Source: Thiorhodovibrio winogradskyi
GTDB taxonomy: Bacteria > Pseudomonadota > Gammaproteobacteria > Chromatiales > Chromatiaceae
Length of the DNA: 64,000 bases
Direction: 5' to 3'
Assembly: GCF_036208045.1 (NCBI RefSeq)
Contig: NZ_CP121472.1
Location: 1,375,531-1,439,530, forward strand
In this document: piece by piece, positions 1 through 64,000 of the stretch
How positions within the stretch are numbered: the stretch's first letter is position 1
Layout: each line of letters begins with the position of its first letter
The notes under the pieces: generated by a model
Told to the model about the DNA's origin: nothing
The model's database searches: none
The model's input: only the letters and a program-made list of their open reading frames with translations
Program-made: the position numbers and the translations under genes

Positions 1-2406
1 CAGCACGTCCAGCTCGGCCGGGTCATCGGGCAGGATCAGCGCCTTGTCCTTGGCGCGCGGCGCGAACAGCGTCAGTACCGATTGCACGTCATAGCCGGCC
101 TTGTGCCCGGTGTTCAGGGTGGTCTTGGGCGCGCCGGTGCCGGTGATGCGCCCGCTCTCCAGTCCGCGTTCCTGCCGCAGCACCGGGGCGAGGTGCGCGA
201 ACAGGTAATTCGCGGTATCGGCAAAGGCGGTGAAGATCAGCACCTTGCGGTTGCCGGGGTTGATCGGCTGGTCGAGCTTGTCGAGCACCACCGCCTTGAG
301 CTGTTGCAGCTTGCTGTCGTCCTCGGGCGCGACCCGATCCATCGACGCCAGCAGGCCGTCGATTAGCACCAGGTCGCCGCGCAGATCATGCTGCCAGGCG
401 AGCAAGTCCATGTCGGCAAGGCTGATCTGTACCCGATTGCCGACGGTGAACTCTTCAAGCCCTGCTAGCTCTTCGTCTTCCAGCTCCTCGTCGTTGAAGA
501 CGGGGCTGAAGCTGGTCGGCACACTGCCGCCGCCGTTGGCCTCGAAGGTTTCGATGGCTTTTAGCGTGTTGCTCAGGTTGTTGCTGAGTTGGCGCAAGGT
601 GAGCCGGAAGGCCTCCACCGAGCTTTCCAGCCGCTTGAGCAGGTTGGTGGTCATCAGCGCTTGCAGGCTGCGCTCGCGGTCCACCTGCCGCAGGGGCGCG
701 CCGCCGCTGGCCGGGTCGGTATCGTAGAGCGCCTCGTACTTGGCCAGCCGCGAGGGCAAGACATAGCTGATTGGGGCGTAGATCGCGAGCTTGAGCGCCG
801 AGAGCTGGGTGAAAATCTCGTTGAAGTCCATCACGTCGCGGCGGTGCGTGAGCGGACAATGGTAGGACTTCGGCTTCAGACGCTCGGGGAAGGAGCCGAT
901 GTCGCGGGTGTCGTAGAAGGTCTCGATATGGCGGCGGGAGCGGGCGATGGTCACCGCATCGAGCAGCTCGAAGAACTCAAAATCCAACGCCCGCAGAATG
1001 CTGGCCGGTGTGCGTTGCTCCGGGGCGAGCAGGCTCCAGCTATTGAACGCCTTTTGTGCCTGACGGAAGATTTCCTCCACGCTGCTGTCGCTGCGCAAAT
1101 GCCGGCTGAGCTGGTCGGACTGGCCTTCGTAGGCCAGCGCCAGTTGATTGCGCAGGTCGGTGAAGCGGTTGTTCACCGGGGTGGCGGAGAGCATCAGCAC
1201 CTTGGTCTTCACGCCCTCGCGGATGACCTGGTTCATCAGCCTCTGGTAGCGCGTCTCCCGCTCCTTGAAGGCATCGTTGTTACGAAAGTTGTGCGACTCG
1301 TCGATCACGACCAAGTCGTAGTTGCCCCAGTTGATCTTGTTCAGCGGGATACCGAAGGACTCCCCCTGGGTGCGCGAGAGGTCCGTGTGGCACAGCACGT
1401 CGTAGTTGAAGCGATCCGCCGCGAACAGATTCGTCTTGAGATTGGCGTTGTAGTTCAGCCAATTGTCGGCCAGCTTCTTCGGGCACAACACCAGCACGGA
1501 GCGGTTGCGCAACTCGTAATACTTGATGACCGCCAGCGCGGTGAAGGTCTTGCCCAGCCCGACACTGTCAGCCAGGATGCAGCCGTTGTAGGTCTCAAGC
1601 TTGTTGATGATGCCGGTGGCCGCATCACGCTGGAAGTTAAACAGCTTCTGCCAAACCTGGGTTTCCTGATACCCAGTGCGGTCGTTCGGTAGCACGTCCT
1701 CGTCAACATCGTCCAGGAACTCCCGGAAGATGTGATACAGCATCAGGAAGTAAATCCGCTCCGCCGGGTTTTCCTGGTAGACCGACTCAATGTGCCGGCA
1801 AATCGCCTCGGTGACATCTTCGAGCTGTTCTGGATCGGACCAGACTTGCTCAAAAAGTTGCAGGTAGCTCTGCGTATGGGCCGGTTCATCCAGCCGGTTG
1901 ACGAAATTGGAGACCGCGTTGCCTTTCTGGTACCCCAGGTCAGTCAGGGTAAATCCGCTCAAAGGCATATAGACCGCATCCCCGCCACCGCCCGACGCAG
2001 CACCCCCGAGGTGCGCGAACCCCTGCATCGGAGCCTGCGTTCGGTTCGACTTAAAACGCGCCCGCTGCCGAATCCAGTCCGCACACTCCCGCGCAATGGC
2101 CCGCTGAGTCAACTGATTGCGCAGATGAATCTCAAACTCCGTTCCGTACAGACTCGTCTCGCGCCCGAGCTTCGGGATATAAAACTCCCGCCGCTCCTTC
2201 CTCAGCCGATCCGTCACCTCCGAAGCCACAAAAGTCGGCGCGGTGAAAATGAACTCCAGCCGCTCGACCTTGGCAAGCTCCGCCTTCAACGCCTCGAAGG
2301 CATAGATCGAAAAACACGACGCCGCCACCCGCAGCCGAGAACCAGGCCGCAGGCTGTCTTTTAGATCATCGCCGAACAGCGCGTTCGTGTTGTCGAGAAG
2401 TTTCAT
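1..2406 (-). CDS. SNF2-like DEAD/DEAH helicase with PLD-like N-terminus (partial)
   Basis: The frame is open from the ATG at 2406 to the window edge, so about 802 N-terminal residues are present and the C-terminus lies outside. An N-terminal block of about 130 residues resembles the phospholipase-D-like module found ahead of some helicases. It is followed by a superfamily 2 helicase core: Walker A ADSVGLGKT near residue 277, Walker B DESH near 369, motif III LSATPVNNR, then a long insertion. The start of the second RecA-like lobe (KVLIFTAF) is near residue 720. Proteins of this layout are often found in restriction or phage-defence islands; a defence role here is inference from family and setting. 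No methyltransferase or nuclease partner is visible inside the window; partners could lie to the left. The large antisense open frames across it are shadows. Confidence 0.85.
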   Translation of the reverse strand, partial: MKLLDNTNALFGDDLKDSLRPGSRLRVAASCFSIYAFEALKAELAKVERLEFIFTAPTFVASEVTDRLRKERREFYIPKLGRETSLYGTEFEIHLRNQLTQRAIARECADWIRQRARFKSNRTQAPMQGFAHLGGAASGGGGDAVYMPLSGFTLTDLGYQKGNAVSNFVNRLDEPAHTQSYLQLFEQVWSDPEQLEDVTEAICRHIESVYQENPAERIYFLMLYHIFREFLDDVDEDVLPNDRTGYQETQVWQKLFNFQRDAATGIINKLETYNGCILADSVGLGKTFTALAVIKYYELRNRSVLVLCPKKLADNWLNYNANLKTNLFAADRFNYDVLCHTDLSRTQGESFGIPLNKINWGNYDLVVIDESHNFRNNDAFKERETRYQRLMNQVIREGVKTKVLMLSATPVNNRFTDLRNQLALAYEGQSDQLSRHLRSDSSVEEIFRQAQKAFNSWSLLAPEQRTPASILRALDFEFFELLDAVTIARSRRHIETFYDTRDIGSFPERLKPKSYHCPLTHRRDVMDFNEIFTQLSALKLAIYAPISYVLPSRLAKYEALYDTDPASGGAPLRQVDRERSLQALMTTNLLKRLESSVEAFRLTLRQLSNNLSNTLKAIETFEANGGGSVPTSFSPVFNDEELEDEELAGLEEFTVGNRVQISLADMDLLAWQHDLRGDLVLIDGLLASMDRVAPEDDSKLQQLKAVVLDKLDQPINPGNRKVLIFTAFADTANYLFAHLAPVLRQERGLESGRITGTGAPKTTLNTGHKAGYDVQSVLTLFAPRAKDKALILPDDPAELDVL

Positions 2407-2466
2407 TCTTGAACAAGGACGACTTCAGAGCAGCTTCAGTGTTAACACCATTAGAGTAGGTCTAGT

Positions 2467-2721
2467 TTAATCGTTCTGATCTCTTAGCAGAAACCAAGCG
2501 CCCCAAAATATCAGGATCGGAAAAAACCCAACCCAAAAAGTGTTCATCCAATCGTGTTTCCATGACCTGTTAAATCGCGCCCATTCTAGCTCCGTGCCCG
2601 TTACCCATGGCTGATTCAACATCACGATTACTATTGGCCAAATCACAGAAGCGACAGCGCCAATTCTTGTTATAAATCTCCAGTTTTCTCGAAAATAGGA
2701 AACCAATTCGTTCCAATTCAT
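2467..2721 (-). CDS. small two-helix membrane protein, unknown
   Basis: An 84-residue product with a likely hydrophobic helix at about 20-38 (IGAVASVIWPIVIVML) and another at about 62-78 (FWVGFFPILIFWGAWFLL), separated by a charged loop rich in W and R. The ATG at 2721 follows a GGGG-containing stretch. It lies 60 bases beyond the helicase start and points the same way. I do not recognise the family. AT content is higher than in the core genes, which fits the accessory character of this end of the window. Confidence 0.55.
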   Translation of the reverse strand: MNWNELVSYFRENWRFITRIGAVASVIWPIVIVMLNQPWVTGTELEWARFNRSWKHDWMNTFWVGFFPILIFWGAWFLLRDQND

Positions 2722-2875
2722 ACGTTCGAACCCCGTAATTCGTAGTTATGCTTCAGTAGCAACATAAGAAAAATTCAGTCTTGATATCTGGCCAGGGTCT
2801 TGACTATTTCCGAAATTCGACTCTGCCCAGCATAAAGAAAGCCGACCTGATCTGTCACAAATCATCAACGCTAAG

Positions 2876-3223
2876 CTAATTACATCTAAATCCTCCCACG
2901 CCATCTGAACGGCAATGTGTACCGTTGCTATTTCGCCAACCACCAGCACCATCTGAACGCGACCAAGATCCATCGCTGTGCCGTAATCCGCCAGCACCAT
3001 CGGAGCGGGAGTAGCTTCCGTCGCTATGTCTAAAACCACCAGCGCCATCTGAGCGCGAGTAGGTTCCATCGTTATGGCGAAATCCCCCAGCACCATCTGA
3101 TCGGGCTCCCATGCCATCACTGCATCGGTAGCCACCGGCTCCGTCTGATCGGCAGCTCTGTGCCTGCACTGTTGCAAGTGGAACCATCATCAGAAAAACA
3201 GTTAAACCAAATAGCCGAGCCAT
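2876..3223 (-). CDS. secreted 16-residue tandem-repeat protein
   Basis: A 115-residue protein with a clear Sec signal peptide (hydrophobic core LFGLTVFLMMVPLA, cleavage near VQA-QS). The mature part is almost entirely five and a half copies of a 16-residue repeat of the form RSDGAGGFRHSDGSYS, with Cys in the first and last units only (SCRSD, YRCSD, THCRSD, FRCN). The DNA repeat unit is 48 bases. An excellent Shine-Dalgarno site (AAGGAG) precedes the ATG. The Asp/Gly-rich repeats and terminal Cys pairs suggest a small periplasmic or surface protein held by disulfides, possibly binding metal; this is inference. The overlapping open frame at 2746-3177 is a by-product of the repeats. Confidence 0.7.
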   Translation of the reverse strand: MARLFGLTVFLMMVPLATVQAQSCRSDGAGGYRCSDGMGARSDGAGGFRHNDGTYSRSDGAGGFRHSDGSYSRSDGAGGLRHSDGSWSRSDGAGGWRNSNGTHCRSDGVGGFRCN

Positions 3224-3275
3224 TTACCATCTCCTTATTTCTTAGAAAAACAACTCTTTCAATTACCAGGCTTGT

Positions 3276-3752
3276 TTATTGCTCATTGTGCGTATTTCGA
3301 AGCACAAGAGTCCCCGCAATGAGATCATGTAGACCCTGTTTCTTTGCCGTGAAGGCAACCATGAGGTAACCGATCATCAAAATTAATGCGGAGAGGATCT
3401 TCGACCAGTACCTTGCGTTAGCCCGCCCAAAGCTGATGCGTTTGCCACCCATATCAGTAACAGTCATCCCGAACATCTTCTTTCCGACAGTCGCTTGCCA
3501 AGTGGAGGACTCTTGAACAGTAAAGTAGAGCCACTGTATAAAGATGCCCAGAATTGTTCCTAAAGCTTCTCCTGTGCTTTCAATGTCAGATGCAGATGCG
3601 GTTTCCGCCATATACAGACCGAGCACATAGGCAAGTGGAAAAACAATGACAATGATCAATATTTGACAAAGGATAATGTCAACAATGGCAGCGATAAAAC
3701 GAAACCAAAAACCAGCGTAGCTCAGATTGCTGGAACTATCATTTATTATCAT
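3276..3752 (-). CDS. RDD family membrane protein
   Basis: A 158-residue integral membrane protein of the RDD family. The signature starts at GFWFRFIAAIVDIIL, where the canonical R and D flank the first helix. Further helices lie at about 20-45, 65-85 and 125-140, and the conserved GKKMFGMTVTD and KKQGLHDLIAGT segments are present. The ATG at 3752 is chosen because a GGAG lies nine bases ahead; an in-frame TTG at 3767 would add five residues. RDD proteins are diverse and some have been linked to ion transport, but no specific role can be assigned here. Confidence 0.8.
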   Translation of the reverse strand: MIINDSSSNLSYAGFWFRFIAAIVDIILCQILIIVIVFPLAYVLGLYMAETASASDIESTGEALGTILGIFIQWLYFTVQESSTWQATVGKKMFGMTVTDMGGKRISFGRANARYWSKILSALILMIGYLMVAFTAKKQGLHDLIAGTLVLRNTHNEQ

Positions 3753-4022
3753 TGCCGAAGTCTCCAAAAAATTCGCATATCATCGCATTGGCTGAACCCT
3801 TGAACAGCAGGGAACAACGAGGGGGTTTCGTTATTTGCCTCTCAGCGACAGGTAACGTTTGCTAAGGAATTGGCGTCGCTATCGATTGTGCCGAAGCAAA
3901 CGCGCGCTGAGTGATCCTCACCAAAATTAATGCGCCCGTCCGAAAGAAATGGCTCTGTTACGTCTGGTGTGGGTAGATCGGTTTTTGCATAATTGGTTGA
4001 AACGTTTGCTAAGGACACGCCG

Positions 4023-4190
4023 GCCTATGGATATGTGGACGCGTCCTGCGGACCGGCCCGAGCACTGCGGGACGTGTGGACAACCCCGGTATTGCGCCGT
4101 TTCAGCGCCTTGGTTCTGCTTTGGACTGAAGGGCGGCGCAATACCGGGGTTGCCCACACTCTCGGGCCTCGCGCGCACATACCCACAGGC
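4023..4190. repeat. 168-bp imperfect inverted repeat (large hairpin)
   Basis: The inner arms at 4081-4099 and 4134-4152 are perfectly complementary over 19 bases and extend outward to 4074/4159 with one mismatch. Further out, 4054-4062 pairs with 4161-4169 in 8 of 9 positions and 4023-4043 pairs with 4170-4190 in 17 of 21. The loop is about 34 bases. A 15-base direct repeat (AACGTTTGCTAAGGA) occurs at 3854-3868 and 4001-4015. The rest of the gap 3753-4264 holds no convincing gene; open frames on both strands reflect the palindromic structure. A degenerate MITE-like element or a structured transcript is possible. Confidence 0.75.
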
Positions 4191-4264
4191 CCTGCAACTA
4201 GCTGAATATGAATATTCCCACAAAGAATCCAGCTAGCGCCGGGGCCTGGTGGTCGAAACCCATA

Positions 4265-4870
4265 CTAAACGTAAGAGGACCAAAGAAATTTCAGGCTTCG
4301 TCCAGTCTTACTCGATCCGTCCGCAAAGGTCGCCACAAACTTTTGAGCTAACTCATCGCGAAACTTGTCGTTTGAACTCAGCCTACTTCCAGTGCCCATC
4401 AAGTGGAATCTGACTCTTGCGCACGCGGTAGTGCGAACATCGCCACTCAAATGCCCCCCAGAGATAATATTGCCGGTGACAACTCCTCCAGACACCGTCC
4501 CGGAAACACGCGATTTATAGTCGCTACGGAAGTCGATTATTCGCATGTCAGAACATTCTCTGTGATCCTGATTGGATTGTTCTGCTAAGACTGGTTGTGA
4601 GTCGGATGGCTCTGGCGTCGCTGCCGGCTTGGGTAATTCGGGGGCGTTAACTTGTTGAATCATGTCTTGGGCGCGTTGCTGTGCTGCTTGTACATCAGAT
4701 GCTCTTGGTGCGCTATCGAGTCTGATGGCTTGTTCGTCAGCTTGCGCCGCACACGGAGTTTGTTGATACAGGGTTTCCCCATTTGGTTGTGCGCAGCGAT
4801 AAGCACCCGAATGAGCTAACCCTGAAAACGCAAAGAGCGTGCTGAGTGCCAAGAATTGCGGAAGAGTCAT
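4265..4870 (-). CDS. DUF4124 domain-containing secreted protein
   Basis: A 201-residue protein with a signal peptide (LALSTLFAFSGLAHS) followed directly by a DUF4124 module at about 21-45 (GAYRCAQPNGETLYQQTPC), with its usual two Cys residues. After a Gln/Pro-rich linker comes a C-terminal region with a Gly/Ser/Val-rich stretch (SGTVSGGVVTGNIISGG) and two more Cys. DUF4124 proteins are common, poorly characterised envelope proteins of gammaproteobacteria. A strong AAGGAG site precedes the ATG. Transcription appears single-gene. Confidence 0.75.
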   Translation of the reverse strand: MTLPQFLALSTLFAFSGLAHSGAYRCAQPNGETLYQQTPCAAQADEQAIRLDSAPRASDVQAAQQRAQDMIQQVNAPELPKPAATPEPSDSQPVLAEQSNQDHRECSDMRIIDFRSDYKSRVSGTVSGGVVTGNIISGGHLSGDVRTTACARVRFHLMGTGSRLSSNDKFRDELAQKFVATFADGSSKTGRSLKFLWSSYV

Positions 4871-4963
4871 TTTCTACTCCTTATCACTCAAAAAGAAACA
4901 TGCCGCAGGTTTTTCCAGTGGTTGCGCGCAAAAGGTGATTTGGAACCGTTAGAGTCAGCCGCC

Positions 4964-5818
4964 CTATCCTGCTCTCAATAATGCAAAGGGTCGGAACGAC
5001 GATGCTCGCCCGGCGAAGTCGCTGACATTAAGGATCAAGGATGCGAGCAAATAAGCGCCAACAACCACATTCAGACCGGGAACCGCGAGAGCAGAGAACA
5101 AGGTCACATACTTGGCAGCCTTCCGCCCGAGCGTCTTGATCGTCATGTCGCGAAACTGCTCGAAAGCCATCTCTCCGCTGCGATACCGACGCCATACCTC
5201 AAACACGATGATCCCGGAGGAGGCGACGACCAATACGGGGAAGTGATCCCACAGCGAGGGATCGTCCTGGAACTCCAGCATCCGGTCGACGAAGTCCTCC
5301 ACCCGCATCGTCAGGTCCTCGTTGGACAGGCCGGATGAGGGCAGATCCATCTTCTCTGCCAGCTCATCCGTGACGAGAATCTCGGTGTCGGGATTGGCCG
5401 CCATCCAGGCGTTGATCGCGCCGGCGTCATCGGTGGCTTTCAGCTGCAGTGACCAGCTCTCTCCGGAGGAACGGTCCAACATCTGCACATCGACGGCGCG
5501 GTGGTTGGTGTCGGGATAGAGCGCCGCGAAGACCGAGTCCCCGTCCTCGTTCTCAAGGCGCTGGAACTCCATCTCATGCAGGATGCCCTTGGTGTTGTTC
5601 ACCAGCCCGGCAATTTGATCTTCGTCATAAGCGGCAAGCCTGGCACTGGTTTCCTCGACGGATAGCGCCGCCCACTCGGGAGAAGACCGCCGCAAGGCCG
5701 CGAGCACCGCCAAATCTTGGTCGGTGAGAGAGGCTGACGGATCAAAGGCCACCTTCGCCAGCGAGGCGAGAATCGCCGCCTCGTCGAAACGCCGGGAGAT
5801 GTGCTTGACCTCAATCAC
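4964..5818 (-). CDS. unknown protein with C-terminal membrane segments
   Basis: I place the start at the GTG at 5818, seven bases after the stop of the upstream DUF697 gene, giving 284 residues; the longer frame up to 5893 would overlap that gene by 68 bases. The N-terminal two thirds is soluble and acidic, with a block LQLKATDDAGAINAWM followed by NPDTEILVTDELAEKM. Two likely membrane segments are at about 190-207 (FPVLVVASSGIIVFEVW) and 235-260 (YVTLFSALAVPGLNVVVGAYLL). I do not recognise the family. Tight coupling to the DUF697 gene suggests a joint role at the membrane. Confidence 0.6.
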   Translation of the reverse strand: MIEVKHISRRFDEAAILASLAKVAFDPSASLTDQDLAVLAALRRSSPEWAALSVEETSARLAAYDEDQIAGLVNNTKGILHEMEFQRLENEDGDSVFAALYPDTNHRAVDVQMLDRSSGESWSLQLKATDDAGAINAWMAANPDTEILVTDELAEKMDLPSSGLSNEDLTMRVEDFVDRMLEFQDDPSLWDHFPVLVVASSGIIVFEVWRRYRSGEMAFEQFRDMTIKTLGRKAAKYVTLFSALAVPGLNVVVGAYLLASLILNVSDFAGRASSFRPFALLRAG

Positions 5819-5825
5819 CGGTCGC

Positions 5826-6368
5826 TCACAGCTGGTCTTTGCGCTCCATGACCTCGGCCTTGGCCGTCTTGGCCTGCTGCTTGCCCTCTTCACGCGCCTT
5901 GGCCCAGGCCGCGCGCATGTCCGCCTGGCTCATGGTCTGACCGCGCTCCTTTTTCTCCAGGTACAGATCCATGACCCGGCCGATGGCGTATGTCAGCCCG
6001 TAGACCAAGGGGATAGTGGTGAACCCAGCCAAGAAGGGTAGCCCGGTCTTGTAAAGACCGAGCGCAATCTGCTGGGCAATCATGCCAAGACCAACGACCC
6101 CGCCAATCTCAACCACCAGGTCTTTGGCTTCCTTCTCGGAGAGCGGCATGCCCCGGATGGCACTGAGCCGCGTGCCCATGTACGCCTGAATAGGCGTCAG
6201 CACAAAGATGTCAGCGAAGGGAATCGGCTGCACCGCGACAGCGGCGCAGGTGGCCGAGAAGATGTGAATGATGCGAGAACGTTTCTGATCGTCGGTCAGG
6301 TCGGTGCGATTCTCGATGTCCGTGACTTCACGCTGGATGCGCTGCTTTGCTGATTCGATGATGTCCAT
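5826..6368 (-). CDS. DUF697-like membrane protein
   Basis: A 180-residue protein starting at the ATG at 6368 (MDIIESAKQR). An N-terminal charged helix leads into a region like the C-terminal membrane domain of YcjF/Era-like GTPases (DUF697): IPFADIFVLTPIQAYMGTRL, then GGVVGLGMIAQQIALGL and PFLAGFTTIPLVYGLTYAIGRVMD. The C-terminus is a charged coiled coil rich in K, E and A. No GTPase motif is present, so only the membrane module exists here. An in-frame extension to 6455 lacks a better ribosome site. Confidence 0.65.
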   Translation of the reverse strand: MDIIESAKQRIQREVTDIENRTDLTDDQKRSRIIHIFSATCAAVAVQPIPFADIFVLTPIQAYMGTRLSAIRGMPLSEKEAKDLVVEIGGVVGLGMIAQQIALGLYKTGLPFLAGFTTIPLVYGLTYAIGRVMDLYLEKKERGQTMSQADMRAAWAKAREEGKQQAKTAKAEVMERKDQL

Positions 6369-6850
6369 AACAACACCAGAGTGGCTCCTGTTGCGGTAGA
6401 GACTCAGAGCACCGAGCCACTGCGACTCCAGCATTTTTCGCGACGTCCCAGCCAAAGTCTAGGCGAAGAAAACCCATGACGGCAAGAAAAATAGCACAGC
6501 GAGTGCCGACAACTCCTGTCGCGCTACCCCCTTGACAAGGCGGGAAATCGCCAACGGCGCCCGCCATTTGTAGGGAAATTCCCTACAAATGTACTCTTTT
6601 TAGAGATATTATATCCATCTCGTGGTTTGTTGGAGCGCATTGACCAGCCGCATAATTTATTGAGAAAACTTTTTGTCGCCGACTTGCCGTTCAGCCCATC
6701 AACTACCGCCGCTTGGGCAGCGGCGGTTTGCTGATCATCCGCATTCTGCGCAGCCGCGCAGTCGAACACGGGCATTTTTCGGCGAGCGCTGGGGGCGGGG
6801 CGGTGGCTGTCGGTCCACTGTTGTCAGTGACCGGTCCGGAGGGGTGAAGT
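6369..6850. other. intergenic region without a convincing gene
   Basis: About 480 bases between the leftward DUF697 gene and the rightward gene at 6851. Short open frames exist on both strands but lack ribosome sites and coding character. The notable content is the perfect palindrome at 6565-6591. The stretch 6595-6665 is AT-rich relative to its surroundings and could hold promoters for the divergent genes. Confidence 0.5.
6565..6591. promoter_or_regulatory. 27-base palindrome, candidate operator
   Basis: CATTTGTAGGGAA and its exact reverse complement flank a single central A, giving 13-base perfect arms. It sits in the divergent region about 200 bases ahead of the DUF697 gene and 260 ahead of the gene at 6851. 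It lacks a T-tract on either side, so an operator for a dimeric regulator is more likely than a terminator. The cognate regulator is unknown. Confidence 0.5.
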
Positions 6851-7132
6851 ATGACGTCGAAGACGAAGACCGAGACGAAGACGAAGTCCGAAGCCGCAGC
6901 CACTAACGTCACGCAGATGCCGCTCACCGTCGAGCGTGTCGCCACCTTCAAGACTCCTGATGGCAAGTTCTTCACCACCGAAGCCGAAGCCCTCATGCAC
7001 ATCGCCAAGGCGAAGTTCAGTGATCGCATTGAGGCCTACATCACCGCCAAAGGCGAGCAGCCCAAGGGCGTCGCCGGACGGGCGCGCAACATCATCGGTG
7101 ATTTCCTGGCTTGGGAAGAATCCCAGAAATAG
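6851..7132 (+). CDS. conserved small hypothetical protein
   Basis: A 93-residue soluble protein. The N-terminus is a Lys/Thr/Glu-rich tail (SKTKTETKTKSE) followed by a compact domain: VERVATFKTPDGKFFTTEAEALMHIAKAKFSDRIEAYI. A strong GGAGG site lies seven bases before the ATG. The KTPDGKFFTTEAEA pattern is reminiscent of small phage or accessory-island proteins, which matches the nearby element remnant, but I do not recognise the family. Confidence 0.6.
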   Translation: MTSKTKTETKTKSEAAATNVTQMPLTVERVATFKTPDGKFFTTEAEALMHIAKAKFSDRIEAYITAKGEQPKGVAGRARNIIGDFLAWEESQK

Positions 7133-7280
7133 GATTTTGGACTAAGTTGAAAGGCAGGAATGCTGAAGCCAGTCAGCAGCGGTAATGGCACGTCGCCGGG
7201 AAATGGGAGACTTGGGATCGGCTGCAAGTACGCCGACGAATACCCGGACTGCGGGAGATTGGCACCCGCCCTGCCGTCCT

Positions 7281-7400
7281 TATTAGAAAGCAGCGGATGA
7301 CAAGACACCCGTTAGGCGCGCTCGCGGGTTGAGTTGGAAGCGGCTACTCCATGGAGCAGCAGATGACCCTGGCTACGGCTACATCGGCTGCTTTCTAATA
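7281..7400. repeat. 19-base inverted repeat enclosing 82 bases
   Basis: Positions 7281-7299 and 7382-7400 are reverse complements with a single mismatch (TATTAGAAAGCAGCGGATG type arms). The structure ends 24 bases before the ATG of the RMF-like gene, so if transcribed it forms a long stem in that gene's leader. The remaining gap from 7133 to 7280 shows no gene. Confidence 0.6.
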
Positions 7401-7424
7401 CGGACCGAAACGACCCTGACCCAC

Positions 7425-7577
7425 ATGCCCCTCCCTAGCACACCGCAAACCGCCGCGCTTGCCTTCTGGCAGGGGTACTACGAGTACCTGGCTGGGTTTG
7501 CGGTGTGCCCCTATAAAGAGGGAGTGGAGGCTGATGCCTGGGGGCTGGGGTGGAGGGCTCAGGCGTCTGGCCGCTGA
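7425..7577 (+). CDS. RMF/CrpP-like small protein
   Basis: A 50-residue protein beginning at the ATG at 7425 (MPLPSTPQTAALAF). It matches the small ribosome modulation factor-like fold: GYYEYLAGFAVCPYKEGVEADAWGLGWRAQ resembles the RMF core with its G-x-CPY-x-G and W-x-x-GW pattern. E. coli RMF is 55 residues, so the size fits. RMF drives 100S ribosome dimer formation in stationary phase; relatives of this fold include antibiotic-modifying CrpP, so function is not certain. The 3' end overlaps the convergent BLUF gene by 19 bases. A longer frame from 7329 lacks family support upstream. Confidence 0.65.
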   Translation: MPLPSTPQTAALAFWQGYYEYLAGFAVCPYKEGVEADAWGLGWRAQASGR

Positions 7578-8458
7578 TGACGCGCACCGATGACTGTTTG
7601 GCGATCCATCAGCCAGTAGATCAGACCAAGCGCCAAGACCACGGCCGCTGTGGCGAGGATGTACATTGGCGTCAGCTTCTCGAAATCGAACACGATCACC
7701 TTTCGTGCGATGGCCATCAGCGCAGTGGCGATGACCAGCTTCACATGGACGACATCATCGCGCAGGTACAGAGTGATGTTGACGAAGATCTCGATGGCAA
7801 TCAGCACCGACAGGAAGGCACCGAAGATCACCACGATGTCGTTGATGCGAAGCTCGGTCACCGCAGGGACAAACAACTGGCTGTAGAGCGCATACCCCAC
7901 CTCCAACGTGCCCCAGACGATGGTAACCACCATCATGATAGCCAGTGCGCGCACTGACAGGCGGATGATGCGGTGCAGCACATTGATCATGGCGTCATCT
8001 TCATCGACGCCCAACTCGCTTTGTCCGGCGGCTTTAATGCGCTGTTTGCGGAAGTGATCCATCAAGCTCTGTACCACAATGCGGTGCTCACGCAGGTAGC
8101 CGGTTTCAAAATCACCTTCATGAAAGTCGTCCAACTCGGCTGTACTGGCAGCGCGCAGCGCACGCTCTGATACCTGCTGAAAGCCCATGCTCCAGTCTGC
8201 ATACTCACGCTTGGTGATCGCTTTGCGCTGGATGACATGCACGCCGGTGTGGCGCGGGTCTTGCTCGATGGTGTCGAGCAACTCGTCGATAACGCGCTCT
8301 TCGCCCTCGAGCACCTGCAAGAAGGTGCCGTTGCCGTAGAACAGCATCCCGGTCACGCCGATCTGCGGATTATGCTGGCGGCAGTACTGCAGCAGCTCCG
8401 TTAAGTCCCGCTTCGACATGGGCGCGGTCGCCGCGCTGATATAGACGAGCTGAATCAT
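7559..8458 (-). CDS. BLUF photoreceptor fused to PsiE-like membrane domain
   Basis: A 299-residue protein. Residues 1-95 are a BLUF flavin-binding blue-light sensor with all key residues visible: Tyr6, Asn30, Gln48 and the Trp89-Ser90-Met91 segment. A linker with a DFHEGDF stretch leads to a C-terminal PsiE (phosphate-starvation-inducible E) type module with about four membrane helices, including the family hallmark MAIARKVIVFDF. Start: the ATG at 8458 has GAGGA eight bases ahead; a TTG six bases earlier is less likely. Light would be sensed in the cytoplasm and passed to the membrane domain, whose biochemical role is unknown. Confidence 0.88.
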   Translation of the reverse strand: MIQLVYISAATAPMSKRDLTELLQYCRQHNPQIGVTGMLFYGNGTFLQVLEGEERVIDELLDTIEQDPRHTGVHVIQRKAITKREYADWSMGFQQVSERALRAASTAELDDFHEGDFETGYLREHRIVVQSLMDHFRKQRIKAAGQSELGVDEDDAMINVLHRIIRLSVRALAIMMVVTIVWGTLEVGYALYSQLFVPAVTELRINDIVVIFGAFLSVLIAIEIFVNITLYLRDDVVHVKLVIATALMAIARKVIVFDFEKLTPMYILATAAVVLALGLIYWLMDRQTVIGARHQRPDA

Positions 8459-8815
8459 CGGCAAGGTCCTCAGGCAAATACTTCACTGTTGCGCGGGTTG
8501 GGCTCAGGTAACGGCGCTGTCGGCGCGGAGAAGGGGACCGCAGCCAGGGTGCGTGCGGCTGATCCTAAGGTGGGTTGTTTACCGACCGAGTCAACTCCCC
8601 CATACCCGGGAACTCAAACCCCACCCCCCACTTCGGATTCCGTCCAAGCGCAATAGAGTCCCACCCTTTCCCCACCAGGCTCACGCCTGCAATGAGCAAG
8701 GGTGAGATGACCCAGAGGACAGCGGCCATCCCTTCCCACCAGACTGATCACCAGCCGCCCGGCCGCAACGAAGCCAGCCTCAGCGCGCCAAACCGCTGCT
8801 ACTGAGTGACTCATT
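8459..8815. other. intergenic region, no protein gene
   Basis: Between the BLUF gene and the hairpin-rich region there is no frame with a ribosome site or recognisable product. Overlapping short frames on both strands contradict each other. Local complementarity exists (for example CAGCC/GGCTG around 8534-8555 and CTCAC/GTGAG around 8680-8706), so the structured RNA proposed next may extend upstream. Confidence 0.5.
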
Positions 8816-9123
8816 GCGCCCGCTGGGCGCGACGTGAAAAGTGGAGGCAGAACAAGCGCTCAACAGCCATCGCCTGGCTGCCTGCACCCAACCCGCCGGT
8901 GCGCCCGCAGACCAACCCTCGCTGCACGCAGGAGAGCGCCCGTTGGGCGCGTGGTGGGTGGGGCTCCCCGAGCTTGATGACGACACACCCCATTGTCGCT
9001 GCGCATCGAGGCGATGCGTCAGCAGCAACGTCTGGGTAACCCGAGTGGCATCGCGCCACTGTCTCGGAAGACACCCAGGCGTCAGCAAAGGCTGTGGTCA
9101 CCGCCATGAAGGCGGACCACAGC
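8816..9123 (+). ncRNA. candidate structured RNA upstream of csrA-like gene
   Basis: A chain of strong hairpins with no protein coding sense. The best are 8998-9023 (11 pairs with one bulged T, loop AGG); 9028-9037 with 9073-9082 (10 pairs, one G-U) enclosing 9041-9045/9063-9067 and TGGC/GCCA; and 9091-9098 with 9116-9123 plus 9101-9105/9111-9115 (loop ATGAA). Upstream, the same stem GCGCCC/GGGCGC occurs twice, at 8816-8830 and 8936-8950, with CAGCC/GGCTG at 8864-8880 between. No T-tract follows, so the structure may continue into the csrA-like leader. Strand is inferred from the downstream gene. It is not tmRNA, 6S or RNase P RNA as far as conserved motifs show. Confidence 0.5.
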
Positions 9124-9148
9124 AACATCCCACCGTTAGACCATCACC

Positions 9149-9160
9149 ATGGAGGGCCAT
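9149..9160 (+). promoter_or_regulatory. Shine-Dalgarno hairpin of csrA-like gene
   Basis: ATGG-AGGG-CCAT forms a short stem-loop that holds the GGAGG ribosome site, eight bases before the ATG at 9164. CsrA proteins bind GGA in hairpin loops, and many csrA genes are self-repressed at such a site. Autoregulation is inferred from this arrangement. Confidence 0.45.
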
Positions 9161-9163
9161 CAC

Positions 9164-9499
9164 ATGCCCAATACACCGCAAACCAACGACAAACCCCGCT
9201 CAGTCGGGCTGATCCTTACGCGCAGACCCGGCGAATTGATAATGCTCGAGTTACCCGAGGACCTCGGCGGCCATCGCGTACAGATCAGCTGCGTGGCCAT
9301 TGACAGAAACCAAGTCAAAATTGTTATCAGAGCGCCGAACGACTGGAATATCTATCGAGGAGAGCTGCGCGGTGAGTACGTCGACACTGGCGTCGAAGCA
9401 CCCGAGACTGACGACGAAACCCAAGAACCAGGGGTAACATCTGACAGGCAGCAGATCATCATCCGCACCCGCCCGCGTCGCCGGAGGAAGCAGTCATGA
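9164..9499 (+). CDS. CsrA-like RNA-binding regulator with extended tail
   Basis: A 111-residue protein. Residues about 15-70 match CsrA: LILTRRPGELIML corresponds to the conserved first strand, RNQVKIVIRAPNDWNIYRGEL to the last strands and the key RNA-binding Arg. Ordinary CsrA is about 60 residues, so this one has a 14-residue N-terminal extension and a 40-residue acidic then Arg-rich tail (RPRRRRKQS). The ATG at 9164 is preferred over 9149 because GGAGG is eight bases upstream. The stop overlaps the next start (ATGA), so the DUF4224 gene is translationally coupled. Its setting beside DUF4224 and a tRNA suggests an element-borne copy rather than the housekeeping csrA. Confidence 0.8.
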   Translation: MPNTPQTNDKPRSVGLILTRRPGELIMLELPEDLGGHRVQISCVAIDRNQVKIVIRAPNDWNIYRGELRGEYVDTGVEAPETDDETQEPGVTSDRQQIIIRTRPRRRRKQS

Positions 9500-9759
9500 A
9501 CGAGGAACCTTTCTTCCTGACCGACGAAGACATTGCCGACTTAACCGGCTATGTCCGCGTCGACAAACAACGTGAGCATCTGCGCGAACTCGGTATCCCG
9601 TTTTGCCCGGACAGGAAGGGGCGGCCACGGGTGCCGAGGAACGCCTTCCGCCTGGTCGCCATCCCCCAGCGGTTCCGCATCATTGAAGGGGATGTCGAGT
9701 ACCGCATGCCTTATCCCTTGCCGCCAAGGCCTAAAGGAAGTGACGATACAGGACCATGA
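9496..9759 (+). CDS. DUF4224 domain protein (integrase-associated)
   Basis: An 87-residue protein with the DUF4224 pattern FLTDEDIADLTGYVRVDKQREHLRELGIPF followed by GRPRVPRNAF. DUF4224 genes typically lie directly before a tyrosine integrase in prophages and integrative elements and may act like excisionases or integrase accessory factors. Start overlaps the csrA-like stop by four bases (ATGA), and its own stop overlaps another ATGA at 9756. The expected integrase is not found downstream. Confidence 0.78.
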   Translation: MNEEPFFLTDEDIADLTGYVRVDKQREHLRELGIPFCPDRKGRPRVPRNAFRLVAIPQRFRIIEGDVEYRMPYPLPPRPKGSDDTGP

Positions 9760-9842
9760 GGGGCAAAATTAGACGTGACGAAGTCCGGCAAACGCGGTCT
9801 CGTCGGCGGGGTACGACGTCTGATTTTCCAAGCGTTGCTTGA
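9756..9842 (+). pseudogene. short coupled ORF, possible integrase remnant
   Basis: The DUF4224 stop overlaps an ATG at 9756 in the ATGA arrangement, exactly where an integrase gene would begin. The frame is basic (MRGKIRRDEVRQTRSRRRG) but stops after 28 codons, and nothing between here and the tRNA at 10119 resembles a tyrosine recombinase. I read it as the stub left by deletion or decay of the integrase. A GTG frame at 9775-9915 is an alternative without support. Confidence 0.35.
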
Positions 9843-9859
9843 AGAGCTGATAAGGTGGA

Positions 9860-9879
9860 GAAGCCTCGGCGGAGGCTTC
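9860..9879. terminator. 8-bp stem-loop after element genes
   Basis: GAAGCCTC-GGCG-GAGGCTTC is a perfect 8-base stem with a four-base loop, placed after the csrA-like/DUF4224 run. No T-tract follows, so if it terminates transcription it does so weakly. Confidence 0.35.
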
Positions 9880-10026
9880 GCCGGGGCTGGTGGCCACTCG
9901 AACCAAAAAGCATGAACGTCCGCTCAGAGACGCTCTACAGTCGCCGTCAAAAGTGTAGCTAAGAGTGTAGATTGACTCTGGCTCACCTGAATTATTTCTA
10001 ATTTAAACAGTTGTTTATATCTTTTT

Positions 10027-10119
<93 letters not shown>

Positions 10120-10244
10120 GGAAATTCTGCCAACCTGGCCCTGGCCCCTGGGAAGGGCACTGTTGCCGCGGGCAGGTTCAAGGTCGCGTAGGATACGGGA
10201 TGTCGGCCGATCTCGCAATCAAACCTTGGAATGGAGGTATAAGC

Positions 10245-10862
10245 ATGCTGAGCGGAAAGCCGTTCGCGGCGGCAAGCGAGGAAAACAGGACGCCAATTCT
10301 GACGGTGCTCGAGACCCGATTCGCCACTGCGAGCCGAGTGCTCGAGATTGGCGGTGGAACCGGTCAGCACGCAGTCTTTTTTGCTGAGCAATTGCCGCAT
10401 CTGCATTGGCAATGCACGGACCGCGCGCAAAATCTCCCTGGTATCCAACAGTGGATCGCCGAAGCCGCCCTGCCCAACCTACCACCGCCACTGCAACTCG
10501 ATGTCACATCCGAGCAGGACTGGCCGGCTGGCCCTTTTGATGCCGTTTTCAGCGCCAATACTGCTCACATCATGTCGCTCCGGGAGGTGAAAGCCATGTT
10601 TGTTGGTGTCGGCCGGGTGCTGCAAGCCGGTGGCTGTTTTGCGCTGTACGGGCCTTTCAGTCGCGATGGGCGCCATAATAGCCCGAGTAATGCGATGTTT
10701 GATCTGCAATTGCGCGCACGTGACCCAGAAAGCGGGGTGCGTGACATTCGTGATTTGGAACGCATCGCGGCGGCTGCAGGCTTGGATCTTGAAGAAGACT
10801 GCAGCATGCCGGTGAACAACCGCACCCTGATTTGGCGACGTCGCAAAGGAAAGCACAATTAA
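10245..10862 (+). CDS. DUF938 family SAM-dependent methyltransferase
   Basis: A 205-residue protein of the DUF938 family. The SAM-binding motif I is VLEIGGGTGQHAVFFA near residues 32-47; a post-I acidic segment and FDAVFSANTAHIM follow, and the family signature LYGPFSRDGRHNSPSNAMFD is intact. The ATG at 10245 has GGAGG seven bases upstream; the longer frame from 10200 lacks such a site. Substrate unknown. Length is normal for the family. Confidence 0.88.
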   Translation: MLSGKPFAAASEENRTPILTVLETRFATASRVLEIGGGTGQHAVFFAEQLPHLHWQCTDRAQNLPGIQQWIAEAALPNLPPPLQLDVTSEQDWPAGPFDAVFSANTAHIMSLREVKAMFVGVGRVLQAGGCFALYGPFSRDGRHNSPSNAMFDLQLRARDPESGVRDIRDLERIAAAAGLDLEEDCSMPVNNRTLIWRRRKGKHN

Positions 10863-10904
10863 CAATCAGAGCTGCATGCGGTTGCAGCCGGAGGGACTTG
10901 GCGC

Positions 10905-11318
10905 TTAAACCTCCGCAACCGCGGCTTCGGCTAGCGCCGCGCGCAAGCTTTGCTCTACCTGATCTTCCGTCACCGGCAGCGGCAAGGCGGCGAATACGGG
11001 AAAGCGCTGGCGCAGTTGCTCAAGCTTATGCTGGTACTCCGCTTGGTAAAAACAGATCACCTTGACCTCTGGACTCCGCTGCAAGCGCGCCATGAGCGTC
11101 TCTAGATTGCTGCTCCGATCACGGAAATCGGATTGAAAATTGTATTCTGCAACAATTACATCCGGCAGTCGGCGCTTCAGCGCTGCTTGCGCCTTGCGTT
11201 GCGAGTTCAGGATCTCGGCATCGAAGCCCAGACGCTGATAAAGGCCGGTGAGGTTTGGATAGCCGCCCAGCTCGATGATGGCAAGCAAGCGCGGGCGTTG
11301 GCCGGAGGTCCGCGTCAT
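10905..11318 (-). CDS. receiver-like hypothetical protein
   Basis: A 137-residue soluble protein. The layout (RLLAIIELGGYPNLTGLYQRLGFDAEIL, then PDVIVAEYNF and EVKVICFYQ) resembles a receiver-type alpha/beta fold, with VIVAEYNF at the usual phospho-acceptor strand; the usual Asp is not there, so it is probably not a phosphorylated receiver. The start overlaps the stop of the oxygenase gene by four bases (ATGA), so the two are coupled. Function unknown. Confidence 0.65.
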   Translation of the reverse strand: MTRTSGQRPRLLAIIELGGYPNLTGLYQRLGFDAEILNSQRKAQAALKRRLPDVIVAEYNFQSDFRDRSSNLETLMARLQRSPEVKVICFYQAEYQHKLEQLRQRFPVFAALPLPVTEDQVEQSLRAALAEAAVAEV

Positions 11319-11956
11319 GCGAACACCACCCAGGTTGTGGCGATATATTTGACGCCAGAGACAAGACTCACCGCGCGATGCTCATGCGTCCAGAATGGTG
11401 GGAAAAGCACCAGTTTGCCCTGTTCCGGGCGCACGCTAATGTCCTGATAAAGAAATTGCGTTTCCCCGCCTGGACCTGGCACGTCGTTCAGGTACCAAAG
11501 CGCCACCAACTGCCGCTGACTAAAGGCGTGACTGCCGCCATCGATGTGCCAGTGGTAAAACTCAGCTTCCCGGTAACGTTGAATCTGGTAGCCCATGTCC
11601 TTGAAGGGGCCTTTGAAGTAGGGAAAGGTCTCGCGAAACTCGCGTAGCGCGGCGGCCAGGGAGCCGAAAAACATCTCATCGGCGTCCTTCCAGTCGTCCT
11701 TGTTGCTGACCACCAGATCCATGGTTTGCTTGATGGCGCGGTCACGCTCCTGGATTTGCCCGATGCGGCCCTCGTACTGTTGCTGTGGATTCGCCTCGAA
11801 GCGCGCGATCATCTCCTGGCAAAAAGCCGGTGGCAGAGCATGACGGCGCTCGAACACAAAGCTGCCCGGCTTGACTTCGCGAATGCTCGGCAGGGGTGGC
11901 AATCCGCGCTCGGCGGTGAAAGCGTTCATTGGTGGATGCTGATCTGTTTGGTTCAT
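11315..11956 (-). CDS. 2-oxoglutarate/Fe(II)-dependent oxygenase
   Basis: A 213-residue protein of the prolyl-4-hydroxylase-like 2OG-Fe(II) superfamily. The iron ligands appear as His137-x-Asp139 (YHWHIDGGSH) and a distal His, most likely His193 (FWTHEHRAV); Lys203 in SGVKYIATTW is placed to bind 2-oxoglutarate. The GGETQF segment is typical. Substrate could be a protein side chain or small molecule; nothing in the context decides. It leads a two-gene leftward operon with the receiver-like gene. Confidence 0.85.
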   Translation of the reverse strand: MNQTDQHPPMNAFTAERGLPPLPSIREVKPGSFVFERRHALPPAFCQEMIARFEANPQQQYEGRIGQIQERDRAIKQTMDLVVSNKDDWKDADEMFFGSLAAALREFRETFPYFKGPFKDMGYQIQRYREAEFYHWHIDGGSHAFSQRQLVALWYLNDVPGPGGETQFLYQDISVRPEQGKLVLFPPFWTHEHRAVSLVSGVKYIATTWVVFA

Positions 11957-12158
11957 GAATGCTGAAAACTTTCGCTGATCAGGGAGGACGCGCGGGAGGG
12001 CCTAACAGCAACTCACGCTGGCAAGGCATTGGCAAGGCATGGGCAAAGCACTGGCGCACCTGCTTGTCCCGCGCCCGGAGAGCCAAATATAAGGCTTTGA
12101 ACCATTATCCCGACCCTCGCGGCCGCGGGACAGTTTATACATCAAGAGGGAGTCTGGC

Positions 12159-12713
12159 GTGGCACTACGCATTAAAAGTCATTGGTGGAACGACGACAAC
12201 GCGCGCTCGCTGGCGGAGATTGGCTCAGCCTTGGCTTTTATTGCCTGGCGCATCGCGGTGGACAAGGCGATTAACCTCCACTGCGAGCGCTTTGTCTATC
12301 GCGACGATGCCCAGCGGCTGCAAGTCATTCAGGAATATCTGGTCTTTCTGATTCAGGTAGCCGACCGCCTGGCTTTTGGCCGCTTTGAGGATGACGACCG
12401 CCGAGCGCTGATCACCAGTTTCGCCAAAAAATGCATCGAGCACCTGCAGGACAACAGCGTCGACCTCCTGGGACCCGGCCAGTATGGCGACGCCTTTGTC
12501 GAGCGGCTCAATACCCGCTCTGGCGAGTATGCGGATTTTGAACTCGGAACCGACGGACCCAGTTACGCCTTCCTCCGCCACCTCGGTTTCGAGATCCAAA
12601 CCCTGATGGGACAGCAGGAGGAAAACCGGTGGGTGATCGATCAGATCATGGACAAGGACGGCTGGGATGCTTACAAGGGTTTCGCCAAGGCCTTCGGCGA
12701 CCTCTTCGAATAA
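12159..12713 (+). CDS. conserved hypothetical protein
   Basis: A 184-residue soluble, mainly helical protein starting at a GTG with GAGGGA nine bases upstream. Features are RIKSHWWNDDNARSLAEIGSALAFIAWRIAVDKA at the N-terminus and an aromatic, acidic C-terminus. No membrane segment or known motif is seen. The upstream gap contains a TGTCCCGCG/CGCGGGACA inverted repeat around 12069-12132 and short direct repeats (GGCAAGGCATTGGCAAGGCATGGGC), possibly a leader structure. Confidence 0.7.
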   Translation: MALRIKSHWWNDDNARSLAEIGSALAFIAWRIAVDKAINLHCERFVYRDDAQRLQVIQEYLVFLIQVADRLAFGRFEDDDRRALITSFAKKCIEHLQDNSVDLLGPGQYGDAFVERLNTRSGEYADFELGTDGPSYAFLRHLGFEIQTLMGQQEENRWVIDQIMDKDGWDAYKGFAKAFGDLFE

Positions 12714-12856
12714 GCGTCTGTCTTACGGCAGGCGGGGAAATTGGAATCAGTATGAGTCATGGGTTGGCTTCTGTCGATGAGGCTGACAAGCTGGGTGCAG
12801 ATGGTCAATGGCGCGGCTTATCGCCGAATTATTTTTTTAAAACAATAATTTATGAT

Positions 12857-13087
12857 TTACTTCGAGACAGCGGCCGCCCGCCAGCGATAGAATTCCGCCG
12901 GCGGTCCTTGGCAGAGCTGGCAGCGATCGCAGCCGTTGGCGCAGTCGATGCGCTCGAGCTGTCCCTTGCGTATCCAGACCGCGCATAACTCCCGCGCCAC
13001 CTCCGGTGGCACCCGCAGATGCAGCGCGATGTCGTTCAGGCTGGCGAGCGGTCGTTCGAGCAGATAGGCGCGCACATCGGTAAGCAT
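12857..13087 (-). CDS. feoC: FeoC-like transcriptional/assembly regulator
   Basis: A 76-residue winged-helix protein of the FeoC type: LTDVRAYLLERPLASLNDIALHLRVPPEVARELCAVWIRKGQLERI is the wHTH, followed by a Cys cluster CANGCDRCQLC that can hold an Fe-S cluster. FeoC modulates FeoB stability and assembly or regulates feo transcription in enterobacteria. It lies 15 bases downstream of feoB on the same strand. Confidence 0.85.
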   Translation of the reverse strand: MLTDVRAYLLERPLASLNDIALHLRVPPEVARELCAVWIRKGQLERIDCANGCDRCQLCQGPPAEFYRWRAAAVSK

Positions 13088-13102
13088 GACAAGCTTCCTG
13101 GG

Positions 13103-15514
13103 TCAAGCAGCTGTGTCCCGACCGCGATGCGCCCAGATACGCAGTCCGACAAAGACCAGAATAAGGGTCAGCAGGCTGATCGCGATCCAGCTGCCCGACC
13201 ACCAGGGATGGCGCGCGAAGGTGGTGATTTGGTAAAAAAGCGTCGCCGTGATGTAGGCGATGCCGGTGGTCCAGGCGGCCACAAAGGCCGCCCAGGCATT
13301 GCCGGCCTCGCGCACAATGGCGCCGATGGTGGCGATGCAGGGAAAATACAGCAGCACGAACAGCAGATAGGCAAAGGCGCCAGCGCGGCCGTCAAAACGC
13401 ACCTCCATGGCACCAAAGGCGCCGGCGGAAACGCCAGGATCAGCCGCGGCCCCGTTCAGATCGCCCAGGCCCAGCGGATCGGTCAGGCCGCCTAGCGCCG
13501 CGCCGAGATTGGCCGGGATAGTGGCCAGGGCGTCGCTCAGGGCCGCGAGCAGATCAAAAGACTCAGGCGTCTCTGGCTCGGGTTGCTCCTCGGCGGCGAG
13601 TTGCCCGTAGACAGTATCCAGGGTGCCGACGATCACCTCTTTCGCCAGCACACCGGAGACAATGCCCAGCACCGCCGGCCAGTTGTCCGCGTCTATCCCC
13701 ATGGGCGCGAACAAGGGCGTGGTGAGGCGACTGGCGGCGCTCAGCACCGAGGCATCGCTGTCGGTCTCGCCAATGCTGCCGTCGGTGCCGATGGAACCGA
13801 GCAGGTTGAGCACCACCACCATGACGATAATGATCTGCCCCGCCTCGCGCAGAAACAGCCGCACCCGATCCCAGGTGCGCAGCAGCACCCCGCGAACCGT
13901 CGGCAGATGATAGGGCGGCAGCTCCATCATGAACCCCGTGCTGCTGCCGGCGAGCAGGGTGCGCTTCATCACTAGTCCGGTCAGCAATGCCACGGCAATG
14001 CCAGTCAGATAGAGCGCGAACACCACATTCTGGCCCGAGTGCGGAAAGAAGGCCGCGGCAAACAACACATAAACCGGCAGCCGAGCCCCGCAGGACATGA
14101 AGGGATTCATCAGGATGGTCAGCTTGCGCTCGCGCTCGTTCTCCAGCGTGCGCGTGGCCATGACCGCCGGCACATTGCAGCCGAAGCCGACAATCAGCGG
14201 CACAAAGGCCTTGCCCGGCAGGCCGATGGAGCGCATGAAGCGGTCCATGACAAAGGCCGCGCGCGCCATGTAGCCGGAGTCCTCGAGTGCCGAGAGAAAA
14301 ATGTAGAGGCTGGCGATAATCGGAATAAAAGTCGCCACCACAGTCAACCCGCCGCCGACACCCTCGGCTAGCAGAAGGCGCGGCAACTCGGGCGTACCGA
14401 GTCCGTCGAGCACAGCGCCGAAGCCATCGACAAAGAGCGCCGCCGCCGCGCCGTCAAAGAAGTCGATGAAGGCGCCGCCAATATTGATGGTGAAGACAAA
14501 CATCAAGTACATCACCAGCAGAAACAGGGGCACGCCCCAGAAGCGGCTCAGCACCACACGGTCGATAGCATCCGACAGGGTGCCGCCGACTTGACCGCGA
14601 CAGCGCTGCGCGCGCGCGGTTAGCGCGTGGGCATGGCCGAAGCGCGAATCGGCAAGGTAGATGTCCGGCTCCTCGCCGGAGCGCTCGGCAATGGCCGCGC
14701 GCCATTGCGCGGCCAGCGCGCGGATGGGCGCGTCCACCTGCTGGGTGGCAAAGGCATCGTCTTCAAGCAGCTTGAGCGCCAGCCAGCGGGCATTGGGCGG
14801 ACGTGCCAAGGCGTCCACCACCTCGGTGTCTGGCCGCAGCGGTCGCGCGGTGGCCAAAATGGCTTCGCTCAGGGCCACCACACCCTGCTCGACACACTCA
14901 TCCTGCGCCAGGCTAAAGCCCGCGGACTCCTGACCGCGGGCCACTGCCAGCGCGCGCGCGCTGAGTTCCGTCAGCCCCTCTTTATTGACCGCCACCACCG
15001 GCACCACCGGGCAGCCAAGTTCCCGTGCCAGTGCCGCCGCGTCGATGTCGATCCCGCGGCGGCGGGCCAGGTCCATCATGTTGAGTGCCACCACAATGGG
15101 CACGCCCATCTCGAGCAACTGCACGCTAAGGTAAAGATTGCGCTCCAGATTGGTTGCATCCACCACATTGATGATGACATCGGCCTCGCGCGCGAGCAGA
15201 TAGTCGCGTGCCACCCGCTCATCAAGCGAGCTGGCATCGAGTGAGTAAATGCCGGGCAGATCGATCACCCGCACCGCGCGCCCGTCCAGTTCGCAACGCC
15301 CTTCCTTGCGTTCCACCGTGACCCCCGGCCAGTTGCCGGTGGTCTGACGGATGCCGGTCAGGGCATTAAAGAGCGCCGATTTGCCACAGTTGGGGTTGCC
15401 GGCCAGGGCCAGGGTGAGCGGAGGCGCGGGCGCTCCTGGCCGATTCGCGCCTGAGTCTGCTCCAACCGCCGGGGTTGCGCCTGAGTTTTCTGGTTTTCCA
15501 GATTCCTGATCCAT
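13103..15514 (-). CDS. feoB: ferrous iron transporter FeoB
   Basis: An 803-residue FeoB starting at the ATG at 15514 (MDQESGK); the upstream extension to 15619 reads like non-coding sequence. The N-terminal G-protein domain shows G1 GNPNCGKS (39-46), DLPG in G3 and NMMD in G4. The helical domain follows, then two Gate domains with many membrane helices (GFGCNVPAVMATR, FMSCGARLPVY). It imports Fe2+ across the inner membrane. A Gln/Glu-rich 35-residue N-terminal extension precedes the G domain. feoC follows; no feoA is found in this window, which is unusual because FeoA normally precedes FeoB. Confidence 0.95.
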   Translation of the reverse strand: MDQESGKPENSGATPAVGADSGANRPGAPAPPLTLALAGNPNCGKSALFNALTGIRQTTGNWPGVTVERKEGRCELDGRAVRVIDLPGIYSLDASSLDERVARDYLLAREADVIINVVDATNLERNLYLSVQLLEMGVPIVVALNMMDLARRRGIDIDAAALARELGCPVVPVVAVNKEGLTELSARALAVARGQESAGFSLAQDECVEQGVVALSEAILATARPLRPDTEVVDALARPPNARWLALKLLEDDAFATQQVDAPIRALAAQWRAAIAERSGEEPDIYLADSRFGHAHALTARAQRCRGQVGGTLSDAIDRVVLSRFWGVPLFLLVMYLMFVFTINIGGAFIDFFDGAAAALFVDGFGAVLDGLGTPELPRLLLAEGVGGGLTVVATFIPIIASLYIFLSALEDSGYMARAAFVMDRFMRSIGLPGKAFVPLIVGFGCNVPAVMATRTLENERERKLTILMNPFMSCGARLPVYVLFAAAFFPHSGQNVVFALYLTGIAVALLTGLVMKRTLLAGSSTGFMMELPPYHLPTVRGVLLRTWDRVRLFLREAGQIIIVMVVVLNLLGSIGTDGSIGETDSDASVLSAASRLTTPLFAPMGIDADNWPAVLGIVSGVLAKEVIVGTLDTVYGQLAAEEQPEPETPESFDLLAALSDALATIPANLGAALGGLTDPLGLGDLNGAAADPGVSAGAFGAMEVRFDGRAGAFAYLLFVLLYFPCIATIGAIVREAGNAWAAFVAAWTTGIAYITATLFYQITTFARHPWWSGSWIAISLLTLILVFVGLRIWAHRGRDTAA

Positions 15515-15589
15515 AAAGCGTCTCAATTCACCCAAAGACCAAAACCACGCCCAAGGCAGGGCAACGACAGGATAGTAGAGGCTGCCCCT

Positions 15590-15619
15590 GTTTGATGCGA
15601 ACAAGTTTGATGGGAACAA
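15590..15619. promoter_or_regulatory. tandem 15-base repeats upstream of feoB
   Basis: GTTTGATGCGAACAA and GTTTGATGGGAACAA are adjacent with one mismatch, 76 to 105 bases ahead of the feoB ATG. On the other strand each copy contains ATCAA, a half-site of FNR-type sites, but the partner half is imperfect. A role as a regulator site for iron or oxygen control is a guess. Confidence 0.35.
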
Positions 15620-15678
15620 AAGGGTTCAACCACAGGCCGCATGCTACGCCCTGTCGCGAAGCGTATCAAGAATCACTA

Positions 15679-18240
15679 TCAACTGGCGCGGATGCTAGGG
15701 TCGTGCGCGAGGGGCGTGGAGCTGACCAGCCAGTTGTGAAGCCGCGCCACAGGCAGCGGGCGGGCGATCAGATAGCCCTGGATGAGGTCGCACCCCTGGG
15801 CGCGCAGTTCCTCGGCCTGATCCTCCTGCTCAACGCCCTCGGCCAGAACCTCGAGTCCCAGGCTGTGGCCCAGGGCGATGATGGCCTTGACGATGGCGGC
15901 ATTGGCCTGGTTGCTGGTCATGTCGCGCACGAAGGACAGGTCGATTTTGAGCTTGTGTACCCGCAGCTTCTGCAGGTAGGCGAGCGATGAGTAGCCGGTG
16001 CCGAAGTCATCGATGGACAGCCGCACCCCAAGCTCGCGCAGTTCGGCCAGGGTTTGCTGGGCGCGCTCCTGGTCGCGCATCAGAAAGCTTTCGGTGATTT
16101 CCAATTCCAGATACTCGGCTGGCAGGGTGCTGGCGGCGAGTGCATCGGCAACCCTTTGGGTGAGCTGGCCATGGCTGAGTTGCACTGCCGAGACATTGAC
16201 CGCGGTGCGCGGCGGCCTGAGCCCGGCGGCGCGCCAGCTGGCCATCTGGTGGCAGGCCGCGCGCAGCACCCAGTCGCCGAGCTGCACGATCAGCCCGCTT
16301 TCCTCGGCGATGGGGATGAACTCACCGGGGGAGATCATGCCCTGTTCGGGGTGTTTCCAGCGCACCAGGGCTTCCAGGCCGGTCAGGGTGCGACTTTGGG
16401 CATCAACCTGGGGCTGGTAGTGCAGGCACAGCTGGTTCTGGTCGATGCCGCGGCGCAGGTCGGCCTCCAGTTGCAGGCGCTCGCGTGCGCGATGCGACAG
16501 CTCGCGCGCGAAGAAACGCATCTGATTGCGTCCGCGATCCTTGGCGCCATGCAGGGCGGCGTTGGCATGGCGGAGCAGGGTCTCGGTATCCGCGCCATCG
16601 GTCGGGTAAAGCGCGATGCCGATGCTGGCGCTGGTGTAGACATCTTGGCCGCTCAGCGTGCAGGGTCGACACAGGCTGTCGAGCAATCGCTGGGCAAAGA
16701 GATCGATACCCGAGGGCTCGGTCGCCGGCAGCTCAATGATCATGGTGAACTCGTCGCTGCCAATGCGCGCGATGGCCTCGGCCTCGGGGCCCTGTTCAAT
16801 CAGACGTTTGGCAATGGTGGCCAGTAGTTGGTCGCCAAGACTGTGGCCCAGACTCTCGTTGATGGTCTTGAAGCGGTCAATATCCACCAGCAGCAGCGCG
16901 AAGCGCCCGCGCCCGTGGCGTGCCTGGCCGATGGCATGCTCGAGCAGTTCGGCGAACAGGGTGCGGTTGGGCAGCCCCGTCAGGGGATCGCGGTGGGCGA
17001 GATCATCGGCACGTTGTTCGGCGTGATGGCGTTCGGTTACATCGGCGTTGGAGCCGCGCCGACCGAGAAAACGCCCATCCTCGTCGAATACCGGCTTGCA
17101 ATAGTGCTCGATCCAGCGTTCGCCGCCATCGCGCGCGCGCAGGCGCAGACGCAGTGGCTCGGGATCGGCATCCGCGACATCCGGCACATGCTTGAGCCAG
17201 CGCGGGCGATCATCGGGGTGAATCAGGCCTGTCATCAACTCGGGGTCGGTAAAAAAATCCGCCGGTGGGTGGCCGGTGACATCCTGACAGGCAGGGGAGA
17301 CATAGAGGTAGCCACCATCGGGTGCCAGCCAGTATTCCCAGTTTGGCGAGTAGTCCGCCAGAATGCGGTATTTCTGCTCGCTCTGGCGCAGCAGCGCGGT
17401 GCGCTCGGTGACCTGATCCTCCAGCGCCGCGCGCAGCCGCGCCAGCTCCAGATGGGTGCGCACTCGCGCGCGCACCTCGTCGATGTCGAGCGGTTTGGTT
17501 AAATAATCAGCTGCCCCGGCCTCGAAGCCGCGCACCTTCTCGGCACTGGCGTCGACCACAGTGACAAAGATCACCGGAATTCGCCTGCCGCGCGGCAGTG
17601 CCTTGATGCGCTGGCAAACTTCGTAGCCGTCCATGCCGGGCATGACGATGTCGAGCAAAATCAGATCCGGCGGTTCGGGACCGGAGACGATCTCCAGCGC
17701 CTTGGGGCCGCTACTGGCGACGCGGATGCGGTAGTCGTGTTTCAGGGTTTCGAGTAGCTCGTGCAGATTCTCGGGGATGTCGTCGACCAGCAGCAGGCTG
17801 GGTGGGCGCTCGGGTTGCGCGCTAAGCGGCAGCGCATTGGCGCGCCGATAGCGGCCAAGCTCAAGCTGGGTGCGCACGCGTAGATGGAGTAACTCCGGGT
17901 CCACCGGCTTGGTGATGTAATCGGCCACCCCGAGTTGTAGGCCGCGTGTCTCGTCGCCCGGCGATGACAAGGCTGTGACGAAAATCACCGGAATCTCGGC
18001 GGTGGCGGGATCGGACTTGAGTCTGGCCAGCACCGAATACCCGTCCATGCCGGGCATTTTCACATCCAGCAGAATCAGGTCGGGGCGGGGCTCGCCAGCC
18101 GCCAGATCAAGCGCTTTGGCGCCATTGGTGGCGGCGAGAATGGCATAGTCCTCGCGCAGCAGTTGCATGAGCGCATGGAGATTTTCATGCACGTCGTCGA
18201 CGATCAGAATGCGTGGGCGGTCCGGATTGGGAGGCGTCAT
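15679..18240 (-). CDS. REC-REC-PAS-GGDEF-EAL signalling protein
   Basis: An 853-residue cytoplasmic protein from the ATG at 18240. It has two receiver domains (phospho-acceptors Asp59 in [12 protein letters not shown] and an equivalent Asp in [12 protein letters not shown] near residue 200), a PAS domain ([18 protein letters not shown]), a GGDEF domain and an EAL domain. The cyclase signature is altered to GSDEF ([11 protein letters not shown]), so cyclase activity is doubtful. The EAL domain keeps [22 protein letters not shown] and KIDLSF, so it should hydrolyse c-di-GMP. It lies just downstream of the hybrid histidine kinase, likely its phospho-donor. Confidence 0.9.
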
Positions 18241-18375
18241 CTGTGGTTCGTGCCTATTGCTGCTTGTTGCGGTTCCTTTGGACCATAAGGAGAGAAGCGG
18301 CATGCACAAGATTATGCCAGCAATGCTTGGCAAATTCGCGCGGCAAATGCGCGCGCGAGTCAAGGAGTCCGGCTG

Positions 18376-21300
18376 TCAGGACTGACCCGCGCGCAACGCG
18401 GCGAGTTGCGCGCGGGCGCTGTCGATGTCGAAAATCTCGAGCGCCTCGGCGATGGCCACAAGCCTCTGGCGTGCATCTGTATCGGCTATCGCATGCACAC
18501 GGACCAGCAGGGGTTCAACCGCGCCCAGGTCTGACTGCAGGCTGTGCTCCAGTGCATCCAGCAAGGGGGCAAGATCCGCGTCTCCGGCTCTCTGGCCAGT
18601 GTCGGTTTCTGTGCCAGTGCCAGTACCTGTGTCATTGCCAGTTCTGGTGCCTTTGTCCGCGCTGGCGCCGCTGCCGTGCCCGTTGACAGCCGTCAAGGAT
18701 GACACCGGCCGGCCAAGGCTGTCGATGTCTTGCAGCACCTCCGAGAGCCTGGCGCGCATGGGTTCCAGGCGGGTCGCGTCCAGGGATTGCCCGGCTTTGA
18801 GTTCCGCGTCAAGCGCGGAGACTTCCTCGAACAGTGCCGTGGCGCCCAGCGTCCCGGTCAAGCCCTTGAGGCTGTGGCAATAATGCTCGGCCACCTGGTT
18901 GGACTCCTGGTTGGACTGCTGTTTGGACTGCTGGTTGGACTGCTGGTTGGACTGCTGGTTGGACTGCTGGTTGGACTGCTGGTTGGACTGCTGGTTGGAC
19001 TCCGGGTTGGACTTCTGGTCCGCCCTGGCCGAGAGTCGCTGGAGCCGATCGGCCGCGTCGGAATAATGTTCGCGAAAACGGCGCAACTGGCGTCGGTAGG
19101 CATCGGCGCGCCCGCCGATGCGGCGCAAGCCGGCGGCGGCGTCGAGACTCTTGAGCGCGGCCAGGTCGGTTGGCAGCTCGGGCCGATGCTCTTGCCTGGC
19201 TGCTTGTCCCAGGAGTTGGCCGACCGAGGGCGCCCTAGGCAAAGAGCCAGGTTCCCCGCCGGGTGGTGCTGGCTCCCCCGCTGCCCCAGCGCCGACCCAG
19301 CGCGTTAGCACCGCGAACAGATGATCCGGCACCACCGGCTTGGCGACATGGTCGTTCATGCCGGCGGCCGTGGCGCGTTCAATGTCGCGCGTCATGGCCA
19401 GCGCGGTCATGGCGATGATGGGCAGTCGCGCCAGGCGCTCATCGCCATCGCGCTCGGCCAGGGCGCGCACTTGGGTGCAGGCTTCCAGACCGTCCATTAC
19501 AGGCATTTGAATATCCATCAGCACGGCGTCGTAATCGCGCGCGCTGATGTTGGCCAGGGCCTCGGCGCCGTTCTCGGCTTCATCGACCAGCAATCCCTCG
19601 CCACGCAGCAGCTCGCTGGCGAATTCCCGATTGATGTCGTTATCTTCCACCAGCAGGATGCGCGCGCCGGCCAGCGCGTGCCTATGGGGATTGATCTGGG
19701 GACTGGGCTGGGAATTGGCTTGTGGATTGGCCGGTCCGGGAAGACTTTCGGCCCCGCTGCCGGCGGGCCTTTGCGCGGAGCCTAGCAGGCGCTGATGGCC
19801 CAGCACCGACAAGAGGGTATCGAGCAGGGTGGAGGGCGAGACGGGTTTGATCAGAAAACCATGCACGCCGGCGCGCTCGGCCAGGCGGATGACATCCTCG
19901 CGCCCATAGGCGGTGACCATCACCACCTTGGGCCGGCGCTCGGGGGCGAGTTCGCAGGCAATGCGCTGAGCGGCCTCGTCGCCATTCATGCCGGGCATGC
20001 GCCAGTCCATGAGCACCAGGTCATAAGGCGGGTCGGCGCCGACCAGGACGTTCAGTGCTTGCTGGCCGCTGGCCAGGCCTTGGGCGGCGACCGGAATACG
20101 CGCCAGAATTTCGAGCAGAATATCACGCGCGGCGGCATTGTCATCCACCACCAGCACGCGGATGCCGCTGAGATAGGGTACCGCGCGTTCAAGCAGCGCC
20201 TGGCGGCGCTTGAGTGAGTCAGTGGCTGGGCGCAGTCGGGCGGTAAAGCAAAGCGTGGCTCCGCGTCCGGGTTGAGAATCCTCCACCCACAAACGCCCAC
20301 CCATCAGCTCCACCAGGCGTTTGCTGATGGCCAGCCCCAGCCCGGAGCCGCCGAAGCGCCGGGTGGTGGACGGGTCGCCCTGCTCGAATTGCTCGAACAG
20401 ATGGGCCTGGACCTCGGGCGTCATGCCGATGCCGGAATCGCGCACGCACACCTGGATGTCGATGCGCGACTTGCCCGTGCGCAGGGCGTGAAAAGCCAAT
20501 TCCACCTCGCCATCCTCGGTGAATTTGACGGCATTGCCGCACAGGTTGAGCAGCACCTGGCCCAGGCGCAGCGGATCGCCGATCAGCACTGGCGGGATGG
20601 CGGCATCATGGCGAATCAGAAATTCGATACCTTTGTGCTCGGCTTGGTAGCCCACGGCATCGGTCAGGCGCTCAAGCAGGGTATCGAGGCCAAATTCGAC
20701 CTCCTCGAGCGCGATCTTACCGGCCTCGATCTTGGAGAAATCCAGAATATCGTTCAACAGCCCGAGCAGCGCGTGGGCCGCGCCCTGGGCTTTTTCCAGG
20801 TGATAGCGCACACCGGTCGGCAGGTTTTGTTTGAGCGCCAGATATTGCATGCCGAGAATGGCATTCATGGGCGTGCGGATTTCGTGGCTCATGTTGGCGA
20901 GAAACTCCGACTTGGCGCGCGCGGCCTCCTCGGCCAGCGCGCGGGCGCGTTGCATTTCAGCCAGGAGCGCGCGCTCCGGGCCGATGTCTTGCACAATGGA
21001 CACCGCGCCCTTGGTCCTATCCTGGGGATTCACCGCCCGGGCCGACAGTCGCGCCCAGAGTTGGCTGCCGTCCTTGCGCACCAGAATCTGCTCGCGCACA
21101 TCGGTCTCGCCGCGCCACACTGGAAGGTAGGCTTCGCGGCCGATGCGCTCCCAGGTCTCGTCATCCGCGTAGAGCATCCGGGTGCTCCGGTCGAGCAGCT
21201 CGCCTTGCGCATAGCCGAGCATTTCCTCGAGCCGGCGGTTACAGCGCACCATCACGCGGTTTTTCATCAGCACAATGCCGACGCTGGCGGTGGCGAGAAT

Positions 21301-22695
21301 GGCTTCCTGTTCCTCGTGGGCCAGGCGCAGCGCCTCGGCGGCCTCGTGCTCATCGGTGATGTCTTCAACAATGCCCACCATGCCGTCCAGCGGCTGGGCC
21401 GGGTTAAGCGCGCGCCCGTACAGCCGTGCCCAGAACGTCTGGCCCGTCTTGCGCAGCATTTGGAGGTCGCGCGGAGCCGTTTCTCCGCGTGCCAGGGCAG
21501 CGTAAATGGCCGCGCCCTCCTGCTGAAACTGGTCGTCATCCAGATACCAGATGCGCGTTGATTGTCCAACTTGCTCGCCGGGCGCGTAGCCAAATAGCTC
21601 ATCAAGACGGCGATTATTGCGCTGGATGACACGCTCGGAAATGAGCACAATGCCGACATTGGCGGCATCAAACAGCGCCTGCAACTCGCCCCCGCGTTCG
21701 CTGGCAAGGCGTTCGAAATCGCCGCGCTGGCGTTCCAGCTCGCGCGAGGCGGCGAGCAGATCGCGGGTGCGGCGGTTCACCTGCCAACGCAGCAAAAAGG
21801 CCAGGGCGAGCGCCAGCAACAGGGCCGCGCCCAGTGCCCCCAAGGCACGCCAGATCCACACAGGTGCGCGAATCTCCGGTGCTGGTCCCATGGCACGGCG
21901 CAGGGCGCGAAAGTAGATCGAGTCCGGATCCTGGCGCCACCGCAGCAGATGACGGTCGATCACCGCCAGCAGTGCTGTTGCCTCGGTCTTCGCGCTCTCG
22001 GCTCGGCCGGTGGCGAAATAAAGATTGGCTGGCAGGAACAGAATGGGCGTCTCGCGCAAGCGATAGCGCTGGGTATTGCGCGCGGCATAAAAGCTGTTGG
22101 TAATGACCGCATCGGCCGCGCCCTCGACCACGGCGGCATAGCCGTCCTCCAGGGAAGCGACCGGGATTGGCTCATAGCTCAGTCCGCTGGTGCGCATCAG
22201 GCGGTCGAAAAATTCCTGTTGCACCCCGCCGCTTAGTATCGCGATACGATGTCCGGCCAAGTCGGACAGGGTATGCACGCGCAGATTTTGCGAACTGTAC
22301 ACTTGAGACCAGCTACTGGCCACAGAAAGCTCGTTAAAATTGAAGCGAACCGCACGCTCGCCGGAAAAGGCTACATCCGGCATTAAATCGAGCTTGCCAG
22401 TCTCGAGTTGTACCAGGCAGTCCCGCCATTCGCAGGCTTGGTAGTCCAGTCGCCAGCCCTCGGCGCGCGCGATGGCGTCGAGCAGCTCCACGAACAGCCC
22501 GGCCGGGCGGCCATGGCTATCGGTGAAAATTTTTGGCGGATTCTCGTAGAGGCCGACGCGAATAGGGTTATCCGATAGCGCGGACGACCAGAGGGTGCTA
22601 CTGGCCAGAACAAGGAGTATTCCCCCCAGCAGGGTGAGCACCAGATTCAGTGCGGTCAGATGACGAAACATTCCGGTAGCGAGTGGTCCCTTCAC
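18376..22695 (-). CDS. large hybrid sensor histidine kinase (SBP-PAS-PAS-HK-REC-REC-Hpt)
   Basis: A 1439-residue inner-membrane kinase. An N-terminal membrane helix precedes a periplasmic solute-binding domain (SBP_bac_3 type, about 45-270), a second helix ([19 protein letters not shown]), two PAS domains, a HisKA domain with His604 (SHEIRTPMN), an ATPase domain ([16 protein letters not shown]), two receivers ([24 protein letters not shown]) and an Hpt domain with HSLKG. The layout resembles BvgS/EvgS-like kinases. Inside the Hpt domain, between the first helix and the His motif, lies a run of about ten SNQQ-type tetrapeptides, and the C-terminal linker has a [11 protein letters not shown] tract. 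The partner is likely the adjacent REC-GGDEF-EAL protein. Confidence 0.92.
18895..19014. repeat. 12-base tandem repeat inside kinase gene
   Basis: About ten copies of a 12-base unit (TTGGACTGCTGG on the plus strand) in frame with the kinase, encoding SNQQ with minor variants ([16 protein letters not shown]). The unit length is a multiple of three, so changes in copy number keep the reading frame. Near-identical central copies suggest recent slippage. Confidence 0.9.
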
Positions 22696-22987
22696 AGTTA
22701 ACCTTCAGGCTTTTGCGACGTCATCTGCCCGGCCAATGCATCTGCTGTTGCGCGGCAACTTGGGTGGTCGAGAGTGATTCTAGACGGTTACAGCCGTTTG
22801 GGAAACGATGGCGGCAGCGGTGATGACGATGAGTTTTCAGTCCAGCGACGATCCGATTTTGCGCAACAAGATGTCGCTTGCCGGTCAGTCTGCTGCGTGG
22901 AGCCAATGATGTTTGCTGGTGGTAGACTGAGGTTTTGTTATTCGTGTGCAACCACTCGACACCAACAAGGCCCCCCAATCGTTCGTC

Positions 22988-24391
22988 ATGTCCGCGCTCG
23001 CGAATCCAAAAAAGTCCAAGACCCTCTTTGTCTGTGCCGCCTGTGGCGCCGAACTGCCAAAATGGGCAGGGCAGTGCCCGGATTGCGGTGTCTGGAATCA
23101 AATCGAGGAGCATCATCGTCCGCTGCCTCCACCTGCCGGTCAGGGCTATGCTGGCGCGGCCACGGCTGGGCTGGTGCAGGATCTGGCGGAGCTGGCTCCC
23201 GAGGTCGAAACCCGCTCGCCCTGCGGCATTGGCGAACTCGACCGGGTGCTGGGCGGGGGACTGGTGGCGGGCTCGGTGGTGTTGCTCGGCGGTGATCCGG
23301 GTATTGGCAAGTCCACGCTGCTGTTGCAAGCCTGCGCCGCCATCGGCGTGAGCTGGGGACAGGCCAAGGCACCCGGACGCCGTCATCCGGTGCTTTATGT
23401 GACGGGTGAGGAGTCGCCCGAGCAAGTCAGCCTGCGCGCACTGCGCCTGTCCTTGCCACGCGAGGCCATCCGCCTGCTGGCCGAGACCAGTGTCGAGCGC
23501 ATTCTCGCCACCGTGGAGCGGGAGCGGCCAGGAGTACTGGTGATCGACTCCATCCAAACGCTCTTCACCGAGGGGATGTCCTCGGCGCCGGGATCCGTGT
23601 CCCAGGTGCGCGAGAGCGCGGCCCAACTGGTGCGCTTTGCCAAGCAGACCGGCACCACGGTGTTCTTGGTGGGCCATGTCACCAAGGAAGGCGCCCTGGC
23701 CGGTCCCCGGGTGCTGGAGCACATGGTCGATACAGTGCTGTACTTCGAGGGCGGGCCAAGCGGCACCCATCGGCTGGTACGGGCGGTCAAGAATCGCTTT
23801 GGCGCCGTCAATGAACTGGGCGTTTTCGCTATGACCGAACGTGGTTTGCGGCAGGTGAAGAATCCCTCGGCGATCTTCCTCGCCCGCCAAGCCGAGCCGG
23901 TACCGGGCTCCGTGGTGTTGGTCACCCGCGAGGGTACCCGCCCGCTGTTGGTCGAGGTGCAGGCGCTGGTGGATGAAAGTCCCCTGGCCAATCCACGCCG
24001 GGTCACCCTGGGGCTGGATCACAACCGCCTGGCCATGTTGCTCGCGGTGCTGCATCGCCATGGCGGGGTGCCGCTGTTCAACCAGGATGTCTTCGCCAAT
24101 GTGGTCGGCGGCGTGCGCGTCACCGAGACCGCCGCCGATCTGGCGCTGGTGCTGGCGGTGCTCTCGAGCTATCGCGACCGCGCATTGCCGCTCGACTTGG
24201 CTGTTTTTGGCGAAATTGGCCTGGCCGGAGAGATCCGCCCGGTGCCCAATGGTCTGGAGCGCCTGCGCGAGGCGGTCAAGCATGGCATGCGCCAGGCCAT
24301 TATCCCCGCGGCCAATGCGCCCAAGGGCGGCCTGGAGGGGGTGGAGATTCGCGCGGTGAACAGCCTGCGCGAAGCGTTGGACGCGGTCTGA
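22988..24391 (+). CDS. radA: DNA repair protein RadA (Sms)
   Basis: A 467-residue RadA. The N-terminal zinc finger has Cys16, Cys19, Cys30 and Cys33 (CAACGAELPKWAGQCPDCG). The RecA-like ATPase has Walker A GDPGIGKST at 102-110, and the RadA-specific KNRFG motif is at 268-272. The C-terminal Lon-protease-like domain has the usual length. It promotes branch migration in recombinational repair. I use the ATG at 22988, since the zinc finger should be close to the N-terminus; the frame could begin at 22946. The long antisense frame at 22721-24283 is a shadow. Confidence 0.95.
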   Translation: MSALANPKKSKTLFVCAACGAELPKWAGQCPDCGVWNQIEEHHRPLPPPAGQGYAGAATAGLVQDLAELAPEVETRSPCGIGELDRVLGGGLVAGSVVLLGGDPGIGKSTLLLQACAAIGVSWGQAKAPGRRHPVLYVTGEESPEQVSLRALRLSLPREAIRLLAETSVERILATVERERPGVLVIDSIQTLFTEGMSSAPGSVSQVRESAAQLVRFAKQTGTTVFLVGHVTKEGALAGPRVLEHMVDTVLYFEGGPSGTHRLVRAVKNRFGAVNELGVFAMTERGLRQVKNPSAIFLARQAEPVPGSVVLVTREGTRPLLVEVQALVDESPLANPRRVTLGLDHNRLAMLLAVLHRHGGVPLFNQDVFANVVGGVRVTETAADLALVLAVLSSYRDRALPLDLAVFGEIGLAGEIRPVPNGLERLREAVKHGMRQAIIPAANAPKGGLEGVEIRAVNSLREALDAV

Positions 24392-24397
24392 CGCTGG

Positions 24398-25711
24398 CTA
24401 GACAGGCTGGGCGGGCTGATCCGGCGTTCCCATCTTGGCTGCGTCGGGTTCCTGTTGTTCCGCTACAATGGTTTTCACCGTCTTCACCGCCGTGTCGTCA
24501 GCCTGCAGGATTTCTAGCGGATACCCTTGCAATTTCAGGCTGGTGCCGGGCTCGGGGATGGTTTCCATGTACTCCAGAATCAACCCGTTTAGCGTCTTGG
24601 GGCCATCGGTTGGCAACTCCCAACTCAACGCGCGGTTGAGTTCACGCACGCTGATGCCACCGTCGAGCAACAGACTGCCGTCCTCGTTGCGGTGGATGTC
24701 GGGGAAGGAGTCCGAGGGGTCCGTGGTGATCTCGCCGACGATTTCCTCGACCAGGTCAGCCAGGGTGATCATGCCCTGAAAATCGCCATACTCGTCAACA
24801 ATCAGCGCAATGCGCTCCTTTTTTCGTTGAAAGTTGATCAGCTGCTGATACAATCTGGTGCCCTCGGGGACAAAATAGGGCTTGCGCGCCAACCCGCGCA
24901 GCCCCTCCTTGAGCTGATCGCGTTCTGGCAGTCCGCCAAGCGCGCTGCGGGCGTGAAAAATACCAACCACATTGTCGATGCTGCCGTCGAACAACGGTAG
25001 GCGTGCATAGCTTGACCGCTTGATGGTGTTGAGGATGTCCTCCTCGTCATCGCGCAGGTCAATGCCTTCCACCTCGTGGCGCGGCACCATGATGTCTTCC
25101 ACCGTGGCCTGTTCCAGGTTCAAAATCGCCAGCAGCATGTCGCGGCTGCGCTCGGGGATCATGGCGCCGGCCTCGGTGACCACGGTGCGCAGTTCTTCCT
25201 GGCTCAGGGCATGACCATTGTGTTCATCCGGGCGCACGCCAAGCAGTTGCAGCAGGCCGTTGGCGATGAGATTGACCAGCCAGACGATGGGGTAGAGCAA
25301 CCGCAGCAGGGGCACATAGACAAAGGCCGCTGGATAGGCCAGGCGTTCCGGGTGCAGCGCGGCGAGCGTCTTGGGGCTCACCTCGGAAAACACCAGAATC
25401 ACCAGTGTCAACAGACCCGCCGCGATGGCGATGGCGCCCTCGCCGCCGAGGCGCAAGGCAATCACGGTCGCCAGCGATGACGCCAGGATATTGACAAAAT
25501 TATTGCCGAGCAGAATCAGGCCAATCAGGCGATCGGGCCGCTCGAGCAGACGCTGCGCGCGTTGGGCGCCAGGATGGCCCTGATCGGCCTGATGGCGCAG
25601 CCGGTAGCGGTTCAGGGTCATCAGCGCCGTCTCCGAGCCGGAGAAAAAGGCTGACAACATCAGCAGGCCGATCAGCGCCAGAAAGAGTCCGGCCAGCGGG
25701 AGTTCATTCAC
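24398..25711 (-). CDS. CorC/HlyC family CNNM-type transporter with CBS pair
   Basis: A 437-residue membrane protein. The N-terminal DUF21/CNNM domain (about 1-190) has four hydrophobic segments with LSAFFSGSETALMTLNRYRL and VILVFSEVSPKTLA. Two CBS domains follow (IMVPRHEVEGIDL; FVPEGTRLYQQL, with DEYGDFQGMITLADLVEEIVGEI), then a CorC_HlyC C-terminal domain (LDGGISVRELNRAL). Relatives such as YfjD/CorB-type proteins act in Mg2+ or Co2+ efflux and homeostasis. It converges with radA, six bases apart. Confidence 0.88.
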   Translation of the reverse strand: MNELPLAGLFLALIGLLMLSAFFSGSETALMTLNRYRLRHQADQGHPGAQRAQRLLERPDRLIGLILLGNNFVNILASSLATVIALRLGGEGAIAIAAGLLTLVILVFSEVSPKTLAALHPERLAYPAAFVYVPLLRLLYPIVWLVNLIANGLLQLLGVRPDEHNGHALSQEELRTVVTEAGAMIPERSRDMLLAILNLEQATVEDIMVPRHEVEGIDLRDDEEDILNTIKRSSYARLPLFDGSIDNVVGIFHARSALGGLPERDQLKEGLRGLARKPYFVPEGTRLYQQLINFQRKKERIALIVDEYGDFQGMITLADLVEEIVGEITTDPSDSFPDIHRNEDGSLLLDGGISVRELNRALSWELPTDGPKTLNGLILEYMETIPEPGTSLKLQGYPLEILQADDTAVKTVKTIVAEQQEPDAAKMGTPDQPAQPV

Positions 25712-25753
25712 GATTGTTTGGGCTTAGGTCTGAGGCGGGGCGTTTTTTTGAGG

Positions 25754-26371
25754 TCACTCGCCAAAGTATTGCGTGCGATAGCACCAGGCTTGCAGATGCT
25801 GGGGCCATTCGTTGTCCGCCAAGCCTGCCTTGCGTTTGAGATGGCGCAGAAAATCCGCCGGGCGCGGGAGTTGTTCCCACACCGAGGGCAGAAAAGTGCC
25901 TCGCCGCGTGCCGGCTTCGAGAATCAGGCCGTCGACGCCAGGGCTCAAGGCCGCGAGCAGGTCGCTCTCGCTCGCGCAGGCAAGGGGCTCGCGCGGGCCG
26001 ATGACCGAGATGCTGATGTGCAAAGGCGCCAGCTCATGCTGTTGGAGTGGCGGAAAGCGCGGATCGCGAAAAGCCGCCGCCTGGGCATTCTCGCGCACAT
26101 CGGCCGCCAGGCTGCGCGACCCACGCGGCTCCAGACTGCCAATGCAGCCGCGCAACTGACCCTGCAGCTCGAGCGTCACGAAGGCCGCGCCCGGTGCTTG
26201 CAGGGTGGGGCTCTCCGCGGCGGGATCGACGCCCGCCGCGCGCCCGTCGCCAAGCCCCTCGGCGATGGCTGCGCGCGCGATGGCCAGCAGGCGCTGGCGG
26301 TCCGCGGCGGCGAGCAAGCCACCGGCTTCGCCAGACAGGGACGGCATGTCTTGGCTGTTATCCTGACGCAA
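25754..26371 (-). CDS. amrA: AmmeMemoRadiSam system protein A (AMMECR1-like)
   Basis: A 205-residue AMMECR1-domain protein with the signature LRGCIGSLEP and AFRDPRFPPL, and a conserved C-terminal WEQLPRPADFLRHLKRKAGL. The likely start is TTG at 26371 with AGAGGATA upstream. It lies 21 bases downstream of the Memo-like gene on the same strand and with the divergent radical-SAM gene makes up the AmmeMemoRadiSam set. The biochemical role of the set is not established; the human AMMECR1 homologue is likewise poorly understood. Confidence 0.9.
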   Translation of the reverse strand: MRQDNSQDMPSLSGEAGGLLAAADRQRLLAIARAAIAEGLGDGRAAGVDPAAESPTLQAPGAAFVTLELQGQLRGCIGSLEPRGSRSLAADVRENAQAAAFRDPRFPPLQQHELAPLHISISVIGPREPLACASESDLLAALSPGVDGLILEAGTRRGTFLPSVWEQLPRPADFLRHLKRKAGLADNEWPQHLQAWCYRTQYFGE

Positions 26372-26392
26372 GGCTTATATCCTCTGGTTTGA

Positions 26393-27232
26393 TCATTTGT
26401 GGCAGCCGGAATCAGGCGATTCGTGGAAGGCATAAGCCCCATAGCCTACCACCCGATCAGGCGTTCCTGCGGTTTGACTGGAATTGCGCAAATCGAGTTG
26501 CTCAGGCTTAAGTCCGCGCTCCTGGGCCATGGTAAGCAATCCGCGCAGTGGATAGCGCCCGCAGGCCTGCTCGGGGCCAATCAAATCAGGCTCCAGGCGT
26601 AAAATGGCTGTGGCTGTTTGGGCATCGAGCGCTCGCGCGCTGGCATCGTCGAGAAAATGGCTGAGATCGGAGCTGATCACAATCAGAGTCTCGGCGCCGC
26701 CCCAGAGCGACTCCAGCACCTCGACCACCTCGGTGGGGCTGGCCGCGCCCACCAGCAGTGGAACCAAGTCGAAATTCCCGAGCAAGTGTTGCAAAAATGG
26801 CAGTTGCACTTCCAGGCTATGCTCGCCGTCAAAGGCCGTGTCCAATTCCCGCACTTGCGCAAAAGCCAGCAACTCCTTGCAGACCGAGCGCGCCACGGGC
26901 ACCGAACCCAGGGGTGTCTCCCAGGCATCGGCGGCACTGAGGGCAAGCCCCTTAAATGGCATTCGGTGCGCGGGGCCTAACAGCACCACGCGGTGGATCT
27001 GGTCCGCTTGGGACTCCAGACTGGCATAGGCGCTGGCCGCCACCGGACCGGAGTAGAGGTAGCCCGCATGGGGCACAATGAGCGCCTTGACGCGCTTGTC
27101 GGTCCGCCCAGCCGTGCTGGCGGGGGTGGCGCGCGCGCGCTGCGCGAAGCAGGCGTCGATCTCGGCGCGCAGGCGGGATGGCTCGGCCGGATAAAAGGTG
27201 CCGGCAACGCAGGCGTGGCGAAGATTCCTCAT
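26393..27232 (-). CDS. amrB: AmmeMemoRadiSam system protein B (Memo-like)
   Basis: A 279-residue Memo-family protein, related to class III extradiol dioxygenases. Conserved blocks are VPHAGYLYSGPVAASAYA, LLGPAHR, DGEHSLEVQLPFLQ and ISSDLSHFLDD, carrying the His and Asp residues that form the metal/active-site pocket in the family. ATG at 27232 with a GGAG upstream. It is the first gene of the leftward pair and is divergent from the radical-SAM member, so all three share one intergenic control region (27233-27401). Confidence 0.92.
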   Translation of the reverse strand: MRNLRHACVAGTFYPAEPSRLRAEIDACFAQRARATPASTAGRTDKRVKALIVPHAGYLYSGPVAASAYASLESQADQIHRVVLLGPAHRMPFKGLALSAADAWETPLGSVPVARSVCKELLAFAQVRELDTAFDGEHSLEVQLPFLQHLLGNFDLVPLLVGAASPTEVVEVLESLWGGAETLIVISSDLSHFLDDASARALDAQTATAILRLEPDLIGPEQACGRYPLRGLLTMAQERGLKPEQLDLRNSSQTAGTPDRVVGYGAYAFHESPDSGCHK

Positions 27233-27401
27233 GCAAAATGCTCCCGATGCTGGTCAAATGCCAGGAAAATGCCAGAGGGATGCTGAAATCCGTGACGGCA
27301 TTTCATAGTTTAGACGATGGTTGTGATTCAGGAGAGAGCGGAACCACCTCCAGCCCGGTTGCGCCCAAGGGACAAGATCCACCAGCTATCACCCGAGTGC
27401 C

Positions 27402-28517
<1,116 letters not shown>

Positions 28518-28565
28518 GCGGGCCGCGCATAATGCGTCCCTTTTCGCTCTTTCCAAGGAGAACTC

Positions 28566-29471
28566 GTGTTCAGGAATGCCAAGGTCTTTCGCCTCGAAGG
28601 CGGCATCGCTTTCGATCAGGTACAACTGCATGAGCGCCTGAGCGCGCATGCCTTTCGGCCTTGTGGGCCGCTCGAGACCGCCACGCTTGGTTGGGCGTCG
28701 CCCTTGGGGCCCAGCGCCGAGACGCTCGCGCATCAGGCCGGCGGTTGCCTGCTGATCGCCGCGCGCCGTCAGGAACGCTTGCTGCCCGCCTCGGTGGTGA
28801 CCGAGGCGGTGGCGGAGAAGGTCGCGGAAATCGAGCAGGGCGAATCGCGCGATGTCGGCCGACGGGAGCGCAGCCGGTTGCGCGAGGAACTGCTGACCGA
28901 GATGCTGCCGCGTGCCTTCACCCGCTCGCGCCTGCTGCGCGCCTACATCGACCCGGCCGCCGGCTGGCTGGTGGTGGATGCCTCCAGCGACAAACTGGCC
29001 GAGGAACTGGTCAGCCTGCTGCGAGAAAGTCTTGGCTCCCTGCCGGTCAAGCCGCTGCGCGCGACCACCGCCGTGGACGAGCGCCTGAACACCTGGGTCG
29101 CCACCGACGCGGCCCCCAGCGGTTTCGATATCGAGGATCAGTGCGAGCTGCGCGACCCCGGCGACAGCCGTGGCGTGGTGCGCTGTCGCGGGCAGGATTT
29201 GACCAGTCCGGAGATCAAGGCACATCTGGACTCGGGCAAGCGGGTAGTGGCCCTGGGGCTGACCTGGAACGAGCGCCTGTCCTTTGTGTTGAGCGAGGAT
29301 CTGGCGCTCAAGCGACTGCAATTCAGCGACGAGTTGATCGACGACGCACTGGAGGGGGATGCCGAGGATGAACAGGTCCGCCTGGATGCTGAGTTCATCA
29401 TCATGGCCGGCGAGCTGCGTGCCCTGCTTGCGGCACTAAGTGCTGAGTTCGCACCGGCCGAGCCGACTTGA
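28566..29471 (+). CDS. rdgC: recombination-associated protein RdgC
   Basis: A 301-residue RdgC beginning at a GTG with AAGGAGA five bases upstream. Family blocks include MFRNAKVFRLEGG, HQAGGCLLIAARRQERLLPASVV, DVGRRERSRLREELLTEMLPRAF and the C-terminal KRLQFSDELIDDA. RdgC forms a ring around DNA and limits RecA loading. It follows the radical-SAM gene by 48 bases and may be co-transcribed with it. Confidence 0.94.
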   Translation: MFRNAKVFRLEGGIAFDQVQLHERLSAHAFRPCGPLETATLGWASPLGPSAETLAHQAGGCLLIAARRQERLLPASVVTEAVAEKVAEIEQGESRDVGRRERSRLREELLTEMLPRAFTRSRLLRAYIDPAAGWLVVDASSDKLAEELVSLLRESLGSLPVKPLRATTAVDERLNTWVATDAAPSGFDIEDQCELRDPGDSRGVVRCRGQDLTSPEIKAHLDSGKRVVALGLTWNERLSFVLSEDLALKRLQFSDELIDDALEGDAEDEQVRLDAEFIIMAGELRALLAALSAEFAPAEPT

Positions 29472-29474
29472 GCA

Positions 29475-31967
29475 TCAGCCAGCATCAGCCGCCTGTCGCC
29501 GTGCGATCTCAGTCTGCATGACCCGCAGCAGGCGGAAGCTGATTCCCCCGGTTGAACGCAGCCCCCGGGACTCCTGGAAAGCGCGAATGGCATCGCGGGT
29601 GGCGGGGCCGATCATGCCATCGGCAATCTCGGGCCCGTAACCCAGCCATTGAAGATTGCGCTGCAGCAGCAAGACCAGCCTGTTGCTGAGTTCGGGCTCG
29701 GCGAGTGGCTGAAAACCGCCCTGACCGTCGGCCAGGCACTGGATCAGTGCGATGGATGTATCGGGTTCATTGGCCTGGACGAAGACGAAAGGCGCGTCGC
29801 TCTGGCAAGCCGGAGGGGATGTCTCGGCTCCTGCGGTCGCCTCATGCGCTCTAGGTGCGCCGCTGTTCAATTCGACGGGCTGCTCTGCAAGCTCTGCGTT
29901 TCCGGTCAGATCGTCCTCGCCCGATGATTGAGCTTGCGCAGCCTTAACTTCTGAGAGTTCTCGTCGCTCTGTGGACATTATCGGAGGCGCTGCGTCTAAA
30001 TGTACGCTAGGCGCTGTAAACTCCGCGGTCTTCCCCGCAGTCACCCCTGCTGTACTCCTTGGTGAGACCCAAGGATCAGCCAGAGTCCTTGTGGTCACCG
30101 CCTCATCAAGGGGGCGAATCACCAAAGGTCGCGGCTCCAATTCGGCTGCGTCTGTCCGTGCCTGTGTCGGCATCATGCGTTCGGTCCTGACCCCAATGGG
30201 ATCCGCCCCAATAGGCTGAGTAAAGGGCTCAGACAGCAGTGAGGACAGGAGCACCGCCCCGACAGCCAACCACAGCGCACCCACCACCGGCCAGCCGCGC
30301 AGTTCGCGCTCCGGGTCGCCTGGTGGTCCGGCGAATGGACGGCACAGGATCCGCGAGGCCCAGGTGGTGCCAACACTAACCCAGGTTCGCCACTGGAACC
30401 ACAGCAGCACGCCCAGCAGACGCGACAGCCGATAGACAGGCAGCAGCCATTGCAGCAGATCGCCGGGCGGTACCCGACCGACCAGCCCAGCGGCCAATCC
30501 AGTGGCCAGCCCAGCAAGCGGCCGCTGCCCGCGCCTGGCCAGCCACGCAACAGCGGCCACCAGCCCGAGGCCCAGTGCAACCGGCAATCCATTGCCGAGC
30601 ATGGCCTTGGGTTCAGCCAAGGCGAAGGGCAGGACGATGATGGTCTGAAGCAAGAGTGCCCAGGCAATCTCGGCGGCGCCCTCGCCGGCCAGGGGATGGG
30701 CGCGGGTGCCCTTGGCCAGCCATAGCAGGCGCGCCATCAGGGCTGTGGTGACCATGGTGGAGACTGTCAGCGCCAATCCCAGCGACGGCCCCAGGCCCAG
30801 CCAACCCGGCGGCAGCCCAGCGAGCAGGGGCTTGGTGGCATCCTTGGCCAGGGCGCCAGTGGTCAGGGGCGCGCCAGCCATGGCCAGCGCCAAGAACCCA
30901 AGCCCGCCCAGAATGAGCGGTTGGCGCATCGCCTCGGCATGCTTGCGCAGCCCGATGCCAAGGAAGAGCCCGCCCTTGACCAGGCCATGGTGAGCGGCGT
31001 AGAGCGCGATGGCGGCCACCCCGACCGGCGCCAGCGCCGGCTGTAACAGCACCAGCCCCAGCAATACCAGCAAAAAACCCATTTTGCTGATACTCGAATA
31101 AGCCAGGATGACTTTGAGATCGCGCTGCAGCAGGCCCAGACCGAGGCCGTAAAAAAGGGTGAAGAGCCCCAGCAGGATAAGTCCCGCGCCCCAGTGCGGC
31201 AGCGCCAGCACGCCGATTGGCAGGAAACGCAGCCAGCCAAGCAGGGCGACCTTGATCATGGCGCCACTGAGCACCGCGCTGGCGGCGATGGGGGCCGCCG
31301 GGTGCGCCAGCGGCAGCCACAGGTGCAGCGGAAAAATGCCCGCTTTCACGCTCAATCCCAACAGGACTAGAGCGATGGTCAGATCGCTCAGTACGGCCAA
31401 TTGTCGCGGCTCGGGCGCCGCCGTGCCGGTCTCGGCGGCGATCATCGCCAGGGCGGCGAACAGCAGCACTTCGCCGACCAGCGCCAGCATCAGATAGACC
31501 TTGCCGGCACGGAGCGCGGACCGGGTGCCGTCGTGAATCACCAGAATGTAGGATGCCAGCCCCATGATGGCGAAGCCAACATAGAAGCTAACCAGATCCA
31601 GCCCCAGGATGAGCCAGAAATTGCCGCCCATGGCGAGCAGAAAGAAGGCGCTGAAGCGCGCGCCGCCGCGATTCTCATCGGCTGTCGCCAAGGCGCGCCA
31701 GCGCTGACTGGCCGCGAAAACCCCGGCAACCAGCCACAGAATGGCGCTAAAAATCAGAAAGATCCGACCGGCGGCATCCACACCCAACTGGGTGCCGAGC
31801 AACAACCAGGGGAGTTCAAAGCGGGTCCCAGGCGGCAGGGCAAAGGCGATCAGGAGGGCTGGCAGCGCCCCCAGCGGCGGCAGCCACCATAGGGGGCGCG
31901 CCAGTGCCGGACCGGCCAGCAGCAGCGGCCAGAGCCAGGCAACGAGCAGCAAGAAGCCGTTCAGCAT
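29475..31967 (-). CDS. NuoL/M-type antiporter subunit fused to peptidoglycan-binding domain
   Basis: An 830-residue protein, last gene of the antiporter operon. Residues about 1-590 form a proton_antipo_M-type channel with around 14 hydrophobic helices and blocks such as SFYVGFAIMGLASYI, PLHLWLPLAHPAAP and ILAYSSISKMGFLL. A low-complexity linker of about 170 residues follows, then a PG_binding_1 domain at about 766-815 (LLLQRNLQWLGYGPEIADG, IGPATRDAIRAFQESRGL). The start is placed at the ATG at 31967 because it aligns with the paralogous upstream gene; a GTG at 32081 would add 38 residues. The linker suggests the C-terminus reaches the periplasm and contacts the cell wall. This fusion is not something I know from described Mrp or complex I systems. 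Confidence 0.85.
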   Translation of the reverse strand: MLNGFLLLVAWLWPLLLAGPALARPLWWLPPLGALPALLIAFALPPGTRFELPWLLLGTQLGVDAAGRIFLIFSAILWLVAGVFAASQRWRALATADENRGGARFSAFFLLAMGGNFWLILGLDLVSFYVGFAIMGLASYILVIHDGTRSALRAGKVYLMLALVGEVLLFAALAMIAAETGTAAPEPRQLAVLSDLTIALVLLGLSVKAGIFPLHLWLPLAHPAAPIAASAVLSGAMIKVALLGWLRFLPIGVLALPHWGAGLILLGLFTLFYGLGLGLLQRDLKVILAYSSISKMGFLLVLLGLVLLQPALAPVGVAAIALYAAHHGLVKGGLFLGIGLRKHAEAMRQPLILGGLGFLALAMAGAPLTTGALAKDATKPLLAGLPPGWLGLGPSLGLALTVSTMVTTALMARLLWLAKGTRAHPLAGEGAAEIAWALLLQTIIVLPFALAEPKAMLGNGLPVALGLGLVAAVAWLARRGQRPLAGLATGLAAGLVGRVPPGDLLQWLLPVYRLSRLLGVLLWFQWRTWVSVGTTWASRILCRPFAGPPGDPERELRGWPVVGALWLAVGAVLLSSLLSEPFTQPIGADPIGVRTERMMPTQARTDAAELEPRPLVIRPLDEAVTTRTLADPWVSPRSTAGVTAGKTAEFTAPSVHLDAAPPIMSTERRELSEVKAAQAQSSGEDDLTGNAELAEQPVELNSGAPRAHEATAGAETSPPACQSDAPFVFVQANEPDTSIALIQCLADGQGGFQPLAEPELSNRLVLLLQRNLQWLGYGPEIADGMIGPATRDAIRAFQESRGLRSTGGISFRLLRVMQTEIARRQAADAG

Positions 31968-32115
31968 GGCGACCGCCCGAGTAGCGTCATGGCGCGGTGC
32001 CAGTTCGCAAGAGAAGGCGGCGGTTTCATGGTCACCGCTGCCAGGGTCGCCGCTCGCCAGGTCCAAATCCGAGATGGCCACGCGCGCGTCCAGTCGCCTG
32101 CGTGAGCGCGCGCCT

Positions 32116-33906
32116 TCACCTCATTTCACCCGCCAGTAGCAGGAACATCAGCAGGGTACCAAGCGCCAGCCACAGGGCCCCGGCCACCGGCCAGGCGCGC
32201 AGCCGGGCCTCCACCACGGGATGGGCGGCCGCCTCTGTCGCGGGTTGCTCAAGTCCGCTCCCGGCCAATCGCCGTGCCAGCCGATCCCGTCCGTTTTGCC
32301 AGCCGTGCCATAGCCAGGCGGCAGCGGCACTCAGCCGATGGGAAGCGCGCAACACCAAGGGCAGCAGATCGCCTGGAGGTACCCGCCCCACCAGCGTGCC
32401 CAATGGGTTGAAACCGCGCCGGGCCAAGGCCAGCACCAGAGCACAGAGCGCCAGGGCAAAGAGCGTGTTAGCGGCATTGTTCAGCCAGGCCGAGGCCGGA
32501 CCAAAGACCCAGGGCAGCGCGGCGATCAGCCCCACCAGCAGCCACCAACCGATCAGCGGCGCGATAAACGCGGGCCGTGGGGAAGCGGGTTGCGCATCTT
32601 GGCGGTCGGAAGCGGCCTGCCCTAGTGTCGCCCCATCCTCGATCCGCGCTCCAGCATCGCGATAGACCAGCCAGAAAAAGCGCGCCATCAGTGCCACCGT
32701 GGTCAGGGTCATCAGCCACAGCAGTGGGTCGAGCCAAACCCAGGGCGTCTCCTGTAACAAGGGTTTGGTCAGATACTTGGCCAGGGCGCCGCTGGTCAGG
32801 GGGGCTCCGGCCAGGGTCAGGGCCAAAAAGCCCAGGCCCGCCAGCAGCCAGGGCCGCGCCCGCCGTGCGCTCGAGAAGGTCTGTTGCTCCCCCAGGCCCA
32901 AGCCAAGAAAGAGTCCGGCCTTGCACAAGGCATGATGGGTGGCGTAGAAGATCACCGCCAGTATCCCGACCCCGACCAAGTCGGGCTGACCCAGCATCAG
33001 GCCGACCAACAGCAGCAGAAAGCCCATTTTGCTGATGCTCGAATAGGCCAGAACCACCTTGGACTCGCGTTGCATCAAACCGATGGGCAGTGCATAGAGC
33101 GCGGTGACAAGCCCGATGATTACCAGCGCCAGCGACCAGCCCGGCCAGGTCACGGCCCCCAGCGGCAACCAGCGCAGCCAGCCAAGCAGGGCGACCTTGA
33201 TCATGGCGCTGCTCAGCACTGCCGTGGCGGCGGCGGGCGCCGCCGGATAGGTGAGTGGCAGCCACAGGTGCAGAGGCACGATGGCCGCCTTGACTCCCAA
33301 GCCCAGCAGCACCAGCGCGAGAGCCGGGCCACTGACGCGCGCCAGCAACTCGGGTGTCGGTGTCAGGGTCGCGCTCTGGGCAGCGATGCTGACCAAACCG
33401 GCAAAGAGCGCCACCTCGCCGACAACTGTCATGGCCAGGTAGAGTCGCCCGGCACGCAGGGCCCGTGCACTGCCGTCGGCCACCACCAGCGCATAGGAAG
33501 CCAACCCCATGATGGCGAAACCAACGTAGAAGCTGATTACATCCAGCCCGACCACCGCCCACAACTGCCCGCTCATGGCCAGCAGAAAAAAAGCATCGAA
33601 GCGACGTCGTGGAAAGCTGTCCAAGCCGGGTTTCATCAGAGCAGCCGCGAAGACGCCGGCAAGCAGCCACAACAGAGCGCTGAACAGCAAGACCACGCGC
33701 CCGGTGGCATCCAGCCCCAGTTCAGAGCCCAGCAGCAACCAGGGTAATGCAAGCCGAGTGTCGACCGGCAGCACCAGGGCCGCGCCCAGCGCTGGCAGCG
33801 CGCCCAAGGCCGGCAGCCAGGCCGAACGCCAGCGCGCGGCAAGCGGCGCCAGGAGCAAGGGCCAGGCCCAGAGTAACAGCAGCAACCAAGTGGCCGAAGC
33901 GCTCAT
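32116..33906 (-). CDS. NuoL/M-type antiporter subunit
   Basis: A 596-residue membrane protein closely similar to the product of the next gene: shared blocks include SFYVGFAIMGLASY, VKAAIVPLHLWLPLTYP, MIKVALLGWLRWLPLG, VLAYSSISKMGFLLLL and LVGRVPPGDLLPLVL, pointing to a tandem duplication. The key Lys and His residues of antiporter helices are in the segments around KAAIVPLHLW and ATHHALCKAGLF. Start ATG at 33906 overlaps the upstream stop (ATGA). Confidence 0.85.
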   Translation of the reverse strand: MSASATWLLLLLWAWPLLLAPLAARWRSAWLPALGALPALGAALVLPVDTRLALPWLLLGSELGLDATGRVVLLFSALLWLLAGVFAAALMKPGLDSFPRRRFDAFFLLAMSGQLWAVVGLDVISFYVGFAIMGLASYALVVADGSARALRAGRLYLAMTVVGEVALFAGLVSIAAQSATLTPTPELLARVSGPALALVLLGLGVKAAIVPLHLWLPLTYPAAPAAATAVLSSAMIKVALLGWLRWLPLGAVTWPGWSLALVIIGLVTALYALPIGLMQRESKVVLAYSSISKMGFLLLLVGLMLGQPDLVGVGILAVIFYATHHALCKAGLFLGLGLGEQQTFSSARRARPWLLAGLGFLALTLAGAPLTSGALAKYLTKPLLQETPWVWLDPLLWLMTLTTVALMARFFWLVYRDAGARIEDGATLGQAASDRQDAQPASPRPAFIAPLIGWWLLVGLIAALPWVFGPASAWLNNAANTLFALALCALVLALARRGFNPLGTLVGRVPPGDLLPLVLRASHRLSAAAAWLWHGWQNGRDRLARRLAGSGLEQPATEAAAHPVVEARLRAWPVAGALWLALGTLLMFLLLAGEMR

Positions 33907-35408
33907 CCGCGATACTCGCGCCGCGCGATCAGTTCCGCCCATTCCAGTGGACTGAAGGGCGCCGCCGCCAGCAGACCGGCGACCAGGCACAGGGCCGCGG
34001 TCATCAGCGGCGGCCATAGCAAGGTGGCGTGGGTTTCCAGCCGTCGGCGCGGGATTTCCTCGTGCGGCCAATGCGCTGGGGGTTCGCGGAACCAGGCGCG
34101 GAACAGAATCGGCAGGAAATAGCCGGCATTGAGCAGGGTGCTCAGGCCCAACACCAAAAGTACCCAGGGCATGCCGGCCTCGACCGCGCCCAGGCCCAGG
34201 TACCACTTGCTGATGAAGCCCGCGATGGGTGGAATGCCGATCATCCCCAGTGCCCCGACGCTAAAGGCCAGGGTGGTCCAGGGCATGCGCCGGCCGATGC
34301 CGTCCATCTCGCTGACCTTGTGCACGCCGAGCGTTTCGGCATAATTGCCCGCGCACAAAAACAGGGTGATTTTCATGATGCCCTGATGCACCAGATGCAC
34401 CATGCCGCCAATGGTCGCCACCGGCCCGAGAATGGACGCGCCCAGCGCGATATAGGACACCTGACTGACAGTCGAGTAGGCCAGGCGTTTTTTCAGTCCG
34501 TCCTGGCTCAAGGCCATCATGGACCCATAGATGATGGTGATGGAGGCCAGCGCGCCCAGAATGCTCAGCAGGCCGAGCGAATGGGCGAACTCAACCCCGT
34601 AGATGTCATAGACCAGACGCACGATGCCAAAGGCACCCGCCTTGACCACGGCCACCGCGTGCAGCAGGGCACTGACCGGCGCCGGCGCCACCATGGAACG
34701 CGGTAGCCAGCCGTGCAATGGCACTAGCGCTGCCTTGACGCCAAGCCCGGCAAGGAGCAGCAGAAAAATGGCGAAAAACTGTGGGTGCAAAGAGTCCGGC
34801 TGAGCGGACAGCAGACCGCCCTGCGTGAAATTCACCGGACCGATCAACCCCTGCAGCCAGACCGCGCCCGTTAGCAGCAGCGCACCGCCAACCATGGTGT
34901 AGGCCAGATAAGCCCGGGCTCCAGCGGTGGCATCCGGCGTGCCACGATGCGACACCAGCGGATAGGTGGCCAGGGTCAGGATTTCGTAGAAAATGACAAA
35001 GGTGAACAGATTCCCAGCCAGGGCGATGCCGACGGTCGCGGTGACGCACAGGCTAAAAAATCCGAAGAAACGGCTCCGATTGGGTGAGTTCTCCAGATAG
35101 CCGATGGCATAGACAGTCGTCACCAGCCAGAGCAGCGAGGACAGGGTCACGAAGAGCACCGAGAGGGCGTCGGCTTCGAGCACCAGACTCAGCCCGGGTG
35201 CCAGCGGCAGTTCCGCCCGATAGAGGTGGTCGTGATAGACGCCCCACACCAGTACCCCGACCAGCAGCAGCTTAGTGATGGCGCCGGTCAGGTTCAACAG
35301 GGTGCGCAGGACGCGGTTGTCCTCCGCGACCAGAAAGATCGCCAGACCAGGCAGCAAGGAGCTCAGCACAATGCCAACGGGCAGCAGATGGTCAAAGTTT
35401 GTGATCAT
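33903..35408 (-). CDS. MnhD/NuoM-type cation/proton antiporter subunit
   Basis: A 501-residue proton-translocating subunit. Features are FFGFFSLCVTATVGIALAGNLFTFVIFYEILTLATYPLV, KAALVPLHGWLPRSMVAPAPVSALLHAVAVVKAGAFGI and AYSTVSQVSYIALGASI, the conserved proton_antipo_M core. About 14 helices are predicted. The ATG at 35408 overlaps the upstream stop by four bases. It probably corresponds to one of the D-type subunits of archaeal Mbh/Mrp complexes. Confidence 0.88.
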   Translation of the reverse strand: MITNFDHLLPVGIVLSSLLPGLAIFLVAEDNRVLRTLLNLTGAITKLLLVGVLVWGVYHDHLYRAELPLAPGLSLVLEADALSVLFVTLSSLLWLVTTVYAIGYLENSPNRSRFFGFFSLCVTATVGIALAGNLFTFVIFYEILTLATYPLVSHRGTPDATAGARAYLAYTMVGGALLLTGAVWLQGLIGPVNFTQGGLLSAQPDSLHPQFFAIFLLLLAGLGVKAALVPLHGWLPRSMVAPAPVSALLHAVAVVKAGAFGIVRLVYDIYGVEFAHSLGLLSILGALASITIIYGSMMALSQDGLKKRLAYSTVSQVSYIALGASILGPVATIGGMVHLVHQGIMKITLFLCAGNYAETLGVHKVSEMDGIGRRMPWTTLAFSVGALGMIGIPPIAGFISKWYLGLGAVEAGMPWVLLVLGLSTLLNAGYFLPILFRAWFREPPAHWPHEEIPRRRLETHATLLWPPLMTAALCLVAGLLAAAPFSPLEWAELIARREYRG

Positions 35409-36874
35409 GACGCCCCTCCGGCAACACCGAGCAGGCGCCACAGGGGCGCGGTGGCCAGGCCGAGCACCGCGACCGCCATCACGGCCAGCAGTAGCGCTGG
35501 CATCTCGGCGCGGAGCTGGGTAAAAAAGTGCAGCGGTGTGGGTTCCAGTCCAAAGGCCAGGGTCAGCAAGCGGAACACATAGGCCACCGCCAGCAGGGTG
35601 CCGGCAAAGAGCACCAGCACCCACCACCACTGCCCGGTGGCGAAGGCACCACCCATTAGCAACCACTTGGCGGTGAAGCTGCCGCTTGGTGGCAGACCAA
35701 TCAGGGCGGTACCGGCAAGGGCGAGCGTCAGGGTGGTGGCCGGCAATCGTTGCATGGCCGGCCCGAGCTCGGCGATGCGATCATGCCCGGCTTGCTGCTG
35801 GATAAAACCGGCGGCCAGGAAAAAGCCTGACTTGGCAAAGCCATGGGTGATGGCCATCAAGGTCAGGGCCACCAGCAGATTGTCGCGGGCCGCGCCCAAG
35901 GTCAGCGACTGCATGATGGGAAAGAACAAAAACAAATAGCCAAGCTGGGCAACTGTGGAGTAGGCCGCCAGCAGCTTGAGGCGCTCGGCGCGCAAGGCCT
36001 GCCAGGAGCCCCAGAGCACCGCGCCGGCGCCCAGAAACCCGAGCAGGTTGGCCGCGGCCTGGGTGGTCAGGGGCGCGAACACCTCCAGCCAGAGGCGCAA
36101 AATCAAGTAAAAGGCCGCCTTGACCACCAGGGCCGACAAGGCCGCGCTGACCGGTGCCGGCGCGCTGCCATGGGCCGGCGGCAACCAAAAATGCATTGGA
36201 AAGAGCGCCGCCTTCAGCGCCAGCCCCAATACCATGAGCCCCAGCGCGGTCGCGGCGATGGGCCGCGGCATCTGGCCGTCGGCCAGGCCGGCGTTGAGTC
36301 GCTCCGTGAGCAGGGCGAAATCCAGGGTGGCGAAACCCGCGTAGACCAGCGCCACGCCCAGCAGATAGGTCATGGAGCCGAGGAGTCCGACCAGCAGATA
36401 GCGCAGATTCGCCTCAATGGCCGCGCGCTGTCCGCCAAGCGCGCCCAGGGCCGCGGCGGTCAGCCCCAGAAGTTCCAGCGACACATAAAGATTAAACAAA
36501 TCAGCGGACAAAAACAGTCCGTTCAGGGACGTGAGCAACAATAACCACAGCGGCCAGAAGTGGCGCGCTTTGGCCGGATCGCGAAAATAGCCGCCGGCAT
36601 TAACACTGATCGCCAGGGTCACCAGCGCGGTCATGGCCAGCATGGCCACGCTCAAACCATCGGCGACGAAACCGATGCCCAAGGGCGCGCCCCAGCCGCC
36701 AAAATCGGCACGCATGGCACCTTGTTGCCACACACCCATGGTCATTAGCGCTGAATTCAGGGTGTTCAGCATTACTGCCAGCAAGCCGACGCGAGCCGCC
36801 CGCGCGGACCAGATCACCGCCAGTAGGGCGCCACCCAGGGGCAGTACCAGCGCCAGAGCAAGACTCTCAGTCAT
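35405..36874 (-). CDS. mnhD: MnhD-type antiporter subunit
   Basis: A 489-residue subunit with LFLSADLFNLYVSLELLGLTAAALGALGG, KAALFPMHFWLPPAHGSAPAPVSAALSALVVKAAFYLILR and LLAAYSTVAQLGYLFLFFP, the MnhD/NuoN core. The start at 36874 overlaps the mnhC-like stop by eight bases. It sits directly after the C subunit as in standard Mrp operons, which makes it the best MnhD candidate among the four large subunits. Confidence 0.9.
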   Translation of the reverse strand: MTESLALALVLPLGGALLAVIWSARAARVGLLAVMLNTLNSALMTMGVWQQGAMRADFGGWGAPLGIGFVADGLSVAMLAMTALVTLAISVNAGGYFRDPAKARHFWPLWLLLLTSLNGLFLSADLFNLYVSLELLGLTAAALGALGGQRAAIEANLRYLLVGLLGSMTYLLGVALVYAGFATLDFALLTERLNAGLADGQMPRPIAATALGLMVLGLALKAALFPMHFWLPPAHGSAPAPVSAALSALVVKAAFYLILRLWLEVFAPLTTQAAANLLGFLGAGAVLWGSWQALRAERLKLLAAYSTVAQLGYLFLFFPIMQSLTLGAARDNLLVALTLMAITHGFAKSGFFLAAGFIQQQAGHDRIAELGPAMQRLPATTLTLALAGTALIGLPPSGSFTAKWLLMGGAFATGQWWWVLVLFAGTLLAVAYVFRLLTLAFGLEPTPLHFFTQLRAEMPALLLAVMAVAVLGLATAPLWRLLGVAGGAS

Positions 36875-37145
36875 CGGCGGCCGCGTCCAGCGCGCGTCCA
36901 AATGCCAATGCCAGCGCCGTGGCACTGACCGCCACCACAATGCCGGTCAAGACCAGGGCATGGGGGACGGGGTCGGTGGGCGGGCCGTCGCGCCCGGCCA
37001 CCGCGATCAGTAAATGAAAGACACCACCACCCATGATGTTCATCGCGATCAGCTTGCGCAGCAGCGCCCGGTGCAGCAGAAAAGACCAGATGCCAAGCCC
37101 AAAGAGGACAAAGCCGGCGCCAGCGTAGAGGAACTCAGCCGTCAT
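36867..37145 (-). CDS. mnhC: MnhC/NuoK-like antiporter subunit
   Basis: A 92-residue three-helix protein (MTAEFLYAGAGFVLFGLGIWSFLL, LLRKLIAMNIMGGGVFHLLIAVAG, HALVLTGIVVAVSATALALAFG). The DPVPHALVLTGIVV segment is the MnhC/NuoK hallmark. The ATG at 37145 is inside the end of the upstream gene (11-base overlap); the longer frame to 37190 is unlikely. Confidence 0.9.
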   Translation of the reverse strand: MTAEFLYAGAGFVLFGLGIWSFLLHRALLRKLIAMNIMGGGVFHLLIAVAGRDGPPTDPVPHALVLTGIVVAVSATALALAFGRALDAAADD

Positions 37146-37845
37146 GCTCGCCCCCTGGTTGTGTTGAGGGTTCATCCTCGCTCCCCACATAGGCCGCCGC
37201 CAGGAGTGTGGCGATGGTCAGGGTGGCGAAGATTTCAATCAGCAAAATTAGCCAACCGGACCAGGCGGGCGGATAGTTGAGGAACCCGCGCCCGGCCAGC
37301 AGGGTTCCCAGACCGACCAGGGCAAAGACGGCAATCCCCGCCACCGCCAGCCAGCGTTGGGCAACCGCGCCCGGCAGGCCGGCCGCCTCGGCGCCACCCA
37401 GACGCAGAATCACCCCAGCCGCCGCCAACAGGGCACCGGCCTGAAAAGCGCCGCCCGGTGCCTTGGCGCCAATCCACAACAGATAGCCGGCGGTGAGGAT
37501 CAGCAAGGGCACCACCCAGGCGACCATGCCGGCATAGACAGGCCCGGCGCGTTGGTAGCCGGGGGTGGCGGCCGCGAGCGACCAGATGCCCAGCAGGGCC
37601 GCAAGCAGCACCGCCAGCTCCAGCAGGGTATCGAGGGCGCGAAAGTTGAGCAGCACGGCCGTGACCGGGTTGGTCACTCCGGCGCGCCCAAGCTCGGTCC
37701 GCGCCAGTTCGGCCAGTCCGGTGGTGGGTGAGGCCAGTTGATGGCTAAAGAAGACCCACTGGAGCAGGCCCACCAGCAGCACCAGGAAAACCACCACCAG
37801 GATGGCGGCGGATTGCCGAGGCTTGGGCTCCAGGCGTGAACTCAT
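37135..37845 (-). CDS. MbhE/MnhB-like fused antiporter subunit
   Basis: A 236-residue membrane protein. After a first helix, the segment TAVLLNFRALDTLLELAVLLAALLG matches the MbhE-like piece equivalent to the C-terminal part of MnhA. The C-terminal half is MnhB-like: YLLWIGAKAPGGAFQAGALLAAAGVILRLGG, then further helices. This layout supports an Mbh-type split of the A and B subunits. ATG at 37845 overlaps the upstream stop by four bases (ATGA). Confidence 0.82.
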   Translation of the reverse strand: MSSRLEPKPRQSAAILVVVFLVLLVGLLQWVFFSHQLASPTTGLAELARTELGRAGVTNPVTAVLLNFRALDTLLELAVLLAALLGIWSLAAATPGYQRAGPVYAGMVAWVVPLLILTAGYLLWIGAKAPGGAFQAGALLAAAGVILRLGGAEAAGLPGAVAQRWLAVAGIAVFALVGLGTLLAGRGFLNYPPAWSGWLILLIEIFATLTIATLLAAAYVGSEDEPSTQPGGEHDG

Positions 37846-38423
37846 TGCGATGGACTCCGGCCAGGTCGCTTGAACTTGGATCTGGATTTGGATTTTGGTC
37901 GGCGCCTGGGATTGGACACGGGATCTCTGGACTGGATGGCAGGAGACGCGCCCCTTGTTCCGGTCTGATCTGCTGTTGGTTCGCAAGCCGATGGGCTTTC
38001 CGGCGGTGAGTCAGGCGCCACTGGTTCTTGCTCCGATTGGGTTTTGGGCTCGTGGGCAGGTTGGCGCTCGAGTTCGTGCTCAGGCTCAGGCTCAGGCAGG
38101 GGTTCATGGTCTGGGGAATCCAGTGACGGCCCAGTCGGATTTGACTCCATGGCCGCCGACTCGCTCGGTCCCCGGCCACCCGGGGTACGGCGCGCTGCGG
38201 CAAGCATGAGGGCGCCACCAAGGCCCGCACCAATGGCGGCCTCGGCCAAGGCAACATCTGGCGCGCCAAGTCGTGCCCAGACGATGGACAGCCACAAGCC
38301 GAAGGCAACAAACAAAATGGCCGCGCGGCGTGGATCTCTGCTGCTAAGAGTGGCAATCGCCAGACCGAGCAGGGTGGAGATCATGAGGATATCAAACACG
38401 AACATCGCAGGATTGTCAGTCAT
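37842..38423 (-). CDS. MbhD-like subunit with charged C-terminal tail
   Basis: A 193-residue protein. The first 85 residues are a DUF4040/MbhD-like three-helix module (FDILMISTLLGLAIATLSSRDPRRAAILFVAFGLWLSIVWARLGAPDVALAEAAIGAGLGGAL). The last 100 residues are a low-complexity tail with repeated EPEPEHELE-type and Ser/Pro-rich stretches ending in KSKSRSKFKRP. Known MbhD proteins stop at about 90 residues, so the tail is an addition. ATGA overlaps on both sides. Confidence 0.8.
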   Translation of the reverse strand: MTDNPAMFVFDILMISTLLGLAIATLSSRDPRRAAILFVAFGLWLSIVWARLGAPDVALAEAAIGAGLGGALMLAAARRTPGGRGPSESAAMESNPTGPSLDSPDHEPLPEPEPEHELERQPAHEPKTQSEQEPVAPDSPPESPSACEPTADQTGTRGASPAIQSRDPVSNPRRRPKSKSRSKFKRPGRSPSQ

Positions 38424-38719
38424 CGCCGATCCTCCCCATCGCCATGCAGGGCGCGTTTGGCGATCAGGTGGGCGCCAGTGGCACCGCCGAGCAGAACCAG
38501 CAGCCAGATCAGCACCAGCTGGAACGCGTACCACAGGCTTGGCGCCCAGGGCAAGAGGCCAAGAATCACCAAACCAAGACCGACATTATCGGCCTTGGTC
38601 AGCGCATGCAGGCGAGTGAACAAATCCGGCAGTCGCAGCAGGCCCAGGGTGCCGGCGGAGAAAAAGCCCAGGCCAGCGCTGATCAGCACGATGGAGTAGA
38701 CCGTCAGCAGGGTGGTCAT
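38420..38719 (-). CDS. mnhG: MnhG antiporter subunit
   Basis: A 99-residue three-helix protein with the MnhG pattern LGLLRLPDLFTRLHALTKADNVGLGLVILGLL and TGAHLIAKRAL. It overlaps the F subunit stop and the MbhD-like start by four bases each. Length is normal for the family. Confidence 0.92.
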   Translation of the reverse strand: MTTLLTVYSIVLISAGLGFFSAGTLGLLRLPDLFTRLHALTKADNVGLGLVILGLLPWAPSLWYAFQLVLIWLLVLLGGATGAHLIAKRALHGDGEDRR

Positions 38720-39102
38720 GACCCGCCCCCATCCGGCTCAGTCTGGGCCGGTGGCGATGCTGCCAGTTTGGATAATGCCAGTTTGGATAATGCCGGCGTG
38801 GGTGATGCCGGCGTGGGTAAATCACGAGCGTCCATCTTGCGCGCGGTGCTGGCTGGCGTGGATCGCCGGGTCAAGGCGGCAACCGCCACGGCGGCCAGGA
38901 GACTGAATACCAATGCGACATCCGCAAGCGCCGGTATCTCGAGCGCGGTGGCGAGCAGCAAGAGCACGCCAATACTGGCGGTGCCAAGCAACTGCACCGC
39001 CAGCAGTCGGTCGGCCGGAGTGGGTCCGCGCAGCGCCCGCACTAAGCCAACGGCCATGGTGGTTAGCAACAGACAGGCAAAAGCAAGTAGCCAGGAAGTC
39101 AT
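38716..39102 (-). CDS. mnhF: MnhF antiporter subunit with repeat tail
   Basis: A 128-residue protein. The first 85 residues match MnhF (three helices, GPTPADRLLAVQLLGTASIGVLLLL, ADVALVFSLLAAVAVAAL). The last 45 residues are a tail with short repeats (TPASPTPALSKLALSKLA) encoded by tandem 15-base units at about 38760-38820. Ordinary MnhF ends near residue 90. Confidence 0.88.
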   Translation of the reverse strand: MTSWLLAFACLLLTTMAVGLVRALRGPTPADRLLAVQLLGTASIGVLLLLATALEIPALADVALVFSLLAAVAVAALTRRSTPASTARKMDARDLPTPASPTPALSKLALSKLAASPPAQTEPDGGGS

Positions 39103-39152
39103 CTTAGCTTGGGTGTCATGTGAGTGTGAAATACCAGAAAAGCTTGCCAGCG

Positions 39153-39183
39153 ATCACGAGATCACGAGATCACGAGATCACGA
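39153..39183. repeat. 8-base tandem repeat between antiporter genes E and F
   Basis: ATCACGAG is repeated almost four times. The 234-base gap between mnhE and mnhF contains no gene and is unusual in an otherwise overlapping operon. The piece TTTGGAATTGCTG at 39245-39257 is shared with the inverted repeat near 56.28 kb, suggesting a small repeat family inserted here. Confidence 0.7.
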
Positions 39184-39336
39184 AGCTGGTGCTCTTGGCG
39201 GTCTACAGGATAACCAGCTGCAAAAGCCAGCGCTTGATGGCCAACTTTGGAATTGCTGGAAGCTTGCTCATGGGCTGGACGGGACCAAGAAAATTGGAGA
39301 AATCGCCGTTTCATATCTGGTTTCGGATATCTTGGC

Positions 39337-39963
39337 TCACCGCGTTCCGGCACGGATGGACTCGCGAAACAGGCGCGCGACCTGCAACTCAAGCTGAGCC
39401 AGCTCGCGATAATTCTCCGCGCCCAAATCCAGCACATGAATCACCAATCGGTTCGGCACTTCCAGATCCGCGCTCAAGGTGCCAGGTAGCAGACTGATCA
39501 GGTCAAGAAAAAAAATCCGCGCACCGGGATGACGCAGCGCGGTGCGATAGGTCAAAAAGCCTGGAGAGATGGCCAGCGGCCACGTCAGAATACGCCGCGA
39601 CACATCCACTCCGCCACGCACCGAGGTAGCGAGGAAAAAACCTAAAAATGCCGGCAGCCGTCGGATGTCCAGGATCAGCCAGTGCGTGCTCACAGCCCAC
39701 GTGGCACCCAGGCGCGCGCGATCAGACTGGATCAGATCGACCGAGACCATCCCGGGCACTGAACCGGCAGCTCCACGCGACACCGGATCCGGGCGGGCAA
39801 ATTCCATGCGCCTGCTGGCCCAAGTGGCGGCCAACACCACGGGCAGACCGATGACCCAGGAGAAAGGGTCGGCCCGGGTCAAAATCAGCCACAGGCCGGC
39901 GAACATTAGCCCGCGCATCAGTAAACGACCGAGTGCGATCCTTGTCATCCTAAGCTTAGCCAT
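39337..39963 (-). CDS. mnhE: MnhE antiporter subunit
   Basis: A 208-residue MnhE-type protein: an N-terminal hydrophobic region (LLMRGLMFAGLWLILTRADPFSWVIGLPVVLAATW), then WPLAISPGFLTYRTALRHPGARIFFLDLISLLPGTLSADL and the C-terminal soluble VIHVLDLGAENYRELAQLE. First gene of the operon. ATG at 39963 is chosen; the frame continues nine residues upstream. Confidence 0.88.
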   Translation of the reverse strand: MAKLRMTRIALGRLLMRGLMFAGLWLILTRADPFSWVIGLPVVLAATWASRRMEFARPDPVSRGAAGSVPGMVSVDLIQSDRARLGATWAVSTHWLILDIRRLPAFLGFFLATSVRGGVDVSRRILTWPLAISPGFLTYRTALRHPGARIFFLDLISLLPGTLSADLEVPNRLVIHVLDLGAENYRELAQLELQVARLFRESIRAGTR

Positions 39964-40482
39964 GCTTGTGTCTAGCCACCATTGTCGCATTTGCCCCGAT
40001 TAGGCTGGGCTGGTCAGCCAGATTCCCCCGGGCATTCACGCGAACGGGTGACCAGTTGGTAACGGGAAATTCAGAGTGTATCAAAACCAGGCGTGGCTGC
40101 CTTGGTCAAGGGATGACACCAGGATCCTAGGCCTTCAAACCGCCGAAATCGAACCGCCGAAATCGAAGCGCTCGCGCGGGGCGATTGCCAGCGGTGCTCA
40201 GCCGCATTCCTGACACACGGGTGTTCCAACCCTTGCCAAGGACATTCCGCCCGCCATAATCTTTCACCAATGCCCCACAGTTTCCGGGTAGAATTGCAAT
40301 AACCTATATGAGCGGCCCAGCGCCGCTGTTTGCAACTTGCTGATTGGCGGATGACTGGGGCCGGCCCGCAGCCTTATCTCCGGCCCGACCAGCCAGCCCA
40401 GGCTCGGTATCGGCGCCAGGCCCAAAGATGCAGCCTGTCAGTATCCAATTCGGTTCATTTCACGAATAACGAGGTGCTCATT
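39964..40482. other. divergent intergenic region, no gene
   Basis: About 520 bases between mnhE (left) and the DUF2333 gene (right). It contains a 14-base direct repeat (AACCGCCGAAATCG) around 40137-40165. Open frames running into the DUF2333 gene lack a ribosome site until 40483. Promoters for both directions must lie here but no consensus stands out. Confidence 0.5.
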
Positions 40483-41508
40483 GTGACCAAGGAACCCTCC
40501 ACCGGCCGCTCGGGCGAGCAGCCAAACACAAATTCCACCAAGGGCCGCACATGGCCTTTGGGTCGTATCCTTACCCTGCTGGTTGTGCTGGTTATAGCGA
40601 CCATCGGAGGGCTCGGCGCCTACTGGTCGCGGCAGCCGGAACCCTTCGATGTCAATCAGATCCAAATCGATGGTGTGGATATCGAGGAGGCACTCAAGAC
40701 ACCGGGCGTTGCTACTGTCTCCTCCGCCATCACTGTCGCGGAGACCCTGCTTGGCAAGCCTGGCGGCTACCTCAGCAACGACATCACGCCACCCGGCATC
40801 CTGATGGACAACATGCCCAATTGGGAGTATGGCGTTCTGACCGAACTGCGCGATTCGGTCCGCTCGCTGCGCAACGATTTCAGCCGCTCCCAGACGCAGT
40901 CCGTCGAGAATGACCTGCTGAAAGTGGCGGATTCCAATTTTAACTTCGATTCCCACTCCTACATGCTGCCCTCGACCGAGTCCCAGTTCCGCGCTGGCAC
41001 CAACGCACTCATCGAATACCGCGCGGCACTGATGTCCGGAACCGACCAGACCGCGCGTTTTTTTACCCGCGCGGATAATCTGCGCGCCTACCTGATGGTG
41101 GTGGAGAAGCGTCTTGGCAGCTATGCACAGCGCCTGAGCGCCAGCGTGAACGACGCCGAACTGACCGCGAGCTTCACCCAGGGTGGCGCCCAGGTCTTGG
41201 AGGCAACACCCTGGAACGAAGTCGACGATATCTTCTACGAGGCCCGCGGCTACACTTGGGCGCTCATGCACATGATCCAGGCCATCTCAGTCGATTTTGA
41301 ATCCGTGCTGCGGGGCAAAAACGCCATGGTCTCGGTCGAGCAAATCCTGCGCGACCTGCGCGGCGCGGCCATGCGCAAATGGAGCCCCATGGTGCTGAAC
41401 GGCCACGGCTACGGTCTGCTGGCCAATCATTCGCTGGTCATGGCGTCCTATATCTCGCGCGCCAATGCCGCAATCATCGACCTGCGCGTTCTGCTTGAGA
41501 CCGGCTGA
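40483..41508 (+). CDS. DUF2333 family membrane-anchored protein
   Basis: A 341-residue protein from the GTG at 40483, with GAGG eight bases upstream. One N-terminal membrane helix (ILTLLVVLVIATIGGLGAYW) is followed by a large periplasmic domain typical of DUF2333: SAITVAETLLGKPGGYLSNDITPPGILMDNMPNWEYGVL and RADNLRAYLMVVEKRLGSYAQRLSAS. Common in marine and sulfur gammaproteobacteria; function unknown. Confidence 0.88.
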   Translation: MTKEPSTGRSGEQPNTNSTKGRTWPLGRILTLLVVLVIATIGGLGAYWSRQPEPFDVNQIQIDGVDIEEALKTPGVATVSSAITVAETLLGKPGGYLSNDITPPGILMDNMPNWEYGVLTELRDSVRSLRNDFSRSQTQSVENDLLKVADSNFNFDSHSYMLPSTESQFRAGTNALIEYRAALMSGTDQTARFFTRADNLRAYLMVVEKRLGSYAQRLSASVNDAELTASFTQGGAQVLEATPWNEVDDIFYEARGYTWALMHMIQAISVDFESVLRGKNAMVSVEQILRDLRGAAMRKWSPMVLNGHGYGLLANHSLVMASYISRANAAIIDLRVLLETG

Positions 41509-41600
41509 TGACTTGATGGGGAGCCCGGCTAGCGTTTAGTCGTTGGCTGGGCACTCCTGACTGACGTGAGGATGCAACAAGCCGTCACGGGTCGCGACCG

Positions 41601-42509
41601 TCAGAGAATTCCGGCTTCTCGGGCGGCGCCAATCAGACCATCAATCCCCCGGTATCCGCATTTATAACCAGCCACCCGGCTGGCGCACGCCATGGCTTGC
41701 CCTAGCGGCAGTCCGCGCAGCAGGGCGTCGATGAGTACCGCATTGAAGACATCTCCCGCTGCCAGGGTATCGGTCAGTCGCCCGGGAGTCTCGGCAGGCG
41801 CGAACAGCCGTTGGCCCGCTCGATCAATACCATAAGCACCCTCGGCTCCCCAGGGGGCGACACAGAGCGCTGCGCCACTGTGATGCTGCTGCTCGGCCAA
41901 ATAATCCCAGGGCGTCACCGGGCCATCTAGCACTGGCTCCACGAAGGCACGGGAAAACAGCAGCAGCGACACCGGCTGCCACAAGCGCGCAAGCTCAGGG
42001 CGGTTTTTTTCAATCTCGACTGAAATGGGTAGATGCGGGCGCTCGCGTCGCACACGCTCGATCATGAGCGCGGTTTCAACTGGATGACGGCCCTCGAAAT
42101 GCACCCAGTGGTAAGAATCAAGCGGCAGGGCAGCGAAATCAGCGGCGGTCAACTCGCGCAGTCGGCGGTAATGCACAATGGTGCGGCTGGCATTTGCGTC
42201 GCTCAGAGTGATGTAGGATGTTGGCGTGGCTGAATCCTGGCATCGCACCGCTGCATCCGTGCCGATGCCCCGCTGCTTCAAATCCGCGAGGATCAAGTCT
42301 GCCTGACGATCATCGGCATGGCAGCCAACCCAATCGCACTGGTGGCCAAACTGCCGCAAGACCGATAGCGTGTTGGCCGCATTGCCACCCCGCGCAATCC
42401 GTTGCCCGGTTGCCCGCACCTCATCATCCTCGTGCGGGTAACGCGCCACCTGATTGATGATGTCCAGGGTGGCGACGCCGACCCCAAGCAGCCGGTGCTC
42501 AGTCCGCAT
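41601..42509 (-). CDS. PfkB family carbohydrate kinase
   Basis: A 302-residue ribokinase-family sugar kinase, most like ketohexokinase. The GG motif is RGGNAANTLSVLRQFG and the catalytic block is DTLAAGDVFNAVLIDALL, in which the Asp of GD is the general base. The start overlaps the stop of the SUMF1-type gene by 11 bases, implying co-expression. Substrate not determined. Confidence 0.88.
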   Translation of the reverse strand: MRTEHRLLGVGVATLDIINQVARYPHEDDEVRATGQRIARGGNAANTLSVLRQFGHQCDWVGCHADDRQADLILADLKQRGIGTDAAVRCQDSATPTSYITLSDANASRTIVHYRRLRELTAADFAALPLDSYHWVHFEGRHPVETALMIERVRRERPHLPISVEIEKNRPELARLWQPVSLLLFSRAFVEPVLDGPVTPWDYLAEQQHHSGAALCVAPWGAEGAYGIDRAGQRLFAPAETPGRLTDTLAAGDVFNAVLIDALLRGLPLGQAMACASRVAGYKCGYRGIDGLIGAAREAGIL

Positions 42510-44175
42510 GCGCGCCTTGAGGCGAGGTTTGCGTCTGGGGCGCGAGGTCGCGCGCTACCCGAAAGCCGAGTATGTCGGCACGCGCATCGGCAGAGAAGCG
42601 GTTGCGCGCATGACTGCGCATGGCACCCGCCGGCGAGTTGAAGCTGCCGCCACGCGCCACGCGCACCTTGCAGTCGGGTTCATCGCGCGCACGGCCGTCA
42701 TCGGGGGCGCCTTGGTAGCTGTGGTGGTAACAGTCCGCCGTCCATTCGTAAACATTGCCGGCAGTGTCATAAAGGCCAAAGGGATTGGGAGGAAAACTAC
42801 CCACGGGGGCGGTTGAGATGCGATCCCAACGGGTACCGCAATTGATACAGAGCGCGCGGCTGGAAGGGGAGCCGATACCCCACCAGTATGAAGAGGTGGT
42901 GCCGCCGCGCGCGGCATATTCCCATTCAGCTTCGCTGGGCAGGCGGTAAGGCTGGCCGGTCTTTTTGCCGAGCCACTTCGCGTAGGCCAGCGCGTCGGCC
43001 CAGGACACATCAATGACTGGGCGCGCCCCCCGACCCCAGCCGTAATCCAGTGGTCGCCGCGCACCGGTCTCGCGCACAAAGCGATCATAGTCGGCAAAAG
43101 TCACCTCGCGCGTACCGATCATAAAGCCATCGAGACTGACTTTATGCACGGGCCGAGCGTCGCTGTCCGCCATGCCGACGGGGTTACCCATCATGAATTC
43201 GCTTGGCTCAAGCACTACCATCTCTGGTGCTTTCGCCTCGCCAACCAGAAACATATCCACATGGGTGCCGACGACAGGCTCGGCGGGGATTTGTAAGTCC
43301 ACATTGGCGGGCTCGGGTGATGCCGATCCATCATTGAGCCCATTATGGGACCCACTTTCAGGTCCACTATCAGATCCATTATCAGATCCATTATCCGGGG
43401 CGCCATTTGATGGCTCATTCACCCGCCCATCCTGAACTGGCTCAAACGTAGTCTTATTGGAGCCGGCAATCCTTTTATCCTGGTTAGACGTGCGGGTATT
43501 GCTGACTTCTTGTTCATATTCTGTGTTCGATCCATCATCCGCAGCCGGCGTCTGCTCGGTCGTTGCCGTTGGCGGCTGAGTTGGCGCGACAGGGGCTGTG
43601 ATCTCGGGTGATATCGCCATATCGCTGCTAAGTGTCAGCAAGCCGGCGGACCATAAACCCATCACCGCGACGGTTGCCAGCACCAGCCCGGTCAACAGAC
43701 CAGAGGCAAAGCCGAGCCGGCCACTGCCAGCGCGCGCGGACTCGGCGGGAGACTTGGTGGTCGTCTTCGCGTCCGCCGTTGCTTGCATCCCTGGTTGCGT
43801 TGCCGCAGGCATGGCGCTGTCGCCGACAAGCTGCGAGGAACGTTCCTCGGCCTGTTTCAACGCCCGCTCGCCACGGTCCAACTCGCGGCGAAGAGCGTCG
43901 ATATCCTGGTAGCGATCTTCAAGCCGATCTTCGAGCCGGCGACATTCGTTGGTCAGTTCTTCAACAATCCGCTCCTGTTCACGCAATGCCAAGCGCAGCC
44001 CTTCATTTTCCTGCTGAATGGCTAGATCAGCCGCCACCGCGCTGATGTCACGCTGCCCCTTTGATATGGCGGCGGCTGGTTTAACCGAAGCAGCGCCGGG
44101 GGTTTGGCGGGTCGATAAGGGCCCATGATCAGTGTTGGCCGGGGATGGTTTGGACTGAGGTGGTCGATCTGGCAT
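42499..44175 (-). CDS. membrane-anchored SUMF1/FGE-type domain protein with coiled coil
   Basis: A 558-residue protein in four parts: a cytoplasmic region with a coiled coil at about 50-115 (QQENEGLRLALREQERIVEEL), a membrane helix at about 155-180 (LGFASGLLTGLVLATVAVMGLW), a Ser/Asn/Gly-rich periplasmic linker with an NGSDNGSDSG repeat, and a C-terminal FGE-sulfatase (SUMF1) domain at about 325-545 (EFMMGNPVGMADSDARPVHKVSLDGFMIGTREVTFADYDRFV, RLPSEAEWEYAARGG, GNVYEWTADCY). Whether it makes formylglycine is doubtful; many such domains do other things. A strong AGGGGG site precedes the ATG. Confidence 0.85.
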   Translation of the reverse strand: MPDRPPQSKPSPANTDHGPLSTRQTPGAASVKPAAAISKGQRDISAVAADLAIQQENEGLRLALREQERIVEELTNECRRLEDRLEDRYQDIDALRRELDRGERALKQAEERSSQLVGDSAMPAATQPGMQATADAKTTTKSPAESARAGSGRLGFASGLLTGLVLATVAVMGLWSAGLLTLSSDMAISPEITAPVAPTQPPTATTEQTPAADDGSNTEYEQEVSNTRTSNQDKRIAGSNKTTFEPVQDGRVNEPSNGAPDNGSDNGSDSGPESGSHNGLNDGSASPEPANVDLQIPAEPVVGTHVDMFLVGEAKAPEMVVLEPSEFMMGNPVGMADSDARPVHKVSLDGFMIGTREVTFADYDRFVRETGARRPLDYGWGRGARPVIDVSWADALAYAKWLGKKTGQPYRLPSEAEWEYAARGGTTSSYWWGIGSPSSRALCINCGTRWDRISTAPVGSFPPNPFGLYDTAGNVYEWTADCYHHSYQGAPDDGRARDEPDCKVRVARGGSFNSPAGAMRSHARNRFSADARADILGFRVARDLAPQTQTSPQGAHAD

Positions 44176-44529
44176 GAATCCCCCTGCGTGGAGCAGGCTG
44201 TGGTCATTTGAAACGCCGTTTGCTACGGCAAGTCAGCGCGGTGATCGAAGCAGCCGCCGCAGTAGTCGAACGTTATTGACGAAAAGAGCGCATCGAAAGT
44301 CATGGGGGTGCCATGGGTTGGGTCCGCGCCCGCTCGGCACAGGCACGAAGGTCGGCAACCCTCAAACAGCAAGAGTATAAACAAGCTTGGCGTCGGCACA
44401 AAAACGGCTGCGCAAGCGATCAAAGCCGACTATCCTAGGCACTGGCCCAAGGATCAGCCTAGGGATCGGCCTAACCAACAGCTGACCCAGCAGTTTAAAC
44501 TGACATCAGAGCAGGTTTGCAACAAAGGC
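44176..44529. other. divergent intergenic region, no gene
   Basis: A 354-base gap between the SUMF1-type gene and the DUF6776 gene. The open frame that runs in from 44302 has no ribosome site and no family match before residue 77. Short direct repeats (GGATCAGCCTAGGGATCGGCCTA) are visible at about 44450. Confidence 0.5.
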
Positions 44530-45312
44530 ATGGGACAAGTCAAAGTGCGCCGAATTCGCCGGCCTCACATCATCGATACCCGTCCGACAGGAAGACTGGG
44601 GCTCGCACTCATCCTGGTGGCAATCGCCTTTGCCAGCTGGGCTTATCTGTTATTGGATCTCACAGGCGAGCAATCACCAGAGACCAGTGGATCACCAGAG
44701 ACCAGTGAAAGAGAAACGCGACCCCCAAGCGACCAGGCGGACGCCACCGAGCTTCAAGAGCTTGAGCAACGCCGCCTGGCGCTCGCGCAGAATAACGCTG
44801 AACTTGAACAGCGATTGCGCACCCTCTCACAGTATCAACAGACAGAAAGCAACGCTGAGCGCGAGGCACAGGAAACGATCCGCCAGTTGCAAAGCGAAAA
44901 TGCCAAACTACGCTCGCAGATCGCCTTTCTGTCGCAACTCTTTGGTGGAGATGACGGTCCGATCGAAATCAGCGATTTGGCCCTGTCGAGCGCGGGCGAG
45001 AACAGGGTTCGTTACTGGTTTAAAATCGCGCGTACCAAAGCGGAAAAAAACATGATTACAGGCCAGGCGCGCGTGCAGTTGCGCGGCCAGATGGCAGAAG
45101 GTGAGCGCTACTTCAGCCTCTCCGAGTTGACGGCTGACGGGCGCGATGGCCATCGCCTTGGCTTCCGTCACTTTCAGGAAATCGACGGTACCCTGACACT
45201 GCCACCTGGTTTCGAGCCGGAGGAGTTACTGGTCATCGTGGTGCCTGATGATACAACGATGGGAGGCGCGCGCCGTCAATTCGAGTGGAAGCTCGGTGAG
45301 GATGCGGATTAG
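44530..45312 (+). CDS. DUF6776 family coiled-coil membrane protein
   Basis: A 260-residue protein with one N-terminal membrane helix (GLALILVAIAFASWAYLLLDL), a coiled coil at about 75-150 (ELEQRRLALAQNNAELEQRLRTL), and a C-terminal beta-rich domain (RVRYWFKIARTK, GQARVQLRGQMAEGERYF, FEPEELLVIVVPDD). The SPETSGSPETSERE stretch is a DNA-level direct repeat of 18 bases. It lies just upstream of bactofilin, an association that recurs in gammaproteobacteria, suggesting a shared envelope or cytoskeletal role. Confidence 0.8.
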   Translation: MGQVKVRRIRRPHIIDTRPTGRLGLALILVAIAFASWAYLLLDLTGEQSPETSGSPETSERETRPPSDQADATELQELEQRRLALAQNNAELEQRLRTLSQYQQTESNAEREAQETIRQLQSENAKLRSQIAFLSQLFGGDDGPIEISDLALSSAGENRVRYWFKIARTKAEKNMITGQARVQLRGQMAEGERYFSLSELTADGRDGHRLGFRHFQEIDGTLTLPPGFEPEELLVIVVPDDTTMGGARRQFEWKLGEDAD

Positions 45313-45418
45313 CGGAACGTCTCGCTGAACAACAGATAGAGCCTAGAGTCCCACTCGTACCATGTTTCATAAAGATCCACGGGCCATGACCCAACACAGG
45401 AACCAGGAGGTTCGTTTC

Positions 45419-45979
45419 ATGTCACGCATTCGCAGAGTGAAGCCGCCCAAGGTCGTCACTGTTATCGGACAGGGCACCATCGTCGAGGGTCATATCCGAT
45501 TCTCGGGCGCGCTCCACCTTGACGGTAAAATCAAGGGAGAAGTCACTGCCGAACCCGAAACCAATGCGGCCTTGATCATCAGCGAGCAGGGTGCCATCGA
45601 AGGCGACGTGAAAGTCGAACAGCTCATTACCGACGGCAGCATTGTCGGCGACGTGCATGCACGCGACAGGGTTGAGCTCGGTGCCCATGCCCGTATTGCC
45701 GGCACTCTGTATTACCAGTTACTGGAAATGGCCATGGGTGCCGAGGTCAACGGCAAGCTGGTGCATTGCGACTCGGCCGAACTACAGCGTCTGACCTACG
45801 ATGGACGCCACTTCGAGGAAACGGTCACCCTCAAGGAAAGCTCGGGAACATCAGGGAATGCAGCCGAGAAGGCAGAGGATAATGCCAACTCCGACAAGGA
45901 CAATGCCAACTCCGACAAGGACACTGCCAACAGCCGATCCCGCCGCGCCAGCGCCAAACCCGCGACTGCTTCGGCCTGA
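45419..45979 (+). CDS. bactofilin
   Basis: A 186-residue bactofilin (CcmA/DUF583). The beta-helix core is at about 17-115 (VIGQGTIVEGHIRFSGALHLDGKIKGEV, GAIEGDVKVEQLITDGSIVGDVHARDRVEL). The C-terminal 45 residues are a tail with a 21-base DNA repeat (DNANSDKDNANSDKD) followed by basic residues. ATG at 45419 with AGGAGG nine bases upstream. Bactofilins form stable filaments that organise cell-wall and polar processes. Confidence 0.92.
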   Translation: MSRIRRVKPPKVVTVIGQGTIVEGHIRFSGALHLDGKIKGEVTAEPETNAALIISEQGAIEGDVKVEQLITDGSIVGDVHARDRVELGAHARIAGTLYYQLLEMAMGAEVNGKLVHCDSAELQRLTYDGRHFEETVTLKESSGTSGNAAEKAEDNANSDKDNANSDKDTANSRSRRASAKPATASA

Positions 45980-46035
45980 CCACCTGCCTCCAACCATGCC
46001 CCAACCAGGCGACTGGGACCAATCCACTGGCGTCA

Positions 46036-46692
46036 TCAAGGCTCGTAGGTCTTCACCCCATTCGGCGAGCCCAGAATCAGCATGTCGGCCCGACGCAAGG
46101 CAAACAGGCCCACGGTGACCACGCCGGCGATGTTATTGATCTGCTGCTCCAGGGCCATGGGATCCTGAATCTCGAGGCCCTGAATATCCAGGATGGCATT
46201 GCCGTTATCGGTCACGAAGCCTTCACGCCACACCGGCGTGCCACCGAGCTTGACCAACTGTCGTGCCACATAGCTGCGCGCCATGGGGATGACCTCGACT
46301 GGCAAAGGGAAGGCGCCCAGCACATCGACGCGCTTGCTTTCATCGGCAATACAGACAAAGGTCTCGCTCGCGGCGGCGACGATTTTCTCGCGCGTCAGCG
46401 CCCCGCCTCCGCCCTTGATGAGTTGCAGGCGACCATTGGCCTCGTCGGCACCATCGACATAAAGCGACAGATCGCCAACGCTGTTAAGATCAAACACCTC
46501 GATACCATGGCTTTTCAGCCGTTCGCTCGAGACATCGGAACTCGAGACCGCGCCCTCGAAACGGCCTTTGATCCGGGCAAGATAATCGATAAAGTGGTTC
46601 ACGGTCGAGCCGGTACCGACGCCGATAATGCCACCCTGCACATAGGCCAGGGCGGCCTCGGCGGCTTGTTTTTTGAGTTCGTCCTGAGTCAT
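46036..46692 (-). CDS. rpiA: ribose-5-phosphate isomerase A
   Basis: A 218-residue RpiA, near the 219 of E. coli. [15 protein letters not shown] is the phosphate loop, [27 protein letters not shown] the active site with its catalytic Glu, and [12 protein letters not shown] and [12 protein letters not shown] are family blocks. It converts ribose-5-phosphate and ribulose-5-phosphate in the pentose phosphate and Calvin cycles. It is divergent from ilvA. Confidence 0.95.
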
Positions 46693-46958
46693 GGGGCGCA
46701 AGCTCCTGGGGTAAGATGATGGTTGATGGATAAGGGTTGTCAGGATGATGGCGTCGGCATTGAGGCCTGGGCTGCGCATCTTGGCAATGGCCAAGGCTGA
46801 GCGCGGCACCATCCCTGAAAATGAATCCGCTGTTTCACGCCATGGTCAGGCATGAATCATATAAGTCAGGCACCGATCATAACAGAGCGGCCCCAAACCC
46901 GCCCCGACCTTCTGTCGCCGTCACTATCCCCCGCCTTTGCTTAACTCCTGGTTCTCGC

Positions 46959-48488
46959 ATGCCTCATCGTTACATCGAACGCATCCTGAAAGCCCGCGTC
47001 TATGAGGTCGCGACCGAAACCCCGCTAACCCCCGCGCCCCTGCTGTCGCGTCGGCTGTCCAATCAGGTCTTCCTGAAGCGTGAGGACTTGCAGCCAGTGT
47101 TCTCCTTCAAGCTGCGCGGCGCCTACAACAAGCTGCGTCATCTCCCGCCCGAGGCCCTGGCGAGTGGGGTCATTGCCGCCTCCGCGGGTAATCATGCCCA
47201 GGGGGTGTCGCTCGGTGCCGCGCGACTCGGGGCCGAGGCGACCATTGTGATGCCACGCACCACCCCCGCCATTAAGGTCCAGGCGGTGCGCAATCTTGGC
47301 GGACGCGCGCTCCTGCATGGCGACTCTTACGACGAGGCCTGCGCCCACGCCTTCGCGTTGGCCGAGGAACGCAAGCTGACCTTCATCCATCCCTTCGATG
47401 ACCCGGACGTGATCGCCGGTCAGGGCACCATCGGCATGGAACTGCTGCGCCAGCACCCGGATCCGCCAGCGGCCATCTTCGTGCCCGTCGGCGGTGGCGG
47501 GTTGATCGCGGGCATTGCCGCCTATGTCAAGTATTTGCGCCCGGAGGTACTGATCATTGGCGTTGAACCGGCCGAGGCGCCAACCCTGCATCGGGCGCTG
47601 GCCGCCGGCGAGCCTGTCGATCTGCCCGAGGTGGGGCTGTTCGCCGATGGCGTGGCGGTGCGGCGCATTGGTGCCGAGACCTTTCGGGTGGCACGCGAAT
47701 GCGTGGACGAGGTCATTCTGGTCGATACCGATGAGATCTGCGCCGCCATCAAGGACATTTACGATGATACCCGCGGAATCGCCGAACCGGCCGGCGCGCT
47801 GGCGGTTGCCGGGCTCAAGCGCTATGTGGAAGTTTATGGCCTGCGTGACGAACATCTGATCGCCATCGAGAGCGGCGCCAATATCAACTTCGACCGCTTG
47901 CGCCACGTCGCCGAGCGCGCCGAACTCGGCGAGCGGCGCGAGGCGCTGTTCGCGGTCGGCATCCCCGAGCGTCCCGGCAGTTTTCTCGCTTTCTGCAAGG
48001 CGATTGGCAAGCGCCAAATTACCGAGTTCAACTACCGCTACAGCGACGCCAGCGAGGCTCAGGTGTTCGTTGGTATCGAGCTTGGTGGTGGCGCGCAAGA
48101 GCGGCGCGAACTGGCCGAGCGCCTGGAGAAAAAGGGCTTTCGCGTGCTCGACATGAGTGAGAACGAGACCGCGAAGCTGCATATTCGCTTCATGGTCGGC
48201 GGCCATGCACCGGGACTGACGGACGAGCGCCTGGTGCGCTTTGAATTTCCCGAACGCCCCGGCGCGCTGCTGAATTTTTTATCCAACCTCGGCCGACGCT
48301 GGAACATCAGCTTGTTCCATTATCGCAACCATGGTGCCGCCTACGGACGGGTGCTGATGGGTATTCAGGTTCCAGCGGCTGACGCGGGGGAGCTGAATCA
48401 GAGTCTGCAGAGGCTCGGTTATCCCTTTTGGGACGAGACCGACAACCCAGCCTGTCGGCTCTTTGCCGGTAGCGACTTCGTCACATAG
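46959..48488 (+). CDS. ilvA: threonine ammonia-lyase, biosynthetic
   Basis: A 509-residue IlvA from the ATG at 46959. The PLP lysine is Lys51 in SFKLRGAYNK; SAGNHAQGVSLGA and PVGGGGLIAGIA are the cofactor-binding loops. Two C-terminal ACT-like regulatory domains are present (FAVGIPERPGSFLAFCKAIG, FEFPERPGALLNFLSNLG), so isoleucine feedback control is expected. It catalyses threonine to 2-oxobutanoate plus ammonia. Confidence 0.95.
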   Translation: MPHRYIERILKARVYEVATETPLTPAPLLSRRLSNQVFLKREDLQPVFSFKLRGAYNKLRHLPPEALASGVIAASAGNHAQGVSLGAARLGAEATIVMPRTTPAIKVQAVRNLGGRALLHGDSYDEACAHAFALAEERKLTFIHPFDDPDVIAGQGTIGMELLRQHPDPPAAIFVPVGGGGLIAGIAAYVKYLRPEVLIIGVEPAEAPTLHRALAAGEPVDLPEVGLFADGVAVRRIGAETFRVARECVDEVILVDTDEICAAIKDIYDDTRGIAEPAGALAVAGLKRYVEVYGLRDEHLIAIESGANINFDRLRHVAERAELGERREALFAVGIPERPGSFLAFCKAIGKRQITEFNYRYSDASEAQVFVGIELGGGAQERRELAERLEKKGFRVLDMSENETAKLHIRFMVGGHAPGLTDERLVRFEFPERPGALLNFLSNLGRRWNISLFHYRNHGAAYGRVLMGIQVPAADAGELNQSLQRLGYPFWDETDNPACRLFAGSDFVT

Positions 48489-48537
48489 CCAGTCGATAGA
48501 TCCCCTGACCGATCGATCCCGTGCCTGAAAAAATCGC

Positions 48538-49161
48538 CTAACGGATACGCCCGCTGAGGCTTTCAACCGCATTGACAGCCGCCGCGGCGGCGACATCGGC
48601 ATCCGCCTCGCGCCCGGCCATGGTCAGGCGACCGAAAGCGCCGACCGCGCGCGCGTCGACCAGGGTGACATTGGCGGCCTTCTCGGCTTCGTTGGCGGCG
48701 TAGACGATATAGCCAGCCGGCTCGGTTTCCAGGATGAACAGGCTTTGCCCAGGCAGAATCATGGAGCCGCGGCGGTTTTGGCGGTTGATCAGCACCGCGT
48801 GATCCGGCGTCACCGCGCGGATGATCTCGGTCCAGGCCACCTGGCATTTCTGGCGGTCGCCCTCGCCCACGCCAAGACGATTCAGCACCGTGCGCCCGGC
48901 CTCAAGTACATCACTCTGGTCGCGTTGATGAATGACCATGGTGCCGAAGGCGCGCTCCACCACCTGCTGGCTTAAGTGCACCCGGGTGGCTTTCAGTGCA
49001 ATGTCCGTCAACCGGTGAATCGCCATGCCGGGGGAGACCTCAAGCCACAGACAGGCATCGCCCGGCACCGGCAGGAAGCCTTGAGACACACTGCCCATGT
49101 AGGCCGCGAGCTGCGGCTGCAGGGAGTCGATGAAGACGTAGGTCTTAAGCTCGATGGACAT
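48538..49161 (-). CDS. csoS1D: CsoS1D-type tandem BMC-domain carboxysome shell protein
   Basis: A 207-residue protein with two fused BMC domains of the CsoS1D/CcmP class: [46 protein letters not shown] in the first and [38 protein letters not shown] in the second. These form gated pseudo-hexamer pores in carboxysome shells. I use the ATG at 49161; a TTG frame to 49245 would add 28 residues, and cyanobacterial CsoS1D does carry an N-terminal extension. No other carboxysome or RuBisCO gene is in the window. Confidence 0.85.
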
Positions 49162-49254
49162 GGGGCAGGTTTGGGGCTTGTTCTGGGGCCTGTTTGGAGT
49201 TGTGATCGGAGTTGGGGCCAGAGTTGGGTTCAGGACTGATGTCAATCTCGACTG

Positions 49255-50259
49255 TCATCGCCTTGCCGCTACCGGCTCCTGGCCAGTGTCGAGCAGTCCG
49301 CGCGCCTGACGGTCGGCATGATAAGACGACCGCACCATGGCCCCCGCCGCAACAGCGGCAAAGCCCAGGGCGCGACCCTCGACCTCAAGCTCGGCGAAGG
49401 CAGCGGGCGTCCAGTATTCACGCACCGGCAGATGCTCCGCGCTTGGCTGCAAATACTGACCAATGGTCAGCATGTCGCAGTCATGCGCGCGCAGATCGCG
49501 CATCACCGCCAGCACCTCGGCACGCGTCTCGCCCAGTCCAAGCATCAGTCCAGACTTGGTCGGCACCCGTGGGTGACGTGCCTTGAACGCCCGCAGCAGG
49601 TTGAGCGAGCCCTGATAATCCGCGCCTGGGCGCGCCTGGGCATATAGCCTGGGTACAGTCTCAAGATTGTGATTGAACACATCAGGCACCGAGTCAGCGG
49701 AAAACTGCTCCAGCGCCATCGCCTCGCGGCCGCGAAAATCAGGTACCAGCACCTCAAGCCGGGTCTGCTTGCATCGCACGCGAATCGCTCGCAGGCAATC
49801 AGCAAAATGCCCGGCACCGCCATCGCGCAGATCGTCGCGATCCACCGAGGTGATGACCACATAGCTCAGACCCATGCGGGCGATGGCCTCGGCCAGGCGC
49901 GCGGGCTCCTTGGGGTCAGGCGGCTCGGGGCGCCCATGAGCAACATCGCAGAAGGGGCAGCGACGGGTGCAAAGATCGCCCAGGATCATGAAGGTCGCGG
50001 TGCCATGGGCGAAGCATTCGCCCAGATTGGGGCACTGCGCCTCCTCGCACACCGTGGCGAGCGCGGAATCGCGCAATAACCGGCGAATGCGCGCCACCCC
50101 GGCACCGAGCGGGGCCTTGGCGCGAATCCAGGCGGGCTTGCGCAACGCGGGGCCGTCTGACTCGACCCGAACCGGAATGCGCGCGACTTTGTCGCGCCCG
50201 CGCTCGTGCGTGCGCGGATTCTGGCGCGACGAGGGCATCAATGTTTCGGTAGTTGGCAT
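49255..50259 (-). CDS. lipA: lipoyl synthase
   Basis: A 334-residue LipA. Both Fe-S cluster motifs are visible: [12 protein letters not shown] (auxiliary cluster) and [10 protein letters not shown] (radical SAM cluster). The [14 protein letters not shown] and [10 protein letters not shown] blocks are intact, and the C-terminal RSSYHAD Arg-Ser-Ser motif is present. It inserts two sulfurs into protein-bound octanoate. No lipB is next to it in this window. Confidence 0.96.
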
Positions 50260-50564
50260 GGGTCGGGGGATCTAAATTACAAAAATGGGGGGCGATATGG
50301 GGGCGAAATGGGATTTGAGATGCCGCATTACCGGATCTCAACCCGGATCGCAATCAGAATCACAATGAACAGGTACGGCAACACAAAGCTCCTAAGTCTA
50401 ACATTGTTCCCGCGCTTTTTTCGCACTGGATCGCGGAGGCCAAGTTGGCAAGCTTCTCCAGATCATTGTGCGGCACCCCAGGTCCGCCATGCAGAACCAG
50501 AAATGGCGTGCGCTCGGGCGCAGCACCGCCGCCGATGGACCTTGCCCAATGGCAATAGGCTTGC
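50260..50564. other. intergenic region, nothing recognised
   Basis: About 305 bases between lipA and the GrpE-like gene. Short frames on both strands lack ribosome sites and family resemblance. Confidence 0.45.
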
Positions 50565-51095
50565 TCAACCGCGATCTAGTGCTTTTGTCCCATTCGCGTC
50601 AGGGCCATCGCTCTTTGGGAAGGCGGCCGGTGCCTGGCCGCGCGACGCGGTGATGACCTCCGCTGGCCTGAGAATCTGCTCCCCACGGCGATACCCGCCG
50701 CGCACCACCGCCAGAATAGTCCCTTCTTCCACCTCGTCCGTCGCCTGGGTCTCGATCACCTTGCAGCGCCCGATTTCGGCGCGGCCAGCGGGAAACTCGA
50801 GCTGTTTGATACCCTGTGCTTCCAACAGTCGCCTGAGCTTGCGTTGAATGGCTCCAAAACTGTTGAAGGCGCGTTTGGTCGACTTATCGAGGGAATCCTG
50901 GTTCAGCTTGTTGAACAGATTTTCAAAAGCGTCCAGCGCCCTCACCACCAGCTCCAAGAAAAAATCGTTCTCCTTATCCTGGGCCTCGCGATCCTGGGCC
51001 TCGCGCTTGTGGGCTTCCAGCTCGGTCCCCAAGCCGATCATGGCTCGCTGGAGCTCGATCAGCTTGTTTCTAAGGTGCTCTTTTATCGCTGACAC
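50565..51095 (-). CDS. divergent GrpE-like nucleotide exchange factor
   Basis: A 176-residue protein. The N-terminal half is a long helical coiled coil, and the C-terminal half resembles the GrpE beta domain (EGTILAVVRGGYRRGEQILRPAEVI). Canonical GrpE motifs in the helix are poorly conserved, and the gene is not next to dnaK or dnaJ, so it is probably a second, specialised exchange factor for an Hsp70-like partner elsewhere. A short frame upstream (51109-51246) is interrupted and may be a remnant of a former neighbour. Confidence 0.7.
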   Translation of the reverse strand: MSAIKEHLRNKLIELQRAMIGLGTELEAHKREAQDREAQDKENDFFLELVVRALDAFENLFNKLNQDSLDKSTKRAFNSFGAIQRKLRRLLEAQGIKQLEFPAGRAEIGRCKVIETQATDEVEEGTILAVVRGGYRRGEQILRPAEVITASRGQAPAAFPKSDGPDANGTKALDRG

Positions 51096-51356
51096 TCAAC
51101 AGAGCCGCTCAGCAGAGCCGCTCAAGCCGCGGCAGGTTGTTCTCGATCTTCGACTCGGACTCCCCGATCAGCTCGGACAAGCGACCGCAAGCATCGAGGC
51201 TATGCTCGAATTCGGCGACGGCGCGTGCCAAGGAGTTGAGTTTTTAGCTGAAGGAAAGTTGCGTGAGCCGGAACATGACAAATCTGGTCAAATTGAACTA
51301 CCTAGATTATCCCGTCAATTGGAAAACAGATCGCCGAGGATTTCATGCCCATGGCA

Positions 51357-52703
51357 TCAGCGGGTTTTAGTCAACTCGCGCGCGCCAAGTGGCAGACTGA
51401 CGGAGACTCCAAGGCCGCCAAGCTCAGAGCGTCCAATATGCAAATCGCCGCAATACAGCTGAAGGATCTCGCGCACGATCGACAGTCCCAATCCGTGGCC
51501 TTCGGTGCGCTCGTCAAGGCGTGAACCACGCGCGAGAATCTTGCTCAGTGCTGGTTGGGGACAACCTGGGCCATCGTCCTCGACCTGAATCCGACAGACT
51601 CCATCCTTGACTCCCAGCATGATCCGTACCCAGCTTCGTCCCCATTTGCAGGCGTTGTCGAGCAGATTGCCTAGAAGTTCGAGCATGTCTTCGCGGTCGA
51701 AGGGGAGTGGATCGGGGTGGGTGGTTGTCCAGTCGATGCGCAGATCCTTGTCTGCGTAGATCTGGCGCAGCAGTCGGATCAGCGGGCCGAGCTCGGCATC
51801 GGCGTCGAACCAGGCACCGGCGGCCGGCGCGCCGGACAGGCGGGCGCGGCGCAACTCGCGCTCGAGCAGCTTTTCGATCTGTGCGCATTGAGCGCGTGCG
51901 CTGTCCCTATCCAAGACCGTGGCTGTATCGGATTCCAGTGCGCGCAGGAGCACCGCCAGTGGTCCCTTGAGCGCATGGGCCAGATTTCCAGCGGCCTGGC
52001 GCGAGCGCATCAGGCGCGCGGACTGCACGGCGAGCAGACCGTTGAACTTGCGGACCAGCGGCAGGAATTCCCGGGGCACGGATTCGGTCAGCTGTCCAGT
52101 GGCGCCGGCTTCGAGACGGTCGATGTCGCGGTAGAGGGGCGCCAGCAGGGCGAACACGTGCTTGAGTATCCAACCTTGAATCAGCAGCATGCCGAAAAAA
52201 CCCAAGAGCGCGAGTAGCGCTACTGTGTGCTCAAAGCCACGAATCTCGCCCATAATCGGGCGCACGTCCTCCGCCAGGGTTAGGGTGAATTCCTGGCCAT
52301 TGCGGCGGTAGCCCGCGCTCCATACCAGCAATTCTTGGCCATCCGGTCCGGGTTGCGTCCAGCTGGTCCGCTCTCCGACTGGCAGCAGCGGTGCTGTCAG
52401 GTTGAAATCCCACACTGAGCGCGAACGCCAGGCGATGCTGCTTGGTGTGCGCAGCAATTGATAATGGCCTGAGTAAGGACGCCTGGTGACAGGCGGGAGA
52501 TGGCGCTCGGCAACGCGTGGCTGGCCGTCTTGGAGGAAGCGCAGATTTGCGAGCAGGGTGTCGGCATCGTGCTCGAGTCGGCTGAGCACCAGGGCATCGG
52601 CGCTGCGATGCAGGGCGGCATGGCCGAGCCACCAGGCACCCAGGATCAGCAACAGCAGACTGAGCGACAGGCCGAGATTCAGGCGGCGTTCGAGCGAGGT
52701 CAT
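51357..52703 (-). CDS. two-component sensor histidine kinase
   Basis: A 448-residue PhoQ-like kinase with two membrane helices ([40 protein letters not shown]) around a periplasmic sensor of about 140 residues. The HAMP-like region is followed by the dimerisation His near residue 243 ([14 protein letters not shown]) and the ATPase domain ([25 protein letters not shown]). The start overlaps the response-regulator stop by four bases. Confidence 0.92.
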
Positions 52704-53395
52704 TGGTTGGAAGGGGCATCGGCAGCCGCGTCCGACACTGGCCCAAAGCGGTACCCCTGCCCGCGTTGGGTGCGAATGAAACCGGCACCGATTTTTTCGC
52801 GCAGGCGCCGCACATAGACCTCGATCAAGTTGCTGCCGCGTTCGTTGTGCTGATCGTAGAGATGGTCGGTCAGTTGCTCCTTGGCGAGCAGTTTGCCGGC
52901 GTGGCACATGAAATACCGCAGCAGGCGAAACTCCATGCCGGTCAGCGCGACAATGGTGCCATCGGCAAGGGCCACCTCTTGGCGGTCCTCGTCCAGGGTC
53001 AGGCCGGCAACGCTGAGCCGCGCTTGCATCTGTCCGGCCGTGCGCCGCAGGAGCGCTTGCAGGCGGGCGAGCAGTTCCTCGGTGTGAAACGGCTTGCCGA
53101 GATAATCATCGGCTCCCGCCTTGAGCCCGTCGACCCGTTCATGCCAAGCATTGCGCGCGGTCAGGATGAGCACGGGAGTTGTTAGCCTCTGTTTGCGCCA
53201 GTCGCGAAGCAGCTCGAGTCCGGGGCGACCGGGTAGACCGAGATCGAGCACGATGGCGTCATATTCGGTAAATAAGGGGGCCGGCTGCGCCTCGAGTCCG
53301 TCGTGGAGTAGGTCGATGGCGAAACCGGCGCGCATGAGCGCCTTGGCCAAGAGATCGGCCAGGGCAGTATCGTCTTCGACCAGCAGCAGGCGCAT
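52700..53395 (-). CDS. OmpR/PhoP-family response regulator
   Basis: A 231-residue regulator: receiver with acidic pocket EDD at 7-9, phospho-acceptor Asp51 and Lys in GKPF near 101, then a winged-helix DNA-binding domain ([42 protein letters not shown]). It pairs with the coupled kinase downstream. The PepSY gene lies 154 bases upstream on the same strand. Confidence 0.94.
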
Positions 53396-53549
53396 GGGTT
53401 AGAGCCGGGCTCAGAGCCAGCCCTGACGGGAGGGTCCAGAGGCTGTGGAGGTGAGATCCTGTCGCTTCGAGTCGAGGAAAAAAGCCCATGGGGCCAGCGA
53501 GAGAGCCGACTGTATGAGGCCGTGACCGCTGCTATTGCGCGCTGACGGG

Positions 53550-53894
53550 CTAATCATGCTCGTGCTCCAGCTCTAGCTCCAGGAGTTCGCCAGTGAGGGC
53601 ATCGAATTCAAGCTCCCAGAGTTCACCGTCAGCGCCGAGCATCAGGAGCTCATAGATGGTAATGCCCTGCTCGGGTTCCCAGTCCAGCTCTGCTTCGATG
53701 AGTATCCCGGGTTTGCGCTTGCGCGCCTCCGTGATCAGCTGTTCCAGGGGCAGGATGCGACCCTGCTCGGTCAGGGTTCGGACTTGTTCGGCGTCTTCCG
53801 ATGCAAGAGCCAAGGCGGCCATCAGCAGCAAGGACGTCCCACCAGTCCAGCGCAGCAAGCGGTGCGTTAGCCTTCGCTTCAGTGTCTTATTCAT
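53550..53894 (-). CDS. PepSY domain-containing secreted protein
   Basis: A 114-residue protein with a signal peptide (LLLMAALALASE) and one PepSY domain (LPLEQLITEARKRKPGILIEAELDWEPEQGITIYELLMLGADGELWELEFDALTGELLELE). PepSY proteins are often encoded with PhoP/Q-like pairs and may modulate the sensor or an extracytoplasmic protease; here that is inferred from position. The C-terminus is acidic and ends in HEHD. The ATG at 53894 is preferred by the position of the signal peptide. Confidence 0.85.
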   Translation of the reverse strand: MNKTLKRRLTHRLLRWTGGTSLLLMAALALASEDAEQVRTLTEQGRILPLEQLITEARKRKPGILIEAELDWEPEQGITIYELLMLGADGELWELEFDALTGELLELELEHEHD

Positions 53895-54240
53895 ATTGTG
53901 TTTATAGTAGCGCATGAGTCTTAGAGTCAGTCTGGTGCATTGAGGCAGGTTGAGGCATCGCCTTGGTGCGGATAATTACAAACGAATCATGACGGATGGT
54001 TTGGCCATTGCGACAGGCCTACAGCCTGATTTTGGCGGCGATATCGCGATGAAGAAGCTACGAGGACTTAGGGTAGCGCTGTTTGCAAACCATTGTCATG
54101 CCAACCCATGTCGGAGCATCTGCTGCAACGCCTGCTGATCTTGGCAGGCGGCCAATGCTTATGGCATTCGCCAGCGGGTGCGGCACTTGAAGATTAGGTG
54201 ACTATGGCCTGCGGCGCGGGGTGAAGAAACGGACGCGGCG

Positions 54241-54256
54241 TTCAGTTTGAATTCAG
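54241..54256. promoter_or_regulatory. 11-base-spaced direct repeat, candidate OmpR-type site
   Basis: TTCAG-TTTGAA-TTCAG is a direct repeat with an 11-base period, as used by OmpR-family regulators, 82 bases before the ATG of the secreted protein at 54338 and in the region divergent from the PepSY gene. The rest of 53895-54337 shows no gene. The link to the nearby regulator is inference. Confidence 0.35.
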
Positions 54257-54337
54257 CCCGGCAGGCTAATCTCTCCGCACATTGCGCCTGCTTAGCACGC
54301 TTATCCACCCTGATCAGTGTTCCAGGAGAGATTGACC

Positions 54338-54766
54338 ATGACCCGCCTGCTTCCATCATTGACCGTACCCTTGCCCCATATTATCCACGGTTTGAGCTTG
54401 CTCGTATTGCTTGCGCCCGTTGCGGTGGTTTCAGCCGCCGAAGTGCGCGATTCCCGACCCGTGCTCGAGGTAAGGGACTCGCAGCGGGTGCATCTGTCCG
54501 CTGTCCGTCTGAGCCAGGACAATGACCAGCTGACGCTGCGCGGGCGCGCCTCCCGGCCCATCGCCCGGCGCGGCTTCATTCCCGGTGCCGTTCAGGTGAG
54601 TCTGCACGATCCCTCGGGCCAGACCCTGGCAACGCGCACAATCCGGCCCATGCGGCCCAATCGCCAGGCGCGTTTCAGTGACTTTTTCGTCCAGCTTCCC
54701 AAGCCAGATCCGATGCCCACCGGCACCCAGGTGAGGGTCGTGGCAGTGCCTGTCCCTTCTCATTGA
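54338..54766 (+). CDS. secreted hypothetical protein
   Basis: A 142-residue protein with a signal peptide (IIHGLSLLVLLAPVAVVSAAE) and a basic mature part (RVHLSAVRLSQDNDQLTLRGRASRPIARRGFIPGAVQVSLHDPSGQTLATRTI) that reads as a beta-sandwich. ATG at 54338 with AGGAGA nine bases upstream. It is divergent from the PepSY/two-component set, so it could be a target of that system. Family not recognised. Confidence 0.7.
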   Translation: MTRLLPSLTVPLPHIIHGLSLLVLLAPVAVVSAAEVRDSRPVLEVRDSQRVHLSAVRLSQDNDQLTLRGRASRPIARRGFIPGAVQVSLHDPSGQTLATRTIRPMRPNRQARFSDFFVQLPKPDPMPTGTQVRVVAVPVPSH

Positions 54767-54997
54767 ATGCGATGATCGGGTGATAAAACCAATCACCGCG
54801 GTCCGCCGGTTCCCGATCTGGGCTCTGATCTAAGTCCTGACTGGAATTTGACCACTCGCGTCTTTCACTGGCTGTTGGCGCTGGGCTAGTGCTCGGGCGT
54901 TGACCTCGACTGTAATGTGAATCAATTCCGCGTGGATTGAAAGTGCCTGGCGCCCCCGCTCTGGCGTGACGGCGTCCGCCGTCACCAAGGACATCCA

Positions 54998-55996
54998 TTA
55001 TTGCCCGTCACAATACGGCAGCGAAGCAGGCTGGGATGGGGGCTGCTTGCGCTGGTGGCGTGCAAGCATCGGCTCGAGTCCTTGCCTTGGCCAAAACCGA
55101 GGCTCGCCGATTTCCTTCAGACAGGATGCATTCCAATAGAGCCCCAACCGAGACAAGGATTGGCCGGCCGCGACCGCTCGCGCGACGGCCTCGATGTCGG
55201 CGGCCTCGGGATAGATGTACAAGCTGGTCGGCTGCTGTTGCGTGATACTGACGATTTCCCGCGCGCCCCGTGGTGACCAGCTGGTGCAGCCGCTGCTGCG
55301 GCCCGAGGAGTAGTCCACCAGCTCTCCGAGCGGAACATAACCGCTTGCATTGGCATGGGGGCTGCTCGGGTCGCGCAACAGGCAGGCGCCCTTGATCAAG
55401 ACCGCCGCATGTCCCCCGATCGCGCGCTGCTCGGCGTTCGCGGTTTCGCCTTCGCCCGCGAAAGGAATGAAGGGACGCACCAGCGCCGCCTTCCGCCCCG
55501 AGGAAGCCTGGTAATACCCTTTAAAGGAGGTTCTTGTCTCATCGGTCACATAGACCCCTCCGGCGGTCAGCCTGGAGCCCAAGGCATTGCTAAAATGCTT
55601 CGCGCAGCGTCTGCCGTTTCTGAAGTCCGCCATGCCGTCCAGGGTGCGACCGCCGCCGTGACCCGAGGAGATGGCACGAAATGACCGCTCGGACTCGCAG
55701 ATGATGTAAAAGCGCCGCCCCTGTCCGCCATCCTCCGATCCGTGTGGACGGGTCGCGTCCATGGCGAAGTAGCAGGGATTGCGCACGGCTCTGGCGGCGA
55801 CCTTGCGCTGATAGAGCGCGCGCGCCCGGTGCAAGACCAAGGGTGCGATTTGATCCTCGCCCTCGCCGACATGGGCCCGCAGCCAGCCAGGAAGATCCCT
55901 GGACTGCTCCGCGGTGAAGGATTGTGCCGACGCTGGAAAGGCGAGGGTGCCAATCAAGAGGCTGACAAGGGTCATCAGGCCAAATCTACTGTGCAT
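54998..55996 (-). CDS. murein L,D-transpeptidase family secreted protein
   Basis: A 332-residue protein with a signal peptide (LMTLVSLLIGTLAFPASAQ). The catalytic-domain-like features are AISSGHGGGRTL, CAKHFSNALGSRLTAGGVYVTDET, GGHAAVLIKGACLL and the SSGRSSGCTSWSPRGAREIVS motif holding the expected catalytic Cys. This is the YkuD_2-type family, acting on peptidoglycan cross-links in the periplasm. A decayed copy of the SSGCTSW segment lies at 61690-61765. Confidence 0.8.
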   Translation of the reverse strand: MHSRFGLMTLVSLLIGTLAFPASAQSFTAEQSRDLPGWLRAHVGEGEDQIAPLVLHRARALYQRKVAARAVRNPCYFAMDATRPHGSEDGGQGRRFYIICESERSFRAISSGHGGGRTLDGMADFRNGRRCAKHFSNALGSRLTAGGVYVTDETRTSFKGYYQASSGRKAALVRPFIPFAGEGETANAEQRAIGGHAAVLIKGACLLRDPSSPHANASGYVPLGELVDYSSGRSSGCTSWSPRGAREIVSITQQQPTSLYIYPEAADIEAVARAVAAGQSLSRLGLYWNASCLKEIGEPRFWPRQGLEPMLARHQRKQPPSQPASLPYCDGQ

Positions 55997-56155
55997 CGAT
56001 CAATCCTCTTGCCACCAAGCGTTGCAATCAGTCCTGGGGTTGGTCCGCGTTTGACGCAGCTGCTTGGCGCTTGCGCTGGCGGTTTCGACGTTTCGATCAC
56101 TGCCAAGCATGACGCTTCACCTATTGTCCAGGTTGAAATTGGCTGCCTTGCTTCC

Positions 56156-56288
56156 CAGCAATTCCAAATTTCGTTGTTTCATCTGGTGTAGAAGCGGCTT
56201 CCAGCGGCTTCATGACGCACCAAGATGGCGCGTCTACTAAGAACCGGGACAACAACCGGGAGCTGGAAAACGAAATTTGGAATTGCTG
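56156..56288. repeat. 20-base perfect inverted repeat
   Basis: CAGCAATTCCAAATTTCGTT at 56156-56175 and its exact reverse complement at 56269-56288 enclose 93 bases. The loop holds smaller repeats (GAAGCGGCTTCCAGCGGCTTC). It ends 62 bases before the antitoxin remnant. A related string (TTTGGAATTGCTG) is at 39245-39257, so this may be a dispersed element. Confidence 0.75.
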
Positions 56289-56350
56289 CTTGCTTCCAGA
56301 GCGCATGATGAGCATGTGGTAACCTAGTTACAATCCATGGAGAAGCTGCC

Positions 56351-56536
56351 ATGACCGCTACAAGGATCTCCAGCCGAGAGCTTAATCAAGATCTTGGCCG
56401 CGCGAAACGAGCAGTCAAGGCAGGCTCGGTCGATCTGCTGCGGGAAAGGCGATATCTGTGCCATTCGCTGATGGGTTCAAGCTGGCGCCCGCGACGTCTC
56501 CCGGCTGGATCAGGGGCGAAAGTCGCTAGCAATTAG
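56351..56536 (+). pseudogene. truncated Phd/YefM-type antitoxin
   Basis: The first 27 residues (ATRISSRELNQDLGRAKRAV) are a clear match to the N-terminal DNA-binding helix of Phd/YefM antitoxins. After KAGSV, where an ITDRGKPAHVLL-type segment should follow, the sequence becomes unrelated in all frames (DLLRERRYLCHS), so the gene is broken by a rearrangement. No toxin gene is present. Confidence 0.6.
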
Positions 56537-56725
56537 GTGGTTGTATTCCACGGCGTCTGCTCGAATCGAGGTGAACCCCACCGGAAACCTTAAGGGGCGG
56601 ACCCTGGGATGTGGCGTTGCAGAGGCTGGATGAAGGCCTATAATTTAGGCTGCTTCCCCAAGTTCCTCGGCTTGTGATTGCACCGAAATCACGCCACCAC
56701 GCGCTCCAACGCGGTAATTCAGGTG

Positions 56726-57397
56726 ATGCCGACAGCCCAGGATCACAACGAGGAGACCATGCGCCAACTGGTGCTGGCGCTGCTTGATGGCGATCAAGCG
56801 CGGGCGAGCGATGCCGCGTTGGTGCTGCATAAGGCGGGCGTCGATAACGGGCGCATCATCGCCGATGGTATTGAGGCGGCCATGGCGCATCTCGATGCCA
56901 AATGTACCTTGCAGCAGTTCAATCTGCTGGAGATCATGCTCGCCGGGCGCTCGGTGACAGCAGTGATGAAGGTGCTCTTTCCGTCCGAAGCGCCGGTCGC
57001 GGCGACGCCCCGCGGCACTGTTGTGCTCGCCACCCTGGAAGGCGACGTGCATGATCTGGGCAAAAACATCCTGCGCATGATTCTCACTGTCGAGGGCTAT
57101 CGCGTCGTCGATTGCGGCAAGGATTGTCGGCTTGATCGGGTCATCGACACCATCCGCGAGGAAAACGCCTTCGCGGTCGGCATCAGCGGTCTGATCTCGC
57201 CGGTGGTGCCGCAGGTGCGTCGGTTGCGCGAGATCCTCAACAACCTAGATCTACCAGGGGTTCCCGTGCTGGCGGGTGGCGCGGCGCTGAAACAGATGTC
57301 CACCGCCAGCCTGAATGTTGATTACGTCGCCCAGACCGCTTTCGATGGCCTGCATTATTTGCAAGAAATGGCCGACCTGAATCCTGGACAGCGGTAA
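56726..57397 (+). CDS. corrinoid-binding methyltransferase protein
   Basis: A 223-residue B12-binding protein of the MtaC/MtbC/MtmC class. A helical cap (about 10-85) precedes the Rossmann-like corrinoid domain with EGDVHDLGKNI near residue 110, whose His is the lower ligand to cobalt, then VGISGLISPVV and GVPVLAGGAALK. It carries the methyl group between a donor-specific methyltransferase and MtaA-type enzyme. The start at 56726 is favoured because residues 3-25 complete the cap; ATG at 56759 has a stronger ribosome site. Its stop overlaps the next ATG (TAATG). Confidence 0.88.
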   Translation: MPTAQDHNEETMRQLVLALLDGDQARASDAALVLHKAGVDNGRIIADGIEAAMAHLDAKCTLQQFNLLEIMLAGRSVTAVMKVLFPSEAPVAATPRGTVVLATLEGDVHDLGKNILRMILTVEGYRVVDCGKDCRLDRVIDTIREENAFAVGISGLISPVVPQVRRLREILNNLDLPGVPVLAGGAALKQMSTASLNVDYVAQTAFDGLHYLQEMADLNPGQR

Positions 57398-58413
57398 TGA
57401 AGAGCCTGGAACGCATTGTCGCTACTGTAGCCTTTCGCGCGACAGATCGCACGCCGGTGATACCTCAGGTGTTTGGCCACGCTGCTGTGCTTTCTGGTGT
57501 CCCTTTGGAGGACTATGTGTGTGACGGCGCGCTTCTAGCGCGCTGCCAATTGGAAGCCCTGGCGCATTACCGCTATGACGCGGTTTTCGCCCTCATGGAC
57601 GTCAATGTGGAAGCCGAAGCGCTGGGTTTGCGGCTGAATTTCGCGGCCGACCGCTATCCAACGGTCCAGGCCCATGCCCTGGCGGCTGAATTGCTCGCCA
57701 CGGAGCCATTGCGGCTGCCCGATCCCGAGAGCGCCGGGCGCATGCCGGAACTCTTGCGGGCGGCGCATCTGCTGCGCGAGGCGCTTGGTGACGAGGTGGC
57801 GGTCGTGGGCTGCGTGCTAGGTCCTATGTCACTGTGCGCTCAGTTACTGGGTTTGGAAGCCGCGCTTTATCTGGCGATCGATGAACCGGAGCAGTTCATG
57901 CAACTGCTGGACTTTGCGACCGAGGTGCTCATCCGCTTCGGTGTCGCGCAAATCAATGCCGGTGTGCATCTGCCACTGGTGTTCGATCCCGCCGCCTCGC
58001 CGGAAATCATTCCCGTGCCCTTTTATCGCGAGTTCCTGGTGCCGCGCCTTGTGCGTCTCTTTAGCGCGTTGAAAGCCGCCGGTGCCCGCTTCAACTGGCT
58101 GCACACCACAGGTGCAATCGGAGCCATTCTGCCGTTTTATCCGCTGGCTGGGGTGGAGCTGGCTAATCTCGATTATGCCGTCGAACCCGAGCTTGCCATG
58201 CAGGGGCTTTCTTGGATTGCCATGAATGGCAATCTCAAGCCTTTGGATTTTGTCTACGGTGCTCCGGATGATATTGCCAAGGCGTCAGCGCGGCTACTGG
58301 ATCTGTTTGCCCCGCGCGGTGGCTTCATCCTGTCGTCTGGCTGCGAGATTCCGCCCGAGGCGCGGCCCGAGAACATCATGGCGCTGGTCGCAGCGGCGAT
58401 GTGTGAGTCTTGA
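57397..58413 (+). CDS. MtaA/uroporphyrinogen-decarboxylase-family methyltransferase
   Basis: A 338-residue UroD-superfamily protein, expected to move the methyl group from the corrinoid protein to a thiol or tetrahydrofolate-type acceptor. Blocks are RTPVIPQVFGHAAVLSG at the N-terminus and DPAASPEIIPVPFYREFLVPRLVRLF. The zinc site usual for MtaA (HxC...C) is incomplete: LHTTGAIG has the His but not the Cys, while SSGCEIP keeps the last Cys. Zinc binding or a different acceptor is therefore uncertain. It starts one base into the corrinoid gene's stop. Confidence 0.82.
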   Translation: MKSLERIVATVAFRATDRTPVIPQVFGHAAVLSGVPLEDYVCDGALLARCQLEALAHYRYDAVFALMDVNVEAEALGLRLNFAADRYPTVQAHALAAELLATEPLRLPDPESAGRMPELLRAAHLLREALGDEVAVVGCVLGPMSLCAQLLGLEAALYLAIDEPEQFMQLLDFATEVLIRFGVAQINAGVHLPLVFDPAASPEIIPVPFYREFLVPRLVRLFSALKAAGARFNWLHTTGAIGAILPFYPLAGVELANLDYAVEPELAMQGLSWIAMNGNLKPLDFVYGAPDDIAKASARLLDLFAPRGGFILSSGCEIPPEARPENIMALVAAAMCES

Positions 58414-60037
58414 TTCTGTGTCTTCTCTGATCGTCCGTACCACCGGCCAGACGCATCGCCTTGATTGTGAGCCGGGTCAGTCCTTGTTGGCAGGCTTGCT
58501 GGCCGCCGAGATCCCGCTGCGCGTGGGCTGCAATGGCAGCGGTGGTTGTGGGCTGTGCCTGGTGCGGGTCATCGCGGGGAGGGCCGATGCGCCGACGCCG
58601 GTCGAGGCGCTGCATCTCGAGGAGCCACAGTTGGCCGCCGGGGTGCGCCTAGCCTGCCAGATTGTCCCGCGCGGCGATCTTGAGTTGGAGATTTTGGCGC
58701 TTGCCGCGCGTCCCACCTTGCAGTATGAGCCGCCTGACCAGGCCGGTTTGCCGACCCGCACCCTGGCCACTAGCTGGTCCGCGTCCGCCGCTGGAAAGCT
58801 CGGCCTTGCGGTGGATCTTGGCACCAGCACCTTGTCGCTGGCGCTGTTCGACCTGGGCACTGGCGAGTGGCGCGGCGGCTGTCGCGGCGCGAATCCGCAG
58901 GGGCTCTTTGGTCAGGATATCCTCACCCGGCTGACGATGGCCGTTGATTCGCCGGCGCGAGCGTGCCAGATGCGCCAGTCGGTGATCGCGGCAATTGGCA
59001 CCGGCCTCCACGGTCTCGGGCGGCGCGCGGCGGCACGGCGCGAGAACATCGCGGCTGTGACCCTGGTTGCTAATCCGGCTATGTTGGCCCTGGTGACCGG
59101 CGACCGGATCGCGCGCCTGTTGGATCCGGTCAGCTGGTGGCAGCCTGTCGACTGGTCGCTTGATGAGCCAAGGGACTGGGCACAGGCCTGGGGCATCGAC
59201 CCCGCCAGCCGGATTAACCTGGTGCCGCCCCTGTCGGGACTCATTGGCTCAGATTTGCTGGCCGGGCTGATCGCAACCAACCTGACCGTGGATAGCGGCC
59301 CTGGTTTGCTGATTGACTTCGGTACCAATTCCGAGATCGCTCTGTGGGATGGCATGAGCCTATGGGTCAGCTCGGCGGCTGGCGGGCCGGCCTTCGAGGC
59401 CAATGGGTTGCGCTGCGGTTTGCCGGCGGAACCGGGCGCCATCGACCGCCTTGTGTTCCGTGACGGTCTACCGGAATGGCGGGTGATCGGCGGTGGCCCA
59501 CCGCGGGGTTTTTGCGGCACCGGTCTGGTTGACTTGATTGCCGGTTTGCGCCAGGCGGACTGGCTCAGTGAGCGCGGCCATTTAACGCCCGAATGGTCGG
59601 CCAGCGGTTTCGCCCTCGCTGCCGCGGGCGATGTACCGCGCTTGAGCGGTGCCGATGTGGATCGGTTTCAAACCGCCAAAGCCGCCATTGGTTGCGGTAT
59701 CGCGCTGCTGCTGGACCGGACCGGGCTGGCCGTCGCAGATCTTCAGCGGATCGCTGTTGGCGGCACCTTTGGCCAGGGGCTTGATATCGCCAATGCCTCG
59801 GCCATTGGGTTGCTGCCGGCGGTGGCGCCCGAGCGGATCGCCCTGTGCGGCAACACGGCGCTTGCCGGCGCGGCAGCCCTGCTGCTGAGCCCCGAGCGGC
59901 TTGAACACCTGAGCGCGCTGCGGGCTGCTGCCCAGGTGATGAATTTGGCGCTTGAGCCCGAGTTCGAAGCCACTTTCCTGGATCATCTTTATCTGCGTCC
60001 GCTGGGCCCGGGAGCCAGGGGAGATGATCCGACATGA
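58403..60037 (+). CDS. ferredoxin-DUF4445 corrinoid reductive activator
   Basis: A 544-residue protein of the RACE/RamA-like class. The N-terminal 2Fe-2S ferredoxin has the Cys set CNGSGGCGLC plus a later Cys (RLACQIV). A linker leads to the ASKHA-type DUF4445 domain (LGLAVDLGTSTLSLALFDL, LLIDFGTNSEIALWD, VGGTFGQGLDIANA). Such proteins use ATP to restore inactive Co(II) corrinoid to Co(I). Start GTG at 58403 overlaps the methyltransferase by 11 bases; a GTG at 58418 is possible. The stop overlaps the next gene. Confidence 0.85.
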   Translation: MSLDSVSSLIVRTTGQTHRLDCEPGQSLLAGLLAAEIPLRVGCNGSGGCGLCLVRVIAGRADAPTPVEALHLEEPQLAAGVRLACQIVPRGDLELEILALAARPTLQYEPPDQAGLPTRTLATSWSASAAGKLGLAVDLGTSTLSLALFDLGTGEWRGGCRGANPQGLFGQDILTRLTMAVDSPARACQMRQSVIAAIGTGLHGLGRRAAARRENIAAVTLVANPAMLALVTGDRIARLLDPVSWWQPVDWSLDEPRDWAQAWGIDPASRINLVPPLSGLIGSDLLAGLIATNLTVDSGPGLLIDFGTNSEIALWDGMSLWVSSAAGGPAFEANGLRCGLPAEPGAIDRLVFRDGLPEWRVIGGGPPRGFCGTGLVDLIAGLRQADWLSERGHLTPEWSASGFALAAAGDVPRLSGADVDRFQTAKAAIGCGIALLLDRTGLAVADLQRIAVGGTFGQGLDIANASAIGLLPAVAPERIALCGNTALAGAAALLLSPERLEHLSALRAAAQVMNLALEPEFEATFLDHLYLRPLGPGARGDDPT

Positions 60038-61698
60038 TGGCGGCGCAATCCATGGTGGGCGCGCCTGTGATCGCGCTGGCCCAATATCTGACCGGTCTCA
60101 CAGTTCAGCAGGATATCTGGGGCGAGGTGACCGGCGCCATGATCAGCCTCTTTGACGCTGAACTGTGTGCAATCGGCGAGCGTGACAAGAGCGGGGCGAT
60201 CCAACTCCAGGCTTGGGCCTATGCTGATCCGGCCTTGGCGGCGTATTGGTCCACCGAGGCCGAGGCCGAGGCTGAGCGAGTTCGGGATCAGGATCGAGAT
60301 CTGCGCGAATGCATCGCTGAAACCCTCGATACTGGCTTCCTTGGCTGGTGGCAAAGTCAACCCGAGCCGGAGCCAATGACGCTCATTTGCTTGCCGATCA
60401 CGCGCGAGTCCCGGGTTACCAACGTGCTGGTCGTTGGGCACCGCCGTGCCGAGTCGCCGTCCAATGAGCGGCTGAACCTTTACCTCGCGGTGGCAGGGCT
60501 GGTCGGAACCGCCGCGACTCGGCTGGCTGCGGAGCGGGAGTTGCACGAACACCGCCACCATCTGGCCGCGCTGGTCGAGGCGCGCACCGCCGAGTTGCAC
60601 GCGGCCAATGCGCAATTGCAACGGGAAATCCGCGAGCGTCAACGCACCCAGGACATCATGGCGGCACGTCTGCGACTGATTGCCCTGGCTGACTCGCACA
60701 GCCTGGCCGAGTTGCTGCGTGCCACCCTCGATGAGGTGGAAGCGCTGACCGATAGTCACATCGGTTTCTACCATTTCATTGGACTCGACCAGCGCACCGT
60801 GTCGCTCCAAGCCTGGTCGACCAATACCCTCCGCGACATGTGCAAGATCCAGGGCGAGGGGCAGCATTATCCCATTGATCAGGCTGGGGTTTGGGTCGAT
60901 AGCGTGCGCCAGCGCCGTGCCATCATTCATAACGACTATCTCGGGCTACCACATCGCAAGGGACTGCCACCCGGACATGCGCCTGTTATCCGAATGCTCA
61001 CAGTGCCTGTGATCCGTGTCGAGCGTGTCGTCGCCATCCTGGGTGTTGGCAACAAGCCCGACGACTATCGCGAAGAGGATGTCAGCACTGTTGCCGGACT
61101 CGCCGATCTGGCCTGGGAGACAGTCGAGAGCAAACGCTTGCAGGATCTGCTGCGCCACCAGGCCACGACCGACGAACTCACCGGCCTGGCCAACCGCCGC
61201 GCCTTCATGGACCAGGCCGGCCGGGAACTCAAACGCGCGCAGCGCCATGGGAAGCTTTTCTCCCTTGCGTTGATCGATCTCGACCGCTTCAAACAGATCA
61301 ACGACACCCACGGCCATGCGGTCGGGGACCAGGCGCTCGTCGCCTTGACGCGAGTCTGCCTCGACAGCATCCGTGAGATTGATCTATTGGCGCGTTTAGG
61401 TGGCGACGAGTTCGCTCTGCTCCTGCCAGAAACCGACCAAGCCCTGGCTTACCAGGTTGTCGAGCGCATGCGCCTGGCGCTGACGGCTCGGCCGGTGCGT
61501 TGCGGCGATCTGGACGTCAAACTCAGCATCAGCGCTGGTGTTGCCTGCCACGCGCACCCAGAGCAGTCCCTCGATGCCCTGCTGATCGCCACGGATCAGG
61601 CGCTCTACCGCGCCAAGGAAGCCGGGCGCAATCGGGTGGTTGTCTCGGCGCGGGCGGGAGAATACATCGTCAAAGCCGAGTCTGTAACTATTGCGTGA
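60034..61698 (+). CDS. GAF-GAF-GGDEF diguanylate cyclase
   Basis: A 554-residue soluble protein: an N-terminal GAF-like domain, a coiled coil (HRHHLAALVEARTAELHAANAQLQREI), a second GAF domain (TDSHIGFYHFIGLDQRTVSLQAWS, CKIQGEGQHYPIDQAGVW) and a GGDEF domain with an intact ARLGGDEFALLLP and RFKQINDTHGHAVGDQ. It should make c-di-GMP. The start overlaps the activator gene by four bases (ATGA), so its expression is tied to the corrinoid operon, suggesting the GAF domains sense something linked to methyl or redox metabolism. Confidence 0.9.
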   Translation: MMAAQSMVGAPVIALAQYLTGLTVQQDIWGEVTGAMISLFDAELCAIGERDKSGAIQLQAWAYADPALAAYWSTEAEAEAERVRDQDRDLRECIAETLDTGFLGWWQSQPEPEPMTLICLPITRESRVTNVLVVGHRRAESPSNERLNLYLAVAGLVGTAATRLAAERELHEHRHHLAALVEARTAELHAANAQLQREIRERQRTQDIMAARLRLIALADSHSLAELLRATLDEVEALTDSHIGFYHFIGLDQRTVSLQAWSTNTLRDMCKIQGEGQHYPIDQAGVWVDSVRQRRAIIHNDYLGLPHRKGLPPGHAPVIRMLTVPVIRVERVVAILGVGNKPDDYREEDVSTVAGLADLAWETVESKRLQDLLRHQATTDELTGLANRRAFMDQAGRELKRAQRHGKLFSLALIDLDRFKQINDTHGHAVGDQALVALTRVCLDSIREIDLLARLGGDEFALLLPETDQALAYQVVERMRLALTARPVRCGDLDVKLSISAGVACHAHPEQSLDALLIATDQALYRAKEAGRNRVVVSARAGEYIVKAESVTIA

Positions 61699-61765
61699 TA
61701 TTGACGATCTCCCGCGCGCACGAGGTGGCCAGCAGGTGCAGCCGCTGCTGCGCTCGGAAGAGGAA
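61690..61765 (-). pseudogene. fragment of an L,D-transpeptidase gene
   Basis: About 75 bases match the catalytic region of the gene at 54998-55996 (its 55238-55315 segment), in the same minus orientation and with clear nucleotide similarity. The frame is broken: after SSGCTCWPPRA two bases are missing relative to the intact gene. It abuts the stop of the GGDEF gene. The rest of the gap to 62034 holds no gene with a ribosome site; a plus-strand frame ending at 61919 reads coding-like but starts inside the GGDEF gene. Confidence 0.65.
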
Positions 61766-62034
61766 TTCACCTTGCTCACTGGAACAACTCAAACTCCTGC
61801 AATTGGCTTTCCGCGAGTGCGTGGTTCCCGTCGATGACCCGCGAGCGTTTCAAATCCTCAATAGCCGCGAATATGGCGCCAGTCATGCTTGCGACAGTGC
61901 CATGTATTGGGTTGACTAGGCGAAGGCGGGTGGCGTTTGAAATCATTCCATTCCGAGGTGTTGGCTTTTCTTGCAGCTTGGTTCAGCGCGCGTGAGAATT
62001 GCCATTGTTGGGTCAACCGGGATGGAGAGAGATC

Positions 62035-62898
62035 ATGATGAGTGACAAGGCTGGAACGCAGCGCAAAGCGTCCGCTGCGGAGGTTGGAGAGGAAGCAGCC
62101 TCCTCGAAGGAGGAGAGGGATGCGCGCTTGGATGTCACCAAATGGCTGGAGGAGCTTAGCTTGCGCTGGGCTAACCGGCTGGATGGGATCGCGGATCGGG
62201 TCCGCGCCGAGGCGGCGGATGCCGAGACCAGGGTCTTGGACTCGCGCCAACTTGGGAGTCTGATTGCCTCGCAGTTTGACGTCCAGCTGATCGAGGATTT
62301 GGGCCGGGACTACCTGGAGTGGCGCGGGATGGATGGCGTAGTCATTGAGGGGCAGTGCTTGTCCATGCTGGAGATCGCGATCAAGCAGACGGTGTCGCTG
62401 CGCACCGCACGCGCATCGCCCGTCTCGGTGCCGAGCACGCGGCCTTATCGTTGGGCGGCGGCCTCTATCGCCGGGGGCGTGCTTGGCATCTGGCTCTCGG
62501 GCGGTGGCAGCGGGGTAGGGACCGGGCTGTTGGCCCTGGTTGGGGCGACAGGCGCGGTTGCCGCAGTGGACTATTTCGCGCGTCAGCCGGAGGTGCGGGC
62601 CTTCTCGCGGTGGCAAGGGGATGGTGGCGTCGCGCAGGCCGATTCGGGACGGAGCGCGGTAGCGCGTTCGTCTTTCCTGGGGCGACCACTGGTTTGGTTG
62701 CGCACGCGTACGCGCCAAGGGACTCTGCGTTTAGTGGCTCGAATTGTTGACTTCGTGCTTGAGCCCGAGCATGCGCCCGATGCATTCTCGGATAGTCAGG
62801 TGCGCGAAGATGTGGCGCGGGTTCTTCGGTTTGCGGCCATCATTGTCTTTTCGTGCCTAGAGGCCAGTGGTGACCCTGGATCAGATAGGGAGCGATAG
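62035..62898 (+). CDS. hypothetical membrane-associated protein
   Basis: A 287-residue protein with a charged, helical N-terminal half (LDVTKWLEELSLRWANRLDGIADRVRAEAADAE), a central region with Gly-rich likely membrane segments (AAASIAGGVLGIWLSGGGSGVGTGLLALVGATGAVAAVDYF), and a basic C-terminal part. The ATG at 62035 has GGAGAGA upstream. Family not recognised. Its stop shares its G with the GTG start of the next small gene. Confidence 0.65.
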   Translation: MMSDKAGTQRKASAAEVGEEAASSKEERDARLDVTKWLEELSLRWANRLDGIADRVRAEAADAETRVLDSRQLGSLIASQFDVQLIEDLGRDYLEWRGMDGVVIEGQCLSMLEIAIKQTVSLRTARASPVSVPSTRPYRWAAASIAGGVLGIWLSGGGSGVGTGLLALVGATGAVAAVDYFARQPEVRAFSRWQGDGGVAQADSGRSAVARSSFLGRPLVWLRTRTRQGTLRLVARIVDFVLEPEHAPDAFSDSQVREDVARVLRFAAIIVFSCLEASGDPGSDRER

Positions 62899-63068
62899 TG
62901 TTACTGTTACTGGACAATGAAGGCGATTTGTTCCTGTTTCTGTTTCTGGTCTTGATCGGTTTTGTGGTCCCTGGGTTGATCAAGATCGTCGGTCAGCCTG
63001 CCGGCACCCTGGCCGCGCGGGCGATTCAGTCATCGGGAGACGATGTTCATTCGCATCTTGAGCATTAG
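62898..63068 (+). CDS. small membrane protein, 56 residues
   Basis: Starts at GTG 62898, sharing the last base of the previous stop. The product VLLLLDNEGDLFLFLFLVLIGFVVPGLIKIVGQ has one strong membrane helix (about 11-30) and a soluble tail ending HSHLEH. GGGAG lies just upstream. It overlaps the DUF1848 frame by 26 bases. Coupling to the preceding membrane-associated gene suggests a joint role. Confidence 0.55.
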   Translation: MLLLLDNEGDLFLFLFLVLIGFVVPGLIKIVGQPAGTLAARAIQSSGDDVHSHLEH

Positions 63069-63597
63069 CCGGCGCACTGACATTCCCGCCTTTTATGGCC
63101 AGTGGTTCATCAAGCGGGTGCGGGCAGGATGGTTCGCGGTGCCTAATCCCTTCAACGCCAAACAGGTCTCGCGGATCGAGCTTCGAGATGGTCAGTTGAT
63201 CGCGGATTTGGCCCGGATGGCGGGCGAACTGTGCTTCGAGATCCAAGGCTGTGCCGAAACCATTGATCTGCGGCTCTGGGGTGTGCGGCCCGGCAAATGC
63301 ATTGACAATGACCTGATGCGACGCGTCTTCGGCCTGGCGGCTCCGGCACGCAAGGACAGGAGCCAGCGCAGGGTTTGCGGCTGTATCGAAAGCCGCGACA
63401 TCGACATGTATGACAGTTGCACCTTTGGTTGCGCTTATTGCTATGCGACACGCAGCTTTGCCACCGCCCGGCGCCATCGGCAGGCGCATGATCCCGCGTC
63501 GGAATCGCTGCTGGGTCGGTATCGGGCGCCACCGGCGACCTCGACCGGGAAGGCGGGAGCCGCGCGTGTGCCAGTGCAAGGCGACTTGTTCGGTTGA
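63043..63597 (+). pseudogene. DUF1848 family protein, internally shortened
   Basis: A 184-residue frame with the two ends of DUF1848: the start ILSISRRTDIPAFYGQWFIKRVRAGWFAVPNPFNAKQVSRI and the Cys-rich end RVCGCIESRDIDMYDSCTFGCAYCYATRSF. DUF1848 proteins are near 300 residues; about 110 residues of the middle are missing after VSRIELR. The frame is still open, so a short product may exist, but function is probably lost. Confidence 0.6.
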
Positions 63598-63661
63598 TTT
63601 GGGACTGGGCCGCGAAGATGCAGAGCCCAGATGACGGCCCGGATAGCGATCAGGATGACGA

Positions 63662-64000
63662 TTAGGATGAGGGCGCGGCGGCCCAGTCCTCGGCTTGGGC
63701 CAGTTCCTCGTCGGTTTCCCGCATCAAGAGGGTGACGGCGTCCTTGAAGCGGGTGTCGGTGATTCTCGCCCGGTGCAGTCGGGCCATGTAGAGCGTGGCC
63801 TGACTGAAGTCGCAATCGAGCAGTTCGGCGTGGGAGAAATTGGCGTGGTGCAGGGACGCGGCGGTAAAGCGCGTGGTGCGGCAGATGGCTTGCTCAAACT
63901 GACCATTGACCAGGTTGGCCTCGCACAGGTCGGCGCGCTCCAGGGTCGCCTGGTTGAAAATGGCCTGTGGCAGCTTGGCCTTGACAAAGTGCGTGCCGCG
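63662..64000 (-). CDS. pentapeptide-repeat protein (partial)
   Basis: The frame runs from the window end to TAA at 63662, giving the last 112 residues. Pentapeptide-type repeats are visible: ATLERADLCEANLVNGQFEQA, TAASLHHANFSHAELLDCDFSQATLYMARLHRARI. A short acidic tail follows (DEELAQAEDWAAAPSS). Such right-handed beta-helices occur in DNA mimics, gyrase protectors and secretion-linked proteins; the missing N-terminus prevents a choice. Confidence 0.8.
   Translation of the reverse strand, partial: RGTHFVKAKLPQAIFNQATLERADLCEANLVNGQFEQAICRTTRFTAASLHHANFSHAELLDCDFSQATLYMARLHRARITDTRFKDAVTLLMRETDEELAQAEDWAAAPSS

Follow-up and report, generated by a model that had tools for sequence, protein, structure and literature searches.

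A conserved, hairpin-rich region upstream of a csrA-like and excisionase-like gene pair in Thiorhodovibrio winogradskyi

We analysed a stretch of 64,000 nucleotides from the genome of Thiorhodovibrio winogradskyi, hereafter the window, in which a noncoding region dense in hairpins is followed by a gene for a CsrA-like protein and a gene for a DUF4224/excisionase-like protein (Table 1; all positions are those of the window). That a csrA-like gene adjoins the hairpins, as an earlier note on this DNA had claimed, is borne out by a match to the CsrA profile PF02599 at 9164-9499. The start codon of this gene is assumed to lie at 9164, with 9149 as a possible alternative, and its stop codon overlaps the start of the DUF4224 gene in an ATGA.

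Table 1 The hairpin region, its predicted structures and the genes that follow it.
Feature	Position	Strand	Remarks
6-bp hairpin, repeat copy 1	8816..8830	.	Sequence GCGCCCGYTGGGCGC
Conserved noncoding leader	8894..9163	+	Precedes the csrA-like gene; differs from the sister species (G001) by 16 substitutions over 268 sites
Small predicted hairpin CGC-AGGAGA-GCG	8927..8938	+	GGA 8931-8933 in a 6-nt loop; three closing pairs
6-bp hairpin, repeat copy 2	8936..8950	.	Sequence GCGCCCGYTGGGCGC, as at 8816-8830
Stem-loop 1	8998..9023	+	11 pairs, one bulge, -15.6 kcal/mol
Stem-loop 2	9028..9082	+	10 outer pairs including one G-U, 9 inner pairs, -27.7 kcal/mol
Stem-loop 3	9091..9123	+	13 pairs, -22.3 kcal/mol; end lies 40 nt 5' of the csrA-like start codon
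GGAGGG Shine-Dalgarno-like sequence	9151..9156	+	Predicted mostly paired; GGA within ATGGA; identical in three leaders
CsrA-like protein	9164..9499	+	111 aa; PF02599, 49.4 bits against a cut-off of 27
DUF4224/excisionase-like protein	9496..9759	+	87 aa; PF13986, 42.1 bits against a cut-off of 22
tRNA-Ser (GGA)	10029..10119	-	Presumed integration target; next after DUF4224

The CsrA-like protein misses the NCBIfam cut-offs for canonical CsrA (NF002469, 36 bits against 73; TIGR00202, 35.4 against 70.1), and as these are equivalog cut-offs we regard it as a divergent member of the family and not as an orthologue. Alignment to a solved CsrA reveals 7 inserted residues and a tail, about 40 residues long, with a basic end, and an AlphaFold model of the protein was too poor for a fold search (pLDDT 57). 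The same alignment places identical letters at the positions taken as L4 and R44 (in LILTRR and YRGEL). Passages of PMC7652899 name both residues as critical for RNA binding by CsrA. The canonical csrA of the same genome is a separate gene about 390 kb away, beside tRNA-Ser(GCT) (G000:C1:996142, where G000 is the genome of the window).

Beyond its PF13986 match, the DUF4224 protein resembles PHROG excisionases (phrog_1266, 2.8e-12). Among eight distant DUF4224 loci, taken from family and class samples, a Phage_integrase domain lies right behind DUF4224 in five (E 2e-4 to 4e-18; above the Pfam cut-off in three of the five); the comparison with this domain covers these five and not loci L046, L053 and L054, of which L046 looks spurious, with three stops within the match. 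A csrA-like gene was found in none of the 3-kb loci around these eight (tblastn, E 0.01). Behind the DUF4224 gene of the window there is no integrase-sized open reading frame on the + strand from 9759 to the tRNA gene. A paralogue of the module in the same genome retains a fragment of a tyrosine-integrase C-terminus behind its DUF4224, and this C-terminus, used as a query, has no match in the window. Since no integrase follows and a tRNA-Ser gene comes next, we read the csrA-DUF4224 pair, from its gene content and order, as the probable relic of a recombination module. The csrA copies of the paralogue and of a related genome (G002) are broken. DUF4224 adjoins the same tRNA-Ser(GGA) in G002; the sister species has a 7-kb tRNA-Ser(GGA) locus with no match to the element and carries its csrA-DUF4224 copy elsewhere, beside what by eye resembles the 3' part of another tRNA, at a place where ARAGORN predicts no complete tRNA.

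Several further observations concern the surroundings of the module. The stretch from the end of DUF4224 to the 3' end of the tRNA-Ser (9737-10040) recurs as an 80% copy elsewhere in the genome (G000:C1:5399404, L089), by eye before an integrase-like gene, and as a partial copy of 73% at tRNA-Ser(TGA) (L090); these copies are perhaps the ends of related islands. The tRNA-Ser(GGA) and tRNA-Ser(GCT) genes are neighbours in the sister species (L092 2438-2898 and L091 2886-2976) and about 390 kb apart in the window genome, and this changed spacing suggests a rearrangement at tRNA-Ser genes. A 93-aa protein encoded at 6851-7132, with a weak match to phrog_4429 (E 0.012), accompanies csrA-DUF4224 in the window, the sister species and the paralogue, and is likely part of the element. 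The block 8587-8756 has an 81% identical counterpart in the paralogue (L008), and a 50-nt part of it recurs at 92% in L009, where an integrase, a tRNA-Leu and a gene resembling SSB by eye are also present; read on the minus strand, the block spells NPKWG..F.FPGMG or something near it in the window and in both loci.

All five hairpins described in the earlier note lie where it had placed them. The two short upstream ones belong to a 21-nt direct repeat (8816-8836 and 8936-8956, 86% identity, spacing 120); their exact 15-mer occurs twice in the whole genome, both times in the leader region, and recurs once, with one mismatch, in the paralogous leader. Folding of the region as a whole is strong on either strand, the fold of 8800-9160 being better than those of 100 out of 100 dinucleotide shuffles on each (z -3.3 on +, -2.8 on -). 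When the whole 64 kb was scanned in 130-nt windows with correction for G+C, the segment 8991-9120, which omits the last 3 nt of stem 3, ranked 16th of 6387 on the + strand and 17th of 6387 on the - strand, that is, in the top 0.3%. Clearly stronger than 8991-9120 are windows 4031-4071, which give the best folds of the entire 64 kb on each strand; these lie around an inverted repeat at 4074-4159 with 26-nt arms that are 96% complementary and a 34-nt spacer. Given its rank and the similar folding of both strands, the segment 8991-9120 is exceptional without being unique, and shows no strand preference. The scan windows that contain the upstream 6-bp hairpins are unexceptional (start 8811, rank 5697 on + and 578 on -; start 8931, rank 725 on + and 1155 on -), and the 8936-8950 hairpin is absent from the structure predicted when the leader is folded as a whole, its 5' arm being paired elsewhere. 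The earlier note had taken the near-perfect stems as a sign of selection on RNA; because folding on the + and - strands is about equal, the stems by themselves do not point to RNA. At 8890-8960, a branched fold that is closed by a long stem and contains the GGA hairpin 8927-8938 is predicted alike in the window and in the sister species (-34.1 and -38.9 kcal/mol).

The leader is less diverged than silent sites nearby. Compared with the sister species, the blocks further upstream carry 35 substitutions in 122 sites (8465-8586), 23 in 169 (8587-8756) and 26 in 137 (8757-8893), and the leader, the limits of which were picked after viewing the alignment, is less diverged than the first of these (Fisher p 5e-9), than the synonymous sites of the flanking BLUF gene (65 of 212 changed, p 8e-13) and than those of csrA (13 of 80, p 0.009). 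Synonymous divergence (dS) is 0.40 in the BLUF gene, 0.43 in the first 48 codons of DUF4224, 0.52 in the gene at 5826-6455 and 0.18 in csrA; the silent sites of csrA are thus less diverged than those of the BLUF gene (p 0.017), so the leader may owe some of its low divergence to local recombination. The proteins themselves were kept, as indicated by dN well below dS, both for csrA (0.041/0.184) and for codons 1-48 of DUF4224 (0.037/0.426); the C-terminal part of DUF4224 is strongly diverged between the window and the sister species. Over 8757-9163, the hairpins at 8816 and 8936 and stems 1 and 3 have changed at 2 of 89 sites against 40 of 316 other sites (p 0.003), but this difference is gone within the conserved leader, where stems stand at 2 of 74 and the remainder, with which stem 2 is counted, at 14 of 194 (p 0.25). 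To within 1-2 nt, the window, the sister species and the paralogue agree in the position of stem 3, the Shine-Dalgarno sequence and the distance to the start codon. The flanking gene at 7559-8464 encodes a BLUF blue-light sensor fused to a PsiE domain and adjoins the leader in the sister species too; no such gene is among the open reading frames at the corresponding place in the paralogue.

Conservation of the pairing is another matter, and the tests of it rest on the three leader copies found. In the sister species stem 3 is identical and stem 1 keeps all 11 of its pairs, with two substitutions that both lead to G-U on the + strand, but stem 2 loses four or five of its 19 pairs, depending on the alignment; the paralogue lacks stems 1 and 2 or has them in broken form, and in its stem 3, where one change is compensatory, 10 of the 13 pairs remain. 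We compared these outcomes with random placement of the same mutations. The fold of the sister species was reached by 12.5% (+) and 43% (-) of placements for 8996-9125, by 20% and 51% for 8810-9125, by 32% and 41% for 8894-9163, and by 16% and 21% for stem 2 alone; for stem 1 alone, 87% (+) and 97% (-) were at least as stable, meaning that stem 1 lost more stability than most. For stem 3, 10 of 13 pairs were reached by 49% of simulations and a compensatory pair by 28%, and the covariation score was attained in 161 of 500 trials with shuffled partners. With only three sequences, and with null models that explain the retained pairing, selection on RNA pairing, for which the earlier note had argued, finds no support from these copies and is not contradicted by them. 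Preservation of the stems through compensatory changes likewise fails for stem 2 and, in stem 3, comes down to the one pair expected in 28% of simulations by chance.

The five GGA motifs to which the earlier note had drawn attention exist (8843, 8931, 9066, 9114 and 9151), but five in 351 nt is the background density (mean 4.9). According to passages of PMC7652899, CsrA sites are single-stranded GGA in hairpin loops, often of six nucleotides, on short stems, and a paired GGA has lower affinity. The GGA at 8931 lies in such a predicted 6-nt loop (Table 1), in a hairpin that excludes the 8936-8950 hairpin of the earlier note; in the sister species it is predicted in a 4-nt loop, GGAG, closed by 4 bp. 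Its probability of being unpaired is only about one half. In a background of 750 equally long windows, 23% hold at least one hairpin-loop GGA and 5.6% hold one in a loop of 6 nt; of all GGA there, 5.7% lie in hairpin loops. For the GGA at 9114 complete pairing is predicted and for those at 8843 and 9066 partial pairing, and long stems 1-3 have no GGA in their loops, making these stems an unlikely place for a putative CsrA binding site. The only ANGGA of the region is the ATGGA of the Shine-Dalgarno sequence, the same in all three leaders, although a Shine-Dalgarno sequence would be kept anyway. Binding of the leader by the CsrA-like protein, as the earlier note proposed, is therefore possible on these sequence grounds, weakly favoured by the predicted loop at 8931 and the GGA in the Shine-Dalgarno sequence and disfavoured by a background motif count and by loops that are common by chance.

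Other identities of the hairpin region were considered and set aside. Among Rfam families, the gathering score was reached only by the tRNA; no CsrB/CsrC/Rsm-type family matched, and a search of 8460-9260 at E 5 returned one match far below the gathering score. A CsrB-like sponge would have too few loop GGA, with one of five wholly in a hairpin loop and the count at background. Against an intrinsic terminator, both candidates in 8400-10150 lie outside 8800-9160, and no T run follows the stems. The region is not a dispersed REP-like repeat, since 8960-9160 matches itself, 68 nt of the paralogue and five chance-level hits of 16-22 nt (E 0.28-0.96). In 8600-9045 and 9078-9163, on either side of the stretch between the two indels, substitutions analysed in six frames are not in excess at third positions, which speaks against a hidden protein there. 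No sigma-70-like promoter was found in 8400-10150.

The gene pair has a narrow distribution. The DUF4224 profile matched 6 of 210 family genomes, three of them (one genus) closely, and 6 of 369 class genomes including that of the window; the csrA-DUF4224 pair was confined, within the 210 family genomes, to three species of one genus, and intact copies were found in the window and the sister species only. Searches with the csrA protein matched 31 of 96 family genomes at E 0.001, giving 35 matches, 30 of them with loci, of which the 27 outside the genus were read as canonical CsrA; in the 369 class genomes, at E 5e-6, they returned the window genome and one canonical csrA. A covariance model of the leader (R1) run against 194 family genomes recovered the window, the sister species, the paralogue and a weak hit in G109 (E 0.045, 20.9 bits) that we take as chance. 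The plasmid and phage collections held no DNA match to 8590-9170 and no DUF4224 match, and the csrA protein had one weak plasmid match, in Planctopirus, annotated as a carbon storage regulator; scans of viral and genome contigs with csrA or DUF4224 gave no match.

The explanation we prefer, with about an even chance of being right, is that the hairpins are part of a conserved 5' regulatory leader of a relic two-gene csrA-excisionase operon. The leader would be the promoter region and/or the 5' UTR, on the + strand, of an operon made up of the csrA-like and DUF4224 genes, and the operon would be the remnant recombination module of an island inserting at tRNA genes. Most likely the leader would hold the csrA-xis transcript in a structured state; stem 3, together with weaker pairing over the Shine-Dalgarno sequence, would limit translation of csrA, and the overlapping ATGA would cause translation of the excisionase to be limited too. 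Transcription of the leader, formation of the stems and control of translation by them are thus what we infer from this arrangement. The CsrA-like protein might also regulate its own synthesis, through putative sites at the GGA of the hairpin loop (8931) and that of the Shine-Dalgarno sequence (9151). A bolder version, in which the element would govern its own excision post-transcriptionally because its CsrA-like protein, translated in overlap with the excisionase, binds these two GGA and sets the amount of excisionase, so that the leader would act as an RNA switch between staying and leaving, seems to us quite improbable.

One may postulate instead that the hairpins act at the level of DNA, as inverted repeats for a repressor, excisionase or relaxase or as the operator or transfer origin of a lost element, with RNA folding incidental. 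We regard this as unlikely, if deserving of serious attention: the two strands fold about equally, the sequence is conserved and the pairing not demonstrably so, the module belongs to an integrative element, and the direct repeat of the upstream hairpins recurs in the paralogue as one hairpin with a single mismatch. Against it stand the nearly fixed position of stem 3 relative to the csrA start codon and the two stem 1 substitutions, both G-U on the + strand, which would be A-C on the other strand and are a weak sign of RNA.

It is also conceivable, if less probable still, that the palindromes are functionless G+C-rich sequences in a decaying element, their low divergence being due to local gene conversion or a slow-mutating patch. 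The rank of only 16-17 in 6387, the absent integrase, the broken csrA copies of the paralogue and G002, the low divergence of csrA silent sites, a fold retained in the sister species no better than at random and block limits set after viewing the alignment are all compatible with such decay. Difficult to reconcile with it are the contrast between 16 of 268 sites in the leader and 35 of 122 further upstream, flanking genes that both have dS of about 0.4, and the low dN of csrA and of the start of DUF4224. Least probable, in our estimation, is that the adjacent CsrA-like protein binds the region as a CsrB-like sponge or as an autoregulatory RNA. That protein does carry the RNA-binding residues, the GGA at 8931 is in a predicted loop here (of 6 nt) and in the sister species, the ATGGA in the Shine-Dalgarno sequence is the same in three copies, and GGA hexaloops on short stems are preferred CsrA ligands in the account of PMC7652899 that we draw on; yet the GGA count is that of the background, the single hairpin-loop motif among the five has a counterpart in 23% of background windows (5.6% for a 6-nt loop) and is unpaired with a probability of about one half, the motif at 9114 is wholly and those at 8843 and 9066 are partly paired, the three long stems lack loop GGA, and Rfam gives no match.

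CsrA/RsmA homologues are documented on plasmids, phages and Legionella islands in passages of PMC9928087, PMC7366521 and PMC3864950, and RsmQ of plasmid pQBR103, phage csrA genes and CsrT and LvrC of Legionella islands resemble the present case, as described there, in that a csrA-domain gene sits on a mobile element apart from the canonical csrA; the protein studied here differs from these in its 7-residue insertion, its tail of about 40 residues and the overlap of its gene with an excisionase-like one. The excerpted accounts of Dichelobacter elements, islands beside the chromosomal csrA and tRNA-Ser (PMC7366521), and of Stenotrophomonas GI_4, an IME-like island by tRNA-Ser with csrA near recX-recA-lexA (PMC13310844), likewise have an integrative element with csrA close by, and in GI_4 also tRNA-Ser, but here csrA is the element's own divergent copy and not the genome's canonical one. 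DUF4224 (PF13986) excisionases paired with tyrosine integrases share with our protein the profile and the PHROG excisionase matches; here, however, no integrase lies behind and a csrA-like gene lies in front, an order seen in 0 of the 8 distant loci. Leaders of the glgC type that CsrA represses, as outlined in PMC7652899, also combine a GGA in the Shine-Dalgarno sequence with an upstream GGA in a predicted hairpin loop, whereas here some 220 nt separate the loop GGA from the Shine-Dalgarno sequence, and the stem beside that sequence has no loop GGA.

A csrA gene overlapping an excisionase gene, behind a conserved leader, would link such a protein directly to mobility. The available portions of the literature on CsrA with excisionase and integrase describe no csrA-excisionase pair, which is no proof of its absence in print, and the papers returned for DUF4224 are, by title and the start of the abstract, concerned with other matters. 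As no integrase follows the pair in the window, the module there would have to be viewed as one of gene expression. Elsewhere in the window, the open reading frame at 2876-3223 contains tandem SRSDGAGGFRHSDG-type repeats.
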